A stretch of 64,000 nucleotides of DNA, from NCBI GenBank assembly GCA_002840095.1, contig PGZL01000010.1, positions 1-64,000 of the forward strand, read 5' to 3'. Position 1 is the stretch's first letter; every line of letters starts with the position of its first letter. The notes below the pieces were generated by a model. It had not been told where the DNA came from, searched no databases, and was given only the letters and a program-made list of their open reading frames with translations. Below, in pieces: positions 1 to 64,000 of the stretch. The DNA is from Gammaproteobacteria bacterium HGW-Gammaproteobacteria-1. GTDB taxonomy: Bacteria > Pseudomonadota > Gammaproteobacteria > Thiohalomonadales > Thiohalomonadaceae. The position numbers and the translations under genes were made by a program.

Positions 1-136
1 GGTGATGCCGGGCGACAACGTCAACATGAAGGTATCGCTGATTTCTCCCATCGCAATGGAAGAAGGTCTGCGCTTTGCAATCCGCGAAGGTGGCCGTACC
101 GTCGGCGCCGGCGTGGTTGCCAAGATCATCGAGTAA
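1..136 (+). CDS. tuf: Elongation factor Tu, C-terminal end (partial)
   Basis: Only the last 44 codons are in the window; the reading frame begins at base 2 and ends with TAA at 134-136. The translated end ([19 protein letters not shown], then [15 protein letters not shown]) is the canonical domain 3 terminus of EF-Tu, the GTPase that carries aminoacyl-tRNA to the ribosome. It lies 7 bases upstream of rpsJ, the usual str-to-S10 junction of Proteobacteria, so it is probably co-transcribed with the ribosomal genes that follow. The start lies outside the window. Confidence 0.97.
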
Positions 137-143
137 TAGAGCC

Positions 144-455
144 ATGGCAAACCAGAAAATTCGTATCCGCCTCAAGGCGTTCGACCATCGCCTGATCGAC
201 CAGTCGGCCAAGGAAATCGTCGATACCGCCAAGCGTACCGGCGCGCAGGTCAAGGGCCCGATCCCGCTGCCGACCAAGAACGAGCGCTTTACCGTTCTGG
301 TTTCGCCGCACGTCAACAAGGATGCGCGTGATCAGTACGAACTGCGCACCCACAAGCGGATGATGGAAATCGTCGACCCCACGGACAAGACGGTCGACGC
401 GCTGATGAAGCTCGACCTGGCTGCCGGTGTAGACGTACAGATCAAGCTGAGCTGA
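144..455 (+). CDS. rpsJ: 30S ribosomal protein S10
   Basis: A 103-residue protein beginning [19 protein letters not shown], the usual length and start of S10 (NusE). In the 30S head it helps shape the A site, and with NusB it also joins transcription antitermination complexes. The ATG at 144 is chosen because it matches the family start; the frame is open further upstream, but that part only overlaps tuf. It is the first gene of the S10 operon, with a GC-rich hairpin in the gap to rplC. Confidence 0.98.
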
Positions 456-461
456 CGCGGT

Positions 462-482
462 GGGCCGGCACTTTGCCGGCCC
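462..482 (+). other. Stem-loop between rpsJ and rplC
   Basis: Perfect 8-bp arms GGGCCGGC and GCCGGCCC enclose a 5-base loop (ACTTT). No T-run follows, so it is not a standard intrinsic terminator. It lies in the 84-base gap between S10 and L3 and could pause RNA polymerase, mark an RNA processing site or stabilise mRNA. The function is inferred from position only. Confidence 0.5.
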
Positions 483-539
483 CCGTTACCTGGAAACGGT
501 ACCGGTCAATCGTAATCGGTACAGATAGAGGTTATAACA

Positions 540-1178
540 ATGGCAATAGGTGTTATTGGACGCAAAGCCGGGATGACCCGCGTCTTCATGGAAGACGGTG
601 TCAGTGTCCCGGTCACCGTGATTGAGATCGAGCCCAATCGCGTTACCCAAATCAAGACTCTCGAAACCGACGGTTACCGCGCAGTTCAGGTTACCGTGGG
701 TTCCCGTCGTGCCGTGCGTGTCACCAAGCCGATGGCTGGCCATTTTGCCGCCGCCGGTGTCGAGGCTGGCCGCACGCTCTCCGAGTTCCGCCTGAATGAA
801 GGCGAAGGTGCTGAACTGGCTGCCGGTGCTGAGATCAAGGTCGATATTTTTACCGTCGGCCAGAACGTGGACGTGACCGGTACCTCCATCGGTAAGGGTT
901 ACGCCGGTTCCGTGAAGCGTCACCACTTCCGCACCCAGGACGCCACCCACGGCAACTCCCGCTCCCATCGTGTTCCCGGTTCCATCGGCCAGAACCAGAC
1001 CCCCGGTCGCGTGTTCAAGGGCAAGAAGATGACCGGCCACCTGGGTAATGTGCGCCGCACCGTCCAGAGCCTGGAAGTGGTTCGGGTGGATGCCGAGCGC
1101 AATCTGCTGCTGGTCAAGGGTGCCGTGCCGGGGCCCAAGGGCTGCGACGTCATCGTCAATGCCAGTGTGAAGGGCTAA
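540..1178 (+). CDS. rplC: 50S ribosomal protein L3
   Basis: A 212-residue protein opening [16 protein letters not shown], with the loop segment [17 protein letters not shown] near residues 148-165. In relatives that loop reaches the peptidyl transferase centre and its glutamine is methylated by PrmB. L3 is one of the first proteins to bind 23S rRNA. It follows rpsJ after an 84-base gap and precedes rplD by 12 bases, the standard S10 operon order. Length and start fit the family well. Confidence 0.98.
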
Positions 1179-1190
1179 GGGGGTTAGACA

Positions 1191-1811
1191 ATGGAAATCA
1201 AATTGACAACTCCGACTGGCCGCGCGTCCACCAAGTCCGTCGAAGTTTCGGACCTGATGTTCGGTCAGGATTTTAACGAAGCGCTGGTGCATCAGGTCGT
1301 AACCGCCTATATGGCGGGTGGTCGTTCCGGCACCAAGGCACAGAAGACCCGTGCGGAAGTGCGCCACACCACCACCAAGCCCTGGCGCCAGAAGGGCACC
1401 GGCCGTGCTCGTGCCGGTACCTCCGCGAGCCCGCTGTGGCGTGGCGGCGGCAAGGTGTTCGCGGCCAAGCCCCGCGACTTCAGCCAGAAGGTGAACAAGA
1501 AGATGTACCGCGCTGCGCTGCGCTCGATCATGTCCGAGCTGGTGCGTCAGGAGCGTCTGGTGGTCGTCGACAAGTTCGACGTCGAGGCGCCGAAGACCAA
1601 GCAACTGGTCGAGAAGCTGAAGGGCATGGGGCTCAACAGCGCGCTGATCGTGACTGAGGATCTGGCCGACAATCTGTACCTGTCGGCGCGGAATCTGCAC
1701 GACGTCGGTGTCTGCATGGCACGCCATGTCGATCCGGTCAGCCTGGTGGGCTTCGAAAAGGTGCTGATCACCGTACCGGCACTTAAGCAGGTAGAGGAGA
1801 TGCTGGCATGA
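1191..1811 (+). CDS. rplD: 50S ribosomal protein L4
   Basis: A 206-residue protein with the conserved extended loop ([16 protein letters not shown], then [16 protein letters not shown]) that lines the polypeptide exit tunnel. In Escherichia coli L4 also represses its own operon through the S10 leader; the corresponding leader here would be upstream of this window if tuf is co-transcribed, so autoregulation cannot be judged. Its stop overlaps the rplW start by 4 bases (ATGA), implying translational coupling. Confidence 0.98.
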
Positions 1812-2104
1812 ACCAGGAACGTCTGTTGAAAGTATTGCTGGCTCCGCATCTGTCGGAGAAGAGCAGCATCATCGCCGATGCCAATAACCAGTATGTGTTC
1901 CGCGTTGTGAGCGATGCCAGCAAGCCTGAAATCAAGGCTGCCGTTGAACATCTGTTCAGTGTCAACGTCGACGCCGTGCGTGTCAGCACCGTGAAGGGCA
2001 AGGTCAAGCGCTTTGGCCAGCGGTCCGGTCAGCGTGGTGATTGGAAGAAGGCGTACGTCACCCTGAAGGAAGGTCAGCAGATCTCCTTCATGGGTGGGGA
2101 ATAA
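1808..2104 (+). CDS. rplW: 50S ribosomal protein L23
   Basis: A 98-residue protein ([19 protein letters not shown]) of the L23 family. L23 sits at the tunnel exit and is the docking site for trigger factor and the signal recognition particle. The conserved segment [19 protein letters not shown] is present near residues 58-76. Start ATG 1808 overlaps the rplD stop. Length agrees with the family (about 100 residues). It lies 19 bases before rplB in the S10 operon. Confidence 0.98.
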
Positions 2105-2123
2105 CGGTTGAAGGACGTCGAAA

Positions 2124-2951
2124 ATGGCTATTGTTAAACTCAAACCGACCTCCCCCGGACGCCGCTTTGTCGTCAAGGTGGTGACCCCCGATCTGCACAA
2201 GGGTGCGCCGCATGCGCCTTTGCTGGAGAAGAAATCCAAGCAGGGCGGCCGTAACAACGCCGGCCGTATCACCACCCGGCATCAGGGTGGTGGTCATAAG
2301 CAGCACTATCGCGTGATTGATTTCAAGCGTAACAAGGACGGTATCGTAGGTACTGTCGAGCGCCTGGAATACGATCCGAATCGTACTTCGCATATCGCCC
2401 TGATCAAGTACACCGACGGCGAGCGTCGCTACATTATCGCGCCGCGCGGTCTGGTTGCCGGTGACGAGGTGATGTCCGGTACTGCCGCACCGATCAAGGC
2501 TGGCAACTGCCTGCCGCTGCGCAACATTCCTGTCGGTAGCACGGTGCACTGCATCGAGCTCAAGCCCGGCAAGGGTGCGCAGATTGCCCGCTCCGCCGGC
2601 GCCGCCGTGCAGCTTGTGGCCCGTGAAGGCGGCTACGCTACACTGCGTCTGCGCTCCGGCGAGATGCGCAAGGTGCACGCCGAATGCCGCGCCACTATCG
2701 GCGAAGTCGGCAACAGCGAGCACAACCTGCGCAAACTGGGCAAGGCCGGCGCCAAGCGCTGGCTGGGCGTACGCCCGACGGTGCGCGGTGTGGTCATGAA
2801 CCCGGTCGACCATCCGCACGGTGGTGGCGAAGGCCGCACTTCCGGTGGCCGTCACCCCTGTACGCCTTGGGGTGTTCCGACCAAGGGTTACAAGACCCGC
2901 AACAACAAACGTACGGACGGCATGATTGTGCGCCGCCGTAACCAGAAATAA
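2124..2951 (+). CDS. rplB: 50S ribosomal protein L2
   Basis: A 275-residue protein with the L2 hallmarks: the RNA-binding core ([19 protein letters not shown] near residues 37-55) and the C-terminal motif [15 protein letters not shown] near residues 223-237. The second histidine of that motif is critical for peptidyl transferase activity in E. coli. L2 is needed for subunit association and tRNA binding. The gene lies between rplW and rpsS with short gaps, and its length matches the family. Confidence 0.99.
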
Positions 2952-2969
2952 CGGAAGAGGGCAACTGTA

Positions 2970-3245
2970 ATGCCGCGTTCTGTAAAAAAGGGCCCTTTCA
3001 TCGACCACCATCTGGCAAAGAAGGTCGAGCAGGCCGTCGCCAGCAATGTCAAAAAGCCGATCAAGACCTGGTCCCGCCGTTCCATGGTCCTGCCGGACAT
3101 GGTCGGGCTGACCATAGCGATCCATAACGGCCGTCAGCACGTGCCGGTGATGGTTACCGACAACATGGTCGGCCACAAGCTGGGCGAGTTTGCGCCGACG
3201 CGCACCTTCCGCGGCCATGCGGCCGACAAGAAGGCGAAGAGATAA
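2970..3245 (+). CDS. rpsS: 30S ribosomal protein S19
   Basis: A 91-residue protein beginning [19 protein letters not shown], the typical start and length of S19. It binds the 30S head with S13 and contacts the A-site tRNA and the intersubunit bridge. The conserved tail [21 protein letters not shown] is intact. A purine-rich site (GGAAGAGGG) lies just upstream. It is the sixth gene of the S10 cluster and ends 12 bases before the preferred rplV start. Confidence 0.98.
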
Positions 3246-3257
3246 GGGGTGATGACG

Positions 3258-3593
3258 ATGGAAGTGGCAGCAAAATTGCGCTACGCGCGGATTTCGCCGC
3301 AGAAGTGCCGCCTGGTCGCCGACCTGATTCGTGGCATGCCGGTGGAACGAGCCCTGCAGACGCTGACCTTCAGCCAGAAGAAGGCCGCGGAAATGGTGAA
3401 GAAGGTTCTCGAATCGGCGATTGCCAATGCCGAGCACAACGAGGGCGCGGACATTGATGAACTCAAGGTGTCCAAGATCTACGTTGATGAAGGGCCGACT
3501 CTCAAGCGGATGCATGCGCGCGCCAAGGGCCGTGGCAACCGGATCAGCAAGCGTACCAGTCACATCACTGTGATGGTCGCGGAAAAGAAATAG
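3258..3593 (+). CDS. rplV: 50S ribosomal protein L22
   Basis: A 111-residue protein ([19 protein letters not shown]) whose beta-hairpin lines the exit tunnel and is a known site of macrolide resistance changes. GTG 3249 and ATG 3252 are in the same frame. ATG 3258 is preferred because it gives the family start and sits 8 bases after the AAGGGG site at 3244. The sequence [20 protein letters not shown] near the C-terminus is typical. It precedes rpsC by 10 bases. Confidence 0.96.
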
Positions 3594-3603
3594 AGAGGCA
3601 GCA

Positions 3604-4278
3604 ATGGGACACAAAGTTCACCCGACCGGAATCCGCCTTGGCATCACCAAGGACTGGACCTCCAAGTGGTACGCCGATAGCAAGAACTTCCCTGAGTTTC
3701 TGCATATGGACCTCAAGGTACGCGAGTTCCTGCAGAAGAAGCTGGCTCAGGCATCGATCAGCCGCGTGCAGATCGAGCGACCGGCGCGCAACGCCCGTAT
3801 TACCATTCACACCGCCCGTCCGGGCCTGGTGATTGGCAAGAAGGGCGAGGACATCGAGCGTCTGCGCCAGGAAGTCTCCGAGATGATGAAGGTGCCCGTG
3901 CACATCAACATTGAGGAAGTGCGCAAGCCCGAACTCGACGCGACGCTGGTGGCGCAGAGCATTGCCCAGCAGCTGGAGCGCCGCATCATGTTCCGCCGCG
4001 CCATGAAGCGCGCCGTGCAGAACGCCATGCGACTGGGTGCTCTGGGTGTGAAGATCAACGTCGGCGGCCGTCTGAACGGTGCCGAAATCGCCCGTAGCGA
4101 ATGGGTGCGTGAGGGGCGTGTACCCCTGCACACCCTGCGTGCTGATATCGATTACGGCGTCGCCGAAGCCAACACCACCTACGGTGTAATCGGCGTCAAG
4201 GTATGGATCTTCAAGGGTGAAGTGTTTGACCGCGGCGAAGCCGCTGGCGCGACGGCCGAAAAGGCCGCGGCCAACTGA
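3604..4278 (+). CDS. rpsC: 30S ribosomal protein S3
   Basis: A 224-residue protein starting [18 protein letters not shown]. It contains a KH domain with the GxxG-type loop [15 protein letters not shown] near residues 75-89 and a C-terminal S3 domain. S3 forms the mRNA entry tunnel with S4 and S5 and takes part in ribosomal helicase activity. The tail is shorter and more alanine-rich than in E. coli (233 residues), which is within normal variation. It is in canonical order between rplV and rplP. Confidence 0.98.
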
Positions 4279-4295
4279 TTTGAGGAGTAGGGAAG

Positions 4296-4709
4296 ATGCT
4301 TCAGCCCAAACGCACAAAGTTCCGTAAGCAGCATAAGGGCCGCAACCGCGGTCTGGCGAACAGCGGCAATAAGGTGAGCTTCGGCGAGTTCGGCCTCAAG
4401 AGTGTCGAGCGAGGCCGTCTCACGGCGCGCCAGATCGAGGCTGCCCGTCGTGCCATGACCCGCCACGTCAAGCGCGGCGGCAAGATCTGGATCCGTGTGT
4501 TCCCGGACAAGCCGATTACCCAGAAGCCCCTGGAAGTACGTATGGGTAACGGTAAGGGCAACGTGGAATACTGGGTAGCCCAGATTCAGCCCGGCAAGAT
4601 GCTGTATGAAATGGAAGGGGTAGGTGAGGATATCGCCCGTGAGGCGTTCCGTCTGGCTGCTGCCAAGCTGCCCCTGAAGACCGCATTTGTAACCCGTACG
4701 GTGCTGTGA
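4296..4709 (+). CDS. rplP: 50S ribosomal protein L16
   Basis: A 137-residue protein ([19 protein letters not shown]) with the conserved block [16 protein letters not shown]-type (here [14 protein letters not shown], near residues 66-79). The arginine region that is hydroxylated in E. coli L16 lies in this area. L16 organises the A-site side of the peptidyl transferase centre. A GAGGAG-type site (GAGGAGTAGGGAAG) precedes ATG 4296. The stop codon shares one base with the rpmC start (TGATG). Confidence 0.98.
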
Positions 4710-4906
4710 TGAAAGCTAATGAAATCAGGCAGAAGGGCGTCGAGGAGCTGAACCAGGAGTTGCTCGGCCTGCTGCGCGAGCAGTTTAACCTGCGTATGCA
4801 GAAGGGAACCGGGCAGCTGTCCCAGCCGCACCGCGTCAAGGCAGTGCGCCGTGACATCGCCCGGATCAAGACCATTCTGGAACAGAAGGCAGGTAAGGCA
4901 GAATGA
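4709..4906 (+). CDS. rpmC: 50S ribosomal protein L29
   Basis: A 65-residue helical-hairpin protein ([19 protein letters not shown]) found at the exit tunnel next to L23. A GTG at 4706 is in the same frame, but ATG 4709 gives the family start and shares one base with the rplP TGA, so that start is chosen. The conserved motif [16 protein letters not shown] is present near residues 44-59. Its end overlaps rpsQ by 4 bases (ATGA). Confidence 0.97.
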
Positions 4907-5163
4907 GCGACGAAAACAAGCTGACGCGCACCGTGACCGGTCGTGTCACCAGCGACAAGATGGACAAGACCATTACCGTCCTGATCGAGCGGCGCGTCAA
5001 GCACCCGATCTACGGTAAGTATGTAAAGCGTTCCACCAAGCTGCATGCCCATGACGAGCAGAACGAGTGCAAGGAAGGGGATGTTGTGACCATCGAGGAG
5101 TGCCGTCCGCTCTCCAAGAGCAAGGCCTGGCGCCTGGTCAAGGTGGTAGAGAAGGCTAGCTGA
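4903..5163 (+). CDS. rpsQ: 30S ribosomal protein S17
   Basis: An 86-residue OB-fold protein with the motif [20 protein letters not shown] followed by [12 protein letters not shown], both standard for S17. It is a primary 16S rRNA binder in the 30S body. It is the last gene of the S10 operon; the next 139 bases are non-coding and carry the putative spc promoter. The ATGA overlap with rpmC suggests coupled translation. Confidence 0.98.
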
Positions 5164-5226
5164 TCGACTGATAACCCGTCATTCTGCCGGAAAAGGGCCG
5201 GCGCCAGTCCCCAGATGAAAAACTGT

Positions 5227-5255
5227 TTGGGCTTGGCGCCGTTTGGTGTTAAGAT
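5227..5255 (+). promoter_or_regulatory. Putative spc operon promoter
   Basis: In the S17-L14 gap the sequence shows TTGGGC at 5227-5232, a 17-base spacer and TAAGAT at 5250-5255. The -10 element matches the sigma70 consensus at 4 of 6 bases, the -35 at 3 of 6. The position, just upstream of rplN, is where the E. coli spc promoter lies. The same -10 hexamer recurs in the putative alpha promoter at 10896-10924. Confidence 0.55.
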
Positions 5256-5302
5256 GCCGCCCCTTTACACTCCGGCCAGTATGATTGTGTGGAGACACAA
5301 CC

Positions 5303-5671
5303 ATGATACAGATGCAGACAAAACTGGATGTGGCCGACAACAGCGGCGCCCGTGTCGTCCAGTGCATCAAGGTGCTGGGCGGTTCGCACCGCCGGTACGC
5401 CAATATTGGCGACGTAATTAAGGTAAGCATCAAGGAAGCCATCCCCCGTGGCAAGGTCAAGAAGGGGGAGGTTTACAACGCCGTCGTAGTACGTACCGCC
5501 AAGGGCGTGCGTCGTGCCGACGGTTCCCTGATTCGATTCGACGGCAACGCTGCCGTGCTGCTGAACAACAAGCTTGAGCCGATCGGAACCCGTATTTTTG
5601 GGCCCGTGACCCGCGAGCTGCGTGGCGAGCGTTTTATGAAGATCGTGTCTCTGGCACCTGAGGTGCTGTAA
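5303..5671 (+). CDS. rplN: 50S ribosomal protein L14
   Basis: A 122-residue protein beginning [19 protein letters not shown], the exact family length. The frame is open further upstream, but ATG 5303 is chosen because it gives the conserved N-terminus and follows a GGAGA site at 5291. L14 binds helix 95 of 23S rRNA and forms an intersubunit bridge with 16S rRNA. The motif [20 protein letters not shown] is intact. It is the first gene of the spc operon. Confidence 0.98.
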
Positions 5672-5689
5672 GGCAGAGAGTAAAAAAAG

Positions 5690-6007
5690 ATGCGCAAGAT
5701 TAAGAAAGGTGACGAAGTAGTCGTCCTGACCGGTAGGGACAAGGGGCGTCGCGGCAATGTCCTGCGCGTTCTGCCGACCGATCGCGTTGTGGTCGAAGGC
5801 GTGAACATGGTCAAGAAGCATCAGAAGCCCAACCCTCTCAAGGGCGCTCCTGGTGGCATCGTTGAGCAGGAGACCTCCATCCACGTGTCGAACGTGGCGC
5901 TGTTCAACAGCGCGACGGGCAAGGCCGACCGGGTTGGGATCAAGGCTCTTGAGGACGGTCGTAAGGTACGTTACTTCAAGTCCAACGGCGAAGTCGTGGA
6001 CGCGTGA
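5690..6007 (+). CDS. rplX: 50S ribosomal protein L24
   Basis: A 105-residue protein with an N-terminal KOW motif ([20 protein letters not shown], residues 3-22). L24 is one of the two assembly initiators of the 50S subunit and lies near the tunnel exit. The segment [20 protein letters not shown] near residues 44-63 is highly conserved. It is in standard position between rplN and rplE, with gaps of 18 and 12 bases. Confidence 0.98.
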
Positions 6008-6019
6008 GTCGGGTAGGCA

Positions 6020-6562
6020 ATGATGGCTAGACTGAAGCAGTTTTATAGTGAGACGGTTGTACCGCAGCTGATGCAGGAGCGCGGTTACGCCAATGTCATG
6101 CAGGTGCCGCGCATCACCAAAATCACCCTTAACATGGGTGTGGGTGAGGCCGCTGCCGACAAGAAGGTTCTGGAGCATGCACTGGCGGACATGACCAAGA
6201 TCGCCGGCCAGAAGCCCGTTGCGACCAAGGCCCGCAAGTCCGTCGCCGGTTTCAAGATTCGTGAAGGCTGGCCCATCGGCTGCAAGGTGACCCTGCGCGG
6301 CGAGCGTATGTACGAGTTCCTGGACCGCCTGATCAGCATCGCGATTCCCCGCGTACGTGACTTCCGCGGCGTGAGTGCCAAGTCTTTCGACGGCCAGGGC
6401 AATTACAGCATGGGCGTGAAGGAACAGATCATCTTTCCGGAAATCGATTACGACAAGATCGACACGCTGCGTGGTATGGATATCACCATTACCACTACTG
6501 CAACGAATGACGACGATGGTCGCGCACTGTTGCGTGCCTTCAATTTCCCGTTCAAGTCTTGA
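6020..6562 (+). CDS. rplE: 50S ribosomal protein L5
   Basis: A 180-residue protein (179 from the second ATG at 6023, which gives the common start [12 protein letters not shown]). It carries the L5 signatures [19 protein letters not shown] near residues 26-44 and [17 protein letters not shown] near 139-155. L5 binds 5S rRNA and contacts the P-site tRNA. Either ATG could be used, and a G-rich site (GGGTAGG) lies just before both. It precedes rpsN by 11 bases in the spc operon. Confidence 0.97.
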
Positions 6563-6573
6563 GGACTTAAGTC

Positions 6574-6879
6574 ATGGCCAAGACCTCCATGAAGATGCGC
6601 GAGCTGAAGCGCGCCAAGCTGGTGGAAAAGTATGCAGCGAAGCGTGCCGATATCAAGGCCAGGCTGCAGAACCCTGAAGTCAGCCTGGAAGAGCGTGACG
6701 TCCTCCAGTTGCAGTTGCAGAAGATGCCGCGTGACGCCAGCCCGGTGCGCCAGCACAATCGCTGCAGCCTGACCGGTCGTCCGCACGGCTACTACCGCAA
6801 GTTTGGCCTTGGCCGCAACAAGCTGCGCGAAGCCACCATGCGTGGTGATGTGCCTGGCCTGCGCAAGGCCAGCTGGTAA
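6574..6879 (+). CDS. rpsN: 30S ribosomal protein S14, long zinc-free type
   Basis: A 101-residue S14 ([19 protein letters not shown]) ending [31 protein letters not shown]. Only one cysteine is present, so it lacks the CxxC...CxxC ribbon of the short S14 type and does not need zinc. S14 joins the 30S head late in assembly, near S3 and S10. Length is that of the gammaproteobacterial long form. It is in canonical spc order between rplE and rpsH. Confidence 0.98.
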
Positions 6880-6909
6880 TCAATTTCTTAAACTAGGGAT
6901 ATCGATACA

Positions 6910-7305
6910 ATGAGTATGACTGATCCGATAGCCGACATGCTGACTCGCATCCGCAACGCTCTGGGTGCGCAGAAGCAGGAGGTTTCGATTCCTTCTTCCA
7001 AGCTGAAGGTGAACATCGCCCAACTCCTCAAGGATGAAGGCTATATCACCGATTTCTCGGTTGATGCCGGTGCCGGCAAGCCGGTATTGAAGGTTGTCCT
7101 CAAGTACTATCAGGGCAAGCCGGTTATCGAGAACCTGCGTCGTGTCAGCCGTCCCGGTCTGCGCCAGTACAAGACCACGGGCGAGTTGCCCAAGGTTCGC
7201 GGCGGCCTGGGTATCGCTATTGTTTCCACTTCCGCCGGCCTGATGACCGACCGTGCCGCCCGCAAGGCCGGACACGGCGGCGAAGTCCTGTGCTTTGTCT
7301 CTTAA
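6910..7305 (+). CDS. rpsH: 30S ribosomal protein S8
   Basis: A 131-residue protein ([20 protein letters not shown]) with the conserved C-terminal block [21 protein letters not shown] near residues 100-120. S8 nucleates assembly of the 30S central domain. In E. coli it also represses the spc operon by binding mRNA near the L5 start; whether that holds here cannot be read from the sequence. ATG 6910 is preceded by a weak purine-rich site (TAGGGATA). Confidence 0.98.
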
Positions 7306-7317
7306 AGGTGGCGTGAC

Positions 7318-7848
7318 ATGGCAAGAATTCTCAATCCCGTTTCGATCCCTGCCGGTGTGCAGGTCGCGGTGGATGGTCAGGCGCTGAACATCAAGGGCGC
7401 AAAGGGTGCGGTGACGCACGTTGTGCGCGGCGATGTCGCCATCAAGCTGGAAGCCAACGAGCTGTTTTTCAGCCCGCAGACCCAGACCCCGGGCAACGTC
7501 GCGATGGTCGGTACGACCCGCGCGCTGATCAGCAATATCTTCCGTGGCCTGACCCAGGGTTTTGAGCGCAAGCTCGAACTGGTCGGCGTGGGCTATCGCG
7601 CCCAGGCCCAAGGCAAGACGCTGAATCTTACCCTTGGCTTCTCGCATCCGGTGAAGTACGACGCACCGGAAGGTATCACCATCGAGACGCCGAGCCAGAC
7701 TGAAATCCTGGTGAAGGGTACCGACAAGCAAAAGGTAGGGCAGGTGGCCGCGGACATTCGCGCCTATCGTCCCCCCGAGCCCTACAAGGGCAAGGGTATC
7801 AAGTACGCGGGTGAGAAAATCATCCGCAAAGAGGCCAAAAAGAAGTAG
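7318..7848 (+). CDS. rplF: 50S ribosomal protein L6
   Basis: A 176-residue protein with two L6 domains. The C-terminal signature PPEPYKGKGIKYAGEKIIRK lies near residues 151-170. L6 binds helix 97 of 23S rRNA near the factor-binding site and is needed for late 50S assembly. Length matches the family (177 in E. coli). The start MARILNPVSIPAGVQVAV follows an AGGTGG-type site. The gene is between rpsH and rplR with 12- and 11-base gaps. Confidence 0.98.
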   Translation: MARILNPVSIPAGVQVAVDGQALNIKGAKGAVTHVVRGDVAIKLEANELFFSPQTQTPGNVAMVGTTRALISNIFRGLTQGFERKLELVGVGYRAQAQGKTLNLTLGFSHPVKYDAPEGITIETPSQTEILVKGTDKQKVGQVAADIRAYRPPEPYKGKGIKYAGEKIIRKEAKKK

Positions 7849-7859
7849 GGTCTTAAGCT

Positions 7860-8216
7860 ATGAACGACAAAAAAACTGCCCGTTTGCGCCGCGCCTTGCG
7901 TGCCCGTTCCAAGATTCGGGAACTGGGCGCATATCGCCTCTGTATTCACCGTACCCCGAGCCATATCTACGCGCAGGTCATCGCGCCCAATGGTTCCGAG
8001 GTCGTCGCCGCCGCCTCCACGTTGCAGGCGGAAATCAAGAGTGGGCTGAAGTCCACTGGCAACATCGAAGCCGCCGTCGCCGTAGGCAAGGCGGTTGCCG
8101 AGAAGGCCAAGGCCGCCGGTATTACTCAGGTAGCCTTTGACCGCGCTGGTTTCAAATATCATGGTCGAGTCAAGGCGTTGGCTGATGCCGCTCGTGAAAA
8201 CGGTCTGGAATTCTAA
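7860..8216 (+). CDS. rplR: 50S ribosomal protein L18
   Basis: A 118-residue protein ([19 protein letters not shown]) that binds 5S rRNA and, with L5, forms the central protuberance. The arginine-rich N-terminus and the C-terminal motif [20 protein letters not shown] (near residues 92-111) are typical. Length is one residue above E. coli L18. It is in standard order between rplF and rpsE in the spc operon. Confidence 0.98.
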
Positions 8217-8226
8217 GGGTTAGATT

Positions 8227-8733
8227 ATGGCGGGATTTGACGTAACTCCGAGCAGCGATGGCCTGAACGAGAAGCTCATCGTGGTCAATCGCGTGTCCAA
8301 GACGGTCAAGGGCGGTCGCCAGTTCGCGTTCAGCGCGCTGACCGTGGTCGGCGACGGTCAGGGCAAGGTCGGCATTGGTACCGGCAAGGCGCGTGAAGTG
8401 CCTGCGGCCATTGCCAAGGCGATGGAAAAGGCGCGCAAGAACATGACCCAGGTGGCGGTTGCCAATGGCACCCTGCAGCACCCGGTAACTGCGCGGCACG
8501 GTGCGGCCAAGGTGTTCATGCAGCCCGCCTCCGAAGGTACCGGTATCATCGCCGGTGGCGCCATGCGTGCGGTGCTGGAAATGGCCGGGGTACACAACGT
8601 GCTGGCCAAGTGCATCGGCTCGAGCAACCCGAACAACGTGGTGCGCGCGACCATCAATGGCCTGGCTGCGATGACCTCCCCTGAGCAGGCTGCCGCCAAG
8701 CGTGGTAAGACGGTGAAGGAAATTCTGGAATAA
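8227..8733 (+). CDS. rpsE: 30S ribosomal protein S5
   Basis: A 168-residue protein with an N-terminal double-stranded RNA-binding-like domain ([20 protein letters not shown] near residues 18-37) and a C-terminal S5 domain ([18 protein letters not shown] near residues 132-149). With S4 it forms the accuracy centre of the 30S subunit, where classic ram and spectinomycin-resistance changes occur. Length matches the family. It lies between rplR and rpmD with 10- and 3-base gaps. Confidence 0.98.
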
Positions 8734-8736
8734 GCC

Positions 8737-8925
8737 ATGGCACAGAAGAATACGCTTAAAGTTACCCTGGTTCGCAGCCTGAACGGCCGCCTCGCCGCTC
8801 ACAAGGCCTGCGCCGCCGGTCTGGGTCTGCGTCGCATGAACCAGACGGTGGAAGTTGAAGACACTCCGTGCACCCGCGGCATGATCAACAAGGTGTCTTA
8901 CCTGTTGAAGGTTGAAGGAGCTTGA
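8737..8925 (+). CDS. rpmD: 50S ribosomal protein L30
   Basis: A 62-residue protein ([19 protein letters not shown]) with the compact L30 fold signature [32 protein letters not shown]30 is a small 50S protein found in most but not all bacteria. It begins 3 bases after the rpsE stop, so the two are likely coupled, and its stop precedes the preferred rplO start by 2 bases. Confidence 0.97.
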
Positions 8926-8927
8926 AC

Positions 8928-9362
8928 ATGCGCCTGAATACGCTTAAGCCCGGTGAAGGGTCCAAGAAGGTCGGCAAGCGCCTCGGTCGCGGCATTGGCT
9001 CCGGCCTCGGCAAGACCTCCGGTCGCGGTCACAAGGGTCAGAAGGCCCGTGCCGGCGGCTTCCACAAGGTCGGTTTCGAAGGCGGCCAGATGCCCCTGCA
9101 GCGTCGCCTGCCCAAGATTGGTTTCCGCTCTCTCAAGGCGGCCGCTACGGCTGAAGTGCGTCTGCACGAGCTGACCAAGGTCGAAGGCGACGTGGTCGAC
9201 ATGCTGTCGCTCAAGGCGGCAAACGTCATCGCCCAGGAAATTCTGCGCGTCAAGGTTATCGCCTCCGGCAAGGTCGAGAAAGCCATGACCGTCAAGGGCG
9301 TTGCTGTCACCAAGGGTGCCCGCGCCGCGATCGAAGCCGCTGGCGGTAAGGTCGAAGAATAG
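8928..9362 (+). CDS. rplO: 50S ribosomal protein L15
   Basis: A 144-residue protein ([19 protein letters not shown]), the same length as in E. coli. A TTG at 8922 is in frame but would overlap rpmD. ATG 8928 is preferred because it sits 7 bases after a GGAG site at 8917. The glycine-rich basic N-terminus ([20 protein letters not shown]) reaches into 23S rRNA. The stop TAG shares one base with the secY start. Confidence 0.97.
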
Positions 9363-10714
9363 TGGGCGCCAGTCGTGCCGCACTGGCCGGTTCCCTCTCC
9401 GGAGGAAAGCTGACCGAACTCAAACAACGCCTCCTGTTTCTGCTGGGGGCGTTGTTGGTTTTTCGCATCGGTGCGCACATCCCGGTGCCGGGTATCGATC
9501 AGATTGCCCTGGCGCAGCTGTTCGAGCAGCAGCGGGGCTCTATCCTGGACATGTTCAACATGTTCTCCGGTGGTGCGCTGGAACGATTGAGCGTGTTTGC
9601 GCTGGGTATCATGCCTTATATTTCGGCATCGATTATCATCCAGCTGCTGACCAAGGTGTCTCCGCACCTGGAACAGTTGAGCAAGGAAGGGGCGGCGGGG
9701 CGACGCAAGATCACCCAGTACACCCGCATCGGTGCGCTGGCGCTGGCAACCTTTCAGGGGGTTGGCGTGGCCATCATGCTGGAGAGTCAGCGGGCCGGAA
9801 ATCTTCCCCTGGTCATTGAGCCGGGTCTGGCGTTCCGCTTTGTTACGGTAGTCACGCTGGTCACCGGCACCATGTTCCTTATGTGGCTGGGCGAGCAGGT
9901 TACCGAAAGGGGTATCGGCAACGGTATCTCGATGATTATTTTCGGCGGTATCGTCGCCGGTCTGCCGGCCGCCATCGGTGGAACGCTGGAGCTGGCGCGC
10001 ACCGGTGAGCTGAATGCGCTGTTGATCCTGGTGTTGTTTGCCGGCGCCCTGGCAGTGACCGCGTTCGTCGTGTTCGTCGAGCGTGGGCAGCGGCGCATTA
10101 CGGTGAACTACGCCAAGCGCCAGATGGGGCGCAAGATGTACGCGGGGCAGACCAGTCACCTGCCCTTGAAAGTGAACATGGCCGGTGTGATTCCGCCCAT
10201 TTTTGCCTCCAGCATCATCCTGTTCCCGGCCACCCTGGGCGGGATGTTCGGCAGTGCGGAGGGCATGGGCTGGATGTCGGATATCGCCGCGACGCTGTCG
10301 CCGGGGCAGCCGCTCTACGTAGGCATGTATGCGGCAGCCATAGTGTTTTTCTGCTTCTTCTATACGGCGCTGATGTTCGACCCCAGAGACACGGCGGACA
10401 ACCTGAAGAAGTCGGGGGCTTTCGTTCCGGGAATCCGTCCCGGCGAGCAGACCGCCCGTTATATAGACGGCATTTTGAGCAGGCTCACCTTGGCCGGTGC
10501 GGTATACATCACCCTGGTCTGCCTGTTGCCGGAGTTCCTCATTCTGTACTGGAACGTGCCGTTTTACTTCGGCGGCACCTCATTGCTGATCATCGTGGTG
10601 GTCACCATGGACTTTATGGCTCAGGTTCAGGCCCATCTGATGTCGCACCAGTATGAAGGTTTGATGAAGAAGGCGAATCTTAAGGGGCATGGCGGCGCGG
10701 GCTTCCCCCGCTAG
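9362..10714 (+). CDS. secY: Protein translocase subunit SecY
   Basis: A 450-residue integral membrane protein with about ten hydrophobic segments, forming the channel of the SecYEG translocon in the inner membrane. Family markers include the first helix ([20 protein letters not shown]), the plug region after it, and [20 protein letters not shown] near residues 352-371 in the cytosolic loop that contacts SecA and ribosomes. The start is GTG 9362, overlapping the rplO stop by one base, as expected for the spc operon. Length compares with 443 residues in E. coli. Confidence 0.98.
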
Positions 10715-10746
10715 GCCGGTCCGATATTTTATTTGGGAGAACGACG

Positions 10747-10863
10747 ATGAAAGTTCAGGCATCGGTCAAGAAAGTTTGCCGTAATTGCAAGATTGTCCGC
10801 CGCAAGGGCGTGGTTCGGGTGATTTGCTCCTCCGACGCCCGCCACAAGCAGCGTCAGGGCTAA
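10747..10863 (+). CDS. rpmJ: 50S ribosomal protein L36
   Basis: A 38-residue protein: [19 protein letters not shown], then [19 protein letters not shown]. Cysteines 11, 14 and 27 with histidine 33 give the zinc ribbon of the C+ form of L36, which binds 23S rRNA late in assembly. ATG 10747 follows a GGGAGAA site. It is the last gene of the spc block; 118 non-coding bases with a hairpin and a strong promoter follow. Confidence 0.96.
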
Positions 10864-10871
10864 GGCAAAAG

Positions 10872-10895
10872 GCGCCTCAGGATTCCTGCAGGCGC
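10872..10895 (+). terminator. Stem-loop after rpmJ (attenuator or weak terminator)
   Basis: Arms GCGCCT-CAGG and CCTG-C-AGGCGC pair across a 3-base loop with one bulged C. No T-run follows. The base of the stem abuts the -35 hexamer at 10896, so it may reduce read-through from spc into the alpha operon. The role is inferred. Confidence 0.4.
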
Positions 10896-10924
10896 TTGAC
10901 CAAGCGGTGTTTCAACAGTAAGAT
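10896..10924 (+). promoter_or_regulatory. Putative alpha operon promoter
   Basis: TTGACC at 10896-10901 is followed by a 17-base spacer and TAAGAT at 10919-10924. The -35 element matches 5 of 6 consensus bases and the -10 element 4 of 6. It lies about 58 bases upstream of rpsM, leaving a leader of roughly 50 bases in which S4-type translational control could act. The -10 hexamer is identical to that of the putative spc promoter. Confidence 0.7.
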
Positions 10925-10981
10925 TGCGCGTTTCACCGCCTTGGGGTGGTGGCGTTCGTTTGATAGCTGAGGATAGGCTCG

Positions 10982-11338
10982 ATGGCCCGTATTGCAGGCA
11001 TTAACATTCCGGTGCAGAAGCATGCCGTAATTGCGTTGACCGCAATCTATGGTATCGGCCGCACCCGCGCCCAGAAGATTTGCGCCGCTGCTGGCGTTCT
11101 GCCTTCGACCAAGGTCAAGGACTTGAGCGAAGCAGAAGTCGAGGGTCTCCGGGCCGAAGTGGCGAAGTTCTCCGTAGAGGGTGATCTGCGTCGCGAAATT
11201 TCCATGAATATCAAGCGACTGATGGACCTGGGCAGCTACCGCGGCCTGCGTCATCGTCGTGGTTTGCCGGTGCGCGGCCAGCGTACCCGCACCAATGCGC
11301 GTACCCGCAAGGGCCCGCGTCGCGCTATCAAGAAGTAA
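10982..11338 (+). CDS. rpsM: 30S ribosomal protein S13
   Basis: A 118-residue protein ([19 protein letters not shown]) with a helix-two-turn-helix core and the C-terminal tail [20 protein letters not shown] that contacts P-site tRNA. S13 bridges the 30S head and the 50S central protuberance. It is the first gene of the alpha operon; in E. coli the S4 protein binds the mRNA just upstream of this gene. Length matches the family. Confidence 0.98.
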
Positions 11339-11393
11339 TCGGCAACCGTTCGCGCCACAGGCGTCGGGCATGGCTGTTAACTAGGACTTACAC

Positions 11394-11789
11394 ATGGCAA
11401 AAGCAGCAGCGGCATCACGTACACGTAAGAAGGTAAAGAAGAATGTGGTGGACGGTATCGCCCACGTTCACGCTTCCTTCAATAACACCATCGTTACCAT
11501 TACCGATCGCCAGGGCAATGCCCTGTGCTGGGCGACTTCCGGCGGCTCCGGCTTCCGCGGTTCCCGCAAGAGCACCCCGTTCGCTGCGCAGGTCGCCGCC
11601 GAGAACTGTGGTGCCAAGGCGCTCGAGTTCGGTATGAAGAACCTTGAAGTGCGTGTGCAGGGCCCCGGCCCGGGCCGCGAGTCCGCTGTCCGTGCGTTGA
11701 ACGCCAAGGGCTTCAAGATCATGAGCATTTCTGACGTGACGCCCATTCCGCATAACGGCTGCCGTCCGCCCAAAAAGCGCCGCGTGTAA
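11394..11789 (+). CDS. rpsK: 30S ribosomal protein S11
   Basis: A 131-residue protein containing the highly conserved stretch [20 protein letters not shown] near residues 23-42 and the C-terminal [19 protein letters not shown]11 lies on the 30S platform near the mRNA exit and the Shine-Dalgarno helix. It follows rpsM after 55 bases and precedes rpsD by 14. The length is close to the 129 residues in E. coli. Confidence 0.98.
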
Positions 11790-11803
11790 GCAGGAGACCC
11801 AAA

Positions 11804-12430
11804 TTGGCTAGGTATATCGGTTCCAAGTGTCGCCAGTGCCGCCGCGAAGGCGAGAAACTGTTCCTCAAGGGTGAAAAGTGCTTCGGCAGCAAGTGTGCGA
11901 TTGAAAATCGCCCCTTCCCGCCCGGCCAGCACGGCCAGCGCCGTTCCCGTCTGTCCGACTACGCGCGCCAGTTGCGCGAGAAGCAGAAGATGCGCCGCAT
12001 TTACGGCGTGCTGGAGCGTCAGTTCCGCAGCTATTACGCCGAGGCTGACCGCATCAAGGGCAACACCGGTGAAAACCTGTTGCAGCTGCTCGAATCGCGC
12101 CTGGACAACGTGGTCTATCGCATGGGTTTTGGCGTGTCCCGTACCGAGGCGCGTCAGCTGGTTCGCCACAATGGCGTGACCGTCAACGGCAACAAGGTGA
12201 ATATCCCTGGTTACGTAGTCAAGCCGGGTGATGTCGTCGGTATCGCCGCGCGCGCCAAGGAGCAGCTGCGTGTCAAGGCGTCCGTTGAGCTGGCTCAGCA
12301 GCGTGGATTCCCGGAGTGGATCGACGTTGATGTAAGCAAGCTGCAGGGCACCTACAAGGCCAAGCCGGAGCGCAGCGAGCTGCCCGCGGAGATTCAGGAA
12401 CAGCTGGTGGTCGAACTCTACTCCAAGTAA
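11804..12430 (+). CDS. rpsD: 30S ribosomal protein S4, zinc-type, UUG start
   Basis: A 208-residue S4 whose protein starts [19 protein letters not shown]. The initiator is TTG 11804, placed 7 bases after a GGAGA site; no in-frame ATG fits the family start. Cysteines near residues 9, 12, 26 and 31 form the four-cysteine zinc knuckle of C+ type S4, unlike the zinc-free E. coli protein. An S4 RNA-binding domain follows ([20 protein letters not shown]). S4 nucleates 30S assembly and in relatives represses the alpha operon. A rare start codon on an autoregulator is compatible with tight dosage control. Confidence 0.97.
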
Positions 12431-12507
12431 GGGGTGGGACGCCCGCACCCTGGTGCGGTGCGGCAGCCGTCGGTTTTCGGTCCAGCAGATACGAGAGAGG
12501 ACTGTAC

Positions 12508-13515
12508 ATGCAGGGCTCAGTTGGAGAATTGCTAAAGCCGCGCCTGGTTGGCGTGGAAAAGATCAGCGACACCTGTGCCAAGGTGACCCTGGAGCCGCTG
12601 GAACGCGGTTTCGGACACACCTTGGGCAACGCGTTGCGTCGCATTTTGTTGTCGTCCATGGTGGGTAGTGCCATCGTCGAGGTTGAAATCGACGGCGTGC
12701 TGCACGAGTACACCACCATCGAAGGTGTGCAGGAAGACGTCATCGAAATTCTGCTCAACCTGAAGGGTGTTGCGCTGCGCATGGCGGGCCGCGAAGAAGC
12801 GGTGCTCAAGCTGAGCAAGAAGGGCCCGGGGCCGGTGACGGCCGGTGATATCGTGCTGGATCACAGCGTGGAAGTGCTGAATCCGGAACACGTCATCGCC
12901 CATCTGACCAAGTCCGGTGAGCTGAACATGAGCCTCAAGGTCAACACCGGTCGTGGTTATCAGCCGGCGGGTCAGCGCTTCAATAGCGAAGACGAAAGCC
13001 GTCCCATCGGTCGCTTGCAGATTGATGCTTCGTTCAGTCCCGTGCGTCGCGTGTCCTACACGGTCGACAGCGCCCGTGTTGAGCAGCGCACCAACCTGGA
13101 CAAGCTGATTATCGAGCTGGAAACCAACGGTACGATCGAGCCGGATGAAGCCATCCGCCGCGCCGCGACCATACTGCAGGAACAGCTGTCGGCGTTCGTC
13201 GATCTGCAGGGCAAGAAGGAATCGCGTCAGGACGTGGCGGAGCCCGCCATCGACCCGATCCTGCTGCGTCCGGTGGACGACCTGGAACTCACCGTCCGCT
13301 CGGCCAACTGCCTCAAGGCGGAGAATATTTATTACATCGGTGACCTGATTCAGCGCACCGAAGTGGAACTGCTCAAGACGCCTAACCTCGGCAAGAAGTC
13401 GCTGACCGAGATTAAGGACGTGCTGGCATCCCGTGGTCTTTCGCTGGGCATGCGCCTGGAAAACTGGCCCCCGGCTAGCCTGAAGAGCAAGGACGAAGAC
13501 AAGGTCGGTGCATAA
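12508..13515 (+). CDS. rpoA: DNA-directed RNA polymerase subunit alpha
   Basis: A 335-residue protein with the N-terminal assembly domain ([20 protein letters not shown] near residues 28-47 is the dimerisation signature) and the C-terminal domain ([20 protein letters not shown], then [14 protein letters not shown]) that binds UP elements and activators. Length compares with 329 residues in E. coli. It lies in the standard alpha operon place between rpsD and rplQ, preceded by AGAGAGGA about 7 bases before ATG 12508. Confidence 0.99.
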
Positions 13516-13568
13516 GTTCGACCCGCCGCCCTCCAGCAACGTAAGTTTTTGATTTTAAGGATACGCCC

Positions 13569-13964
13569 ATGCGTCACCGTAATATTGGACGGCAACTGAG
13601 CCGCAACAGCAGCCACCGCAAGGCGATGCTGAAGAATATGGCGGCCTCGTTGCTGCAGCACGAGATCATCAAGACCACGCTGCCGAAGGCGAAAGAGCTG
13701 CGTCGCGTGGCCGAGCCGCTGATCACCATGGCCAAGGAAGACTCCGTGGCCAAGCGCCGTCTGGCTTTTGCCCGTCTGCGTGACCGTGATGTGGTGACCA
13801 AGCTCTTCAACGAGCTGGGCCCTCGCTATCAGGCCCGTCCGGGCGGCTATCTGCGCATTCTCAAGTGCGGCTACCGCGCCGGTGATGCTGCGCCGATGGC
13901 CATCGTCGAGCTGGTCGACCGCCCGGAAGTGGCGGGTGAAGTGGTCGAATCATCTGAGGACTGA
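13569..13964 (+). CDS. rplQ: 50S ribosomal protein L17
   Basis: A 131-residue protein beginning [19 protein letters not shown], the classic L17 start. The conserved [19 protein letters not shown] and [19 protein letters not shown] segments follow. L17 lies near the tunnel exit. It closes the alpha operon, and an intrinsic terminator follows within 20 bases. The length is close to the 127 residues of E. coli. Confidence 0.98.
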
Positions 13965-13983
13965 GTGTGCAGTGAGTACACTT

Positions 13984-14014
13984 AAAAAAGGCCGGGCAAT
14001 GCCCGGCCTTTTTT
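13984..14014 (+). terminator. Intrinsic terminator after rplQ
   Basis: A 14-bp perfect stem (AAAAAAGGCCGGGC / GCCCGGCCTTTTTT) with a 3-base loop AAT. The A-run and T-run make it bidirectional in principle. It ends the tuf-S10-spc-alpha block. Confidence 0.93.
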
Positions 14015-14061
14015 GTTTTGGCGGGGGGAAGCCAACGCCGGGCCGATTCAGGGGATCATCG

Positions 14062-14790
14062 ATGCTGGTGTTGATGACGGACTTTGGTGTTGCCGGCCCC
14101 TATGTCGGCCAGATGAAAGCCGTGTTGTTTCGCGAGGCACCGGGCACTCCGGTGGTAGAGCTGTTCAGTGATGCGCCGCGCTGCAACCCACGCGCCTCGG
14201 CCTACCTGCTGGCCGCCTATGCCGAGGATTTTGCTCCCGGGACGGTATTTCTGGCGGTGGTCGATCCCGGTGTCGGCACCGATGCGCGGCGGCCGCTGGT
14301 CATGGAGGCGGATGGTCGTTGGTTTGTCGGCCCCGACAATGGGCTGTTTGCCATCGTCGCCCGGCGTGCCGCGGCTTGCCGCTGTTGGGAGATAAACTGG
14401 AGGCCATCGCGCCTGTCGGCCAGCTTTCATGGTCGAGATCTGTTTGCACCGGTCGCGGCCATGCTGGCGCGCGGCGAAGAGCCCCCCGGGCTACTGTGTG
14501 CGTGCAGCAATTTCGAATGGCCGGATGATTTGGCCGAGGTTGTTTACGTCGACAGTTTCGGCAATGCCATGACCGGTCTACGCGCGGACCTGATCGCCCG
14601 TGACGCTGTTCTTGTCGTCGCCGGGCACGAGCTGCGTTACGCCACCACCTTCGGTGTGGTGGGCGTCGGCGATGCCTTCTGGTTTGAGAATGCCAACGGC
14701 CTGGTCGAGCTGGCTGTCAACCAGGCGAGTGCTGCGGAACGGCTGGGGGTGACCATAGGCACGCCCGTACACGTTCAGGCTCTATCCTGA
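14062..14790 (+). CDS. SAM hydroxide adenosyltransferase / SAM hydrolase (DUF62 family)
   Basis: A 242-residue protein of the family that includes fluorinase, chlorinase and the common SAM hydrolases, which split S-adenosylmethionine into adenosine and methionine. Visible motifs are [18 protein letters not shown] (residues 4-21), [18 protein letters not shown] (near 63-80), GPDNGLFA (near 91-98) and [15 protein letters not shown] (near 121-135). The Asp, Arg and His of these blocks match the catalytic set known from DUF62 enzymes. ATG 14062 is chosen because the frame upstream only overlaps the rplQ terminator. Its last 9 bases overlap the convergent uvrA end. The physiological role is unclear. 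Confidence 0.85.
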
Positions 14791-17646
14791 TTTCTTGCGC
14801 GGCTTGGGCCGTTTGGTCGCCTGTTCCCGTGCAAGCAGTGGTTTGAGAAAGTGCCCGGTGTACGATGTGGCGCAGTCGGCGACCTGTTCCGGCGTTCCGG
14901 TGGTCAACAGGGTACCGCCTTTGTCGCCGCCTTCCGGACCCATATCGATAATCCAGTCGGCGGTCTTTATCACATCCAGATTGTGTTCGATCACCACGAT
15001 GGTATTGCCGTGATCGCGCAGCCGGTGCAGGACGTCCAGTAACTGCTGGATGTCATGAAAGTGCAGACCGGTGGTGGGCTCGTCGAGGATGTAGAGCGTA
15101 TTGCCGGTATCGCGCTTGGACAGCTCGCGTGCGAGCTTGACGCGCTGCGCCTCGCCGCCGGAGAGCGTGGTGGCACTCTGGCCGAGCTTGATGTAGGTGA
15201 GGCCCACGTCCATCAATGTCTGCAGTTTGCGGGCGATGGGTGGCACGGCGTCGAAGAACGGGCGCGCGTCCTCCACGGTCATTTCCAGCACTTCGTAAAT
15301 GTTCTTGCCCTTGTAGCGCACCTCCAGCGTCTCACGGTTGTAGCGCTTGCCCTTGCATACATCGCAGGGGACGTAGATATCCGGCAGGAAGTGCATTTCA
15401 ACCTTGATCAGGCCATCACCCTGACAGGCTTCGCAACGGCCGCCCTTGACGTTGAATGAGAAACGCCCCGGGTTGTAACCGCGGGTGCGCGCTTCCGGTG
15501 TGCCGGCAAACAAGTCGCGGATGGGGGTGAACAGGCCGGTATAGGTGGCCGGGTTGGAACGCGGCGTACGGCCAATGGGGCTTTGATCGATATCCACCAC
15601 CTTGTCGAACTGCTCCAGCCCGATGATTTCGGCGCAGGGAGCGGGATCGTCACCACTGCCGTTCAAGGCCAGTGCGGCGTGGCGGTACAGCGTGTCGATG
15701 ATCAGGGTCGATTTGCCTGAACCGGAGACTCCGGTGACGCAGGTGAGCAGGCCGAGGGGAATGTCCACATTCACGCCGCGCAGGTTGTTGCCGCTGGCGC
15801 CACGGATGGCGAGCCGGCGGTCGGGATCGGGCGGCGTGCGGCCACCCGGCACGGCGATACGTTTGACGCCGGAGAGGTATTGGCCGGTAAGCGAGCCTGT
15901 ATTGGCCATGACCTGCTTCGGGGTGCCCTGCGCCACTATGCGGCCGCCGTGTACGCCGGCACCTGGGCCGATGTCGACCACGTGATCGGCCCGCAGGATG
16001 GCATCTTCATCGTGTTCGACCACTATGACGGTGTTGCCGAGATCCCGCAGCCGCGTCAACGTTTCCAGCAGGCGTTCGTTGTCGCGCTGGTGCAGACCGA
16101 TGGAAGGCTCGTCGAGGATGTACATGACGCCCACCAGACCGGCGCCTATCTGGCTGGCGAGGCGGATGCGCTGAGCCTCGCCGCCGGACAGGGTGTCGGC
16201 ACTGCGATCCAGCGACAGATAGTCGAGCCCTACGTTGACCAGAAAATTCAGCCGCTCGCCGATTTCGTTCAATATCTTGGAGGCGATTTCGCCCCGTCGT
16301 CCCGGCAGCGTAAGGGCACCAAAAAATTCTCCCGCCCGTCCCACCGCCATGGCCGACACTTCCGGCAGGGTTTTGCCGGCGACGTAGACATGACGCGCGG
16401 ATCGGTTAAGGCGTGTGCCGTGGCACTCGGGGCAGGGTTTCTGGCTCAGATATTTGGCCAGTTCCTCCCGTACCATATTGGAGTCGGTTTCGCGGTAGCG
16501 CCGCTCCATATTGGGCAATACGCCTTCGAATGACTCGCGCCGCTGCCGGCTGAAGCCGCGTTCGGAAAAATAGGCGAACTCGATCTCTTCCTCGCCGCTG
16601 CCGTAGAGAATCACCTGCTGCACTTCGGCCGTCAGCTGATTGAATGGCGTGTCGATGTCGAAGCCGTAGTGTTCTGCCAGCGCGGTGAGCAGCTGAAAAT
16701 AATAGACGGTACGCCGATCCCAGCCGCGGATGGCGCCTTCGGCCAGACTCAGTTCGGGATGCACCACCACGCGTGCCGGATCGAAGAACTGCCTTACGCC
16801 CAGGCCGTCACAGGTGGGACAGGCGCCGGCCGGGTTGTTGAAGGAAAACAGGCGCGGTTCCAGTTCGCTCAGGGAATAGCCGCATACCGGGCAGGCGAAG
16901 CGGGCAGAGAACAGCAGATCATTCTGTTCCCCGTCCATGAACACGATGCGGGCGATGCCGTCGGCCAGCTTCAAGGCGGTTTCAAACGAGTCGGCGAGAC
17001 GCTGCGCGATATCCGTCCGCACCTTGAACCGATCCACGACGGCTTCGATGGTGTGTTTGCGGCGCAGATCGAGTTTGGGCGCAGCATCCAGTTCCATCAC
17101 TTCGCCGTTGATGCGCGCGCGAACGAATCCCTGGGCACGCAGTTCATCCAGCAACTGCAGATGTTCTCCCTTGCGATCCTGCACGATGGGCGCGAGCAGC
17201 ATCAGTCGCACGCCTTCCTTCTGGGCCAGCACCTGATCCACCATCTGGCTGACGGTCTGCGCCTCCAGCACGATAGCGTGGTCCGGGCAACGCGGTTCGC
17301 CGGCGCGCGCATACAGCAGGCGCAGATAGTCGTGAATTTCGGTGACGGTGCCGACGGTGGAGCGCGGGTTGTGCGAGGTGGACTTCTGCTCGATGGAGAT
17401 GGCGGGTGACAGACCTTCGATGTGATCGAGGTCGGGCTTCTCCATCATCGAGAGGAACTGGCGGGCGTAGGCGGAGAGAGATTCGACGTAGCGGCGCTGT
17501 CCTTCGGCGTAGATGGTGTCGAAGGCGAGCGAGGATTTTCCCGAGCCCGACAGGCCGGTGAAGACGATGAGTTTGTCGCGCGGCAGCTCGATGTCGATGT
17601 TCTGCAGATTGTGCGTGCGTGCGCCGCGTATGCGAATAGTATCCAT
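14782..17646 (-). CDS. uvrA: UvrABC excinuclease subunit A
   Basis: A 954-residue ATPase that finds bulky DNA lesions and loads UvrB in nucleotide excision repair. It shows two ABC modules: the first Walker [21 protein letters not shown] (near residues 29-48) and the second [14 protein letters not shown] (near 640-653). Two LSGGEAQR signatures and zinc-binding pairs (CPVCGYS...CPTCDG, CPECHG, CEACQG...CDVCKG) are also present. ATG 17646 gives the standard start [19 protein letters not shown]; a TTG 6 codons upstream is less likely. No LexA-type CTG-N10-CAG box is evident upstream. Confidence 0.98.
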
Positions 17647-17675
17647 GCCGTTTTCCGCGTTCAAAAGAACTTGTT

Positions 17676-17705
17676 AATATACGCCCGAGCCATTCCACGA
17701 CGCAA
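17676..17705 (-). promoter_or_regulatory. Putative uvrA promoter
   Basis: Read on the - strand, TTGCGT (17705-17700), an 18-base spacer and TATATT (17681-17676) lie about 30 bases upstream of the uvrA start. Matches to consensus are 4 of 6 and 5 of 6. Nearby at 17740-17754 a repeat TGCGCA-CTG-TGCGCA could be an operator for either divergent gene. Confidence 0.45.
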
Positions 17706-17800
17706 AGAAATACCCGCCGATTCCAGGGCTTCCTCTCCATGCGCACTGTGCGCACATGGATGAAACCTTAGTGTTTGCAGGGTCAGGGATCTGTCCAGCG

Positions 17801-19171
17801 ATGATTTCAACTTCCATGACGACGCTCGAGCGCCGCGCCGCCGCGGCACTGGCCGGCATCTTTGCCGTGCGCATGCTGGGCATGTTCATGATCCTGCCGG
17901 TATTTGCGCTGTATGCCGAGCACCTGACGGCCGCCACACCGCTGCTGGTGGGCGTCGCCATCGGCATCTATGGCCTGACCCAGGCCATGTTGCAGATACC
18001 CTTTGGTATGGCCTCGGATCGCCTCGGCCGCAAGCCGGTGATTGCGGCGGGCCTCCTGGTGTTTGCCGTCGGCAGCGTGGTGGCGGCCCTGGCCGACTCC
18101 ATTCAGGGCGTGATCATCGGCCGTGCCCTGCAGGGAGCGGGTGCCGTGGCGGCGGCCGTCATGGCCCTGGTGGCCGATCTCACCCGCGAAGAGCACCGTA
18201 CCAAGGCGATGGCATTCATCGGCATGAGCATCGGCCTGTCCTTCGTGGTGGCCATGGTGCTCGGTCCGTTGCTGGACCAGTGGTTTGGTGTGCCCGGAAT
18301 CTTCTGGCTGACCGCCCTGCTGGCGATGGGCGGCATCGGCCTGCTCTATCTGACGGTGCCTGTCCCGCTCCAGACCCAGCGGCATCGCGATGCCGAGCCG
18401 GTGGCGGGCCAGTTTGCCCGGATTCTGCGCGACGGCCAGTTGCTGCGCCTCGATTTCGGCATCCTGACACTGCACATGGTGCTTACGGCCAGTTTCGTGG
18501 TGGTCCCGCTGGTGTTGCGCGATATCGGTTTTGCCCCGGCGCGGCACTGGCTGCTGTATCTGCCGGTGATGGTGCTGGCCATTACCTTGGCGGTCCCCTT
18601 CATTATCGTCGCGGAGAAGAATCGCAAGCTGAAACAGGTGTTGCTGGGGGCCGTTGCTGCGCTGGCCCTGGCGACCGCGGGCATGGCCGGCCTGGGGGAT
18701 TCCCTGGGCAGCATGGCGTTGCTGCTGCTGCTGTTCTTTACGGCATTCAACCTGCTCGAGGCCAGCCTGCCGTCGCTGGTCTCCAAATTCGCCCCAGCCG
18801 ATGCCCGCGGGACGGCCATGGGGGTCTACAGCAGCTCCCAGTTCGTCGGCGCCTTCATCGGCGGTGCTGCCGGCGGCTGGCTCCACGGCCAGTTCGGGCT
18901 GCACAGCGTGTTTCTGTTCTGCGCCGCGGCTCTGGGTGTCTGGTGGCTGGCGGCCCTGGGCATGCGCCAGCCGGCGTACGTTGCCAGCCATCTGCTCAGG
19001 GTCGGCCAGGTCGACGCGGCGCAGGCCGCCGTGCTCGGCGCCGAGCTGCTGGACATCGCCGGTGTGGTGGAGGCCGTGGTCGACGGCGAAGAGGGCGTGG
19101 CCTACCTCAAGGTCGAAAGCCGGCTCCTGGACCATGCCGCCCTGGAGCGGTATTCGGTGGCCGACTCCTGA
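17801..19171 (+). CDS. MFS transporter with C-terminal soluble domain (YajR-like)
   Basis: A roughly 456-residue major facilitator with about twelve hydrophobic segments. The MFS loop motif between helices 2 and 3 reads [20 protein letters not shown] near residues 68-87. After the last helix a soluble tail of about 70 residues (from [13 protein letters not shown] to the end) resembles the small ferredoxin-like YAM domain of E. coli YajR; this assignment is by pattern. The substrate is unknown. In-frame starts exist at 17756, 17801 and 17816; 17801 is used because an AGGGAT site lies upstream. It is divergent from uvrA and followed by ssb. Confidence 0.82.
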
Positions 19172-19236
19172 TACAATCCCCCATTGCGCCCCCAGGGGGC
19201 GGGTACGATCAACCACGGTTAAGCGGAGAGAGCGGT

Positions 19237-19722
19237 ATGGCACGAGGCGTCAACAAGGTTATTCTGGTCGGCAATCTGGGCCGTGATCCCGAGGTGCGCT
19301 ACACCCCCAGCGGCGGCGCCATAGCCAACATCACCCTTGCCACCACCGATCAGTGGAAGGACAAGCAGACCGGCCAGAACCAGGACCGTACCGAGTGGCA
19401 CCGGGTGGTGATGTTCGGTCGCCTGGGCGAAATCGCCGGCGAGTACCTGAAGAAGGGGTCCCAGATTTATATCGAAGGCCGCCTGCAGACCCGCAAGTGG
19501 CAGGACAAGGACGGTTCCGATCGCTACACCACCGAGATCGTGGCCAACGAAATGCAGATGCTGGGCGGCGGCGGTGGCCGCGGTGGCAGTACCAGCGCTG
19601 ATTTCGGCCAGGATCAGGGCGCATCATCCCAGCCGGCGCCCCAGGCGCAGGCCCAGGGTGGTGGCGGCCGCAGCGGCGGCAGCAGCAACTTCGACGATTT
19701 CGACGACGACATTCCGTTCTAG
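19237..19722 (+). CDS. ssb: Single-stranded DNA-binding protein
   Basis: A 161-residue protein with an N-terminal OB fold ([20 protein letters not shown], then [20 protein letters not shown] near residues 50-69), a Gly/Gln-rich linker and the acidic tip DFDDDIPF. That tip recruits repair and replication proteins such as exonuclease I and PriA in E. coli. ATG 19237 follows a GGAGAG site. The uvrA-transporter-ssb arrangement is common in gammaproteobacteria. Two hairpins follow, the second a strong terminator. Confidence 0.97.
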
Positions 19723-19729
19723 GCCGCGG

Positions 19730-19764
19730 CCGGTTGTTGCCGGGCTCTGCCCGGCAACAACCGG
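19730..19764. repeat. Long GC-rich palindrome downstream of ssb
   Basis: Perfect 16-bp arms, CCGGTTGTTGCCGGGC and its complement, flank a TCT loop. No T-run is present. It could protect the ssb 3' end from exonucleases or be a dispersed REP-type element; this window has no second copy. Confidence 0.7.
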
Positions 19765-19773
19765 CGTACGCAC

Positions 19774-19813
19774 AATAAAAAACCCGCTGTCTCGCGACAG
19801 CGGGTTTTTTATT
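19774..19813. terminator. Bidirectional terminator between ssb and tRNA-Pro
   Basis: Perfect arms AATAAAAAACCCGCTGTC and GACAGCGGGTTTTTTATT surround a TCGC loop. The A-run and T-run serve both strands, ending ssb on + and the ispB/tRNA-Pro transcript on -. Confidence 0.93.
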
Positions 19814-19866
19814 GTCCTGGGATGGACTTGTGTCACTCGGCCAGGGAAGGCCTGGAGCGACGGTGT

Positions 19867-19943
19867 TGGTCGGGGTGATAGGATTTGAACCTACGGCCCC
19901 TGCGTCCCGAACGCAGTGCTCTACCGGGCTGAGCTACACCCCG
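19867..19943 (-). tRNA. tRNA-Pro (anticodon CGG)
   Basis: The - strand folds as a complete 77-base tRNA with encoded CCA. The acceptor stem starts CGGGGTG and closes with CACCCCG. The anticodon stem CTGCG/CGCAG encloses loop TTCGGGA, so the anticodon is CGG. The T arm contains GGTTCAAATCC. It starts 9 bases after the ispB stop, so it is probably processed from the ispB transcript. Confidence 0.96.
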
Positions 19944-19952
19944 AAATACTAT

Positions 19953-20921
19953 TCAGTACGCGCGGGCGACCGAGAATTCCGCCAGCGCCGCCAGGGCCTG
20001 CTTGTAGGGCGAATCCGGGAAATTCGCCAGCTCGGCCAGGGCGCGATCGGCTTCCTGCCGTGCGGAGCGCGAAGTGTACGCGATGGCTCCGGTGGATTCA
20101 ATGGCCGCGGTGATTTCTGCCATGTTTTCCCGGCCGCCGTTTTCGATGGCATGGCGGATCAGGGCGGCCTGCTCGGGGGTGCCGTGGCGCATGGCGTAAA
20201 TCAGCGGCAGGGTGGGCTTGCCCTCGGCCAGATCGTCACCGATGTTCTTGCCCAGCTGTTCGGAGGAGGCGCTGTAATCGAGCACATCATCCACCAGCTG
20301 GAAGGCGGTGCCTAGGTGCATCCCGTAGCGGGCCATGGCCTGTTCCTCGTCCTCCGGGCGCCCGGCCAGGACGGCGCCCAGCTGGCTGGCCGCCTCGAAC
20401 AGCTTGGCCGTCTTGTAATGGATGACGTCCATATAGCGCTGTTCGGTGGTGTCGGGGTCGTGACAGTTGAGCAGTTGCAGCACCTCGCCCTCGGCGATGG
20501 TGTTGGTGGCGTCGGACAGGATCTGCATCACGCGCATGCTGCCTACGCCCACCATCATCTGGAAGGCGCGGGAGTAAAGGAAGTCGCCCACCAGCACGCT
20601 GGCCTCGTTGCCGAAAACCGCATTGGCGCTCTGTCGGCCGCGGCGCAGTTCCGAGGCGTCGACCACGTCGTCGTGCAACAGGGTGGCGGTGTGGATGAAC
20701 TCAATGACCGCAGCCAGATCGATGTGATGCGGCCCCTGGTAGCCCAGGGCCCGGGCGGCCAGCAGCACCAGTACCGGGCGCAGGCGCTTGCCGCCGCTAT
20801 TGATGATGTAGTGGCTGATCTGGTCGATCAGCACCACGTTGGACGCCAGACGGGCCTGAATCAGCCGGTCGACGGCCTGCTTGTCGTCGGCTATCAGATC
20901 CAGGACGTCTTGGATTTCCAT
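19953..20921 (-). CDS. ispB: Octaprenyl (polyprenyl) diphosphate synthase
   Basis: A 322-residue trans-prenyltransferase that makes the long side chain of ubiquinone from isopentenyl diphosphate. The first aspartate-rich motif is LLHDDVVDASELRRG near residues 81-95 and the second FQLVDDVLDYSA near 207-218. The N-terminal GGKRLRPVLVLLAARALG segment is also typical. It is divergent from rplU and leads into tRNA-Pro. The chain length of the product cannot be told from sequence alone. Confidence 0.95.
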   Translation of the reverse strand: MEIQDVLDLIADDKQAVDRLIQARLASNVVLIDQISHYIINSGGKRLRPVLVLLAARALGYQGPHHIDLAAVIEFIHTATLLHDDVVDASELRRGRQSANAVFGNEASVLVGDFLYSRAFQMMVGVGSMRVMQILSDATNTIAEGEVLQLLNCHDPDTTEQRYMDVIHYKTAKLFEAASQLGAVLAGRPEDEEQAMARYGMHLGTAFQLVDDVLDYSASSEQLGKNIGDDLAEGKPTLPLIYAMRHGTPEQAALIRHAIENGGRENMAEITAAIESTGAIAYTSRSARQEADRALAELANFPDSPYKQALAALAEFSVARAY

Positions 20922-21050
20922 GGTATGGGCGGCATCGGCTGAGAAGTAAAGCAGGGCATGCTAGGTAAGGGCCGGGGGAGTGTCAAGCGCCGGCGGGCGC
21001 GTTATACTTGCCGGCCCCCGGCAGCGGCCGTGTTTTCGTCCAGAGAGTGT

Positions 21051-21079
21051 TTGACCTCGGGCGGTGAAGTCGCTAGAAT
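21051..21079 (+). promoter_or_regulatory. rplU-rpmA promoter
   Basis: TTGACC at 21051-21056, a 17-base spacer and TAGAAT at 21074-21079 form a near-consensus sigma70 promoter (5 of 6 in both hexamers). The predicted transcript starts about 53 bases before rplU. Confidence 0.75.
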
Positions 21080-21138
21080 CGCCGGTCTTTCGATTAGGTT
21101 CCGGCCCGGGGACGGGCTGGTCTTGTGGAGATTTAGTC

Positions 21139-21453
21139 ATGTACGCGGTATTTGTAACCGGCGGCAAGCAGTACCGGGTGACCGAAGGTCAGACCCTGAA
21201 GGTGGAAAAGCTCCCCGTTGATGCGGGTGGCAACATCGAATTCGACCAGGTCCTGATGGTCGCCGATGGCGAAGACATCAAGGTCGGCGCGCCCTATGTG
21301 GCCGGCGGCAAGGTGACCGCCAGCGTCAAGTCCCAGGGACGTGACGACAAGGTGATGATCATCAAGTTCCGTCGCCGCAAGCACCATCGCAAGCAGCAGG
21401 GTCATCGTCAGTACTACACCGAGCTGCAGATCACCGGCATCAAGGCCGGTTGA
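21139..21453 (+). CDS. rplU: 50S ribosomal protein L21
   Basis: A 104-residue protein ([19 protein letters not shown]) with the C-terminal signature [26 protein letters not shown]21 binds 23S rRNA with L20. ATG 21139 is preceded by a GTGGAG site. The frame is open 25 codons further upstream, but that segment contains the promoter. It is followed by rpmA after 18 bases, the normal pairing. Confidence 0.98.
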
Positions 21454-21471
21454 ACGCGGGAGTAAACAGCA

Positions 21472-21732
21472 ATGGCACATAAGAAGGCAGGCGGCTCTAC
21501 TCGTAACGGCCGCGATTCCATCGCCAAGCGCCTCGGCGTGAAGCGTTTCGGTGACCAGCTGGTCACCGCCGGCAACATCCTGGTGCGTCAGCGCGGCACC
21601 CACTTCCACCCGGGCCTGAACGTCGGTTGTGGCAAGGACCACACCCTGTTCGCCAAGGCGGATGGTCGCGTGGTATTCGAGACCAAGGGGCCGAACAACC
21701 GCAAGTTCGTGAGCGTCATCACCGCCGAGTAA
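21472..21732 (+). CDS. rpmA: 50S ribosomal protein L27
   Basis: An 86-residue protein starting [19 protein letters not shown]. The flexible N-terminus reaches the peptidyl transferase centre and stabilises tRNA ends. No Firmicutes-type N-terminal pre-sequence is present, so it needs no protease processing. Length matches E. coli (85). A terminator follows immediately, yet obgE downstream is often co-transcribed in relatives. Confidence 0.98.
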
Positions 21733-21753
21733 TCCGGACCGGTAATGGCATCG

Positions 21754-21787
21754 CAAAAAGCCCCGTCCTTCATGGCGGGGTTTTTTG
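21754..21787 (+). terminator. Terminator after rpmA
   Basis: Stem AAAAAGCCCCG with CGGGGTTTTTT around a 12-base loop, followed by more T residues. It separates the abundant L21-L27 mRNA from obgE. Confidence 0.85.
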
Positions 21788-21793
21788 TTTTTC

Positions 21794-22985
<1,192 letters not shown>

Positions 22986-23000
22986 CCACTTCTTAACCTC

Positions 23001-24125
23001 ATGAACCGACGCCAGCAACTTGCCCAGACCAAACGTTGGGTGGTGAAGATCGGCAGCGCCCTGTTGACCAACGACGGGCGTGGTCTCAACCTCGACGGCA
23101 TCAGCGCCTGGGTGGAGCAGATGGCCATACTGCGTAAGCGCGGCATCGAGGTGGTACTGGTCTCCTCCGGCGCCGTGGCCGAGGGCATGGCGCGACTGGG
23201 TTGGAAGAAACGGCCGCAGGCCCTGCACGAGTTGCAGGCGGCGGCGGCGGTGGGTCAGATGGGTCTGGTACAGGCCTATGAATCCCGCTTCAAGAATTTC
23301 GGTCTGCACACCGCGCAAATCCTGCTGACCCACGACGACCTCTCCAACCGCATGCGTTATCTAAATGCGCGCAGCGCATTGCGCACCCTGCTGGAGCTGG
23401 GGGTGGTGCCGGTGGTGAACGAGAACGACACCGTGGTCACCGATGAAATCCGCTTCGGCGACAACGATACCCTGGCCGCCCTGGTGGCCAATCTGGTGGA
23501 AGCGGACCTGCTGGTCATCCTCACCGATCAGTCCGGCATGTACGACAAGGATCCCCGCAACAATCCCGACGCCAAGCTGCTGCACGAAGTGCAGGCCAGC
23601 GATCCGGCGCTGGAGTCCATGGCCGGCGGCAGCGCCGGCGCCCTGGGCCGCGGCGGCATGCTGACCAAGGTGCGGGCGGCCCGCCTGGCGGCGCGCTCCG
23701 GCACCGAGACCGTCATTGCCTATGGCCGCGAGGACCAGGTTCTGGAGCGGGTGTTCGGCGGCGAGCTGCTCGGCACCCTGTTCACGCCCGACCTGGAGCC
23801 CATGGTGGCGCGCAAGCGCTGGCTGGCCGGACATCTGCAGTTGCGCGGCAAACTCACTCTCGATGCCGGTGCCGTGCGCGTGCTGCGCGAATCCGGCCGC
23901 AGCCTGCTGGCGGTGGGCGTCAAGGCGGTGGAGGGGCGTTTCCTGCGCGGCGAGATGGTGTCCTGCATCGACGAGCAGGGGCGTGAGGTGGCGCGCGGCC
24001 TGGTCAACTACAGTGCCGAAGAGACAGCGAAACTGATGGGCCAGCCCACCAGCCGCATCCAGGAACTGATCGGCTATGTGGATGAGGAGGAACTCATCCA
24101 CCGCGATAACCTGATCCTGGTGTGA
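23001..24125 (+). CDS. proB: Glutamate 5-kinase
   Basis: A 374-residue enzyme that phosphorylates glutamate in the first step of proline synthesis. The amino acid kinase domain shows [17 protein letters not shown] near residues 12-28, [20 protein letters not shown] near 112-131 and [15 protein letters not shown] near 138-152. The C-terminal 100 residues form a PUA domain ([20 protein letters not shown]-like, here [20 protein letters not shown]). The enzyme is normally inhibited by proline. It follows obgE by 15 bases, as in Pseudomonas. Confidence 0.96.
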
Positions 24126-24131
24126 GAAGGT

Positions 24132-24193
24132 GTAGGGTGCGTACCTCGCACCATCGCCTTGGCCAACGTTTCGGTGCGCAGTGCGTACCCTAC
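24132..24193. repeat. Imperfect palindrome of the GTAGGGTGCG type
   Basis: Arms of 21 bases at 24132-24152 and 24173-24193 (beginning GTAGGGTGCGTACC and ending TGCGTACCCTAC) match at 17 of 21 positions around a 20-base loop. It lies between the proB stop and the proB/rpsT terminator. The arm sequence resembles intergenic palindromes I know from other proteobacterial genomes; this is recollection, not a search. Confidence 0.6.
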
Positions 24194-24230
24194 GAGGCGG
24201 GAATCCGGTTTGCCACCGAAAAGCACAAAT

Positions 24231-24259
24231 AAAAAAGCCGGTCATAGACCGGCTTTTTT
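24231..24259. terminator. Bidirectional terminator between proB and rpsT
   Basis: Arms AAAAAAGCCGGTC and GACCGGCTTTTTT flank an ATA loop; a further GCACA/TGTGC pair extends it. It serves the convergent genes proB (+) and rpsT (-). Confidence 0.92.
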
Positions 24260-24278
24260 GTGCAGCGCGTGCTGAAAC

Positions 24279-24539
24279 TTACAGGGCGCGGATGCGGGTG
24301 TTCAGACGGCTCTTGTAGCGGGCGGCCTTGTTCTTATGAATCAGGCCCTTGCCGGCCATCTTGTCCACCATGGGAACGGCTTCCTTGTAGGCAGCCTCGG
24401 CCTGGGCCTTGTCGCCGCTGCCGATCGCCTTCAGGACCTTCTTGACGAAGGTACGCATAGCGGAACGCTGGGCGGTGTTGTGCTCGCGGTGCTTCTCTGC
24501 CTGACGCGCGCGCTTCTTTGCTTGTGCGGAATTGGCCAA
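24279..24539 (-). CDS. rpsT: 30S ribosomal protein S20, UUG start
   Basis: An 86-residue protein ([19 protein letters not shown]) ending [38 protein letters not shown]. The codon at 24539-24537 is TTG, 7 bases after a GGGAG site. It gives the exact S20 start, while the upstream in-frame ATG would add nine unrelated residues. E. coli rpsT also begins with UUG and is translationally autoregulated, so the rare start is probably functional. It is convergent with proB and divergent from murJ. Confidence 0.95.
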
Positions 24540-24581
24540 GACGGTACTCCCAGAAAAATCGGTCAAAAAGTCGAAGGGCGC

Positions 24582-24612
24582 ATAATATGCTTTTTTTGGC
24601 CCCCGCTGTCAA
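24582..24612 (-). promoter_or_regulatory. Putative rpsT promoter
   Basis: On the - strand a perfect TTGACA (24612-24607) is followed either by CATATT after 17 bases or TATTAT (24587-24582) after 19 bases. It would place the transcript start about 35 bases upstream of the S20 start. Confidence 0.6.
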
Positions 24613-24697
24613 TGGCGTTGCGCGAGAAAATTGGCGGCGCAGTGGGCGGGCGCGGTAGTATAGCGGTTTTTGCGGAACAGGCCGGTCCCAAGCCTCT

Positions 24698-26260
24698 ATG
24701 AGCGCCAAGCTGTTGAAATCCACCGCCGTGGTGGGCGTGATGACCCTGCTGTCGCGGGTGCTCGGGCTGTTGCGCGACATGGTGTTCGCCAACGTGTTCG
24801 GTGCCGGCAGCGGCACCGACGCCTTTTTCGTTGCCTTCAAGATCCCCAATTTCCTGCGCCGCCTGTTCGCCGAGGGGGCCTTTTCCCAGGCCTTCGTGCC
24901 GGTGCTGGCCGAGGTCAGGACCCAGCGCGGCCTGGCCGAGGTGCGCCTGCTGGTGGCCGACGTGTCCGGCGCCCTGGGGGCGGTGCTGCTGCTGCTCACG
25001 GCACTGGCGTTGCTGGCAGCGCCGGGCCTGGTGACGCTGTTCGCCCCCGGCTTTCTCGACGAGCCGGCGAAGTTTGCACTCACCAGCGAGATGCTGCGCA
25101 TCACTTTCCCGTACCTGCTGTTCATCTCGCTGACCGCCCTGGCTGGCGGCATCCTCAACACCTACGGCCGCTTCGCCGTGCCGGCCTTCACCCCGGTGTG
25201 GCTGAACCTGTGCATGATTGCCGCGGCCTGGTGGGCGGCACCGCTGTTCGAAACGCCCATCGTGGCCCTGGCCTGGGGCGTGTTTGCCGCCGGGGCGGTG
25301 CAGCTGGCCTTCCAGCTGCCGTTCCTGGCCCGCCTGGGGCTGTTGCCGCGGCCGCGCTGGGGCTGGCATGACCCGGACGTCAAGCGCATCCTCAAGCTGA
25401 TGCTGCCGGCCATCTTCGGTTCCTCGGTGGTACAGATCAACCTGCTGCTGGACACCATCATCGCCTCCTTCCTGGTCAGTGGCAGCGTGTCGTGGCTGTA
25501 TTACTCCGACCGCCTGGTGGAGTTTCCCCTCGGCGTGTTCGGCATTGCGCTGGCCACGGTGATTCTGCCGAGCCTGTCGAACAAGCATGCCGCCGCCGAT
25601 CCGGATGCCTTTGCCCGGACCCTGGACTGGGCGCTGCGCTGGGTGGTCCTCATCGGCACGGCCGCCACCGTGGGCCTGATCCTGCTGGCGGGACCTCTGC
25701 TCACCACCCTGTTCCAGCATGGAGAGTTCGGCCCGCACGACGTGCGCATGGCGACTCTCAGCCTGATGGCCTTCGGCATCGGCCTACCGGCGTTCATCCT
25801 GGTGAAGGTGCTGGCGCCCGGGTTTTATGCGCGCCAGGACACCCGTACCCCGGTGCGCATCGGTATCTACGCCATGGTGGCCAATATGGCGTTGAATCTG
25901 GGGTTGGTGGTGCCCATGGTGCTGGCCGGCTGGGAAGGGCCGCACGCCGGCCTGGCCCTGGCCACCTCGCTGTCCGCCTGGCTCAATGCCGGCCTGTTGT
26001 TCCGCCACCTGCGCCGCGACGGTGTGTACCACGCCCAGCCCGGCTGGGGCCGCCTGCTGGGCCAGGTGTCGACGGCGGCGGTGGCGATGGGGCTGCTGCT
26101 GTGGTGGGGCTTGGGCGACATGGGGCAATGGCTCGCCATGAACACGGCGCAGCGGGCCGGACAGTTACTGCTCTGGGTTCCGGTGGGCGCGGCCGCCTAT
26201 TTTGCGGCGCTGCTGGCGCTGGGGGTGCGGCCGCGCCAGTTGCTGGGGCGCGGTCAGTGA
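24698..26260 (+). CDS. murJ: Lipid II flippase MurJ (MviN)
   Basis: A 520-residue membrane protein with about fourteen hydrophobic helices. It moves lipid II across the inner membrane for peptidoglycan synthesis. The family start SAKLLKSTAVVGVMTLLSRV and the segment FFVAFKIPNFLRRLFAEGAF near residues 43-62 are clear; arginines in that region are essential in E. coli MurJ. It is followed by ribF after 45 bases. rpsT-murJ-ribF-ileS-lspA is a conserved gammaproteobacterial order. Confidence 0.97.
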   Translation: MSAKLLKSTAVVGVMTLLSRVLGLLRDMVFANVFGAGSGTDAFFVAFKIPNFLRRLFAEGAFSQAFVPVLAEVRTQRGLAEVRLLVADVSGALGAVLLLLTALALLAAPGLVTLFAPGFLDEPAKFALTSEMLRITFPYLLFISLTALAGGILNTYGRFAVPAFTPVWLNLCMIAAAWWAAPLFETPIVALAWGVFAAGAVQLAFQLPFLARLGLLPRPRWGWHDPDVKRILKLMLPAIFGSSVVQINLLLDTIIASFLVSGSVSWLYYSDRLVEFPLGVFGIALATVILPSLSNKHAAADPDAFARTLDWALRWVVLIGTAATVGLILLAGPLLTTLFQHGEFGPHDVRMATLSLMAFGIGLPAFILVKVLAPGFYARQDTRTPVRIGIYAMVANMALNLGLVVPMVLAGWEGPHAGLALATSLSAWLNAGLLFRHLRRDGVYHAQPGWGRLLGQVSTAAVAMGLLLWWGLGDMGQWLAMNTAQRAGQLLLWVPVGAAAYFAALLALGVRPRQLLGRGQ

Positions 26261-26270
26261 CAAACTCCTT

Positions 26271-26276
26271 TATAAT
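26271..26276 (+). promoter_or_regulatory. Possible -10 element upstream of ribF
   Basis: A perfect TATAAT hexamer lies 30 bases before ribF, straddling the end of murJ. No convincing -35 hexamer sits at the right distance, so only the -10 is reported. Confidence 0.35.
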
Positions 26277-26305
26277 CACCCCCTTTTGATTCCTGCTGGG
26301 TAGTC

Positions 26306-27253
26306 ATGGAGCTCATTCGCGGTCTGCATAATCTTTCTGCCCGCCATCACGGCTGTGTCGCCACCATCGGCAATTTCGACGGTGTGCATCTGGGCCATCA
26401 GGCGGTGCTGGGACAGCTGGCGGAGAAGGCCGACGAGTTCGGCGTGCCGACCACGGTGATCACCTTCGAGCCGCAGCCGCAGGAATACTTCATGCCGGAC
26501 AAGGCCGTGCCGCGCCTGACGCGGCTGCGCGAAAAGCTGCTGGCCCTGCGCCGCTTTTCGGTGGACCGGGTGTTGTGCCTGTCGTTCAATCGCATGCTCG
26601 CGGCCCTGCCGGCCGAGGAGTTCATTGAGCGCATCCTGGTGCGCGGTCTCGGCGTGCGTTATCTGGTGGTAGGTGATGATTTCCGCTTCGGCGCCGGGAG
26701 GCGCGGCGATTTCGCCCTGTTGCAGGCGGCCGGGGAAAAACATGGCTTTCAGGTGGCGCACATGCATACCTTTGCCCTGGGCGGTGAACGCGTGTCCAGC
26801 ACCCGCATCCGCCAGGCCCTGGCGCGCGGTGATATGGAGCAGGCCGAGCAGTTGCTCGGACGGCCCTACCGCATGTGCGGACGTGTGGCGCACGGCGACA
26901 AGCGCGGCCGTACCATAGGCTTTCCCACGGCCAACATCCGCCTGCACCGCAAGGCCTCGCCCATCAGCGGTGTATTCGCGGTGGATCTGTACGGCGTCGA
27001 CGGTGAACCGTGGCACGGCGTGGCCAATGTCGGCGTGCGGCCGACAGTGCAGGGGCTGCGGCCCTTGCTGGAAGTTCATCTGTTCGACTTCAGCGGCGAC
27101 CTCTACGGCCGCCATGTGTATGTGGATTTCGTGCATAAGATACGGGATGAACGGCGCTTCGAGTCGTTCGAGGCATTGAAGCTGCAGATACAAGTGGACG
27201 CGCAACAGGCGCGCGATTTTTTTTCCGGGCAGGACGCCTCTGCCGGCGACTAA
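26306..27253 (+). CDS. ribF: Bifunctional riboflavin kinase / FAD synthetase
   Basis: A 315-residue enzyme making FMN and FAD from riboflavin. The N-terminal nucleotidyltransferase domain shows ATIGNFDGVHLGHQAVLGQL (residues 18-37) and SSTRIRQALARGDMEQAEQL (near 160-180). The C-terminal kinase domain has GRTIGFPTANIRL near 205-217 and GVANVGVRPTVQG near 236-248. Length matches E. coli RibF (313). It is the second gene of the murJ-ribF-ileS run. Confidence 0.96.
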   Translation: MELIRGLHNLSARHHGCVATIGNFDGVHLGHQAVLGQLAEKADEFGVPTTVITFEPQPQEYFMPDKAVPRLTRLREKLLALRRFSVDRVLCLSFNRMLAALPAEEFIERILVRGLGVRYLVVGDDFRFGAGRRGDFALLQAAGEKHGFQVAHMHTFALGGERVSSTRIRQALARGDMEQAEQLLGRPYRMCGRVAHGDKRGRTIGFPTANIRLHRKASPISGVFAVDLYGVDGEPWHGVANVGVRPTVQGLRPLLEVHLFDFSGDLYGRHVYVDFVHKIRDERRFESFEALKLQIQVDAQQARDFFSGQDASAGD

Positions 27254-27263
27254 GTAGAAAGCA

Positions 27264-27400
27264 GATACAAGAGCAAAGAGGAAAGATACAAGAGGATGAG
27301 TGCGCTGCGCGCACGGTTGTTTGAATCTAAAACAATACGAGCACAGCGAGCTCCTTCCCTTGTATCTTGTCTCTTGTATCTTTCCTCTCTGAATCTTGTA
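27264..27400. repeat. Purine-rich inverted element between ribF and ileS
   Basis: The left arm (from 27266) and the right arm (27372-27400) share an identical 17-base inverted core, AGAGGAAAGATACAAGA, and matching TACAAGA ends, separated by about 78 bases. It fills the ribF-ileS gap. Together with the 21794-21899 element it suggests a class of intergenic palindromes with low-complexity arms. Base composition differs sharply from the flanking genes. Confidence 0.65.
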
Positions 27401-27444
27401 ACTGGGTATAACCAGGCGCTCTTTGCGCCTTTGCGGTGAATGAA

Positions 27445-30285
27445 GTGAAAGACTATAAGCACACACTGAACCTGCCGGAAACCGATTTCCCCATGCGCGG
27501 CGACCTCGCCAAACGCGAACCGGACATGCTCAAGCGCTGGGAGGCGATGGACCTCTACGGCAAGCTGCGCCAGGCCGGCGAGGGCCGCGACAAGTTCGTG
27601 CTGCACGACGGCCCGCCCTACGCTAATGGCGACATTCACCTAGGCCACGCGGTGAACAAGATCCTCAAGGACATCATCGTCAAGGCGCGCACCATGACGG
27701 GTTTCGATGCGCCCTACGTGCCGGGCTGGGACTGTCACGGCCTGCCCATCGAACTGCAGGTGGAGAAGAGCATCGGCAAGGCCGGTGTGGCGGTAACACC
27801 GGCGGTCTTCCGCAAGGCGTGCCGCGAGTATGCCATGAAGCAGGTTGATGGCCAGCGCAAGGACTTCAAGCGCCTCGGCGTGTTCGGTGACTGGGAGCGT
27901 CCCTACCTCACCATGGACTTCAAATTCGAGGCGGACATCATTCGCTCGCTCGGCCGCATCATCGAGCGTGGCCACCTGCACAAGGGGGCCAAGCCGGTGC
28001 ACTGGTGCGTGGACTGCGGCTCGGCCCTGGCCGAGGCGGAGGTTGAGTACGAGGACAAGACCTCGCCGGCCATCGACGTGCGCTTTGCCGTGCTGGACGA
28101 GGCCGCATTCATGGCGCGCGCCCACCACGTGGTCGATCACGAAGGCAGCGGCCCCATCGCGGTGGTGATCTGGACCACCACGCCGTGGACCCTGCCGGCC
28201 AACCAGGCGGTGGCGCTCAACGCCGAATTCGATTACGCGGTGGTGCAGTGCGACGGCGTCGGTGAACACGGTGCCGAGCGCTTGGTGCTGGCCGAACCGA
28301 TGGTCAAGGATGCGATGGCGCGCTACGGTGTGAACGAGTACCGCGTGGTGGCCTATTGCAAGGGCGCCGACCTGGAAGGAGTGAAGCTGCAGCATCCGTT
28401 TTACCCGCGAGAGGTGCCGATTATTCTCGGCGAGCACGTCACTCTCGAGGCCGGCACCGGCGCAGTGCATACGGCCCCCGGCCACGGCCAGGAGGATTAC
28501 GTGGTCGGTTCGCGCTACAACCTGAAGGTCGACAACCCGGTGGGGGGCGACGGCAAATTCCTGCCCGGCACGCCGCTGTTCGAGGGGCAGCACGTATTCA
28601 AGGCCAACGACTCGGTGTTGGAGGTACTCAAGGCGCGCGGTGCGCTGGTGCATGCGCAGACGCTGCGTCACAGCTATCCGCACTGCTGGCGCCACCACAC
28701 CCCGATCATCTTCCGCGCCACGCCGCAGTGGTTCATCAGCATGGACCAGAACGGCCTGCGCAGCGGTGCGATGGACGCGATCAAGGCCACGCGTTGGATT
28801 CCGAACTGGGGCCAGGCGCGCATCGAAAACATGGTCACCGGGCGTCCTGACTGGTGCATCTCGCGCCAGCGTACTTGGGGCGTGCCCATCGCACTGTTTG
28901 TGCACAAGACCAGCAGCGCGCTGCATCCCGAGACCTCGCGCCTGATCGAAGAGGTGGCGAAGCGGGTGGAGCAGAAGGGCATCGATGCCTGGTTCGATCT
29001 GGATGCTGCCGAGTTGCTCGGTGCCGACGCTGCCAACTACGACAAGGTGACCGACACGCTGGATGTATGGTTCGATTCCGGTGTCACCCACGCCTGCGTA
29101 CTGGAGCGCCGCGAAGGGTTGCGCTGGCCGGCTGATCTTTATCTCGAAGGCTCTGATCAGCACCGTGGCTGGTTCCAGTCCTCGCTGATGACCTCGGTGG
29201 CGATCCACGGACGTGCGCCGTATGAGCAGGTGCTCACCCACGGTTTCACCGTCGATGCCAAGGGACACAAGATGTCCAAGTCCAAGGGCAACGGCGTGGA
29301 GCCGCAGAAGGTGGCCGGTTCTCTGGGCGCCGATATTCTGCGCCTGTGGATTGCCGCGACCGACTATCGCGGCGAAATGACCTATTCGGACGAGGTCATC
29401 AAGCGCACCGCCGACGCCTATCGGCGTATCCGCAATACCGCCCGTTTCCTGTTGGCCAATCTGGCCGGTTTTGATCCGATGCGTGACAGCGTCGCCGCCG
29501 CCGATTTGTTGCCCTTGGATCGTTGGGCCGTGGCACGCGCCGCCGAGTTGCAACAGGAGGTGGTGCAGGCTTATGACGATTACGAATTCCACCTCATCTA
29601 CCAGAAGGTGCACAACTTCTGCTCGGTAGACCTGGGAGCCTTTTATCTCGACATCATCAAGGATCGTCAGTACACCACCCAGAGCGATTCGCGGGCGCGT
29701 CGTTCGGCGCAGACCGCGCTGTATCACATCGCCGAGGCCTTGACGCGCTGGTTGGCGCCCATCCTCAGCTTCACCGCCGAAGAGATCTGGGCAACCATGC
29801 CGGGACAAAGAGGCGAGTCGGTGTTTCTCACCACCTGGTATGAGTTCCCGACGCTGGGTGACGATGGCGGCATGGATATGGCGTATTGGGCACAGGTGAT
29901 GGAAGTGCGCGAACTGGTCTATAAGGAACTAGAGCGCGTGCGTGTTGCCGGCGGCATCGGCTCCGGCCTTGAGGCCGAGGTGGATCTGTGGTACGGACGC
30001 GAATTGCACGATCTTTTGGCCCGTCTGGGTGATGAGCTGCGCTTCGTGTTGATCACCTCCGCGGCACGTGCCCATCTCGTGGCCGAACCGCCGCAGGATG
30101 CCGTTCACTTCACGCTCGGCAGCAAGGACGAAATGTGGGTGCAAGTGACGCCGTCCTCGCACACCAAATGTGTGCGCTGCTGGCACCTGCGTGAGGATGT
30201 CGGCAGTCACGCCGAGCACCCGGAACTGTGCGGTCGCTGTGTGGACAACGTTGCCGGCAGCGGTGAAGTGCGGCGTTTCGCATGA
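27445..30285 (+). CDS. ileS: Isoleucyl-tRNA synthetase
   Basis: A 946-residue class I synthetase that charges tRNA-Ile and edits valine. The HIGH-type motif is [18 protein letters not shown] near residues 55-72 and KMSKS is [14 protein letters not shown] near 609-622. An anticodon-binding domain and a C-terminal zinc finger ([10 protein letters not shown]...CGRCVDNV) are present. The start is taken as GTG 27445 ([19 protein letters not shown]), with GGTGA upstream; GTG 27436, three codons earlier, is possible. No ATG fits the family start. Confidence 0.97.
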
Positions 30286-30319
30286 TGCCGTTGCCTGATT
30301 GCCGGTCGGGGATTGATCG

Positions 30320-30784
30320 ATGCTGAAGTGGCTATGGCTCTCTGTGAGTGTGATTGCTTTGGATCAAATCACCAAGGCGCTGGCCAGTGCACAACTGGTG
30401 TTGCATGAACCGGTGGCAGTGCTGCCGACTTTCAATCTGACGCTGATGCACAACTCCGGTGCCGCGTTCAGTTTTCTGAGCCAGGCCGGCGGCTGGCAAC
30501 GCTGGTTTTTCGTCGCCGTGGCCGTCGGCGTGAGCCTGGCATTGGGCTGGTGGTTGCAGCAGTTGCAACGCGGTCAACGCTGGCTGGCAATATCCCTCGC
30601 ACTGGTGCTGGGCGGTGCCCTGGGCAATGTCTGGGATCGTATCGTGCTGGGGTATGTGGTGGATTTCGTCGACCTCTACTATGGTGATTGGCACTGGCCT
30701 GCTTTCAACGTGGCCGATTCCGCCATTACCGTCGGGGCTATTATGTTGTTGCTGGATGCCGTGCGCGGCGAACGAAGGTCGTAA
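30320..30784 (+). CDS. lspA: Lipoprotein signal peptidase II
   Basis: A 154-residue inner-membrane aspartyl protease with four hydrophobic segments. It removes signal peptides from diacylated prolipoproteins. The catalytic aspartates lie in GNVWDRIVLGYVVDFVDLYY (near residues 103-122) and FNVADSAITVGAIML (near 130-144). The sequence NLTLMHNSGAAFSFLSQAGG is the conserved periplasmic loop. It follows ileS by 34 bases and precedes fkpB. Confidence 0.96.
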   Translation: MLKWLWLSVSVIALDQITKALASAQLVLHEPVAVLPTFNLTLMHNSGAAFSFLSQAGGWQRWFFVAVAVGVSLALGWWLQQLQRGQRWLAISLALVLGGALGNVWDRIVLGYVVDFVDLYYGDWHWPAFNVADSAITVGAIMLLLDAVRGERRS

Positions 30785-30851
30785 GCCGTCTGCCTGGTGG
30801 GCATGGCGCAATGTGCCACCGTGTCATCAATTCATCCCAGGAGTATCGCTG

Positions 30852-31289
30852 ATGTCGGGACCCGAAATTACCCGCGGCAGCCACGTGTCGCTGCACTACT
30901 CACTCACTCTGGAAAATGGTACCGAGGCAGACAGCAGCCGCGACGGCGAGCCGCTCACCTTTGTGGTGGGCGACGGCACCATGCATGAAGGGCTCGAGGG
31001 GTTTCTGATCGGCATGAAGCCGGGGCAGCAGGCGAGTTACCCTGTAAGCCCGGAGCAGGGGTTCGGCTACCCCGATACCGATGCGGTACATGTGATGCCC
31101 CGTGACGATTTTCCCGTCGAGATGGATTTGACCCCGGGAGTCATCGTCGGCTTCACCACGCCGGCCGGCGACGAAGTGCCGGGAACCATTACCGAGATCG
31201 ATGAGGCGCGGGTAACGGTGGACTTCAACCACCCCCTGGCCGGGCATACTTTAAATTTCGAGGTGGAAATACTGACGGTGGAGTCATGA
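30852..31289 (+). CDS. fkpB: FKBP-type peptidyl-prolyl isomerase, SlpA-like
   Basis: A 145-residue protein with an FKBP domain interrupted by an insert-in-flap domain, as in E. coli SlpA. Markers are [18 protein letters not shown] near residues 11-28, [20 protein letters not shown] near 38-57 and [18 protein letters not shown] near 123-140. It probably catalyses proline isomerisation and acts as a chaperone in the cytoplasm. ATG 30852 follows an AGGAG site at 30839. Its stop overlaps ispH by 4 bases. Confidence 0.93.
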
Positions 31290-32218
31290 AGGTAATACTC
31301 GCCAATCCCCGCGGATTCTGTGCCGGCGTCGACCGGGCCATTGATATCGTCGCACGCGCCCTGCAACTGTTCGGTGCCCCCATCTACGTGCGTCACGAGG
31401 TGGTGCACAATCGCTACGTGGTGGAGGACCTGCGGGCCAAGGGTGCGGTCTTCGTCGACGAGCTGGAACAGGTGCCGGATGGGGCGACGGTCATTTTCAG
31501 TGCCCATGGCGTACCCCGGGCAGTGCAGCAGGAGGCACAGCGACGCGGCCTGCGGGTGTTTGATGCCACCTGTCCCCTGGTGACCAAGGTTCACATCGAG
31601 GTGGATCGCCACGCCCATGCCTTTCACGAGGTCATCATGATCGGCCACGCCGGGCATCCTGAAGTGGAAGGCACCATGGGACAATATGAAAGTGGTGCGA
31701 ATGGCGCGATCTATCTGGTGGAAGATGTCGACGATGTGGCGGGCCTGTCGGTCAAGAACCCGGAAAATCTCGCCTATGTAACCCAGACCACACTGTCGGT
31801 AGACGATGCCGCCGCGGTAGTCGCCGCCCTGCGCGAGCGATTCCCCTCCATCCAAGGACCGCGCAAGGACGACATCTGCTATGCCACCCAGAACCGCCAG
31901 GACGCGGTCAAGCGTCTGGCCGCATTGTGCGATGTCGTATTGGTCGTCGGTTCACCCAACAGCTCCAACTCCAACCGGCTGCGCGAAGTCTCCGAGCGCA
32001 GCGGCACGCCGGCCTATCTTATCGACAGTGCCGATGAGCTGCGTTCGGAATGGCTCGAAGGCAAGCATGTCGTAGGGGTGACCGCCGGTGCTTCAGCACC
32101 GGAAATCCTGGTGCAGCAGGTGCTGGAGCGCCTGCGTGAGCTGGGGGCTGCGGAATACTCGGTGGACGGCGGCGTGGTGGAGGACCACGCCTTTCCGTTG
32201 CCGAAGGAGTTAAGGTAA
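31286..32218 (+). CDS. ispH: 4-hydroxy-3-methylbut-2-enyl diphosphate reductase
   Basis: A 310-residue iron-sulfur enzyme that releases isopentenyl and dimethylallyl diphosphate at the end of the MEP pathway. Cluster cysteines are visible in [13 protein letters not shown] (Cys12), [13 protein letters not shown] (near 96) and [14 protein letters not shown] (near 197). The substrate-binding [14 protein letters not shown] block is intact. The ATGA overlap with fkpB implies coupling. Its 3' end faces the convergent pilin operon across 55 bases with no clear terminator. Confidence 0.97.
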
Positions 32219-32273
32219 TCAGCTAATGCACTCTGCTGGGTGCGCAAGGCATGACCAGAAGCTTGCTGTCACG

Positions 32274-32681
32274 TCAGCGCCAGCACTGGGCCAGGGGCGA
32301 TGTGCCGGTATGGCCGCGTTGCCCGGTTTCGGTGAGGGTGAAGTTCCCGCATTCGGGATCTGCTTCCACCGGCGTTGCCGTCAGGGTAAAGGTATTCGGG
32401 GCTACAGCGGTGGGCCGGATGTTGTATCTGACCGTGCCTGCGCCACCTCGCGGTGATTGTGACAATGCTGCAGGCAGCGCCGCGGTGGTGTAGTTGTAGG
32501 TCGTGGTGTACCAGCGCTCCATGAATTGGGCCGCCTCCAGCAAAACCGCCTGTGCTTCCGCGCGGCGCGCCTTTTGCACATGTGCCTGATACGAGGGAAA
32601 GGCGACAGCGGCGAGTATGCCGACGATGGCTACCACGATCAGCAGCTCGACCAGGGTGAATCCTCTACATGTGGTTTTCAT
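32274..32681 (-). CDS. pilE: Type IV minor pilin PilE-like
   Basis: A 135-residue type IV pilin. After a six-residue leader the prepilin peptidase site and N-terminal helix read GFTLVELLIVVAIVGILAAV; the glutamate at mature position 5 is present. The C-terminal domain carries two cysteines (ADPECGNFTL and LAQCWR) for the disulfide-bonded D-loop. It is the last gene of the minor pilin operon, the position of pilE in Pseudomonas aeruginosa, where it helps prime pilus assembly. Confidence 0.9.
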   Translation of the reverse strand: MKTTCRGFTLVELLIVVAIVGILAAVAFPSYQAHVQKARRAEAQAVLLEAAQFMERWYTTTYNYTTAALPAALSQSPRGGAGTVRYNIRPTAVAPNTFTLTATPVEADPECGNFTLTETGQRGHTGTSPLAQCWR

Positions 32682-32716
32682 GGTGCATGCGCCTCAATGG
32701 AGCCCGTGGTATCCGT

Positions 32717-33022
32717 TCATTGCGGAAGTGTATCGAACACATGAATGCGGGTCACGGTTTTTGCCTTTCCGGTGCCCTTCCAGGTGATACCGACAGGCTG
32801 GCCCGGGGCAAGCAGGAAAACATCGAGCGTTCTCCCACCATCCGCAGTCACCTTCACGCTGCTGGATACACGAAAGGTCTCTGAACCGACCTCGATGGTC
32901 CGCTGCCTGCTGTCGGTCAGTCCGAGTTCACCGACCATCTGGATATCGCTGGGCGTGTCCTGCGCCTGGGAAATGCCAGCGCCGGCCAGCAGCAGGGCGA
33001 GTGCAATAATGATGTTGCGCAT
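32717..33022 (-). CDS. Small secreted protein, PilY2-like
   Basis: A 101-residue protein with a clear signal peptide (MRNIIIALALLLAGAGISQA) and a predicted beta-rich body with the segment FRVSSSVKVTADGG near residues 50-63. It lies between pilY1 and pilE, exactly where pilY2 lies in Pseudomonas. General form (short, secreted, one small beta domain) fits PilY2, but I recognise the family from position and pattern only. Function in pilus biogenesis is unclear. Confidence 0.6.
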   Translation of the reverse strand: MRNIIIALALLLAGAGISQAQDTPSDIQMVGELGLTDSRQRTIEVGSETFRVSSSVKVTADGGRTLDVFLLAPGQPVGITWKGTGKAKTVTRIHVFDTLPQ

Positions 33023-33100
33023 GTTATCAACCTCACAGTCAGCTAGTGGTCCGTTGTTGTCTGGCGCAATGGCCGTGGACCGGGTGCAAGTCTTTTCGCC

Positions 33101-33144
33101 GCATCCGGCCGGGAGGTCTCATTGATTTCTTCCGGGCCGGATGC
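33101..33144 (-). other. Stem-loop between pilY1 and the pilY2-like gene
   Basis: Perfect 10-bp arms GCATCCGGCC and GGCCGGATGC enclose 24 bases, four more of which can pair. No T-run is seen. It may stabilise the pilY1 3' end or partly uncouple pilY1 from the downstream pilin genes. Confidence 0.5.
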
Positions 33145-33168
33145 CGCCGATAGTGCTCGTGCAATGTC

Positions 33169-36100
33169 TCAGGGGGCGTCTTCACGCCAGGTTTGCCGTC
33201 CCTGAGTGGGGAGGCCTTCGGTTGCTCCAGCCCCCTCCAGGTCGGAACCTTCATAGAGCAATTCCGAGTTGCCGTCCCGGATGGTCGTCAGTTCCTCGCC
33301 ATGGCCTCCGCCAAGGCCGCTCCAGTTGCCGTCCGCGCTGTCGAAGTAGCCGTCCTGATTCAGATCGAACACGGCGTCGTTGCTGCTGCCGCCGGATCCC
33401 ACCATGACATCCATGATGAAGCCGCGACGGCCGCTGCTGCAGGGATCGTCGTCTGGGATCAAGGTGCTGAAACGCACCCGTTCCTGGGAGATGCCGGCCG
33501 GGAAGTTGGGGGCGCTGATTACGCGCTCGCCGGTTTCGACGTCGAGATTGAGATACCAGCCCTTGTCGCCCGGATCCGCGGCGTAGCTGGACACCGTCCG
33601 CAGGACATAGGTTGCGGCGCCTATATCCTGTGAGGTCTGTCCCGTGATTTCCTGTTTCGTCAAGGGGCCGGTGACCTCAGTGCCGGAGCCGTCGTCAAAG
33701 ATGCCGTACAGCGTCTGCACCTGTGTCGAATTTCCGTCCTGGGTGCGGAAGAAGGCGCCGGTTCCGAACAACACCACCAGCTGATCGCTATTGTTGGGGT
33801 TGATCGCGATGCCGGGGCGGGCCGTGATGGGTTGCGGCCCGTTGGACGGATCCTTGGCCGCGAACAGCTTGGTCGCGGAGTTCCAGCCGCCGGATGAGTC
33901 GGCGTGGACGTCGAAGCGCCACATATTGCCCAGCAGGTCGCCGGCGTAAATGACGTTTGCGGCGAGGTTGTAAATAGGCCAGTCGGTGGCCTGGGGAGAA
34001 CCCAGCCCGTTGGGTGCGGCGGCGCTGCCGACGCCGGTATCAATCTTGGCCAGCAGTTGGCCGCTGCTCAGGCTCACGATGAACAACATGGCGGTATTGC
34101 TGCTGCTGTTGTAGCCGTTACCGAACACCGCGGCCCATTCGCCGTCACGCATGCGCACGATCAGCGGCTGTCCCACGTTGTAGCCGAGGTCGGGATCGGT
34201 AAACTCCCATAGCACGTTGCCCGTGTCGAAGCTACCTGAGGTAACATCCAGGGCGAACACGGTACGCCCGCCGCCGCCCATGGAACCGACCAGGACCGTT
34301 TTCCAGGTGCCGCCCCAATAGGCGTCACCCACGGCGGCGGTGCCATCCACGTAGTAACGATGGGTGTAGTTGGGATCCATCAAATGGTTGATGCGCGCAT
34401 AGGTGGTGCCGGCTTCCGGCAGCAGCACTTCGCTGGGAATATAGGCGAAACTTTCTGCGCCTGTCAGGGCGTCGAACGCGTGGAGCATACCATCGTTGGC
34501 GCCGGTGTAGATTACGTCGGGCCGTGACTGATAGGCCCCGGTATTACGGAAGGCGGTGTAGCTGGCACCCAGATCGCTGAGCAGGCTGTAGCCGAAGTTG
34601 AGTTTGCCGGCATACTGCGGGTTGGAGTGGACTACGTCGCCGAGGAGGCGGGCCGATCCGCTTTCCGAGCGGCTGCGGAACGAGGCGTGAGCCGATTCGT
34701 TGCCCCGCAGCCAGTCGATGCGATTGGTGCCCAAGCCATCCACTGTGCCGTTCAGGGCGCGATTTAGTGCATCCTGCTGGTCTGTACTTAGATTGGCTAG
34801 GCTGAACGTGGTGCCGCTGCCGGAAGTGCTGTTCGTCGTGAACAGCTTGCGTGTCGCCGGCGTCATTTCACGCAACTTGGCCTCGGCATCCCAGGCGACC
34901 CCGCCCAGCACGCCGCCCGGAAGAATGTCGTAGGCGAGCATCATGCCGGACCAGTCGCCGCTGCGGAAGCCGGCGGTATAGAGCATGGTGTCGCTCTGCA
35001 GTACGGCAGTGCTTGCCGCCGAAGCGGTGGCAGAGCTTTCCACGCGTGCCACGATGGCATCGAGTACGCCGCTCAGTTCATTGGCAAAGGTCTCGGGGTC
35101 GGCCGCGCTGAAGAAGCCGCCCCGCGAGTTGAGACCGGCGTGCAGCAGGTCATCAATTTTCGCCGGATTGGTGGAATACGGATCAAGCCAGGAAATAGCG
35201 GTACCGTTGGCGACTGCATCCCATGCATCCTGCGGATCGACAGAGCCGGTTACGCCCAACCCTACACCGAAGGTTACCATGTGCTGCCAAAATGCCTCAT
35301 TCTGTGGACTGGTGGGAACTTCGTTGGCCAGATCGGTGCGCAGGTCATTTTTCCAGTAGTGCATGGCCACGTCCGCCAGCGTGTTGCTGCGGGCGTCCCG
35401 GTACGGATCCGCGGGGACGTACTGGAAGGTGGAGCCATCCGGCGCGGTATGGGTGGGACCATTGCTGTTGTCGGAGTTGCCGACGGAGGGTGACGGATCG
35501 GCGCCGTTCCAATAGCCATCAGTCATCAGGATGGAATAGCTCTGGCGGCACTGTAAATGGGCCGTGGTGTCATTGGTGCCGGGGACGGCACCCCAGGGGC
35601 CGCGGTTGTCGGTGCGATAGTAGTAATTGCCGGCCGCCTGCAGCGTCTGGCGCAGGGGCGTGCCGGCGGCCGGGATGTCGCGATCATAGAGCAAATCGAA
35701 GAAGGCGGTGCGGTCCGGGCCGGTGAAGCGGCGTACACCGCGCACGACTTTGCTGGTGCCGATGCCATCCACGGTGGACCAGCCGGCATTGATAGTAGAG
35801 TAACCGACGCGCATGCCTTCCCCCTGCTGGGCGAAGGCGCGGCTGACGCCACCGCGGGATGCCAGGATACGCGAGCGGTAGTAGGTGTACCAATTGGCGA
35901 AGTTCTGAATTTCCTCGGCATAGGTGCAGGTCGCCGTTGCCGCATCGACGCAGTCGGAGCGGTTCTCACGACCATGGCCGGTATAGGTTGGAGTAGCGCT
36001 GCGAATTTCGACCTTGGTGAAATTGCCCCAGGCGTAATTGGTGCTGCCATCATGCACGAAGTAAACGGCCGGCCAATAGGTCTGGGTCTGTGTAAAGGTG

Positions 36101-36663
36101 CTGCAGTTGGAGAAGGAGAAGGCGCCGGTGGCGTTGCGGGTAATGGTATTGCAGTTGGTCCAACTGCCGTACCGCGAGTTGCTTGCGGTCAGATTACGCG
36201 AGCCGCGTGCCGGCCGCAGGGGATTGTGCAGTGCGGCGGCCGGATCGGCATTGGGCATCAACGTGCCGTTGTCGCCAGCCTGGGGCCAGGGTTGGTAAGT
36301 TATGCTCGGGTTATAGTAAACAGCATTGAATTGCTGGGTGCGGGTAAAAGCGCCATATGGATGGTTGTCCGCGAAGCTTGGGGCGCGATCAGTGTAATTA
36401 CCGGAGCTGTACAGGTCACTGATGCGGCCATACATATAATACGAGCCATTATAAATGTGTTCGTCCGGCATGTTCTCAAAGTGCATGGAACCCGAGTCGT
36501 CCAGGATGAACATGATGTTCGGTTCGATCGTGGTGGTGACGAACAACGGCGCGTTGGCGATGTCGACGGCGGCCTGCGCGGGCGCCGCTACAGCCACACC
36601 GAGGGCCAGCCCGAGGGCAAGTCCCTTGATGCCGCGGAAAGATTTCTTGTGAGTGGAGTTCAT
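33169..36663 (-). CDS. pilY1: Type IV pilus tip-associated protein PilY1
   Basis: A 1164-residue secreted protein with a signal peptide (ending APAQAA near residue 32). An N-terminal von Willebrand A-like region has a MIDAS start (FILDDSGSMHFENM near 52-65), and the C-terminal beta-propeller is of the PilC/PilY1 type. A calcium-loop-like sequence DLNQDGYFDSADG lies close to the C-terminus. PilY1 primes pilus assembly, adheres to surfaces and signals contact. ATG 36663 is chosen for the signal peptide; an upstream in-frame extension of 41 residues is not secretory. It lies downstream of pilX. Confidence 0.92.
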   Translation of the reverse strand: MNSTHKKSFRGIKGLALGLALGVAVAAPAQAAVDIANAPLFVTTTIEPNIMFILDDSGSMHFENMPDEHIYNGSYYMYGRISDLYSSGNYTDRAPSFADNHPYGAFTRTQQFNAVYYNPSITYQPWPQAGDNGTLMPNADPAAALHNPLRPARGSRNLTASNSRYGSWTNCNTITRNATGAFSFSNCSTFTQTQTYWPAVYFVHDGSTNYAWGNFTKVEIRSATPTYTGHGRENRSDCVDAATATCTYAEEIQNFANWYTYYRSRILASRGGVSRAFAQQGEGMRVGYSTINAGWSTVDGIGTSKVVRGVRRFTGPDRTAFFDLLYDRDIPAAGTPLRQTLQAAGNYYYRTDNRGPWGAVPGTNDTTAHLQCRQSYSILMTDGYWNGADPSPSVGNSDNSNGPTHTAPDGSTFQYVPADPYRDARSNTLADVAMHYWKNDLRTDLANEVPTSPQNEAFWQHMVTFGVGLGVTGSVDPQDAWDAVANGTAISWLDPYSTNPAKIDDLLHAGLNSRGGFFSAADPETFANELSGVLDAIVARVESSATASAASTAVLQSDTMLYTAGFRSGDWSGMMLAYDILPGGVLGGVAWDAEAKLREMTPATRKLFTTNSTSGSGTTFSLANLSTDQQDALNRALNGTVDGLGTNRIDWLRGNESAHASFRSRSESGSARLLGDVVHSNPQYAGKLNFGYSLLSDLGASYTAFRNTGAYQSRPDVIYTGANDGMLHAFDALTGAESFAYIPSEVLLPEAGTTYARINHLMDPNYTHRYYVDGTAAVGDAYWGGTWKTVLVGSMGGGGRTVFALDVTSGSFDTGNVLWEFTDPDLGYNVGQPLIVRMRDGEWAAVFGNGYNSSSNTAMLFIVSLSSGQLLAKIDTGVGSAAAPNGLGSPQATDWPIYNLAANVIYAGDLLGNMWRFDVHADSSGGWNSATKLFAAKDPSNGPQPITARPGIAINPNNSDQLVVLFGTGAFFRTQDGNSTQVQTLYGIFDDGSGTEVTGPLTKQEITGQTSQDIGAATYVLRTVSSYAADPGDKGWYLNLDVETGERVISAPNFPAGISQERVRFSTLIPDDDPCSSGRRGFIMDVMVGSGGSSNDAVFDLNQDGYFDSADGNWSGLGGGHGEELTTIRDGNSELLYEGSDLEGAGATEGLPTQGRQTWREDAP

Positions 36664-36712
36664 GTCACGTCTCCTTGACGGTATAGCCATTTGCACAAGG
36701 TTGTCCGGTGCG

Positions 36713-37180
36713 CTATTCGTTGGTCGGCCAGACATAGGTTTCGAGCACGGTCTGGGCGGTGGCCGAGCCGCCGCTGCCACGGGCATTCACCGGGTAGTAG
36801 TTCAGGAATTTGGGTGGCCCCCCCAAACCAATTCCCATACGGACCGACGTTGGCTGGCCGACATAAAAGGTGGGGGCGTCAGCCAGCTGCGCATCGAGTC
36901 CTGCCAGCGTGCCGGTGACGGCAGCACCATCCCAAGGCGGATTGCTCTGGGCGCTGGTTGCATTGGCAGCAATCTCCAGCCAGTTCTCCCCTGCACGCAA
37001 GGCGGCTTCGGCGGCCTGGAAGGAGAGGTTGAGATCGCGGGTATTGCCGGCCATGCGTTCCTGCAGGGTGGTGGTGCGCATGGCTGCGGTGCCGATTAGG
37101 GTGAGCAGGAGCAGGAAGATCAGGGCGACGATCAGCACCGCTCCGCGCTGCGTGGTGGGTATGACGTGCGATGACAACAT
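36713..37180 (-). CDS. pilX: Minor pilin assembly protein PilX
   Basis: A 155-residue protein with a short basic leader and a hydrophobic helix (QRGAVLIVALIFLLLLTLIG near residues 12-31), then RTTTLQERMAGNTRDLNLSF, the block typical of PilX N-terminal domains. The leader lacks the usual Glu5 of pilins, as in many PilX proteins. ATG 37180 follows a GAGGAA site; the longer open frame upstream only shadows pilW. It sits 10 bases after pilW and 49 before pilY1. Confidence 0.9.
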   Translation of the reverse strand: MLSSHVIPTTQRGAVLIVALIFLLLLTLIGTAAMRTTTLQERMAGNTRDLNLSFQAAEAALRAGENWLEIAANATSAQSNPPWDGAAVTGTLAGLDAQLADAPTFYVGQPTSVRMGIGLGGPPKFLNYYPVNARGSGGSATAQTVLETYVWPTNE

Positions 37181-37190
37181 GGTCAATTCC

Positions 37191-38306
37191 TCAGGGCAGC
37201 CAGCTGCGCAGGCCGATGGTGGTGGTAAACACCTGCCGCAGGCGGCGATCCGCCGGCAGGACCTCAACACCGGTATCGTGGGTATAGGTGTACGGCTGGG
37301 CCGTATCGGTGACGTTGTTGTCGCTGCGCAGCAGCAGGCTGATGCGCACGCTGATGACGTCGCGCCAGATGCCTGCCGCGGCGATAGTGTCGGCGGTTTG
37401 ATAGCCGGTGGGGACCAGGTTGCCGTTGCCGTCCGGCACGCCGACACCGTAGGTGACGCGCATGCGTTCGACGTTCTCCACCAGTTCCTGGGCGACCGCG
37501 CCATCGGCGCTCTGGAACAGGGCGGGCGCGCCGCTGGCCCCGGGGGCTATGAAATAGGTGTATGAGGTCATGGCCATGATGCCGGCGTTAGCGTTCGGGG
37601 CGAAGTCTTTGCCGAGGTTGACGGTGACATTGCCCGGGACGCCGGCGCCCACATCGTGGTCGAGCTGTCCGGCGGCGATGGTTGCATCGTCACTGGTGAT
37701 TTGGAAGATGGCCGCGTTAACGCAATCACCGACCATGACGATGTCGAATTGACGGAGGCCGCTGTTGGCGACGATGCTCAGCGGAGCCGAGCCGGAGCCT
37801 TCAGGGGCTCCGGGGTTAAGCCCGGTCAGTGGCAACCGGCGACCACTGACCTTACGCAGGGTAAGAGTGTCGCTGCCCGGCAAGGCGGCGGCAGCCGCCG
37901 CCGGCAAAGCCGGCGTCCAGCCGGCCCCGTCCCAGAAACTGCCCTCAACGGGGTTTGCCAGGCCCCAGGTGTTGTCGCCCGGATTGGTTACCAATGCCAC
38001 GCGTATGCGGCCGGTTTTGATAAAGGTGGTTGGCGGAGGGGTCACCTCGGCCTCCATGACGCGGGCGTTGGCGCAGCCCATGTGTCCGGCCATGCGTAAA
38101 TCCCAGTTGAGCTGGTCGACGGCGAACCGCCCGTTTTCCTGTACCCGTGCCATGGCTTCCTGCAGGGTGTAGGTCTGCTTGCTGCCGATGAACAGTTCGA
38201 TGATGCCCGCCATCAGTACCAGGCCGATGACGAGGGCCACCATGGTTTCCACCAGGGTGAGTCCCCGTTGGCGGCATACAGCAGGAATGTGTCGGGACAT
38301 GATCAT
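37191..38306 (-). CDS. pilW: Minor pilin assembly protein PilW
   Basis: A 371-residue protein with a prepilin leader and N-terminal helix (RGLTLVETMVALVIGLVLMA near residues 14-33, with Glu5 of the mature protein). The block MARVQENGRFAVDQLNWDLR-MAGHMGC is the PilW signature. With PilV, PilX, FimU and PilE it forms the priming complex of the type IVa pilus. ATG 38306 or 38300 may be used. Its start overlaps the pilV stop by 4 bases. Confidence 0.92.
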   Translation of the reverse strand: MIMSRHIPAVCRQRGLTLVETMVALVIGLVLMAGIIELFIGSKQTYTLQEAMARVQENGRFAVDQLNWDLRMAGHMGCANARVMEAEVTPPPTTFIKTGRIRVALVTNPGDNTWGLANPVEGSFWDGAGWTPALPAAAAAALPGSDTLTLRKVSGRRLPLTGLNPGAPEGSGSAPLSIVANSGLRQFDIVMVGDCVNAAIFQITSDDATIAAGQLDHDVGAGVPGNVTVNLGKDFAPNANAGIMAMTSYTYFIAPGASGAPALFQSADGAVAQELVENVERMRVTYGVGVPDGNGNLVPTGYQTADTIAAAGIWRDVISVRISLLLRSDNNVTDTAQPYTYTHDTGVEVLPADRRLRQVFTTTIGLRSWLP

Positions 38307-38773
38307 AGCTGTGTCGTCACGGTGAATGTTTGAGTGTCGCCTGCGGCAGCACCTGCGCGCTTGCTGTCACTCCACTGGAGGGTGACGGTGTAGACGTCGA
38401 CGCCGATGGGCTGGATGCTGGCCTGGGCGGCGGGCAGGAGGTTGGTAACACGTTGGTACCATGCAAAAACATCCTGGGCATTTACGCTTGCGCCGCCGGC
38501 AGGGGCAGCGCCAAGTGCCAGGTCATATCCTCCGGCTCGGGCTATGTCTCGATTGGTGCGCATGGCATCGATGATTTCATAGCTGAGGGCGGTGGCCTGG
38601 CTGCGCTGATAGGCATTCACATTGCTTTGCAGGGAAAAGGTCTGCAGTCCCGCCAGTCCGAGGAGGCCGATGGCCAGAATGAGCACGGCGATCAATACCT
38701 CCATGAGGGAGAATCCACCCTGAGCGCGGCTGGGTGAGTGGAAAACATGACTTGTCTGCGCGAGCATGTTCAT
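38303..38773 (-). CDS. pilV: Minor pilin PilV
   Basis: A 156-residue protein whose cleavage region and helix read GGFSLMEVLIAVLILAIGLL near residues 19-38, followed by GLAGLQTFSLQSNVNAYQRS, typical of PilV. ATG 38773 is used; it overlaps the fimT stop. A second ATG lies two codons on. Together with pilW, pilX and pilY1 it is co-transcribed on the - strand. The 4-base overlaps at both ends imply coupled translation. Confidence 0.92.
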   Translation of the reverse strand: MNMLAQTSHVFHSPSRAQGGFSLMEVLIAVLILAIGLLGLAGLQTFSLQSNVNAYQRSQATALSYEIIDAMRTNRDIARAGGYDLALGAAPAGGASVNAQDVFAWYQRVTNLLPAAQASIQPIGVDVYTVTLQWSDSKRAGAAAGDTQTFTVTTQL

Positions 38774-39255
38774 GGGCAATTGATCCTGGTAATGCTGAGC
38801 CTACCGGTATTGTTGATGTTGATGGCACGTGCGCGGTTCATATCTCCGGGGGGGCAGCTCGAAGGCGAGAGTGTAATGTTCACCTGCGCCACCGGCAGGG
38901 TCTTCACGCCGCGCGCATCGAAGGTGATGAGGGTCTCGCCCAGGGAATCGATGGTGATCTGGTTCATGGCCGGAAAAGTACGCAGTTCATCGATGGTGCC
39001 GCAGCCGGCGCCGACATGGACGCACCAGCCATTCTGGAAGCCGCCCGGGGCCGCCTCGACGGAAACGCTCGCACCTATACGTATGGCCTCAGAGCGGGCC
39101 AGGTTCATAGCCGCCACCAGTTCGTTGGCCTGGGTGGTTGTGCGGTTGTTTTCAAACAGCGTCTGAAACGAAGGTATCGCCAATGCCAAAGCGATTGCCA
39201 TCACCGCCAGGGTAATAATCAGCTCGACCAGTGTGAATCCGCGTACGTTTTTCAT
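38770..39255 (-). CDS. Pseudopilin, FimT/FimU (GspH) family
   Basis: A 161-residue protein with leader and helix VRGFTLVELIITLAVMAIAL (residues 4-23) and the GspH/FimT domain (RTTTQANELVAAMNLARSEA near residues 37-56, then NGWCVHVGAGCG). It is first in the minor pilin operon, the place of fimT/fimU in Pseudomonas. ATG 39255 is chosen as the start of a short normal leader. Its counterpart in transformation-competent species binds DNA, but that property cannot be judged here. Confidence 0.88.
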   Translation of the reverse strand: MKNVRGFTLVELIITLAVMAIALALAIPSFQTLFENNRTTTQANELVAAMNLARSEAIRIGASVSVEAAPGGFQNGWCVHVGAGCGTIDELRTFPAMNQITIDSLGETLITFDARGVKTLPVAQVNITLSPSSCPPGDMNRARAININNTGRLSITRINCP

Positions 39256-39425
39256 GACCTGAACACTAGCACACCTGCCCACGGGGGAAATCGGGAGTCG
39301 ACAGGCGGCGCGGATGGTACGACGGATGGATGGGGACGCTGAACTACCGGGGGACGCGCATTTGTTTTACCCTGCCCCAAAAGCTGACCAGCCGCGACGT
39401 GGGGCGTGGTTGCAGAATTCCCTGT

Positions 39426-40532
39426 ATGACTCCAGGAGTGTCTGTTTTGCCTGACTGCTTGGTAATTGGTGGTGGTGTTAACGGTCTGCTCGCTGCAGGC
39501 GAACTGATGGCCGCTGGGCTGCGGGTGCGTTTACTTGAGCGGGGGATGGTCGGGCGGGAGTCGTCCTGGGCCGGTGGCGGCATACTGTCGCCGCTTTATC
39601 CCTGGCGCTATCCCGATGCGGTGACGGAGTTGGCGCGCTGGAGCCAGGGGGCTTATCCGGAGCTGGTGGCGCGGTTGCGCCGGGAGAGTGGCATTGACCC
39701 GGGATGGATTCGCAGCGGGATGCTGATGCTCGACACGGGTGACCGGGCGGAGGCGCTGGCCTGGGCCGGCCGTTTTGGCTACCGGGTGGATGAACTGGCA
39801 GGGGCCGCGTTGCGTCAATGCGAGCCGGCGCTGGGGGAGGACCTGGGGCCGGCGCTGTGGATGGCGGCGGTGGCCCAGGTGCGCAATCCGCGGCTGGTGC
39901 AGGCGGCCCGCAACAGTCTGGAGCGGCAGGGCGTCGTCATCGAGGAGGAGGCCGAGGTGACGGAGCTTCTGGAGCGCGGTGGCCGGATTGCCGGGGTGCG
40001 CACGGCGCGCGGTGCAATGGGCGCCGACGTGGTGGTCGTGGCCGCCGGCGCCTGGAGCGGCCGGCTCCTGGCGGAATTGGGGGGCGCACAGGACATACGG
40101 CCGGTTCGGGGACAGATGTTGCTGTTCCGGGGGGCGGCCAGGGTGGTGTCGCGCATCATCCTGGAGCCGGGGCACTATGTAATTCCCCGGCGCGACGGGC
40201 GTGTGCTGGTGGGCAGCACCATGGAATACGTGGGGTTTGACAAGGGGACCACGGCAGCGGCGCGGACCGAATTGCTGGAGACGGCCTTCCGCCTGGTGCC
40301 GGCTTTACGTGAGTTCGAGCTGGAACAGCACTGGGCCGGGCTACGGCCGGGATCGCCTGATGGCGTACCTTATATAGGGGAGCACCCCCAGGTCCGCGGC
40401 CTCTTCATCAACAGCGGTCATTTCCGCAACGGTGTGGTGATGGCGCCTGCCTCGGCCCGGCTGCTGGCGGACCTGGTGGTGGGGCGGACGCCCATACTTG
40501 ACCCGGAGCCGTACGCCATGCGTCGTTCATAG
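39426..40532 (+). CDS. thiO: Glycine oxidase ThiO (FAD-dependent)
   Basis: A 368-residue flavoenzyme of the D-amino acid oxidase fold. The dinucleotide-binding motif CLVIGGGVNGLLAAGELMAA lies at residues 9-28 and the closing FAD block FINSGHFRNGVVMAPASARL near 328-347. ThiO makes dehydroglycine for the thiazole of thiamine. ATG 39426 is chosen because the 32 upstream in-frame codons lack similarity and precede the glycine motif. It is divergent from the pilin operon. In Pseudomonas thiO is also next to this cluster. Confidence 0.9.
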   Translation: MTPGVSVLPDCLVIGGGVNGLLAAGELMAAGLRVRLLERGMVGRESSWAGGGILSPLYPWRYPDAVTELARWSQGAYPELVARLRRESGIDPGWIRSGMLMLDTGDRAEALAWAGRFGYRVDELAGAALRQCEPALGEDLGPALWMAAVAQVRNPRLVQAARNSLERQGVVIEEEAEVTELLERGGRIAGVRTARGAMGADVVVVAAGAWSGRLLAELGGAQDIRPVRGQMLLFRGAARVVSRIILEPGHYVIPRRDGRVLVGSTMEYVGFDKGTTAAARTELLETAFRLVPALREFELEQHWAGLRPGSPDGVPYIGEHPQVRGLFINSGHFRNGVVMAPASARLLADLVVGRTPILDPEPYAMRRS

Positions 40533-40569
40533 GCCAGAAAATCAGTTACTTGGGGACCGAAAATCGAAT

Positions 40570-40590
40570 ATTCTTACACGTTGTAGGAAT
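40570..40590. promoter_or_regulatory. Possible operator upstream of the Fur-family gene
   Basis: An inverted repeat ATTCTTACA-CGT-TGTAGGAAT has 9-bp arms with one mismatch. It lies 12 bases upstream of the putative -35 of the regulator gene, so autoregulation is plausible. It is not a classical Fur box. Confidence 0.5.
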
Positions 40591-40601
40591 AATCCGTCGT
40601 C

Positions 40602-40630
40602 TGGACTTCAATTAAACCCATCGCTATACT
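40602..40630 (+). promoter_or_regulatory. Putative promoter of the Fur-family gene
   Basis: TGGACT (40602-40607), a 17-base spacer and TATACT (40625-40630), close to consensus at the -10. It ends 7 bases before ATG 40638, so the transcript would be nearly leaderless. Confidence 0.45.
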
Positions 40631-40637
40631 CGGGAAC

Positions 40638-41069
40638 ATGGAAAAAGCACCGGAGAAACAAAGCATTGATCGGCGTGTGGTTATCGAAATGCTGCAGCGG
40701 CATGACGTAACCCCGACGCAGCAGCGGGTGGAAATCGCCCAGATGCTGTTCGCCCGTCCGCAGCACCTCTCCGCCGATCAGCTGCTGGCCCAGGTCAATA
40801 GCGAGAGCAACCATGTGTCCAAGGCGACGGTTTACAACACCCTGAACCTGTTTGCCCGCAAGGGACTGGTGCGGGAAGTCATCGTCGACCCGAGCCGGGT
40901 GTTCTATGACTCCAATACCTCGCAGCACCATCACTTCTTCAACGTCGATACCGGCGAATTGACCGACGTGCCGCTGCCCACGCTGAGCATGGAGCAGTTG
41001 CCGTCCCTGCCGCAGGGCACTGTGGCGGCGGGCGTCGACGTCATCATCCGCCTGCGTTCGGCCGACTGA
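40638..41069 (+). CDS. Fur-family transcriptional regulator, Irr-like
   Basis: A 143-residue protein with a winged-helix domain (VTPTQQRVEIAQMLFARPQH near residues 24-43, SKATVYNTLNLFARKGLVRE near 61-80) and the Fur-type metal region with an HHH run (SQHHHFFNVDTGELTDV near 95-111). The CxxC zinc pairs of classical Fur are absent. This combination resembles Irr, the haem-responsive iron regulator, rather than Fur, Zur or PerR. Targets are unknown. It lies alone between thiO and tRNA-Thr. Confidence 0.8.
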   Translation: MEKAPEKQSIDRRVVIEMLQRHDVTPTQQRVEIAQMLFARPQHLSADQLLAQVNSESNHVSKATVYNTLNLFARKGLVREVIVDPSRVFYDSNTSQHHHFFNVDTGELTDVPLPTLSMEQLPSLPQGTVAAGVDVIIRLRSAD

Positions 41070-41171
41070 GCCGGCGCGTCCCCCGTAACTTCAGGAACAA
41101 CCGTCCCTGGCGGCGGAGCGCACCTCGTGCCCGTGACCTGAGGCAGAACCGAATCTTTCCCGCCGCTTTCT

Positions 41172-41199
41172 TTGCCCCCGGCCGCGTTTTCAGTATACT
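41172..41199 (+). promoter_or_regulatory. tRNA-Thr promoter
   Basis: TTGCCC (41172-41177), a 16-base spacer and TATACT (41194-41199), followed by the GC-rich discriminator GCGCCC typical of stringently controlled stable RNA promoters. Confidence 0.6.
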
Positions 41200-41227
41200 T
41201 GCGCCCTTCGTGATCCTGCCTGACATG

Positions 41228-41303
<76 letters not shown>

Positions 41304-41339
41304 ATAAAACAACAAGTTGCGCCGCTTTTACTCTTTCTC

Positions 41340-41843
41340 TCAACTGTACCGGGACGCCGTAGGGACGTGGCTTTTACTGGCCGCGCAGGCGCAGGGGCTC
41401 ACGAAGGGCGGTTCGTAGTGTGCCGGGTAGCCGTGTTCGCAGGTCTTTCCCGGCTTCTGCTGGAGCGGTGCGATTGACACCGCCGGCGGGCGCAGGTCGC
41501 AGACCACCCCCTCGATGTCGATCCCTTCCAGGGCGCGGGCGCCGGTGATGAGTTCGCAGCGGTAGGCCTCGCGCATGAACTGCTCCAGCTCGGGGGCGTA
41601 CTCCATGACCAGGCGGAGTGTTTCGGCGATCACCTGGTTGTGTGCCCGGTGGGGAGCGTCGTTGAGGCTGCACAGGACGTCGGGGATTGAGGCGGCGTAC
41701 ATGGCCGCCTTGGCGTCGATACGGCCCGCTTTGTGTCCGGCCACCAGCTCGCGCCACCAGGCGGGCGCCGCGACCTTCAGACAGTCCTGGGTGGCGTAGT
41801 GTATTTGTTCCTGGGGGCTCTTGTGGGCGTGCGAGACCGACAT
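41340..41843 (-). CDS. Hypothetical phage protein
   Basis: A 167-residue soluble protein I do not recognise. The first 110 residues are helix-rich and charged. The last third has six cysteines and histidines (CEHGYPAHYEPPF, then SPCACAASKS), which might bind a metal. ATG 41843 follows an AAGGAG site at 9 bases. It is the last gene of the leftward early operon and ends 37 bases from tRNA-Thr, so it lies between the integrase and attL. Confidence 0.65.
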   Translation of the reverse strand: MSVSHAHKSPQEQIHYATQDCLKVAAPAWWRELVAGHKAGRIDAKAAMYAASIPDVLCSLNDAPHRAHNQVIAETLRLVMEYAPELEQFMREAYRCELITGARALEGIDIEGVVCDLRPPAVSIAPLQQKPGKTCEHGYPAHYEPPFVSPCACAASKSHVPTASRYS

Positions 41844-41845
41844 TA

Positions 41846-42688
41846 TTAAGCGCTCCTTGTTCTGCGTAATGCTGTTCGCGCAGCTTTATTGAGCCACAGC
41901 GCTTCCATGCGCTTTATTCCACCGTCGGCCATGGCCGTTCTTTCGGTGCGCCACCAGCCGCTGTACAGGTCGTCATAAAGGGGACTCTGGTAGCCGCTCA
42001 GCACCACCATTCCCGCGGCGTTGTTCAGAACGTCAGCTAGCGCCCTGTGGTCGTCGTCTGACATTTCATGCCGGTATCGCTGGCGAACGCCACGGTTGCA
42101 GAGAGGTGCGCGGGTCTGATGGACATAGGGCGGATCGACATAGAACAGAACGTCCTCCCCATCGTGTTGCCGGATCAGGTCGACGGCAGGCTTGTTCTCG
42201 ATGGTGACTCCGCACAACCTCTGGGTAACGGCGATCAGCGCCGCCGGTTTGTTTGCAAAATCAACCGGCGGCGTGGAGCCTGACCGCTTCGCATTCGAGC
42301 GGAACCCGGTCGAATGGTCCTTGTTGTAGGCAGCAGAGCCGTAGCCCATCATCGACCGCACGATCAAGCGCCTGGCTGCCTCAATTGGGTCATTCGTTTC
42401 GATGCGCGCAGCGACCCACTCAGTCCGGCTGAACGGTGTCAGCTCCAGCAGGCGGCGCAGTTGCTGCGCCTGTTCGTCTTCGCGCAGCACCCGGAACAGG
42501 TTCACCACGTCATCGTCGAGGTCGTTGTAAACCTCGCCATGCGCCCGTTGTTTCCGGAGCAGAACTGATGCCCCTCCTCCGTAGGGTTCGACATAGACGC
42601 GGTGCGCAGGGAAGTGGCTGATGATCCACGGCGCGATGCGCCACTTGCCGCCGTGGTATCGCAGCACCGGTCTGGTTACTTTGTTCAC
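41846..42688 (-). CDS. DNA adenine N6-methyltransferase, D12 class (Dam-like)
   Basis: A 280-residue methylase. The SAM-binding start is LRYHGGKWRIAPWIISHFPA near residues 8-27, motif I is YVEPYGGGASVLL near 32-44, and the catalytic motif is FYVDPPYVHQT near 181-191 (DPPY). D12-class enzymes methylate adenine in short sites such as GATC; the actual target cannot be told from sequence. The start is GTG 42688, which overlaps the preceding stop (GTGA) and has a GGAGA site 7 bases upstream. No restriction partner is adjacent, so it is an orphan phage methylase. Confidence 0.88.
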   Translation of the reverse strand: MNKVTRPVLRYHGGKWRIAPWIISHFPAHRVYVEPYGGGASVLLRKQRAHGEVYNDLDDDVVNLFRVLREDEQAQQLRRLLELTPFSRTEWVAARIETNDPIEAARRLIVRSMMGYGSAAYNKDHSTGFRSNAKRSGSTPPVDFANKPAALIAVTQRLCGVTIENKPAVDLIRQHDGEDVLFYVDPPYVHQTRAPLCNRGVRQRYRHEMSDDDHRALADVLNNAAGMVVLSGYQSPLYDDLYSGWWRTERTAMADGGIKRMEALWLNKAARTALRRTRSA

Positions 42689-42957
42689 CGACCAGTCTCC
42701 TCGACGTACTCCGACATCTCGATCCAATCAAGCACTTCGCGGTCTTCTTCGGTCATCGGCTCCAGCTGGTCGATGGTTCTGTCCATCAACTCTTTGCCGC
42801 AGCCGTTGCGGCAGTACTGGAGGAGGGCGGGGGAGCAGTAGACCACAGGGCCGAAGTCGTGGCCGTGGCGGCGGCAGTGGGCCTTGGCCTGGCGCAGGCG
42901 GTGCGCCTCCGCGAAATCTGCGGCCTTTTCGCGCATCCAGGTGAGCAGTTTTTTCAT
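42685..42957 (-). CDS. Small Cys/His protein of the early operon
   Basis: A 90-residue protein with His and Cys pairs (HCRRHGHDFGPVVYCSP, then YCRNGCGKEL) that suggest a zinc ribbon, followed by an acidic C-terminus. I do not recognise the family. It overlaps the integrase stop by 4 bases and the methylase start by 4 bases, so it is translated as part of the int operon. Confidence 0.65.
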   Translation of the reverse strand: MKKLLTWMREKAADFAEAHRLRQAKAHCRRHGHDFGPVVYCSPALLQYCRNGCGKELMDRTIDQLEPMTEEDREVLDWIEMSEYVEETGR

Positions 42958-44228
42958 AGCGGCTTCCTCGCGGGTGCGTTGACGGCATCGAGCAGGTGCT
43001 CAAGGTTGAGGTGGGCGTAGCGGTTGGGCATCTTGGCGTCTTTCCAGCCGCCCAGCTCCTGGAGGTGGCGGCCGACGACGCCGGCGCGGACCATGGCGGA
43101 GGCCCAGACGTGGCGCAGGTCGTGCCAGCGGAAGTCTGCGGGAATGCCGGCGGCCTTCTTGATGCGCACCCAGATGCGGCGGAACTCGTGCCAGGGGGTG
43201 CCGTCGCCGCGGTGGAACACCAGGTCGCCGGCGCGCCAGTCCCACATGAGGCGGAGCAGCTGCTCGACGCGCTCGCTCATGGGCTGGGCCAAGGGGGCGC
43301 CGTTCTTGGTGGTGCCGCCCGGCGCCAGGATGTAGCCCGCTTGCAGCAGCTCGTCGCCCCTGGAGATGGGGAATACCACCCGTGACCAGGTCAGCCCTTC
43401 AACAGCGTCTTTTTGCGCAGTCTTGGCGCGGCCGAGGATGTTGGCGCGGCGCCAGCCGATCCAGGCGCCGGCGAGGATGGCTGCATCGAGGCCGACGGGG
43501 GCGGCGATGATCAGGGCGAGCAGCTGCTCGTAGCCTAGATCCGCCTCGCGGCCTGGGGCGGCGTCTTCGTGCTCGATGAAGGCGGCCAGGTTGTCCTTGA
43601 TCCAGCGCCACTTCTTCCAGGCGAGGGTGAGGATGTGGGACACCAGAATGCCGCGCACGCGCAGGGTGCTGGCGGAGTAGGGGCCGCGCCCCCTGGTTCT
43701 GGCCAGGCGGGCGAGCAGGGCGGGGTCGGTGACCTCGTAGCGCGGCGCCGGCTGGGAGCCGTCGGCGGGGTCGGGCTGGTGGTACCAGGCCTCGCCGCGT
43801 TCGTTGCGGCGCAGCTGGTAGATTTCGTTGCCGACGTAGGCGCGGCGCAGCACGGCTTTCTGATCGGCCTGCCACTTGGCGAAGGCGGCGATGATGCCGT
43901 CCTCGCTGTCGTCCAGGGGCACCTGCTCCAGGCGCAGCCAGCGGCGGCCGGCCTGCACCGGATAGCGCAGGGCGCGGGCGTTGCTCAGGTCGTCGCCGTG
44001 GGTCTTCTTGTGCGGGCTCTCGGTGCGCAGGTATTCGGCTAGTGCTTCCCCGAATAGACGTCTTGCTCGGTGCCCAAGCAGCCTATCGTGGGCCTGGGCG
44101 CGGACTGCTGCTTCCCATTCCTGGGCCTCTTTCTTGGTGTCAAATGCGCGTTTAACTCGCGGGATACCTCGCCGTTTGTCGGCAATGTCGGCCTGCCAGC
44201 GGCCTCCTTGGAGTTTTCGGATTGCCAT
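42954..44228 (-). CDS. Tyrosine recombinase (phage integrase)
   Basis: A 424-residue integrase. An N-terminal arm-type domain (MAIRKLQGGRWQADIADKR) precedes a core-binding region and the catalytic domain: Arg in AGAWIGWRRANILG (near residues 253-266), HDLRHVWAS (near 371-379) and the nucleophile in MPNRYAHLNLEHLL (near 399-412). It would drive site-specific insertion at tRNA-Thr, 1.65 kb to its left. Its first 63 codons overlap the end of the upstream HTH gene in another frame. Confidence 0.92.
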   Translation of the reverse strand: MAIRKLQGGRWQADIADKRRGIPRVKRAFDTKKEAQEWEAAVRAQAHDRLLGHRARRLFGEALAEYLRTESPHKKTHGDDLSNARALRYPVQAGRRWLRLEQVPLDDSEDGIIAAFAKWQADQKAVLRRAYVGNEIYQLRRNERGEAWYHQPDPADGSQPAPRYEVTDPALLARLARTRGRGPYSASTLRVRGILVSHILTLAWKKWRWIKDNLAAFIEHEDAAPGREADLGYEQLLALIIAAPVGLDAAILAGAWIGWRRANILGRAKTAQKDAVEGLTWSRVVFPISRGDELLQAGYILAPGGTTKNGAPLAQPMSERVEQLLRLMWDWRAGDLVFHRGDGTPWHEFRRIWVRIKKAAGIPADFRWHDLRHVWASAMVRAGVVGRHLQELGGWKDAKMPNRYAHLNLEHLLDAVNAPARKPL

Positions 44229-44422
44229 GGGGTTGCTCCTGTTCTGGTTTTATCGAGATACCGCTGTAGCTGGTCTTCGCTGATGCGTAGCGGAGCGCGC
44301 GGACCTGTTCCCAGCTGGTGGGCCTCCAGCCGCCCGGCGCGGATTTCGCCGTAGAGGTGACCCCGGCTGATGCACAGCCGGGAGGCCACCTGAGCGATGG
44401 TGAGCAGCGGCTCGTCGCTCAT
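44039..44422 (-). CDS. Helix-turn-helix protein, probable excisionase
   Basis: A 127-residue protein. Residues 1-58 form a MerR/excisionase-type winged helix (LLTIAQVASRLCISRGHLYG, then EIRAGRLEAHQLG) that would bend DNA at attachment sites. The rest is basic and overlaps the integrase start by 190 bases in another frame, as a longer version of the xis-int overlaps of lambdoid phages. The ATG at 44422 shares a base with the ParB-like stop (TAATG). Confidence 0.75.
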   Translation of the reverse strand: MSDEPLLTIAQVASRLCISRGHLYGEIRAGRLEAHQLGTGPRAPLRISEDQLQRYLDKTRTGATPWQSENSKEAAGRPTLPTNGEVSRELNAHLTPRKRPRNGKQQSAPRPTIGCLGTEQDVYSGKH

Positions 44423-46215
44423 TACTGTGCTCCGGCTTCCTGGGAAGCGTTCCATGCGGCGCGCACGTAGGGGGGGCAGCCGACGGCCTCGGCGTGTTCG
44501 AGCAGCCATGCGCGCATGGCGTCGTCGTCGGCGCCTTCGTCGGACTTGGGTTTGCTCTTCTTCGGCGCCTTGGTTCCTTCGACCATATCGAGCAGTGCTT
44601 TCGTGTCGAGCATGTCGAGAAAGCGCGCGTCGACGCGGTAGCTATCGATAGAGATATCGAGCAGATGTGCCAGCAGAAGGACCTGATCATTATGCATGTG
44701 GCGCACAGCCAGCGCGGCGATTTCAGCGACATGGCCCAACGCACCGCCGCCTGTGAGGCATGCCTGCATGTCGGTCAGGCCCAGACGAAGTACGGTGGCG
44801 CTGTGCTCTTCGTCATCGTCGTAATAGGGCATCCCGAAGATGGCGCGCTTGTTTTCGTTGGGGTCTTCGCTGGCTTCGGCTTCGTCGTCATCCCATGATT
44901 CGATCCCGTCCGGGAAGCCGATGGCCATGTACGCCGCCAGGTTGAATTGCAGAGCAGTGTCGATGGCAACGTGTTCGGAGACGATGCGGTTACGCGCCCA
45001 GGGAGCAACGACATTACCCCTGATTTCATCGAGAAAGTCTTCACTCTCAACCGCCAAGGCCTCCTTCTCCCAGAAACAGGGCATGTTGAAGCAGGCCAAC
45101 TCGGTCATAGCGTCGTCGGCCGCGAGGAGCGCCTGTTTTTTGTGTTCGCAACCGGCGCAGCCGTCCGCATTGAAGCTAGCATCACCCAGGGAGGCGAAGT
45201 CTTGGCCATGCTTCAGGGTGCCATTCTGTTCCACGTCTTCAAGGTGGACGATGCCATCCTCGGCGACAATGACTGGCGTGGCATCCGTGCGGCGTTCGTG
45301 GGTAGATCCTTTAACGAAGGCTTTGGTGTGCTCCGATCTCTCCTGTTCATCCGCTGCTTTTTTGGCATCAAAACACTTGAGGTCTCCGCAGTAGATGGCC
45401 CCTTGCGTCCCCAGTTTGCGTGCCGCCTTGCACCCGTTGAAGCATTCGGCGGGATCGATATGGATAAATCCGAACTTCGGCGACCAGTAGGAAAACTTTC
45501 TATCTTGCGGTATGCACGGGAAGTCCTTGTTGTACAAACTAGCAATCTGATCTTGCAACTCCGGGGTCGTCGGGGCGCGTTTATGAACGACGCTGAAATC
45601 GGCGATCCAGTCGTCCACCTGACTTAGCAACTCGGGCAGGTCGTACACCTGGAGCAGGTATTTGCCGTGCGCCGGCGTCAGCTCGCCCTTGCGGATTGCA
45701 TCCTGCCCCCACTTGGGGAGCTTGAGCAGGCGGTGGATGTTGGTGAGCGCACCGCGCTGGAGCTTGATGCCTGCGGCGTTCAGGCGCTCTTCGGTTTCCT
45801 TGAGGGTCAGACCACCCTCGTTGCGCAGGCGGTCGATGACCTTGGCCAGCTCGATGGCGTTGAGGTCGGAGCGGTTGTAGTTCTCGCTGACCTGGTCGAT
45901 GAGGCGGTCGACAGGGCTTGCGTCCGGCGCTTCGTCGTCCAGCTCGGCGGCGATCACCTCTTCGCAGGCGAGCAGCGTTGCGCGGTATCTATTGGCGCCA
46001 TTCTTGATGATGTAACCGCCCAGGCCATCGCCCAGCACCTTGATGGGCTGGATCAGGCCGCGCAGTCCGCGGGCCCGGCGCTCCCTGATGCTTGCGGCGA
46101 TGCCTTCGATCTTCTCTTCGTTGAAGTCCTCGCGCGGCTGGGTGGGATCTTCCTGGAACATGCCGATGGGAAGCTCTTTCACTTCGCCCGGCTGTAATTG
46201 AATGTTATCGGTCAT
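44422..46215 (-). CDS. ParB/Spo0J-family protein with Cys-rich insert
   Basis: A 597-residue protein. Residues 15-95 form a ParB N-terminal domain (DPTQPREDFNEEKIEGIAAS, then GGYIIKNGANRYRATLLACE), followed by a helix-turn-helix region near 120-165. The middle has Cys groups (ECFNGCKAA...YCGDLKCF, DGCAGCEHK, CFNMPCF) likely to bind zinc. The C-terminus is acidic and low in similarity. Domain order resembles ParB-like proteins of prophages and integrative elements. It may regulate or partition DNA; no parA is next to it. Confidence 0.8.
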   Translation of the reverse strand: MTDNIQLQPGEVKELPIGMFQEDPTQPREDFNEEKIEGIAASIRERRARGLRGLIQPIKVLGDGLGGYIIKNGANRYRATLLACEEVIAAELDDEAPDASPVDRLIDQVSENYNRSDLNAIELAKVIDRLRNEGGLTLKETEERLNAAGIKLQRGALTNIHRLLKLPKWGQDAIRKGELTPAHGKYLLQVYDLPELLSQVDDWIADFSVVHKRAPTTPELQDQIASLYNKDFPCIPQDRKFSYWSPKFGFIHIDPAECFNGCKAARKLGTQGAIYCGDLKCFDAKKAADEQERSEHTKAFVKGSTHERRTDATPVIVAEDGIVHLEDVEQNGTLKHGQDFASLGDASFNADGCAGCEHKKQALLAADDAMTELACFNMPCFWEKEALAVESEDFLDEIRGNVVAPWARNRIVSEHVAIDTALQFNLAAYMAIGFPDGIESWDDDEAEASEDPNENKRAIFGMPYYDDDEEHSATVLRLGLTDMQACLTGGGALGHVAEIAALAVRHMHNDQVLLLAHLLDISIDSYRVDARFLDMLDTKALLDMVEGTKAPKKSKPKSDEGADDDAMRAWLLEHAEAVGCPPYVRAAWNASQEAGAQ

Positions 46216-46224
46216 GGCTTACTC

Positions 46225-46428
46225 CTAGTTCTTGACGGCGGTGCGCGCGAGCTGCTGCGCGGCGAGGTAGCCGGATTTGAGGGATACGCTTTGGATGTCG
46301 CGCGCGAGGGCGATGCTCTCCCAACAAGGGAGTACGTGCTTGCTGCCATCGGGGGTGGCGATGATCACGACGCCGACGCCTTCTTCTGTGACGCCGGCGC
46401 TGATCTGGTAGTCGGTTGCCTTCTGCAT
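46225..46428 (-). CDS. Small hypothetical early protein
   Basis: A 67-residue protein (MQKATDYQISAGVTEEGVG) with a short beta-rich N-terminus and a helical end. I do not recognise it. ATG 46428 follows a GGAG site and is preferred over the longer open frame, which runs back into the preceding gene. It ends 9 bases before the ParB-like gene. Confidence 0.6.
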   Translation of the reverse strand: MQKATDYQISAGVTEEGVGVVIIATPDGSKHVLPCWESIALARDIQSVSLKSGYLAAQQLARTAVKN

Positions 46429-46447
46429 GATTCGCTCCGTGAAAGGG

Positions 46448-46470
46448 CCTGCGGGCGGAGTGCCCGCAGG
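46448..46470 (-). other. Intergenic stem-loop in the early operon
   Basis: Perfect 9-bp arms CCTGCGGGC and GCCCGCAGG with a 5-base loop, between two early genes. There is no T-run, so it is more likely a processing or pausing signal than a terminator. Confidence 0.5.
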
Positions 46471-46477
46471 CGGGGTG

Positions 46478-47074
46478 TTACTTAGCGGTTGCCTCCAGCT
46501 GCTTGGCCTGTTCCGCCTCCTTCGCCTCGTCCTCGGCGCGGTACTGCTCGGCAAGTTCCTCGGTGCGCGTTTTGCACAACGTTCCCAGCCTGGCCTGGAA
46601 GTCGGCGGCCAGACCGAAGCAGCGGTCCGCCAGGTATTCGCCGCGGGTCTGGCCGTTGTATTTGCCGCCGTCGATCGGATTGCCGCCGAGGAATGCCTCG
46701 GCGCGGGGGTGGGCGAGAATGGCCATAGCGAAGCGGTCGGCGGTGACCTCGATTACATCGACCGCCTTGACGGCCCGGACTTCGGGGCGGTTGCGGCACT
46801 CCTGCGCGAGGTGATGCAACACAATGGATGCCAACTTTCCTTCACCCAACGGGATGTCCTGGCCCTTCGCCTCGCCGGCGCCCTGGTCCTTCGCCATTTC
46901 GTCCTGTTTCTCCGCCTCGTCCTTGGGCGGGGCACCCTGATCACCGGTGAAGCGCATGTCCTGGCCCTTCGCCTCGCCGGCGCCCTGGTCCTTCGCCATT
47001 TCGTCCTGTTTCTCCGCCTCGTCCTTGGCCTGGGCGCCCTGATCCTGCTTGTCGGTCTTTGCTTTCGCGGTCAT
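46478..47074 (-). CDS. Early phage protein with duplicated KDEAEKQDE repeats
   Basis: A 198-residue protein. Residues about 16-72 contain two copies of a Lys/Glu/Asp/Gln-rich unit (KDEAEKQDEMAKDQG then AGEAKGQD), encoded by identical 73-base repeats 102 bases apart. The C-terminal half is an ordinary helical domain (NRPEVRAVKAVDVIEVTADR). The repeat part is predicted to be a flexible linker or coiled coil. The family is not recognised. ATG 47074 has an AAGGA site 8 bases upstream. Confidence 0.65.
   Translation of the reverse strand: MTAKAKTDKQDQGAQAKDEAEKQDEMAKDQGAGEAKGQDMRFTGDQGAPPKDEAEKQDEMAKDQGAGEAKGQDIPLGEGKLASIVLHHLAQECRNRPEVRAVKAVDVIEVTADRFAMAILAHPRAEAFLGGNPIDGGKYNGQTRGEYLADRCFGLAADFQARLGTLCKTRTEELAEQYRAEDEAKEAEQAKQLEATAK
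46854..47028. repeat. Two identical 73-bp direct repeats
   Basis: Copies at 46854-46926 and 46956-47028 begin ATGTCCTGGCCCTTCG and are identical over 73 bases, with a 29-base spacer. The 102-base period keeps the frame (34 codons), so copy number can change without breaking the gene at 46478-47074. Confidence 0.9.
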
Positions 47075-47120
47075 GTCTGTATTTCCTTCTAGGTTGGTTG
47101 GCCGGTGCCGCCGGCCGCGG

Positions 47121-47306
47121 TCAATCGGTTTTCCGGTAGGTGTTGAAAAATTCGCCGTGGTTCGTGATCACCATGTCCTCGACGCTATCAGGCTCTTTCA
47201 TGCCTGGGCGTTGAATGGTGGCGAGAGTTTTGTGCTCGGTGGTGGCACGCACCTCCACGCGGCCAGCGGGGCCTTGGTAGTGCGCACCGATGGCCGGGCG
47301 GTTCAT
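47121..47306 (-). CDS. Small hypothetical early protein
   Basis: A 61-residue protein (MNRPAIGAHYQGPAGRVEV) with no family I recognise. The ATG at 47306 overlaps the stop of the exonuclease-like gene (ATGA), which favours a real coupled gene. A GTG four codons upstream is less likely. It is followed by a 46-base gap before the repeat-containing gene. Confidence 0.55.
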   Translation of the reverse strand: MNRPAIGAHYQGPAGRVEVRATTEHKTLATIQRPGMKEPDSVEDMVITNHGEFFNTYRKTD

Positions 47307-47953
47307 CTGACGAACCACTGCCGCGGGTGAACCGGTTTGATCACCTGGCCCTGGCCGTTGATGACGTAGCCGTGCTCCTCGATAAAGCGGAGCACGCGGC
47401 GGGTCTGGTCGGTGTCGCCGAGGTTGTAGTTGATGAGGCGGCCATAGAGCCCCTGTTGATAGAGCAGCGGAGCTTCCGCGCCGCTTCCGTTCTTGCCGCC
47501 GATGCGGTCGCCGAGAGTGGCCCGGGCCACTGCGTCGAGGTTGTTGCCCTTGGCGTAGACGTTGCCTCCATTGCCGCCCCAGATCATTTGCAGGAGGTCG
47601 ATGTCGCGCTCGCCGGGGGCGGCGGACATGTCGGTGATCTCTTCCAGGGGCACGCCGGTACTGGCCGCCAGCAGGGGGTAGTCGAAGGCCCAGTGATTGA
47701 AGCCCGCGACCAGGGTTGCGCCAGAAAGAAGCTCGACCAGGCGCAAATGGTCATCGCGGCGGTCGCCGAAGATGTGGTAGCGGTCAGTCTCGACGTGGTA
47801 GGCCACCCCGCTGGAGATGCCGGCCTTGTGGCTGTTACCCCAGCCCTGCACGGCCTTGCCTGCGTCGAGCATGGCGCGATCAGCCTCGGTGCACTTGTCC
47901 GGGTTGGGAACGATGGCTTTCTGGATTTCGAGATCAAAGACGATGGTTTTCAC
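47303..47953 (-). CDS. RNase H-fold 3'-5' exonuclease-like protein (DEDDy type)
   Basis: A 216-residue protein with the exonuclease motifs in order: TIVFDLEI (residues 3-10, DxE), LVAGFNHWAFDYPLLAAS (near 80-98, Asp in FD) and YNLGDTDQT (near 175-183, the YxxxD motif III). This matches DnaQ-like DEDDy exonucleases of phages. It may act in recombination or DNA processing. The start is GTG 47953, placed 6 bases after an AGGAGG site. Confidence 0.72.
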   Translation of the reverse strand: MKTIVFDLEIQKAIVPNPDKCTEADRAMLDAGKAVQGWGNSHKAGISSGVAYHVETDRYHIFGDRRDDHLRLVELLSGATLVAGFNHWAFDYPLLAASTGVPLEEITDMSAAPGERDIDLLQMIWGGNGGNVYAKGNNLDAVARATLGDRIGGKNGSGAEAPLLYQQGLYGRLINYNLGDTDQTRRVLRFIEEHGYVINGQGQVIKPVHPRQWFVR

Positions 47954-47996
47954 GGCGTGCCTCCTGGGCGTTTTGCTGGTCGAGGTGGGCGGTGCG

Positions 47997-48086
47997 CTAG
48001 CGGTGGTAGCGAATCAGGCGCCCGACGTTGCGCAGGTGCTCCTGGGTGCGCCGTTCGGCGTCACTGCTCGGTTGGTAGCTCTTCAT
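47997..48086 (-). CDS. 29-residue ORF, first in the leftward early operon
   Basis: MKSYQPSSDAERRTQEHLR-NVGRLIRYHR begins at ATG 48086 with a GGGGAG site 5 bases upstream. It lies about 70 bases downstream of the leftward promoter and is followed by the exonuclease gene. The strong ribosome site supports translation. It is basic and could be a small regulator. Confidence 0.5.
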   Translation of the reverse strand: MKSYQPSSDAERRTQEHLRNVGRLIRYHR

Positions 48087-48099
48087 TGCACTCCCCTTT

Positions 48100-48194
48100 G
48101 TGTTGCTGTCATAGTTCCAGTGTCGGCGCTTGTGTTTCGTTGAGCGCAACACTGTTGACGTGTTTATATCGCTGTGTTCCACTGAATGCAACAC
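48100..48194. promoter_or_regulatory. Early operator region: three 21-bp operator-like sites
   Basis: Sites at 48100-48120 (+), 48132-48152 (-) and 48174-48194 (-) share GTGTTGC-NN-TCA-NN-G with a conserved C at position 19. The last two are near-palindromic, ending in AACAC, and their centres are 42 bases apart (four helical turns). They surround the leftward promoter, so they are probably bound by the XRE repressor encoded next to them. A fourth copy lies at 53395-53415. Confidence 0.65.
48163..48191 (-). promoter_or_regulatory. Leftward early promoter (PL-like)
   Basis: On the - strand TTGCAT (48191-48186), a 17-base spacer and TATAAA (48168-48163). The -35 lies inside the operator-like site at 48174-48194, and a second site begins just downstream of the -10, so a bound repressor would block it. 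It would transcribe all genes down to 41340. Confidence 0.7.
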
Positions 48195-48201
48195 CGGGGC
48201 G

Positions 48202-48227
48202 AAAAAAAACCGGCCTCAGGGGCCGGT
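48202..48227 (-). terminator. Terminator of the repressor gene
   Basis: On the - strand ACCGGCC, a 5-base loop and GGCCGGT are followed by eight T residues. It ends the repressor transcript about 22 bases after its stop and just before the early promoter. Confidence 0.88.
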
Positions 48228-48249
48228 CAGAAGAAGAGCGGGAATGGAA

Positions 48250-48621
48250 TTATCCGGCGGTTCTCTTGCGGTAGATGTAGGCGGCGTGGGTGTCATGCAC
48301 CATCTCGTCGATCCTGGCGCGCGCCTCCGGCGTTAGGGCTTTGTACTCGTTCAGCCAGCCGGCCACTTCGGGCGGGTAGAACAGGTCGGCTACCGTGATT
48401 TTTCTATGCAGGAGCTTGCCGAGCGCTACGGCCAGGCGCTCCAGGGTGTCCTGGGTGTAGCCCTGATTGTGTTCGATGCGCTTGATGGCGGTATGCGACA
48501 GGGGAGGGACGCAGCGATCGGCCAGTTCACGCAGGGAGAGATCGGCTTCCTCTCGCAGGGCGTGCACGTTGACGCCGGGCGGCTCGGTGATGGTGTACGG
48601 GTAGACGCTTTGCCGTTTCAT
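48250..48621 (-). CDS. XRE-family repressor (CI-like)
   Basis: A 123-residue protein with a helix-turn-helix near residues 22-62 (LREEADLSLRELADRCVPPL, then SHTAIKRIEHNQGYTQDTLE) and an extra helical C-terminus. It has no peptidase domain, so induction is not by LexA-type self-cleavage. ATG 48621 is used, but the frame is open up to 48804 and a longer form is possible; the ribosome site is weak, which may mean leaderless or regulated translation. It is divergent from the Cro-like gene. Confidence 0.75.
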   Translation of the reverse strand: MKRQSVYPYTITEPPGVNVHALREEADLSLRELADRCVPPLSHTAIKRIEHNQGYTQDTLERLAVALGKLLHRKITVADLFYPPEVAGWLNEYKALTPEARARIDEMVHDTHAAYIYRKRTAG

Positions 48622-48686
48622 GCGCTTAGGGTCGCAGACCATGGGCGCGGCAGGCAGACCATTTTTAGTGCCATTTTTTGGCCACT

Positions 48687-48746
48687 CTGGAACTATGAGG
48701 TTTCCCATTCGGCGACAGGGGGGCGTCTCCCTACTGTTCCGAGACG
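48687..48746. promoter_or_regulatory. Immunity-region repeats between repressor and Cro-like genes
   Basis: CTGGAACTATGAG at 48687-48699 is the inverted copy of the right half of the operator-like sites at 48100 and 53395. At 48724-48746 the palindrome CGTCTC-N11-GAGACG gives a further candidate operator. No strong promoter hexamers could be fixed here. Confidence 0.45.
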
Positions 48747-48793
48747 GGGCGTTCATGGTTCCAATGCGGGCGTAATTCAGGGGATTTAGGTTC

Positions 48794-49024
48794 ATGTTGA
48801 TCACTCCGTTTCAGTTGATGCTCCGACAGAAGGTAGTCCCTCCTGCCCAGATCAGGCAAGCGACCTCGTGCAGCAGGAGCACCCTGTGGCGTTGGCAGAA
48901 GGGGGCGAGTTTTCCCGAGAAGCCGCAGGCAGAGGCGTTGATCGCGCTGTTCTCCGAGGCGGGGCAGGAGTTGGATTTCAACGGGATTTATCAGGCGTCG
49001 GTCGATGTGGGGGATGAAAAGTAA
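48794..49024 (+). CDS. Cro-like regulator
   Basis: A 76-residue protein with a helix-turn-helix (VPPAQIRQATSCSRSTLWRW, then QKGASFPEKPQAEALIALF). It is the first gene of the rightward transcript, divergent from the repressor, which is the place of cro. It ends one base before the next ATG, so the two are coupled. Its operator is not proven. Confidence 0.75.
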   Translation: MLITPFQLMLRQKVVPPAQIRQATSCSRSTLWRWQKGASFPEKPQAEALIALFSEAGQELDFNGIYQASVDVGDEK

Positions 49025-49309
49025 ATGGATGATTTGACCCTCGTCGACACGCGGCCAGTCCGGCGCTTCGGTGCGCCGGCTGGAATTGGCGACTATGCCG
49101 CATGGCTGGAGCAGCGCTACCGGGAATGCCAGACGCTGGACAGCGGCAAGGTGATCTACTTCGGGGTGGCGCAGCACATCAACGCGATGATTCATGCCGC
49201 GCAGACGCGCGGCCAGCGCCTGGCGGCTTACGGCCCGTATGCCGGCGCCGCGGCCGCTGTCATCGAGAGATTGAGCGGCGGCACCGTCGACGTGGATGTG
49301 CTCGCATGA
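49025..49309 (+). CDS. Small hypothetical replication-region protein
   Basis: A 94-residue protein (MDDLTLVDTRPVRRFGAPA) with a helical middle (WLEQRYRECQTLDSGKVIY). I do not recognise the family. It starts directly after the Cro-like stop and overlaps the primase start by 4 bases (ATGA), so it belongs to the replication operon. Confidence 0.6.
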   Translation: MDDLTLVDTRPVRRFGAPAGIGDYAAWLEQRYRECQTLDSGKVIYFGVAQHINAMIHAAQTRGQRLAAYGPYAGAAAAVIERLSGGTVDVDVLA

Positions 49310-52300
49310 GCTGGCCCACGTCGACGGAGGATTACAAACGTCTGGCTGAGACCCTGCGCGAACTGGTCGGAGGCCGGCGCGACGTGGCGGCGCGCTACTT
49401 CGAGTTCATGGACGGCGAGCGCCTCGTGAAAGGCTGGCAGCCGTGGAAAGGGAAGAGGGTAGGGCGCGACTATCAGCCGGAGGCGGGGGAAACCGTCTGG
49501 GCCGGCAAGGATTACAAGACCGGTCATCTGGAGCGGCGCGTGCTGCGGCCGCTGTCGGTGGAAACCCTGATTACGCACCTCCGGGGCAAGGAGCGGCTGG
49601 GGGTGTACGTCCTGGACAAGGACAGCCGTTGTTCATTCCTCGCCGCCGACTTCGATGACCACGCAGGCCAGTTGGACCCCGACGCAATATGGGCGGAGGT
49701 CAAGCGGTTCTATGACGCCTGCGACGCCCACGACTGGAAGGCGCACATCGAGCGCAGCAAGTCGGGCAAGGGGTTCCACGTATGGCTGTTCTTCGATGCG
49801 CCCATCGAGGCGGCCAAGGCGCGCGCCATCGGGCGCTGGCTGTTCGAGGAGTCGCAGGCGATCCGCGAGGGTGAGGATTTTTCCACCTTCGACCGCTTTT
49901 TTCCCGCGCAATCCAAGTTGCCACCCGGCGCCAAAGGGTTCGGTAACCTGATCGGACTGCCGCTCTCCGGCTCAAAGGATTACGAGGTCGGCCGCTGCGC
50001 CTGGGTGCATCCCGAGAGCAGGAAACACATAGGCGATCCGCTGGCCTATACGCTGGCCATCCTGGAGCGGGGGCGTAATGCGGCGGGGCGGGTAGATGAG
50101 TTTATCGAGGAGTGGCAGCTCTCCATCGAGGAGCCTGGAGCCGCAGGCGGGGAATACACACCGCGAGATCCCGACAAGCCGCTGGGCGCCAAGGAAGAGT
50201 TTGAGGCCATGCTCTCCCGCTGCGCGTTCCTGCGCTGGGCGGCCGACCCTGCGCACCAGGCGCAGGTAAAGGAGCCGCTGTGGTATTCGATGGTCTCCAA
50301 TGCCTGCCGCTTCGAGGTGGACGACTGGATACACCAGGCCAGCAACCGCCATCCGGGCTATTCGTCCATCGAAACCGGCATGAAGATCGACCATGCCCGC
50401 GAAAGCAGCGGGCCGCACCGTTGCGCGAAGATTGCTGAGACGGGTTATACCGGTTGCCCGGACGGTGGCTGCAAGCTGCCCGACGGCAAGCCTGCTGCGG
50501 CGCCGGCCGGGCTCGCCGCCTGGGCGCACGCCGGCGACAAGGCGAAGCGGGGACGGGGGAACCGGACGGTTTCCGTCTCACCGGAGGAGGCCAGGCGCAG
50601 CGAGGGCGGGAACTACCCGGAGGAGCGAGAGGACTGGCCCGACGGCATCCCGCTGTACCCGGAGACGGGGCAGCCGTGGCCACAGGTCAGCCAGTCCTGG
50701 GAGATTACCAACGACGGCGTGATCCACCGAACCGAGCGGGGATCTGAGCTGATCGTCAGCAAGCCGCTATGGGTAGATGCGCTGACCCGCAACACCATCG
50801 GCACCTGGGGCGTGCGCCTACGCTTTTTCGATTTCGATTGGAAATACAAAACATGGGCTATCCCGCGCGACCGGCTGCACGAGCAGGGCGGCGCGCTGGC
50901 GCGCGAGTTGTCGGTGCTTGGCTTGCCGTTGATCCCCGGCAAGGAAAAATGGGTCTCCCGATTCATCGTGCTGCAGGAGGGCATGGTCGACAAGCGCATC
51001 CGTGCCGCAGGCCGTCTGGGCTGGTTCGACTCTGCCGAGCAGGCCCCGGTGTTTGTGATGCCCGAGCAGGTGATCGGGCAGTCGCGGGAGGAGATTGTCT
51101 ACCAGCCCGACGCTTACACGCCGGCGGCGGAGACGCTGCATTGGCAGGGCACCCTGGCCGAGTGGCAGCAGGGAGTGGCGGCGCAGTGCCGAGGTAATCC
51201 GGTGCTGATGTTCGGTGTGATGGTCGCGCTGGCGGGGCCGTTGCTGAAGCCATGCCAGGAACAGAGCGGCGGATTCCACCTCTACGGCACGACAACCGGC
51301 GGCAAAACCACTACCGCCCAGTGTGCGGCCTCCGTGTGGGGCTGCGGCGCCGATCCGCAGGAGGGCGCCGAGGTCACCAGCATCCGCAAGTGGTACTCCA
51401 CCGGCAACGCACTGGAGAGCGTTGCCGAGCTGCACAACGACACGCTGCTGCCCCTAGACGAGATCAGCGAGGTCGACCCTCAGGAGCTGGGGCGCATCAT
51501 CTACCAGCTGGCCGGCGGACTGGCCAAGGGCCGCTCCAATGCCTCGGGCGGACTGCGCGCGCAGAAAAGCTGGCGTCTGATGTTTCTCAGCACCGGCGAG
51601 AAGAGTGTGCGGCAGATGCTGGGGCAGGTGGGGCAGGAGGCCAAGGGCGGCCAGCGCGTGCGCATGCCCGATATCCCCGCAGACGACACCACCACCGGGC
51701 AGCGGTCCATCGTGGTGGACTCCCACGGGAAGGACGCCAAGGATTTTGTCCAGGAACTGAAGGCGGCGTGTTCGCGCTCCTACGGGCTCGCCGGCCCGAC
51801 GTTCACCGGCTACCTCATCGCCCAGGCAGTTGCGCGCGGCTGGTCTGTTTTCTCCGGCGAGCTGCGCGAGGAGTTGCGTCAGCTGGAAAAACAGCTGGCA
51901 ATGACAAACCCGCTCATCAACAAAGCCGACCCCACCAACAAACCAATCGAGATGGCGCCTGAGGAACGCCGCGTGTTGCGGCGGCTCTCGCTGGTGGCCT
52001 TGGCAGGGATGCATGCTCTACATGCCGGCATCGTGGATTGGTCGATCGGCGAGATTTTGCAGGCCGTGACCAACATCCGCGACCGCTGGCTGACGGAGCA
52101 GGGCGAGGAGAAGAGCGAGGCTGACCGCGGCCTGGCGCACCTGCGCGGTCAGCTGATTGCGCAGGCCGACCGCATCCGCCCCATCGACTCCAACAGCTCG
52201 GCCTATCGCAACATCGTTGGTTTCCGCTCGACCGAGTACTACATGCTCACCGAGCACGGACTGCGGGAGTTGTCCGGCGAGTTCGACGTGCGCAACATCC

Positions 52301-52539
52301 TCAACCACCTGAAGTCCGCCGGTCACCTGTGGCACGACAGCGGACGCCTGACGCGCAAGAGCCCCAAGATCGAGGGCTACGGCAACCACCGGCTGAACCT
52401 CTATTGGATCAGCCTGAACTTTATGGGCAAGGCGGATGTGTCAATGACGCAGGAGGATCAGGCGGTACGCAAGCCTGAGGCGGGGCCGCAGCCGCCGCAA
52501 GCACCGCTGCTGACTGACGAAGACTGGATTCCGTTTTAG
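49306..52539 (+). CDS. Primase-helicase: AEP primase domain plus DUF927 ATPase
   Basis: A 1077-residue replication protein. Residues about 90-250 form an archaeo-eukaryotic primase domain of the TOTE type: CSFLAADFDDHAGQ near 108-121 (catalytic hDhD), SGKGFHVWLFFDAP near 153-166 and GFGNLIGLPLSGSKDY near 207-222. A Cys/His stretch (HRCAKIAETGYTGCPDGGCK) follows near 370-390. The DUF927 ATPase has Walker A FHLYGTTTGGKTTTAQ near 657-672 and acidic LLPLDEISEVDP near 713-724. It probably initiates phage replication. The ATG at 49306 overlaps the upstream gene. Confidence 0.85.
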   Translation: MSWPTSTEDYKRLAETLRELVGGRRDVAARYFEFMDGERLVKGWQPWKGKRVGRDYQPEAGETVWAGKDYKTGHLERRVLRPLSVETLITHLRGKERLGVYVLDKDSRCSFLAADFDDHAGQLDPDAIWAEVKRFYDACDAHDWKAHIERSKSGKGFHVWLFFDAPIEAAKARAIGRWLFEESQAIREGEDFSTFDRFFPAQSKLPPGAKGFGNLIGLPLSGSKDYEVGRCAWVHPESRKHIGDPLAYTLAILERGRNAAGRVDEFIEEWQLSIEEPGAAGGEYTPRDPDKPLGAKEEFEAMLSRCAFLRWAADPAHQAQVKEPLWYSMVSNACRFEVDDWIHQASNRHPGYSSIETGMKIDHARESSGPHRCAKIAETGYTGCPDGGCKLPDGKPAAAPAGLAAWAHAGDKAKRGRGNRTVSVSPEEARRSEGGNYPEEREDWPDGIPLYPETGQPWPQVSQSWEITNDGVIHRTERGSELIVSKPLWVDALTRNTIGTWGVRLRFFDFDWKYKTWAIPRDRLHEQGGALARELSVLGLPLIPGKEKWVSRFIVLQEGMVDKRIRAAGRLGWFDSAEQAPVFVMPEQVIGQSREEIVYQPDAYTPAAETLHWQGTLAEWQQGVAAQCRGNPVLMFGVMVALAGPLLKPCQEQSGGFHLYGTTTGGKTTTAQCAASVWGCGADPQEGAEVTSIRKWYSTGNALESVAELHNDTLLPLDEISEVDPQELGRIIYQLAGGLAKGRSNASGGLRAQKSWRLMFLSTGEKSVRQMLGQVGQEAKGGQRVRMPDIPADDTTTGQRSIVVDSHGKDAKDFVQELKAACSRSYGLAGPTFTGYLIAQAVARGWSVFSGELREELRQLEKQLAMTNPLINKADPTNKPIEMAPEERRVLRRLSLVALAGMHALHAGIVDWSIGEILQAVTNIRDRWLTEQGEEKSEADRGLAHLRGQLIAQADRIRPIDSNSSAYRNIVGFRSTEYYMLTEHGLRELSGEFDVRNILNHLKSAGHLWHDSGRLTRKSPKIEGYGNHRLNLYWISLNFMGKADVSMTQEDQAVRKPEAGPQPPQAPLLTDEDWIPF

Positions 52540-52733
52540 AACCTACCCCAGCGGATCAGGCGGTAGGCGGCCAACAGCCGCAGGACTGACCTGGGGCAGC
52601 GGCTGCGCCCCTGGTTCCAGTTCTTGACGTTACCGTATGGCTCACGCAGCCACCGCGCCGCCGCGCCCAGATCAAGGCCGAGGCGGCGGCAGCGCCGCGC
52701 AAAGGGTGTGTTGTGGTGTCGGTTGCGTTTCAT
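52536..52733 (-). CDS. Small HTH-like protein, antisense to the primase end
   Basis: A 65-residue basic protein (MKRNRHHNTPFARRCRRLG) with LDLGAAARWLREPYGNVKNW near residues 20-39, then GRSRCPRSVLRLLAAYRL, which resembles small phage helix-turn-helix proteins. An ATG five codons upstream (52748) is possible. It converges on the primase gene and overlaps its last 4 bases. It lies downstream of a leftward promoter at 52963-52991. Confidence 0.6.
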   Translation of the reverse strand: MKRNRHHNTPFARRCRRLGLDLGAAARWLREPYGNVKNWNQGRSRCPRSVLRLLAAYRLIRWGRF

Positions 52734-52809
52734 GGTGGGCGCGATCATAGATCGCCCGGCTGCATTATGGTAATCACTGGCTCCCCGGCATCGCCGGGGC
52801 CTATCTGCA

Positions 52810-52866
52810 TCAGGAGCCCGACACGGCGCGGCTGGCGCCCTCTCCCTTAAAATCGGACTTGGCCAT
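52810..52866 (-). CDS. 18-residue leader-peptide-like ORF
   Basis: ATG 52866 with an AGGAG site 7 bases upstream opens an ORF reading MAKSDFKGEGASRAVSGS, ended by TGA. A GC-rich hairpin follows 11 bases after it, then the HTH gene at 52733. The layout resembles a leader peptide with attenuator, but no codon run points to a given amino acid. Confidence 0.35.
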   Translation of the reverse strand: MAKSDFKGEGASRAVSGS

Positions 52867-52962
52867 GATCTAGCTCCTATCTAGGTTTGGTCTGAGGCCT
52901 CACGGGTGGCTGCCTGTGGGGCCTCGCTTCTTGGGAAGCGCTGTTACGCTCACCGTTCCAAC

Positions 52963-52991
52963 AATCTAGGCGCAATATGCGCCTACGTCAA
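52963..52991 (-). promoter_or_regulatory. Leftward promoter with palindromic operator in its spacer
   Basis: On the - strand TTGACG (52991-52986), a 17-base spacer and TAGATT (52968-52963). The perfect palindrome TAGGCGCA-ATA-TGCGCCTA (52967-52985) fills the spacer and touches the -10, an ideal repressor site. It would drive the 18-codon ORF and the small HTH gene. Confidence 0.7.
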
Positions 52992-53010
52992 GCCCTCGCC
53001 CAGTATTTTT

Positions 53011-53339
53011 TGTCCCGCTGTCCCGCCGCCTCAAAATGCTGCGACAACGCGATAAGCTATTGATATTAAAGAGCACGTCCCGCTTGTCCCGCTGTCCCAC
53101 CGCAAAATGCACACACAGATAACCGCACTCCTTGACGTAAGCGGCCAGGGGTCCGGGGGAGCGAGGGGATAAAGATTACTCAAGGAGGGCGGGACAGCGG
53201 GACAAGCGGGACAGCCCGTTACCTGATAGCGGCAAAGGGATGAGGCGGCGCGGCGATAATAATTAGTTGTGACAGTCATTTAGACCACTCAATAACTAGG
53301 CCGCCAAGCCTCCCGGAAGCCCCTCAGGCGCTGTCCCGC
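53011..53339. repeat. TGTCCCGC iteron cluster (candidate replication origin)
   Basis: TGTCCCGC occurs in tandem at 53011-53026; a triplet with one-base variants spans 53076-53100; its inverted triplet (GCGGGACA, GCGGGACA, A, GCGGGACA) spans 53189-53213; another copy lies at 53332-53339. The two triplets are inverted copies matching at 23 of 25 bases, 88 bases apart. Position just after the primase gene favours an origin role. Confidence 0.7.
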
Positions 53340-53394
53340 CCCCTGGGAGCCTCGGTGAGACAGCCGGGACAACCCCGCGTCCTAGGCGTCCGCA

Positions 53395-53426
53395 GTGTTG
53401 CGCTCATAGTTCCGGCATGCTAAAAA
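53395..53426 (+). promoter_or_regulatory. Operator-like site overlapping a late-region promoter
   Basis: Bases 53395-53415 match the site at 48100-48120 at 18 of 21 positions and share the first 12 bases with the inverted site at 48132-48152. Within it TTGCGC (53398-53403) pairs with TAAAAA (53421-53426) over 17 bases, with a TG extension before the -10. It lies 90 bases upstream of the first late gene. Confidence 0.6.
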
Positions 53427-53511
53427 GACCCGCAATGAGGTTCAGGGGGACCGGTTCGCGGTCAATCAGCGGTTATCAGCCGGGCGAGCGCCCGGCCAGG
53501 AGGGCGGAGCG

Positions 53512-54174
53512 GTGGCAGGCGGCGGGCGCAGGGCTGGAGCAGGACGGCCGGAGGGTGGCATCAGCCAGGCCCGCCGCCTGCTGGTGGCCGCGCTAAATCG
53601 AGGCCTGGCCATTGCTGGACGCGAGAAGGGGCTAAAGGGCAGCGAGGAGGAGGTAGCTACCGAGTCCGCCGCCCAGATTGCCGCCGACATGATCCGGTCA
53701 GGCCGTGGCGATGAGGTGCTGAAGCTGTACGCCGTTGCGGCGCCGAAGGGCGACGAGGACGGCGGCCAGAAGGGCGGACGTTCCGCACTGCTGGACGCCC
53801 TAACGCGCCTGCCTGGCGCCATCGAGGCACCTCAGGCGTCCCGCATTCCCGACAACGACGAACAAACACCAACAAAATCAGAAGATTATGCTAGATGCTC
53901 TACTGATACCCAATCAGGCGTACACCTGCGCGACGCCCCCGAGCCACCCTTTGAGGGCATGTTCTTCCAGCCGCAACCGCTCCTGTTCGCGCCTTCGCTG
54001 TTGCCTGCTGCTGCTGGCCAGGGCGCGCACGATGGGCAGGGGAGCAGGGCGCCTGCCACCCCCCCCACCCCCCCCCACGCGGAGCCGTCCCCAGCTATAG
54101 GCCTGCGCGGCGAAAATTTTGAAAAAAACGAGTCAGCTCCCCTGGAGCAGGTTCACGCCGGAGGTTCCCGATGA
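53512..54174 (+). CDS. Putative terminase small subunit
   Basis: A 220-residue protein from GTG 53512 with an AGGAGGGCGGAG site upstream. The start (MAGGGRRAGAGRPEGGISQA) resembles the GRP-type N-termini of small terminases, and a helical domain follows to residue 110. The last 100 residues are Pro/Ala-rich and unstructured, and include a C8-A-C9 base tract (54059-54076). The assignment rests on the position before the large terminase. Its TGA is the only in-frame stop before the large subunit. Confidence 0.5.
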   Translation: MAGGGRRAGAGRPEGGISQARRLLVAALNRGLAIAGREKGLKGSEEEVATESAAQIAADMIRSGRGDEVLKLYAVAAPKGDEDGGQKGGRSALLDALTRLPGAIEAPQASRIPDNDEQTPTKSEDYARCSTDTQSGVHLRDAPEPPFEGMFFQPQPLLFAPSLLPAAAGQGAHDGQGSRAPATPPTPPHAEPSPAIGLRGENFEKNESAPLEQVHAGGSR

Positions 54175-54446
54175 GCCCCGCCCTACCAGCCTCCTTGCGA
54201 GTCGCGGGTGCGGGCGCGATCCCCTGCGCCGTTGTACGGGCGCTTCCGGCCTCCCGCCCCCTGGCTGACCAGGGGGGCTTGTGCGCGGCACGGCGCGCAG
54301 GCCTTCATGTCGCGGCGCCGGTGCGGGAACGGCGCCGCCTCGCCAGCGGCGCGCACCGCACCGCTGTTCGGGCCGCGTCGTGTACCCGCTCCGCGTTCGC
54401 GCCGACGGGAAGTAAGCAGCGGAGGGAGGCAAGCCATCGTGAATAA
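54171..54446 (+). CDS. Possible small gene between the terminase subunits
   Basis: ATG 54171 overlaps the previous stop (ATGA) and has a GGAGG site 6 bases upstream. The 91-codon frame ends overlapping the terminase GTG. These signals favour translation, but the protein (rich in Ala and Arg, no motif) looks like a chance GC-rich frame. It might serve only to couple translation into the large terminase. Confidence 0.3.
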   Translation: MSPALPASLRVAGAGAIPCAVVRALPASRPLADQGGLCAARRAGLHVAAPVRERRRLASGAHRTAVRAASCTRSAFAPTGSKQRREASHRE

Positions 54447-56280
54447 CCCTGGAATGGGCCAGGACACGGCGGCCACGCCCAGCGGGCATACCCGAACGGG
54501 CTCACTCCACCCGGTTTCCGAGCCCGCATCTCTTTCCGCCATCGGCTCATTCATGGCGCGCAGCGCCACCGCGCAGGAGCTGGCGGCATGGAACTGGCAG
54601 GTACAGCCGCGCGACGAAGGCGAGATGCTTTCCTGGCTGATCGTGCGCTGGAACACCGACCCGGTGATGTTCGCGATCGAGGCGCTGCGCATCGTCCTGC
54701 TGCCCTACCAGGCGCAGGGGTTGCTCGACCTCGCTGACGCGCCGCGCGAGGTGTACGAGTTCTACGGCCTTGACCCGACACTACCCAAGCGCCAAGTCCT
54801 GCTGCCCTCTGGTCACGGTTTGGGCAAGACGCGACTTTCCGCCGTGGCCATCTGGTGGCACCTGCTCTGTCGCCGCTTCAGCAAAACGATCTGCACCGCC
54901 CCCACTTCCGATCAGCTCACTGGCGGACTGTGGGGCGAGCTGCGCAAGATGTACCGCCGCCTCAAGAAGCGCTGGCCGGCGCTCGCAGAAGAGTGGGACA
55001 TCCTGGGCAGCTCGATACAGCACAAGAACCCGGAATACGGCGACTGGCATGTCATTGCCCGCACCAGCCGCGCCGACAAGCCGGAAGGCCTCCAGGGCGC
55101 GCACGCCATGGACACCGATGACGAGATGGGAGATCTGGCCGCGCTGTTCGGCGAGGACCACGACAACGCTCCCTCCGGCGGCATCCTCATCATCTGCGAG
55201 GAAGCCAGCGGTATCAACGACGTGATCCGCGAAACCCTGGAGGGCTCGCTATCGGAAGAGGGCGCCCGTCTGTTGGCGCCAGGAAACCCGACCCGCGCCG
55301 ACGGCTGGTTTGCGCGCGACATGGAGCGGCACGACCGCTATGCGGTGCATCACCTCGATTGCCGCATGAGTGACCGCACGAAGGTCTATACGCTTCCGTA
55401 CCGAGACTTCGGCGGACGGGTGCATCACATCCGCTCGCGCGGCTTCGTCCATCCTCGTTACTGGGACGGCATCATCGGCGAGTGCGACGGCAACGAAGAT
55501 GCCGACCGCGTGCGCGTGCGCGTGCGCGGCATGAAGCCGCGCAGCTCCAGCGAACAGATCATCCGCACCCACTGGGTCGACGCCGCCGAACACCGCCAGC
55601 CAGACGACGCCAGCGGCGCCGAGCCGGCCATCATCGGACTGGACTTCGGCCTCACCGCTGACAAGCACGCCATGGCCGTGCGCCGCGGCTACACCATGGT
55701 CGACGGCGACGAGTGGTTGCCCAAGGATGAGCCCGAACAGATCACCCTCGACGCCGCCGACCGCGCCATCGAGGCGCAGCAGCTGCACAGGGCGCGCTAC
55801 ATCATCGGCGACTCCAACGGCGTCGGCCGGGGCGCGATGGAGTATCTGGCCCGCTACTACAGCGAACGCCCGGAACTCAATGTCACCGTCATCATGTTCA
55901 ATTCCGGCGAAGGCGCCGTGGACAAAACGCGCTATTACCGCCGCCGCGACGAGATGTGGTTCCCCAAGGGGCGCGCCTGGTTTGCTGATCCGCGCTGCTC
56001 CATCCCCCGCATCCCCGGACTGAAGACGCAGCTCACCGTCACCCAGTACCACGAAGACACCACGCGCCGCATCCGCGCCGAATCCAAGCAGGAAATCAAG
56101 GCGCGCACCGGCCAGGAGTCCGGAAATCTGGCCGACGCGCTGTTGCAGACGCTGATGGTGCAGACCTACGCCGCCTCCGCACCGAAGGAAGAGCAAACCC
56201 CTTGGCCCAAGGCCCTCAGCAAACACTTCCAGCGCTGGAGGGCTTCTCAGGAAGCGTCCAGCGGTTACCTCATCCGCTAG
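54439..56280 (+). CDS. Terminase large subunit
   Basis: A 613-residue packaging motor. The ATPase domain has Walker A LLPSGHGLGKTRLSAVAIWW near residues 120-139 and Walker B GGILIICEEASG near 247-258. The nuclease domain starts at AIIGLDFGLTADKHAMAV near 398-415, with later acidic residues (YIIGDSNGVG near 454-463). GTG 54439 is chosen because GGAGGGAGG lies 9 bases upstream; the frame is open further but without motifs. It is followed 8 bases later by the transglycosylase gene. Confidence 0.92.
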   Translation: MNNPGMGQDTAATPSGHTRTGSLHPVSEPASLSAIGSFMARSATAQELAAWNWQVQPRDEGEMLSWLIVRWNTDPVMFAIEALRIVLLPYQAQGLLDLADAPREVYEFYGLDPTLPKRQVLLPSGHGLGKTRLSAVAIWWHLLCRRFSKTICTAPTSDQLTGGLWGELRKMYRRLKKRWPALAEEWDILGSSIQHKNPEYGDWHVIARTSRADKPEGLQGAHAMDTDDEMGDLAALFGEDHDNAPSGGILIICEEASGINDVIRETLEGSLSEEGARLLAPGNPTRADGWFARDMERHDRYAVHHLDCRMSDRTKVYTLPYRDFGGRVHHIRSRGFVHPRYWDGIIGECDGNEDADRVRVRVRGMKPRSSSEQIIRTHWVDAAEHRQPDDASGAEPAIIGLDFGLTADKHAMAVRRGYTMVDGDEWLPKDEPEQITLDAADRAIEAQQLHRARYIIGDSNGVGRGAMEYLARYYSERPELNVTVIMFNSGEGAVDKTRYYRRRDEMWFPKGRAWFADPRCSIPRIPGLKTQLTVTQYHEDTTRRIRAESKQEIKARTGQESGNLADALLQTLMVQTYAASAPKEEQTPWPKALSKHFQRWRASQEASSGYLIR

Positions 56281-56288
56281 GAGACAGC

Positions 56289-56843
56289 ATGAAAGACGCC
56301 ACGATCACCGAACTCGATGCCGCCGCCCGTCGCTACAGCCTCCCGCTGCCCTTGCTCGTCGCCATGGTCTCCGTAGAGAGCGACGGCGACGTGTACGCAT
56401 GGAAGGTAGAACCGCCGTATCGCTACCTGGTTGACGTCCACACCGGGCGTCCGTTCCGCAAACTCACCGGCGTCGAGATCGCCAGCGAGATCGCGCCACG
56501 CGACTTCCCGCACTTCCCGCACAGCTCGCGTGATACCGAGTGGTGGGGTCAGCAGGCCAGCTGGGGTCCTCTGCAGATCATGGGCGCAGTCGCCCGTGAA
56601 TACGGCTACCGCGATCCGTTCCCGCGCCTGTGCACTGCATCGCAGGGGATTCAATACGGCGCGCAGCACCTGCACAACCTGCGCCGCCGCTTCCTCGCCG
56701 AGCACGGCTGGATGGGCGTTGTCGCCGCCTACAACGCCGGCTCGCCGCGCCGCCAGCTCGACGGCCAGTGGGAGAATCAGGCCTACGTCGACAAGGTGCG
56801 CAAGCAGGGCGGTTTCCAGTTCAGAGCGGAGGACTACCAGTGA
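56289..56843 (+). CDS. Lytic transglycosylase (SLT domain), probable endolysin
   Basis: A 184-residue protein without signal peptide. The catalytic glutamate lies in LLVAMVSVESDGDVYAWKVE (Glu30), followed by SWGPLQIMGAVAREYG near residues 95-110 and VVAAYNAGSPRRQL near 150-163, the three SLT motifs. It would cut peptidoglycan for lysis or at DNA entry. Neighbouring spanin and holin genes favour lysis. Its stop overlaps the next start (GTGA). Confidence 0.85.
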   Translation: MKDATITELDAAARRYSLPLPLLVAMVSVESDGDVYAWKVEPPYRYLVDVHTGRPFRKLTGVEIASEIAPRDFPHFPHSSRDTEWWGQQASWGPLQIMGAVAREYGYRDPFPRLCTASQGIQYGAQHLHNLRRRFLAEHGWMGVVAAYNAGSPRRQLDGQWENQAYVDKVRKQGGFQFRAEDYQ

Positions 56844-57097
56844 ATCGCCTGCTCTCCATGCTCCGCTTCCGCCTGCGCCAGCTCGATGCCCGCGGACGCG
56901 AGTCCATTACCCTCGGCTTCGTCTGGTGGAGCTGGCTGGCTGTGATGCTCAAGTTTGTCGCAGGCGGACTCACGCTCCCCGTGGTGGGCGCTGTTCCGCC
57001 GATGGGCGGCGAGGAGTTCGCGCTGTGCGTCGGCGCCCTGCTCGCCGCCTGGCTGGGTCGCGAGTGGCAAGCGCGCGGCCCGGGGGGCGAGCAATGA
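56840..57097 (+). CDS. Small membrane protein of the lysis cassette
   Basis: An 85-residue protein from GTG 56840 with a GGAGGA site upstream. One or two hydrophobic segments are seen (VWWSWLAVMLKFVAGGLTLP near residues 29-48, FALCVGALLAAWLG near 61-74). It may be a holin or antiholin. It overlaps the transglycosylase stop and the spanin start, so it is part of the lysis unit. Confidence 0.65.
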   Translation: MNRLLSMLRFRLRQLDARGRESITLGFVWWSWLAVMLKFVAGGLTLPVVGAVPPMGGEEFALCVGALLAAWLGREWQARGPGGEQ

Positions 57098-57495
57098 ACC
57101 CGGCCGCATTCAAGGTGCGCGCCTTCGCCACCCTGATTGTTCTGACCCTGGTCTTCATCGGAGGCTACCAGGTCGCCGAATGGCGCTACGCCGCGCAGCT
57201 GGAGAAGCTGCAAAAGGACTATGCGGAAGAAAAGGCCGCCGCCATAGTGCGCGCCACCGAACAGGCCCGCGCCCTGGCGCAGGAGGACAGCACGCTTCTC
57301 CTGGAGGTGGCCACTACCGGACAGCGTGACCGTCAGACATTCACCCAAATCAAGAAGGAAATCCGCTATGTGGAAGTTCCCGGCGATTGCACTGTCGCTC
57401 CTGATCATCTCCGGCTGTGGAACGCTGCAAACCACGCCGCCGGTGGAGCCTCCGTCGCGGCAGATACCGGCCGAGTGCCTGACCCCCTGCGCTGA
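57094..57495 (+). CDS. Inner-membrane spanin, Rz-like
   Basis: A 133-residue protein with one N-terminal membrane helix (FATLIVLTLVFIGGYQVAEW near residues 11-30), then a long charged coiled coil (AAQLEKLQKDYAEEKAAAIV). This is the form of Rz, which spans the periplasm and fuses membranes with Rz1 in the last step of lysis. Its 3' end contains the start of the Rz1-like gene in another frame, the classic nested arrangement. Confidence 0.82.
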   Translation: MNPAAFKVRAFATLIVLTLVFIGGYQVAEWRYAAQLEKLQKDYAEEKAAAIVRATEQARALAQEDSTLLLEVATTGQRDRQTFTQIKKEIRYVEVPGDCTVAPDHLRLWNAANHAAGGASVAADTGRVPDPLR

Positions 57496-57652
57496 TCCGG
57501 AGCCGCTTGTGACCACCACCAGCCACTGCCCCGCAGCGTTCGGCGAAGCGACCGACAACCACGTCACTGCAATGGAGGGCTACCGCGAATGCTCCCGCAA
57601 CCACGCCTGCCTGGCGCGCTGGATACGCAACGGCATGGAGGCAGCCCGGTGA
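57368..57652 (+). CDS. Outer-membrane spanin lipoprotein, Rz1-like
   Basis: A 94-residue protein with a signal peptide and lipobox (FPAIALSLLIISGCGTLQTT, Cys near residue 17) and a Pro-rich stretch (TPPVEPPSRQIPAE), typical of Rz1. It begins inside the Rz-like gene (128-base overlap, other frame) and continues beyond it. It is longer than lambda Rz1 and has several extra cysteines in its tail. Confidence 0.8.
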   Translation: MWKFPAIALSLLIISGCGTLQTTPPVEPPSRQIPAECLTPCADPEPLVTTTSHCPAAFGEATDNHVTAMEGYRECSRNHACLARWIRNGMEAAR

Positions 57653-57867
57653 TGCCAGAAAAACTCCAGAACATCGCCGCAGGCACCTCCTACGCCACCA
57701 GCGGAAGCACCTTCCTCATCGGCGGACTGACCGCCAACGAGGTGGCCGCCGTCGGCGGCCTGCTGCTGGCTTTCGCCACCTTCCTGGTCAACTGGTACTA
57801 CGCCCACCGCCGCATGCTCCTGGAAGAGGCGGCACGCCGCAGCGCAGGAGAAGACGATGGCCTTTAA
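57652..57867 (+). CDS. Putative holin
   Basis: A 71-residue protein with two hydrophobic segments (TSYATSGSTFLIGGLTANEV and AAVGGLLLAFATFLVNWYYA) and a charged tail (HRRMLLEEAARRSAGEDD). The pattern fits small class II holins such as the HP1-type family. It would form pores that start lysis. It lies after the spanins and overlaps the portal start by 11 bases. Confidence 0.72.
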   Translation: MPEKLQNIAAGTSYATSGSTFLIGGLTANEVAAVGGLLLAFATFLVNWYYAHRRMLLEEAARRSAGEDDGL

Positions 57868-59722
57868 GTCCACCATTCCCGCCGAGCAGTGGGAAAAGCG
57901 CATCAGCTCCGCCCGCACCCGGCGCGAGAAGTACGAAAGCGTGTGGGCGCAGTACGCGCGACTGCACACCAACGCCTACCAGGCCGTCGCCGACAAGAAC
58001 GACGACGCACTGATCGCCCTGCCCAACGGCGACCAGGTCAAGCTGGGGCTCGTGCACTCCAATATCGAGCAGACCCTCGCCCTGCTGGAGGTGCCCGAGG
58101 TCGGCGTGCGTGCCACCGCTTTCGACTTTGACCGCGAGCTGGGCGCCGCCGACACCCACCGCGAAGCCGTGGTGGAGGCGGGCGTCCACCGCAGCCTGAT
58201 GCGCTCCGGCCTGCTCACCGGCCCCGAGACCGTGGACGCCGTCAAGCATGACGCGGTGATCATCGGGCACGGCGTCATCTACAGCGGCTGGAGCGTCATC
58301 GAGGAGGAGATCGAGACCGACGAAATCTCCGTGCTCCACGAAACCGAGCCGGGCGTCTATGCGCCGCTGCTCGACACCGACGGACTGCCTATCTACGAGC
58401 CGCAGATCGAAATGCAGGTATTGTTCGATGGCGTGCGCGACGAACACGTCTCCCCGCTGGAGTTCCTGTTCGAGGCCAGTGCCCGCAGCATTCCCGCCGC
58501 CAATTGGCACGGCATGGAAAAGATCGTCCCGCTCGACGTTGCGCGCCAGGACCCGCGCTACCACATCCCCGCCTGGGTGGAGCCAACCAGCTACCGACTC
58601 AAGAACATCTACGGCGAGGAAAGCGATGTCGAGGAGTGCGAGGCCGATTCCGTCAAGCTCATCGTCATCTACGACAAGGTGCACCGCGAACTGCTCACCT
58701 TCCTGGAGGCGACCAAGCCGGCCACCGGCAAGGGTAAGAACGCGAAGCCGGACAAGGGCCTCGTCACCATCGCCGCACAAAAGTTCCCGGTGCGCTTCAC
58801 CGCGCCGGATGCCTCACCGTTCAGCGTATTCGTCCCGCTGCCGGCCAACGATCATCCCTTCGGCATCTCGCAGATCGAGCACACGCGCAATCCTGCGGTG
58901 GAGGCCGACAAGCTGCGCACGCGCATGGCCAACCTCACCCGCCAGCTCAAGCGCATCCCCTGGGCGAAGAAGGGGCGCGTCGATCCCGATCAGCTCACCC
59001 GCGCCTTTACCAAGCCGGATGCCGAGCCCGTGCTCCTGGACATTCAAGAGAACGAAGACCCCAGCAAGCTGTTCGGTGAGCTGCCGTTCCCCGTCGTCCA
59101 TACCGAACTGTTCGCAGGCATCCAACAGGCGCGCGACGATATCCGCTGGGCCTCCGGTGTCTCTGAGGTTCCGTTCGGCGGCGCCAGCACCGCCACGGAA
59201 AGCGAAAACCTGATGGCCGTCGGCGGCGCCCGCCCCAACCGCAAGCGCCGCCTGTACCTGTCCTTCCTCACCCGCATAGCCAACCTGCACCGCGACTATC
59301 TGCGCCAGTTCGCGCCGGAAGGACAACCCATCCGCACCATGGGCGAGAGCGGCGAGGAGCTGCTGCTCACCTACGGCCGCGAAGCGTTCGAGGGCGATAT
59401 CGAACTGGAGGTTGTCGCCGGCGGCGGCGCCACAGCCATCTCGCCGGTCAAGCAAAAGATGCTCCTGGAGATGGGCAACGCCTTCATGGGCAAGTTCGGC
59501 CCCGAGTTCGACCTGGTGTTCATGCGCCAGGCGCTCACCACCATGGACGCGCGCGACATCAACCACCTGATGCGCGCCGCCCGCAACGGCGTCCTCGGCA
59601 ACCAGGGCGGGCCGCTTCCCGGGAAACCGCAGCAGCCCGCCGCAAACCTCGACAACTACACCGACGGCCAGGCCATCCGCGCCGCCATCAATGCACCCAG
59701 CGAAGGGAGAATTACCCGATGA
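57857..59722 (+). CDS. Portal protein
   Basis: A 621-residue protein with the layout of phage portals: an N-terminal helical wing (WEKRISSARTRREKYESVWA), a long stem region (FGISQIEHTRNPAVEADKLR near residues 333-352) and a C-terminal crown. The portal ring sits at one capsid vertex and is the DNA gate for the terminase. It lies downstream of the lysis cassette rather than directly after the terminase. Its stop overlaps the next start (ATGA). Confidence 0.82.
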   Translation: MAFKSTIPAEQWEKRISSARTRREKYESVWAQYARLHTNAYQAVADKNDDALIALPNGDQVKLGLVHSNIEQTLALLEVPEVGVRATAFDFDRELGAADTHREAVVEAGVHRSLMRSGLLTGPETVDAVKHDAVIIGHGVIYSGWSVIEEEIETDEISVLHETEPGVYAPLLDTDGLPIYEPQIEMQVLFDGVRDEHVSPLEFLFEASARSIPAANWHGMEKIVPLDVARQDPRYHIPAWVEPTSYRLKNIYGEESDVEECEADSVKLIVIYDKVHRELLTFLEATKPATGKGKNAKPDKGLVTIAAQKFPVRFTAPDASPFSVFVPLPANDHPFGISQIEHTRNPAVEADKLRTRMANLTRQLKRIPWAKKGRVDPDQLTRAFTKPDAEPVLLDIQENEDPSKLFGELPFPVVHTELFAGIQQARDDIRWASGVSEVPFGGASTATESENLMAVGGARPNRKRRLYLSFLTRIANLHRDYLRQFAPEGQPIRTMGESGEELLLTYGREAFEGDIELEVVAGGGATAISPVKQKMLLEMGNAFMGKFGPEFDLVFMRQALTTMDARDINHLMRAARNGVLGNQGGPLPGKPQQPAANLDNYTDGQAIRAAINAPSEGRITR

Positions 59723-60042
59723 AACCCAGCCTGCTCATCAACGCACAGATCGCCGCCATCACCCGGAAAGGCTTCACCGTCGGCGAACACCGCCCGGTCA
59801 CCCTGTTCGCCGCAGGCCTCGCCGGCGCGGAAAAGGTCACCCTGCAGCTGCTCACCAATGACGAAGATCCCGATGGCGCCCTGGCCGACAACGCCGCATG
59901 GACCGACTACGAGCAGAGCGGCACCACCAAGGTGCTCGACGCCAACAACAGCGTCATCGTCATCGACGCCCCCGGCGAATACGCCGTACTGACCGAAGCC
60001 GCCACCGCCGGCGCGATCCGCGTCGGCGTCTACGGCGGCTGA
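59719..60042 (+). CDS. Hypothetical virion-region protein
   Basis: A 107-residue beta-rich protein (VTLFAAGLAGAEKVTLQLLT near residues 27-46, IVIDAPGEYAVLTEA near 79-93). I do not recognise it. The small immunoglobulin-like pattern and the place after portal would suit a head decoration or accessory protein, but this is inference. It is coupled to the portal gene by a 4-base overlap. Confidence 0.6.
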   Translation: MKPSLLINAQIAAITRKGFTVGEHRPVTLFAAGLAGAEKVTLQLLTNDEDPDGALADNAAWTDYEQSGTTKVLDANNSVIVIDAPGEYAVLTEAATAGAIRVGVYGG

Positions 60043-60103
60043 CCTGCGCCGCACTATTTCAGACCCCCGGATTGGCCGGGGAATGAAACAACGAGGAAAC
60101 ACC

Positions 60104-60403
60104 ATGAACGACAACGCTATCGAACAGGAAATCCAGGACAAGGGCCTGACCGCTCCGCGCATCACGCCCGAGCGCATCGAGCAGGTGATCGTCGGCGAGG
60201 ACTACCACGTATTCCCCGGAACCACCCTGACCGTTTGCTGCCTGACCCTGGCCAACGGCTTCACCGTCACCGGCGAAAGCGCCTGCGCCAGTCCCGAGAA
60301 CTTTGATGCCGAGCTGGGCGCCAAGATCGCCCGCGACAACGCCAAGCAGAAGATTTGGCAGCTGGAAGGTTACGCCCTGCGCAACCAGCTTTCCGCACAG
60401 TAA
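60104..60403 (+). CDS. N4 gp49 / Sf6 gene 66 family protein
   Basis: A 99-residue protein with the family pattern RITPERIEQVIVGEDYHVFP near residues 19-38, then LTLANGFTVTGESACASPEN and FDAELGAKIARDNAKQKIWQ. The family is widespread in phages and its function is unknown to me. ATG 60104 follows a GAGGAAAC site. A terminator-like hairpin begins 7 bases after its stop. Confidence 0.8.
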   Translation: MNDNAIEQEIQDKGLTAPRITPERIEQVIVGEDYHVFPGTTLTVCCLTLANGFTVTGESACASPENFDAELGAKIARDNAKQKIWQLEGYALRNQLSAQ

Positions 60404-60410
60404 TGACGCC

Positions 60411-60437
60411 AGGAGGCTTCCATCGTGGAAGCCTCCT
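60411..60437 (+). terminator. Hairpin terminator after the gp49-like gene
   Basis: A perfect 12-bp stem AGGAGGCTTCCA / TGGAAGCCTCCT with a 3-base loop, followed by a short T stretch (TTTA). It separates the portal-side genes from the attC-flanked genes. Confidence 0.6.
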
Positions 60438-60454
60438 TTACCTCGGAGCAAAGC

Positions 60455-61303
60455 ATGAAAGCGAGAAAGAAACCCGTTGTCATCGAGGCGCATCAGTGGT
60501 TCAAGAACGGCGATCACCCTGACGACTACGCAGAAGAGAATCAGCATTACGAGTATCCGCCGGATGCAGCCACCAGGAAGGCACAGAACTGGGAGGGCGG
60601 TGTTGTTCGCTACTTCCGCCGCCCCGGTGTTGATGGCGAGTCGCCGTGCTCCGAATGCGGCCAGCGGTTCCATAATCACGGCTGGATCGACACCCTGGAA
60701 GATGGCCACCGCGTCTGCCCCGGCGACTACATCATTACCGGCGTGGCGGGCGAGCGCTATCCCTGCAAGCCGGATATCTTCGCGGCCACCTATGACATCC
60801 TGGACGAAGCCGCACCGAGCAGCCGTAACCTGCTCCAGCCCCCGCTGCAACGCCTCATGCGCGAGGCGTGGATCAACTGGCACGAGGGCTTCCCCGAGGA
60901 AGACATCCCCGAGGTAAATCCGAGCTTCAGGATGGGCTTCGAGTCGGCGTGCGAGTGCATCATTCCGGCGGGCATCCCGGACGGCGCGTTCGGCGACGTG
61001 CTTGACGAGCGCCTGCGCCAGGTGATGGAGGAGGGCTGGACGCCGGAGCATGACGACAAACACAACGGAGGTCAGCTGGCGCTGGCGGCCGCCTGTTACG
61101 CCGTCGCGCAGGACGCGCGCGAGAACTACAACGACTACAGCCCGCCGCCGTTCTGGCCCTGGGCGGCCGAGTGGTGGAAGCCGAAAGACTACCGCCGGGA
61201 TCTGGTCCGCGCTGCTGCCCTGTTGATCGCCGAGATTGAGCGCATCGACCGCGCCGCTGAGCCTAACGGCTCGGTTCAGCCGACCGCAAAAGCTGGCCGA
61301 TGA
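60455..61303 (+). CDS. Two-domain hypothetical protein ending inside an attC-like site
   Basis: A 282-residue protein. The N-terminal 120 residues (MKARKKPVVIEAHQWFKNG, then SPCSECGQRFHNHGWIDTLE) look like a common phage protein type with a zinc pair. The C-terminal part (DVLDERLRQVMEEGWTPEHD, then PPFWPWAAEWWKPKDYRRDL) is a separate domain also seen in many phages. Its function is unknown. The last 14 codons (from PNGSVQPTAKAGR) run through the left half of the attC-like site at 61261-61366. ATG 60455 has a CGGAGC site upstream. Confidence 0.7.
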   Translation: MKARKKPVVIEAHQWFKNGDHPDDYAEENQHYEYPPDAATRKAQNWEGGVVRYFRRPGVDGESPCSECGQRFHNHGWIDTLEDGHRVCPGDYIITGVAGERYPCKPDIFAATYDILDEAAPSSRNLLQPPLQRLMREAWINWHEGFPEEDIPEVNPSFRMGFESACECIIPAGIPDGAFGDVLDERLRQVMEEGWTPEHDDKHNGGQLALAAACYAVAQDARENYNDYSPPPFWPWAAEWWKPKDYRRDLVRAAALLIAEIERIDRAAEPNGSVQPTAKAGR

Positions 61304-61366
61304 ACCTGAACAGAACACGAAACCCGCCCCGCTTTTGTGGGTCGGCTCTGCAACCGATTGTTAGGA
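61261..61366 (+). repeat. attC-like recombination site 1
   Basis: R'' is GCCTAAC (61261-61267) and R' is GTTAGGA (61360-61366). L'' (CGGTTCAGCCGACC) pairs with L' (GGTCGGCTCTGCAACCG) leaving extra bases on one side, and CAAAAGC (61287-61293) pairs with GCTTTTG (61331-61337). The right end GTCGGCT...ATTGTTAGG closely follows the classical attC consensus. Confidence 0.85.
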
Positions 61367-61375
61367 GTACGTTGC

Positions 61376-61657
61376 ATGGAATACCACCAAACGATGTGGG
61401 CCGAGATGAAGCCCGACGTTTACGACGGAGAGAACTGCGACCAGGTGCGGCCACGCTGGCACGCGCACGCCGAGGGCGACATGGATTCGGACTACACCGA
61501 AACCGTAACTCTCGACTCCAAGCAGTTCCCGCCAGGCACCAAGATTCTGGTGATGGAGCCGTGCTGCCCGAAGTGCGGAATGATACCGGACCTGTGCCGG
61601 ACCGACGAAGGGTGTGACTTCGACTGGGACGCCTGGACACTGGATCAGTACTCCTAA
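61376..61657 (+). CDS. Cassette gene 1, small Cys-rich protein
   Basis: A 93-residue acidic protein (MEYHQTMWAEMKPDVYDGE) with a probable zinc site (MEPCCPKCGMIPDLC near residues 61-75). I do not recognise it. The ribosome site AGGAG (61363-61367) is part of the attC-like R' element, 8 bases before ATG 61376. The stop TAA lies inside the R'' of the next site. Such compactness is typical of integron gene cassettes. Confidence 0.7.
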   Translation: MEYHQTMWAEMKPDVYDGENCDQVRPRWHAHAEGDMDSDYTETVTLDSKQFPPGTKILVMEPCCPKCGMIPDLCRTDEGCDFDWDAWTLDQYS

Positions 61658-61714
61658 CGATCAAATTCAGTGGCCGGAGCGAAGCGACGGTCCCGCTGGA
61701 ATGGAGGGTTAGAA
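61652..61714 (+). repeat. attC-like recombination site 2
   Basis: R'' TCCTAAC (61652-61658) and R' GTTAGAA (61708-61714) pair at CTAAC/GTTAG. Inner arms ATTC-AGTGG and CCGCT-G-GAAT pair with one extra base, and CCG/CGG close the centre. Length 63 bases. Confidence 0.75.
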
Positions 61715-61717
61715 CCC

Positions 61718-61975
61718 ATGTGCAACTGCATGACGTGGTGCCGAGTGCCCACAGACGACAACGGCGGGAAGTACCCGATTAGCAACCATGCGCCAGGGTG
61801 CGAAGACTTTAAGCAGGAGCCTTTCACGCGGCTGGAATACGACGGGACTGCTTGCGTGATGGAGCCACACGAAGCCGGGGCGATGCTCGCCGATAGCGAC
61901 GAGGAGTACATCGTCTCCACTGTGATGTTGACTCGCGATCAGTTCGAGCGGATGCCGGAGTTTCAAGGGTTCTAA
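61718..61975 (+). CDS. Cassette gene 2, small Cys-rich protein
   Basis: An 85-residue protein (MCNCMTWCRVPTDDNGGKY) with clustered cysteines at the N-terminus and an acidic C-terminal half. No family is recognised. ATG 61718 is only 9 bases after the predicted crossover point (61708/61709), and the TAA stop is inside the next R''. No good ribosome site is seen, so it may depend on coupling or on the short leader. Confidence 0.65.
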   Translation: MCNCMTWCRVPTDDNGGKYPISNHAPGCEDFKQEPFTRLEYDGTACVMEPHEAGAMLADSDEEYIVSTVMLTRDQFERMPEFQGF

Positions 61976-62023
61976 CCCCAACATGAGCCGCGCGCCCAGC
62001 GTCGGCTCCATGAGCAGTTAGGC
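61970..62023 (+). repeat. attC-like recombination site 3
   Basis: R'' TTCTAAC (61970-61976) and R' GTTAGGC (62017-62023, an exact GTTRRRY). Inner arms CATG-AGCCG and CGGCT-C-CATG pair with one extra base, and CGC-GCCCA-GCG forms the tip. Length 54 bases, near the short end for attC sites. Confidence 0.78.
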
Positions 62024-62065
62024 GAACTTGCATTTTTCATCCAATCGTGTAAAAGGAGTGGAACT

Positions 62066-63199
62066 ATGAGCGATACACTAAACAGCGCCGCCGTCACGGA
62101 TACCACCGCCACCGCCGCCGGAACCGCCGGCGTGGACGCGGGTGCGGCCCCGCCGACTGAGGGGCAGGGCGAGAAGGATATCGGCCGCGCCGCCGAGAAG
62201 GCCGTGCAGCGCGCCGAGGCGCGCGCCAGCAAGAAGAACACCGGCGACGCCGGGGAACAAGCCGCCGGGGGCGATAAGCCCACCGGTGCGAGCACTCCCG
62301 AAGTCGCCGCCCCCGAGGCCACCACGAAGGAAGGAGCGAAAAGCGCGGAGGAGGGCGATAAGCCCACTCTGGACAGCACCGCCGCCGCCCCCGAGAATTG
62401 GCCGAAAGACCGGCGCGAGGCCTACGCCGCGCTGCCGGACGACACTTCCCGCGCTCTGGTCATGGCCTTCTACAAGGACATACAGGCCGGGTTCACCAAG
62501 GCTACCCAGCAGGTGGCCGAGATCGTCAAGCAGAACGATGAGCTGTTCGGGGCGCTGAAGGAGCACGGCGCAGATGTTCCGCGGGTAAAGCAGTTGTTGA
62601 ACATCGGCAAGATGTTCGAGGCCGACCCGCGCAACGTCATCACCGAACTCGCAAAGGAGAAGGGTATCGAAGTGTTCTTCGAGCGTCCTCTCCCGGAAGG
62701 CGAGATGCCTGAGTTCAAGGACACGGCGGAAATGGCCGAGTGGATGCGCAATCAGGCGAAGAGCGAGGCCGAACGCACGCTCAAGGCCGCGAGTGACGCG
62801 GAGGAAAAGCGCCAGGCGGAGCGCGAGCAGGAAACTGCCCGCAATTCCGCCAAGGAGGCGCTCCAGAAGGAACTGGACGAAGCCGGCAAAGAACACGCCG
62901 ACTTCGGCGAGCACAAGGCCGCCGTGTTCGACACCCTGGCACGCGCGCCGGGGCTTTCAGTGAAGGAGGCCTACCACCTGGTCCGCCTGCCCGCCCTGCT
63001 CAAGCTGGCGGAGGAGGGGACCCAGGCCAAGGCAGAGCTGACCAAGCTGAAGGCCCAACAGGAGCGTGCCGCCAAGGACACCACCCGCCCGCCCAGCAGC
63101 CGCCGCGCCGAGCTGGCGCCGGAAGACAAGAACCTCTCTCCGGCGGAGCGTGCCCACAAGCGCGCCCAGGCCCGCATGGCACAGCAACAGAACGCTTGA
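62066..63199 (+). CDS. Probable scaffold protein
   Basis: A 377-residue acidic, Ala/Glu/Lys-rich protein. The first 110 residues are disordered. Then comes NWPKDRREAYAALPDDTSRA near 113-132, a helical middle, and a long coiled coil (SEAERTLKAASDAEEKRQAE). The tail is basic and ends QARMAQQQNA. Such proteins directly before the major capsid gene act as scaffolds in head assembly. ATG 62066 follows an AAGGAG site. Confidence 0.72.
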   Translation: MSDTLNSAAVTDTTATAAGTAGVDAGAAPPTEGQGEKDIGRAAEKAVQRAEARASKKNTGDAGEQAAGGDKPTGASTPEVAAPEATTKEGAKSAEEGDKPTLDSTAAAPENWPKDRREAYAALPDDTSRALVMAFYKDIQAGFTKATQQVAEIVKQNDELFGALKEHGADVPRVKQLLNIGKMFEADPRNVITELAKEKGIEVFFERPLPEGEMPEFKDTAEMAEWMRNQAKSEAERTLKAASDAEEKRQAEREQETARNSAKEALQKELDEAGKEHADFGEHKAAVFDTLARAPGLSVKEAYHLVRLPALLKLAEEGTQAKAELTKLKAQQERAAKDTTRPPSSRRAELAPEDKNLSPAERAHKRAQARMAQQQNA

Positions 63200-63238
63200 C
63201 CAAGGACGCCTGCACCCCACTTTCGAGGAATATAGGAA

Positions 63239-64000
63239 ATGAGCGTTAATTCCACTGGTGTACCGCTGTTTGCCGGCATCGAACCCCTGGACGACATGTT
63301 CATGGCGACGATGGAGGAGATGGACAAGGAAGTCGAGAACCTGATCGACATCAAGGACCCCGTCTACCAGTACCTGAAGAAGCACAACCTGATCGAGCTG
63401 CGCGACGAGATCAACACCCACGTCCCGGTCAAGCTGATGGACAAGCCCAACAGCACGGTCAAGGACTTCGCCCACTACGACGACGTGGACAACACCCCGC
63501 AGGACGTGCTGAGCGAGGCGAAGTTCGCCTACGGCCACATCGTCGGCACCCAGATGTACTCGCGCGAGGAGCTGGTGAAGAACTCCGGCAAGGCGCAGAT
63601 GATCGACCTGGTGGAAACCAAGACCGAGCAGCTGCAAACCTCGATGACCAACCACTTTAGCGAGCGCCTGAAGGGTACGCAGGACGCCGACGGCCGCAGC
63701 ATGATGGGCCTCGGCCGGATCATGACCTTCGACGCCGCCTGCGGCGGCATCGACCCGACCGCCGCAGGCTTCGGCTACTGGAACCCGCAGCGCGGACTCA
63801 AGGCGGGCGGCGGCCAGTTCGCCCTTGCCACCGAGATGCGCGCCGGACTGCGCCGCCTCACCCGCCTGTGCACGCAGCGTAATGATGCGCCGGACGTGCT
63901 CATCGCCGGCGAGGACGTGTACGACGCCATGCAGGCATGGGCGGAGGACAAGCTGCGCCTGAACCTGGGCGAACTGAAGCAGTCCTCCGGCTGGGGCGAC
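63239..64000 (+). CDS. Major capsid protein (partial, runs off the window)
   Basis: The first 254 residues are present (MSVNSTGVPLFAGIEPLDD). Features that fit a capsid protein are the helical start (FMATMEEMDKEVENLIDIKD), the middle SREELVKNSGKAQMIDLVET, and RRLTRLCTQRNDAPDVLIAG near residues 204-223. ATG 63239 has an AGGAAAT site. The position after the scaffold gene supports the call. The 3' end is outside the window. Confidence 0.8.
   Translation, partial: MSVNSTGVPLFAGIEPLDDMFMATMEEMDKEVENLIDIKDPVYQYLKKHNLIELRDEINTHVPVKLMDKPNSTVKDFAHYDDVDNTPQDVLSEAKFAYGHIVGTQMYSREELVKNSGKAQMIDLVETKTEQLQTSMTNHFSERLKGTQDADGRSMMGLGRIMTFDAACGGIDPTAAGFGYWNPQRGLKAGGGQFALATEMRAGLRRLTRLCTQRNDAPDVLIAGEDVYDAMQAWAEDKLRLNLGELKQSSGWGD

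Follow-up and report, generated by a model that had tools for sequence, protein, structure and literature searches.

In phage P1, C1 has 22 dispersed operators (PMC8546580), and the L5-type repressors of Cluster A mycobacteriophages have 20 to 30 sites, comprising both operators and stoperators (PMC6550527). The prophage described here resembles P1 in having a single, here putative, operator family over the phage genome, tied in P1 to early, replication and late-activating functions. It differs in that the P1 operators are 17 bp long and asymmetric, whereas those found here are 21-bp quasi-palindromes and fewer in number (ten). As in the L5-type systems, the sites are dispersed and some lie at or near gene boundaries in the late region. 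The L5 sites, however, are asymmetric and mostly oriented with transcription, while the present sites are dyads (58 of 100 half-site positions agree with their partner over the ten sites) of inconsistent orientation, most of them overlapping or adjoining predicted promoters.

With regard to lambda, the prophage shares a divergent arrangement of an XRE repressor and a Cro-like gene, and three operators grouped at the leftward promoter. In contrast to lambda, there is only one weak site at the switch, the repressor has no peptidase domain, and the sites extend beyond the early promoters to late genes and attR (53395, 62058, 70409, 80079 and 80132). The scheme is broader than that of lambda yet of a known kind, and would most likely operate like that of P1 C1 and partly like that of L5.

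The prophage and its features

The window, i.e. the whole stretch of DNA that was analysed, is 64,000 nucleotides long (positions 1-64000 of contig C29) and belongs to a genome of 4,232,253 bases. A 39-kb prophage (41259-80216) is delimited by a 47-bp direct repeat, whose copies at 41259 and 80170 are located within the 3' part of a tRNA-Thr gene. Its leftward genes include those for a D12-class methyltransferase, an integrase, an HTH_17 excisionase candidate, a ParB-like protein and the XRE regulator; reading rightward are the small Cro-like gene (48794) and the primase-helicase gene (49306-52539), then TerL, portal and more late genes. The ParB-like protein (44422-46215, minus strand) of this integrated prophage has ParB_N and HTH_ParB domains, and no ParA was found among the genes scanned. 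Past the window end, a lipoprotein-like gene, for which a separate promoter is predicted, adjoins attR (C29:79403-80068; L018:15403-16068) and is a candidate lysogenic-conversion gene.

The features of the window that bear on regulation are listed below, where L005 denotes a related contig and PL the predicted leftward promoter.

48100-48120: operator GTGTTGCTGTCATAGTTCCAG, in the PL leader; absent from L005
48132-48152: operator O2, GTGTTTCGTTGAGCGCAACAC, just past the predicted PL start; found by pattern and matrix, kept in L005
48163-48191, minus strand: predicted leftward promoter PL, TTGCAT-17-TATAAA
48174-48194: operator O1, GTGTTCCACTGAATGCAACAC, over the -35 of PL; found by pattern and matrix, kept in L005
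48208-48228, minus strand: intrinsic-terminator-like hairpin after the XRE gene and upstream of PL; sequence kept in L005
48250-48642, minus strand: XRE-family regulator, 130 aa; Pfam HTH_3, PHROG transcriptional repressor
48687-48707: operator CTGGAACTATGAGGTTTCCCA, the weakest of the family, in the intergenic switch that separates the XRE and Cro-like genes
48794-49024, plus strand: small HTH protein of 76 aa, Cro-like or excisionase-like; matches HTH, AlpA and excisionase profiles weakly
52941-52961: operator CTGTTACGCTCACCGTTCCAA, over a predicted leftward promoter start; found by the four-seed matrix
52963-52991, minus strand: predicted leftward promoter, TTGACG-17-TAGATT, rank 2 in the prophage
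53395-53415: operator GTGTTGCGCTCATAGTTCCGG, upstream of a putative small terminase gene and TerL; found by pattern and matrix
62058-62078: operator GTGGAACTATGAGCGATACAC, over the start codon (62066) of a putative scaffold gene; found by the four-seed matrix
Just upstream of the putative scaffold gene start: weak predicted promoter, TTGCAT-16-TAAAAG

Some further elements were seen beside these features. An inverted repeat, AGTGCCATTTTTTGGCCACT, abuts the 48687 operator as a separate element (48667-48686); it is single-copy in the window and almost unaltered in L005 (AGTGCCATTTTTCGGCCACA). The spacer of the promoter at 52991-52963 contains a near-perfect inverted repeat, TAGGCGCAATATGCGCCTA (52969-52987), and downstream of this promoter lies a small basic ORF of 70 aa (52536-52748, minus strand) that has no family match. 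Seven of the eight window copies of TGTCCCGC fall within 330 bp (53011-53339) in the stretch that separates the primase gene from the packaging genes, partly arranged as 25-nt inverted arms (53077-53101 and 53188-53212); this repeat region is possibly a replication origin.

Extent, symmetry and conservation of the site family

A sequence-only reading of the window had proposed that 21-bp sites at 48100, 48132, 48174 and 53395, sharing GTGTTGC-NN-TCA-NN-G (GTGTTGCNNTCANNGNNNC), form one operator family that joins the early leftward promoter, the region between the XRE and Cro-like genes and the beginning of the late genes, and that one repressor controls them all, a scheme wider than lambda's. 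Our analysis supports the linkage well; a single repressor behind it is probable. The pattern matched four times in the window, against 0.01 expected, and these same four sites are its sole matches in the genome. The 48100 and 53395 copies are, as had been reported, identical at 18 of 21 bases, while those at 48132 and 48174, which read GTGTTGC... on the minus strand, are inverted with respect to them, a point that had gone unmentioned. The half-site noted at 48687 is real but is better taken as a full, degenerate site, CTGGAACTATGAGGTTTCCCA. It has TCATAGTTCCAG in common with the 48100 copy, and TCATAGTTCCRG occurs at three places in the genome, namely 48109, 48687 (minus strand) and 53404.

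The matrix scan of the prophage that had been suggested as a check located five further sites. Seeded with the original four sites only, which makes it the less biased test of family extent, a symmetric matrix found 62058, 70409, 80079, 80132 and 52941 with scores of at least 16.5, whereas 465 kb of control chromosome gave one match at or above 16.5 and a next score of 13.6. A matrix built from the two asymmetric-looking copies also found more copies prophage-wide, and 65 kb of flanking chromosome yielded nothing comparable; the model of a purely asymmetric motif was abandoned when the dyad appeared.

At least ten sites are thus present in the prophage (48100, 48132, 48174, 48687, 52941, 53395, 62058, 70409, 80079 and 80132), those at 70409, 80079 and 80132 falling past the window end. 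They are 21-bp quasi-palindromes of the form nTGKWnCnnT-S-AnnGnWMCAn, with the half-site nTGKWnCnnT. G3 and T10 are invariant over the 20 halves, whereas T2 and C7 are each present in 18; position 4 is divided between ten T and ten G, and position 5 between ten T and ten A. The half TGGAACTAT is almost invariant in six sites. Many chromosomal matches of equal score would have spoken against the family, and this was not observed: the symmetric consensus TGKWNCNNTSANNGNWMCA, picked after the sites had been seen, has eight matches in the genome, seven of them in the prophage and one at C29:110902. The 48687 site is the weakest of the ten, with a leave-one-out score of 10.5. A half-site near 48753 (TCATGGTTCCAATG, kept in L005) fell under the symmetric-matrix cut-off and was not counted. 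As judged by the genome and control scans, one site family recurs across the phage genome and is rare elsewhere in the host. The family first noticed is real and its extent was underestimated: besides the three original regions it takes in the scaffold gene, a late gene of the tail region and the attR end.

The sole relative that we found, L005, came from genome contigs: it is a 3.9-kb contig binned, perhaps wrongly, with an Opitutaceae MAG, and it carries the same early region and only that. Identity is 85% for the XRE protein and 71% for the Cro-like protein. Three of the four homologous sites are kept (O1, O2 and 48687, the last scoring 18.3 in L005), the 48100 site being gone with a deletion of about 55-60 bp. 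The three shared sites carry 11 substitutions, only two of which fall at informative positions (p = 0.002). L005 also keeps the terminator after the XRE gene and the PL hexamers, its PL reading TTGCAT-17-TAAAAA. A blastn search of phages with 47300-54200 returned nothing, no close relative of the prophage was found among 50,697 phage records, searches of viral contigs with the XRE, Cro-like, primase and TerL proteins returned no relative, and searches of class and phylum genomes returned the own genome only. For TerL there were distant phage relatives only, below 30% identity among the best matches listed.

Placement of the sites relative to genes and promoters

The site centres are noncoding in eight of ten cases, compared to 10% of the prophage by our own ORF map (p = 3e-7, a value somewhat too small since the three PL sites are not independent). 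Four predicted promoters are overlapped by sites, i.e. PL and those at 52963, 70421 and 80124. The 80132 site lies over the -35 of a leftward predicted promoter (rank 3 in the prophage) and that at 70409 over a predicted -10; the latter (70409-70429) also spans the stop codon of a late gene of 73 aa, the next gene lying 40 bp further on. The sites at 80079 and 80132 form a pair within 90 bp of attR, and the two predicted leftward promoters near attR are antisense to the last gene, without a clear target. Promoter support is modest, as 11% of noncoding windows score as high. No strong promoter is predicted at 48687 or 53395; the TTGCGC-17-TAAAAA at 53395 was read by eye, prompted by the TAAAAA at the matching place in the L005 PL. 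Promoter starts are predicted near 48156 (minus), 52956 (minus), 53434 (plus), 62062 (plus), 70428 (plus) and 80117 (minus). The site centres are scattered from about -29 to +46 around the predicted promoter starts, and this varied position suits repression better than activation. Overall, the placement would agree with control of both early and late transcription units.

Candidate binding proteins and probable mode of control

The XRE protein (48250-48642) matches Pfam HTH_3 (E 2e-6) and a PHROG transcriptional repressor, and its gene is the only regulator gene with a significant repressor-type match; it is the likeliest ligand of the ten sites. Its start at 48642 was set by the substitution pattern relative to L005. 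A start at 48795, which would make 48687 XRE coding sequence, was rejected: substitutions over the codon positions are even there (13/12/9), as opposed to 11/9/38 in the gene body. The stretch 48643-48795, though open in the XRE frame, hence evolves unlike coding sequence, which places 48687 in the intergenic switch. Only HTH matches rose above noise in the Pfam search of the 130-aa protein, with no S24 peptidase domain, suggesting that induction proceeds without RecA-stimulated self-cleavage. AlphaFold models of both regulators, which had a mean pLDDT of about 45, were set aside, and searching solved structures by sequence yielded nothing useful.

We consider it probable, at roughly 0.7, that a single repressor uses the 21-mers as operators and so silences many parts of the prophage simultaneously, a dispersed-operator immunity system. 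In a lysogen, a dimer of the XRE-family protein would bind the quasi-palindromes. Three of these belong to PL, where one covers the -35, one follows closely on the predicted start and one is in the leader; a weak one falls in the XRE/Cro-like switch. Single sites occur at the promoter of the small ORF that reads leftward, where the packaging genes begin, at the scaffold start codon and before a late gene of the tail region, and a pair adjoins attR. Binding at promoters would block RNA polymerase, while at 62058 and 70409 the bound protein may form a roadblock inside the late transcript, instead of or besides a promoter block. Early, late and att-proximal transcription would in this way be silenced together.

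The family may be bound by the Cro-like or excisionase-like protein (48794-49024) rather than by the XRE protein; it would then repress during the lytic phase and perhaps act close to the attachment site in the manner of Apl. This we regard as unlikely. The protein has weak profile matches to the excisionase and AlpA families, two sites lie close to attR, and Apl of phage 186 is described as binding both att and early promoters (PMC7498355). However, the Apl-type sites in that description are direct repeats one helix turn apart, whereas the present sites are dyads, and three sites at PL together with dispersed late sites fit a lysogenic repressor better.

Less probable still is that two regulators share the family, with the half-site classes GTGTTnCnnT and nTGGAACTAT preferred by different proteins, which would distinguish TT/TT sites (PL), mixed sites (dispersed) and the GGA/GGA site (switch), or with a heterodimer on the mixed sites. 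The even splits at half-site positions 4 and 5 and the near-invariance of the TGGAACTAT half in six sites would agree with this, and a CI-MOR complex on a composite operator is described for TP901-1 (PMC7250872). Mixed pairing among the ten sites is, however, about what random pairing would give, and one degenerate motif accounts for the same half-site data. We give equally little weight to the idea that two regulators co-occupy the operators, in which case the mixed sites found across the early, late and attachment regions would bring lysogenic and lytic regulation together at each transcription unit and not at one central switch.

It is very improbable that the sites are some other dispersed prophage signal, serving a late activator, packaging, replication or attachment: 52941 and 53395 do flank the TGTCCCGC repeat region, sites do lie beside attR and some late sites lack strong promoters, but three copies at one early promoter and the varied promoter spacing are unlike a fixed-distance activator or packaging signal. 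Chance or coding similarity can be nearly dismissed, for although the exact 48100 21-mer recurs in eight IMG/VR contigs (L007, L008, L010 and L012-L016), there a coding coincidence that encodes GGVAVIVPA in one small conserved unrelated phage protein, it would leave the genome-wide confinement to the prophage, the dyad, the intergenic placement and the constrained L005 substitutions unexplained.

Dispersed-operator immunity is best documented in P1 and the mycobacteriophages, and the present, probable case concerns a tRNA-Thr-integrated prophage with dyad rather than asymmetric sites. If the single-repressor reading is true, loss of one small protein would derepress the late head and tail-region transcripts directly, beyond the early cascade, and the ten mapped sites would offer a compact set on which to test how one repressor ranks its operators.

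Follow-up and report, generated by a model that had tools for sequence, protein, structure and literature searches.

What is a leftward transcription unit doing behind the rightward primase-helicase gene of a gammaproteobacterial prophage? The question arises from a stretch of 64,000 nucleotides (contig PGZL01000010.1), called the window below, in which such a unit occupies positions 52536-52991 of the minus strand. The original prediction read it as an autoregulated small regulator behind a leader peptide, or else as antisense control of replication. We hold with moderate confidence a different overall reading, i.e., that the unit is a moron-like cassette inserted between the prophage primase-helicase gene and the probable iteron origin of the same prophage.

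Prophage setting and contents of the leftward unit

The left part of the prophage falls within the window and carries an integrase, a ParB-like gene, an HTH repressor-like protein, an excisionase/AlpA-like small protein and the primase-helicase (Pfam and PHROGs scans). The same prophage also has a terminase large subunit, a lysozyme-like gene and a P22-type portal, and is therefore probably not a plain satellite. Terminase and portal were found while no capsid or tail gene was named by PHROGs among the ORFs scanned, and the virion seems unusual. From 59.7 kb to about 83 kb the same contig (G000:C29, L150) holds long prophage ORFs, among them one of about 2100 codons; PHROG matches are few or absent there, and most of the ORFs scanned had none. 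We found no close relative of the prophage, the best helicase match being at about 41%.

The primase-helicase ORF, whose real start may be further inside, contains both AEP-TOTE (Pfam, 1.4e-45) and DUF927 (1.2e-62), and its matches among PDB sequences are 8tch, "Pathogenicity island protein" (3.5e-16), and 5dgk, "Active helicase" (2e-12). A structure model of the helicase built from 4 sequences was poor (pLDDT about 45; 44.7). The features of this region are as follows.

44422-46215: ParB-like gene
48250-48804: main repressor of the prophage
49102-52539, plus strand: AEP primase fused to DUF927 helicase, a relative of SaPI Rep and SCC Cch (Pfam and PDB sequence matches)
52536-52991, minus strand: the leftward unit as a whole
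52963-52991, minus strand: promoter P1, TTGACG-17-TAGATT (consensus scan, 9 of 12)
52967-52985, no strand: perfect palindrome TAGGCGCA-TAT-TGCGCCTA in the P1 spacer (sequence inspection, palindrome scans)
52954-52934 and 52925-52894, minus strand: two predicted leader-RNA hairpins (fold z = -3.2)
52810-52866, minus strand: 18-codon ORF MAKSDFKGEGASRAVSGS, with AGGAG at 52878-52874
52745-52846, minus strand: DUF6573 C-terminal remnant GRGRQPRRVGLLMQIGPGDAGEPVITIMQPGDL, with an in-frame stop immediately upstream
52783-52799, minus strand: GC-rich hairpin CCCCGGC-GAT-GCCGGGG, in GPGDAGEP codons and without a T-run
52744-52773, minus strand: promoter P2, TTACCA-18-TATGAT (consensus scan, 9 of 12)
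52741-52755, no strand: second palindrome GCGATC-TAT-GATCGC over the P2 -10 (sequence inspection)
52536-52733, minus strand: 65-residue basic XRE/HTH-like ORF, near-leaderless behind P2, its 3' end overlapping the primase stop

P2, the DUF6573 remnant and the leader hairpins had escaped the original prediction. Each element that it did describe is present, including P1 on the minus strand, the perfect 19-nt palindrome in the P1 spacer, the second palindrome and the 18-codon ORF with its AGGAG. P1, which had been called strong, is graded moderate because its consensus score is 9 of 12. In terms of consensus match only, the two promoter-like sites in 1.3 kb compare with 0.3 +/- 0.7 in shuffles. 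P1 is the sole promoter-like site, among 16 in the 64 kb, with an 8-nt-arm palindrome inside its spacer; such palindromes number 33 across the window versus about 13 in shuffles. Allowing up to 2 mismatches, the P1 palindrome has one other site in its own genome, with 2 mismatches. The palindrome is a possible operator. As an operator of the main prophage repressor it was rejected, there being no second site near that gene.

The start codon of the 65-residue ORF comes 10 nt after the -10 of P2, which falls inside the second palindrome. This ORF and the primase gene converge, as originally predicted, and their stop codons overlap (primase stop 52537-52539); the accompanying claim that the protein is HTH-like is weakly but consistently borne out, and unproven. 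Of the six frames this one has the best codon use, and 2 of 5000 shuffles surpassed it, but measured against real genes in the window it ranks at about the 5th percentile. Pfam assigned no family, HTH included, at E up to 1, and a PDB sequence search gave chance-like matches only; the HTH queries took 52730 (residue 2) or 52748 as their first position, whereas the ORF itself starts with the ATG at 52733. A single-sequence model of low confidence (pLDDT 65) has a four-helix layout, and its best alignments are with HTH proteins, namely 2ppx (Z 3.6, rmsd 3.8 over 56 residues) followed by MqsA, HigA2 and an arbitrium antirepressor (Z 2.8-3.2), while Foldseek returned no match under E 8 for this model. 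A scan of 398 genomes gave 15 other matches at E up to 0.01, and the loci of 9 of these were inspected. Two proteins from the inspected loci, taken further, are XRE-like by Pfam, with 33-37% aligned identity around VKNWxQGR; several of the others turned out to be chance frames within other genes or to bear stops. Searches of IMG/VR, 94 other related genomes, phages and plasmids yielded no relative at useful E-values. The VKNWxQGR recognition-helix region and the four-helix layout resemble those of XRE/HigA/MqsA-type HTH proteins (2ppx, 5j9i, 3gn5), whereas the protein here is highly basic, 65 residues long and without a Pfam match. From its sequence and the model, HTH-like is the best reading of this ORF.

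Read in the right frame, the DNA before the HTH-like gene gives the tail of DUF6573, a plasmid-borne family whose function is unknown; no paper naming it was found in the literature searched. It follows that the 18-codon ORF overlaps this tail out of phase and that the GC-rich hairpin, which is present at 52799-52783, has a meaning other than the one proposed for it, being coding DNA for the conserved GPGDAGEP of DUF6573. The Pfam match (E 5.7e-6; 26.9 bits, the cut-off being 27) covers model positions 114-137 of 138, short of the whole-protein score above 27 bits and full-length domain that mark a member, and we class the gene as a remnant since a stop codon immediately precedes GRG. The last 33 codons, GRG..PR.V.L...IGPGDAGEPVITIMQP, are common to this locus and DUF6573 (PF20213) of Xanthomonas plasmids and of plasmids that we take to be PromA-like, whereas this locus lacks the first three quarters of the protein. 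Over its 33 residues the tail shows 69-73% identity with three plasmid proteins and 52-58% with three proteins of other genomes, and in 24 codons it differs from four plasmid loci by 9-11 synonymous and 4-6 non-synonymous changes. When the unit was compared with plasmids by blastn it matched the 3' ends of DUF6573 genes (best E 8e-6, 82% over 56 nt), and among the matches listed (20 of 66 records) the alignment is confined to the DUF6573 part. DUF6573 matches occur in 18 of 369 genomes of the class, with this remnant as the sole one in its own genome.

The truncation raises the alternative that the whole unit is decaying DNA, i.e., a scrap of DUF6573 pseudogene in which the HTH-like ORF and promoter are chance remains and nothing is produced. 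A DUF6573 gene cut to 33 codons with a stop immediately upstream and an HTH-like ORF lacking high-confidence relatives are what such decay would leave, yet chance remains would hardly account for codon use that surpasses all but 2 of 5000 shuffles in the best of six frames, nor for two palindrome-bearing promoter-like sites, which exceed expectation. We regard this explanation as unlikely.

Probable iterons beside the unit and repeat arrays behind other DUF927 genes

Next to the unit, and missed by the original prediction, is a repeat array (53011-53371) that starts 19 nt upstream of P1 and 471 nt past the helicase stop. It consists of 7 exact and 3 one-mismatch copies of GCGGGACA in opposed clusters, in the order five minus, three plus and then one of each strand.

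53011-53026, minus strand: iterons 1-2, GCGGGACA twice
53030-53076, no strand: A+T-richer stretch, 60% AT, candidate melting site
53076-53100, minus strand: iterons 3-5, GCGGGACG, GCGGGACA and GTGGGACA
53189-53213, plus strand: iterons 6-8, GCGGGACA three times, in the opposite orientation to iterons 1-5
53332-53371, both strands: outlying iterons 9 (minus, GCGGGACA) and 10 (plus, CCGGGACA)

No other 8-mer in the 64-kb window has at least 6 non-overlapping copies within 400 nt, and 7 of the 8 exact copies of GCGGGACA in the window lie within 329 nt. The 84-nt centre between the two strongest iteron sets is 45% AT and the 47-nt left gap 60%.

By analogy with known replicons, the iterons are quite likely a replication origin with the AEP-DUF927 protein as its initiator. 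According to PMC7581432, SaPI origins lie just downstream of rep, the C-terminal domain of Rep recognises iterons, and Cch belongs to the DUF927 group. E. coli PICIs have a pri-rep-ori layout with two iteron sets flanking an AT-rich region, for which PMC6092414 gives a plasmid-maintenance test. The locus resembles the SaPI/PICI replicon (SaPIbov1, EcCICFT073) in having a DUF927-type Rep, a fused or adjacent primase and opposed iteron sets downstream of rep. Its DUF927/SaPIbov1-type Rep, fused primase and iterons 3' of rep characterise the replicon, as distinct from the element, as one of SaPI/PICI type. It differs in that the element carries a terminase large subunit, a portal and a lysozyme-like gene of its own, in that a 471-nt cassette parts the helicase from the iterons, and in its weak AT-rich centre. 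A second precedent is SCCmec, where Cch2 binds direct repeats downstream of its own operon and Cch is matched in sequence by the protein here (5dgk, 2e-12); in contrast, the primase is fused to the helicase in our case and the repeats are 8-9 nt GCGGGACA, not AAGTG. Following SaPI Rep, the E. coli PICIs and SCC Cch/Cch2, the AEP-DUF927 protein would probably bind the GCGGGACA repeats via its C-terminal domain, and would then melt the nearby A+T-richer DNA, load and prime.

We looked for similar arrays behind other DUF927 genes. The cellular set comprised 67 loci, namely the window and 66 DUF927 loci (18 from one search and 48 of 49 from others), leaving out L149 (a second match in the contig of L123), G608 and G675. 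A single-sequence primase query gave no matches in IMG/VR or genome contigs, and the IMG/VR viral primase loci were recovered with an alignment query instead. The test took the most frequent 7-mer, on both strands and within 400 nt, over 1000 nt behind the helicase stop, and an array was called when at least 5 copies of one 7-mer were present and exceeded all 40 shuffles of the locus's own sequence.

A downstream array was detected in 40 of the 67 cellular loci (window included) and in 25 of 32 viral contigs from IMG/VR. The threshold of five copies is not clean, because 4 of 59 upstream regions attain it and some shuffle reaches five in 10 of the 67 loci. At least 6 copies were present downstream in 34/67 cellular loci versus 0/59 upstream, and upstream in 0/28 viral contigs. 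The short gaps between neighbouring copies are 9 nt in 84 of 127 cases. Many of the 25 viral arrays represent one related group with GCGTACC; L163-L183 mostly carry a near-identical GCGTACC array at equal distance from the stop. Private 9-nt-phased arrays, each with its own sequence, were observed in L022, L024, L026, L028, L032, L037, L103, L112, L124, L137, L141 and others. The loci in which the test detected no array (27/67 cellular, 7/32 viral) may include genuine absences as well as repeats too degenerate for exact 7-mers. One of the 40, L035, was counted although its flagged 7-mer is false, the visible array being GGCAACA, 1053 nt downstream. Covariation of helicase and iteron was not shown, complete 6-mer sharing being limited to near-identical helicases (2/2 pairs), with 6-mers shared by 0/11 pairs in the 0.4-0.7 band (L031, L035 and L038 excluded).

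These arrays also bear on the possibility that the GCGGGACA repeats, rather than forming an origin, are bound by a transcriptional regulator or serve the ParB-like protein (44422-46215) in partition. The prophage does possess the ParB-like gene, and repeats in opposed clusters are a form that operator arrays and parS-like sites can take. Against this, arrays accompany DUF927 genes in many unrelated elements, downstream and not upstream of them, and the SaPI, PICI and SCC precedents favour an origin, which makes the regulator or partition reading rather improbable.

The results make of a gap without annotation a probable replication origin that can be tested, and they suggest a simple rule, which is to seek 9-nt-phased repeats just downstream of the DUF927 helicase. 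The literature on DUF927, iterons and prophage/PICI showed this rule in no title or abstract found. With arrays in a prophage that has terminase and portal genes, and in many other DUF927 elements, the layout would widen to a general mobile-element replicon.

The unit as a proposed inserted cassette

The first repeat copy lies at most 175 nt from the helicase stop in 35 of the 40 cellular arrays and 24 of the 25 viral ones. In the window the distance is 471 nt because the leftward unit sits between helicase and array, and in the same 35 of 40 distant relatives the corresponding room is too small for such a unit. We saw no empty-site allele and therefore infer insertion from these distant relatives. 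L034 has a real 406-nt gap without this cassette. The array distances in L031 and L038 are attributable to broken primase frames; in both loci the DUF927 gene seems to resume in another frame past the stop, with iterons behind or at the end of the second frame.

Phage morons carry their own promoter and small gene or genes lodged between phage genes. The unit is similar in having its own promoter (two 9-of-12 sites, by consensus match only), and differs in that no terminator was found in 52400-53700 and one of its two genes is a remnant. The cassette would bring along a promoter of its own and, one behind the other, two genes, namely a plasmid-type DUF6573 gene decayed to its 3' end and the gene for the 65-residue XRE/HTH-like protein. 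Most likely this protein comes from a near-leaderless message of P2 and represses P2, and perhaps P1, by binding the palindromes over them. The unit is most likely cargo; the scheme as a whole, in which a DUF6573 scrap is joined by a small HTH gene that is transcribed from P2, and possibly also from P1, and autorepressed through the palindromes, is a tentative proposal to which we give somewhat less than even weight. To this extent the autoregulated small regulator of the original prediction is plausible, given the XRE-like hints from fold and sequence, the coding-like codons and the P2 -10 within a palindrome before the start, while its leader peptide is not supported.

The leader, the 18-codon frame and control of replication

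The leader peptide belongs to an alternative in which a small regulator, autoregulated, follows a translated 18-codon leader with attenuation hairpins. The AGGAG is 7 nt from the ATG, and the TGA of the 18-codon ORF overlaps an ATG in the DUF6573 frame (TGATG), which would permit translational coupling. The leader RNA (52894-52954) is also more stable than shuffles, with z = -3.2 and 0/200 shuffles equally stable. However, the 18-codon ORF overlaps the conserved C-terminal frame of DUF6573 out of phase, which makes it likelier to be debris than to encode a leader peptide; the hairpin proposed for attenuation is coding DNA and has no T-run to terminate transcription. Neither the leader nor the 18-codon peptide has a credible relative in phages, the listed plasmid matches are to the DUF6573 part, and the exact leader motif is absent from IMG/VR. 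We consider the leader-peptide alternative quite improbable; in our preferred reading, the insertion of a cassette, the 18-codon ORF and the GC-rich hairpin would be by-products of DUF6573 sequence.

One Lachnospiraceae contig matched the exact leader pattern over 19 nt and is regarded as a chance match. Rfam gave no gathering-score match in the region, leaving the leader without an Rfam family. A C4-type antisense RNA, which we presumed the leader to resemble, or another known RNA was rejected as a candidate, since the lone Rfam match (E up to 5) is on the opposite strand and below threshold.

One palindrome is about 25 nt from the first iteron, and one may imagine the cassette as a replication switch, with the HTH protein on both palindromes, its control region in common with the origin, and the P1 repressor and the iteron-bound helicase excluding each other, so as to time the change from lysogeny to replication; we assign this scheme a low probability. 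Antisense control, in which a transcript from P1 or P2 crosses the overlapping stops of the convergent genes, with no terminator found between them, and silences the primase gene, found no positive support here and is highly improbable, as most relatives, with arrays closely following the helicase, leave no room for such a unit, which is thus not a needed control.

Around the primase stop, finally, lies a direct repeat (52455-52470 and 52553-52568) with 15 of 16 positions identical, a similarity reached in 0/200 shuffles, and this repeat may mark a recombination event.
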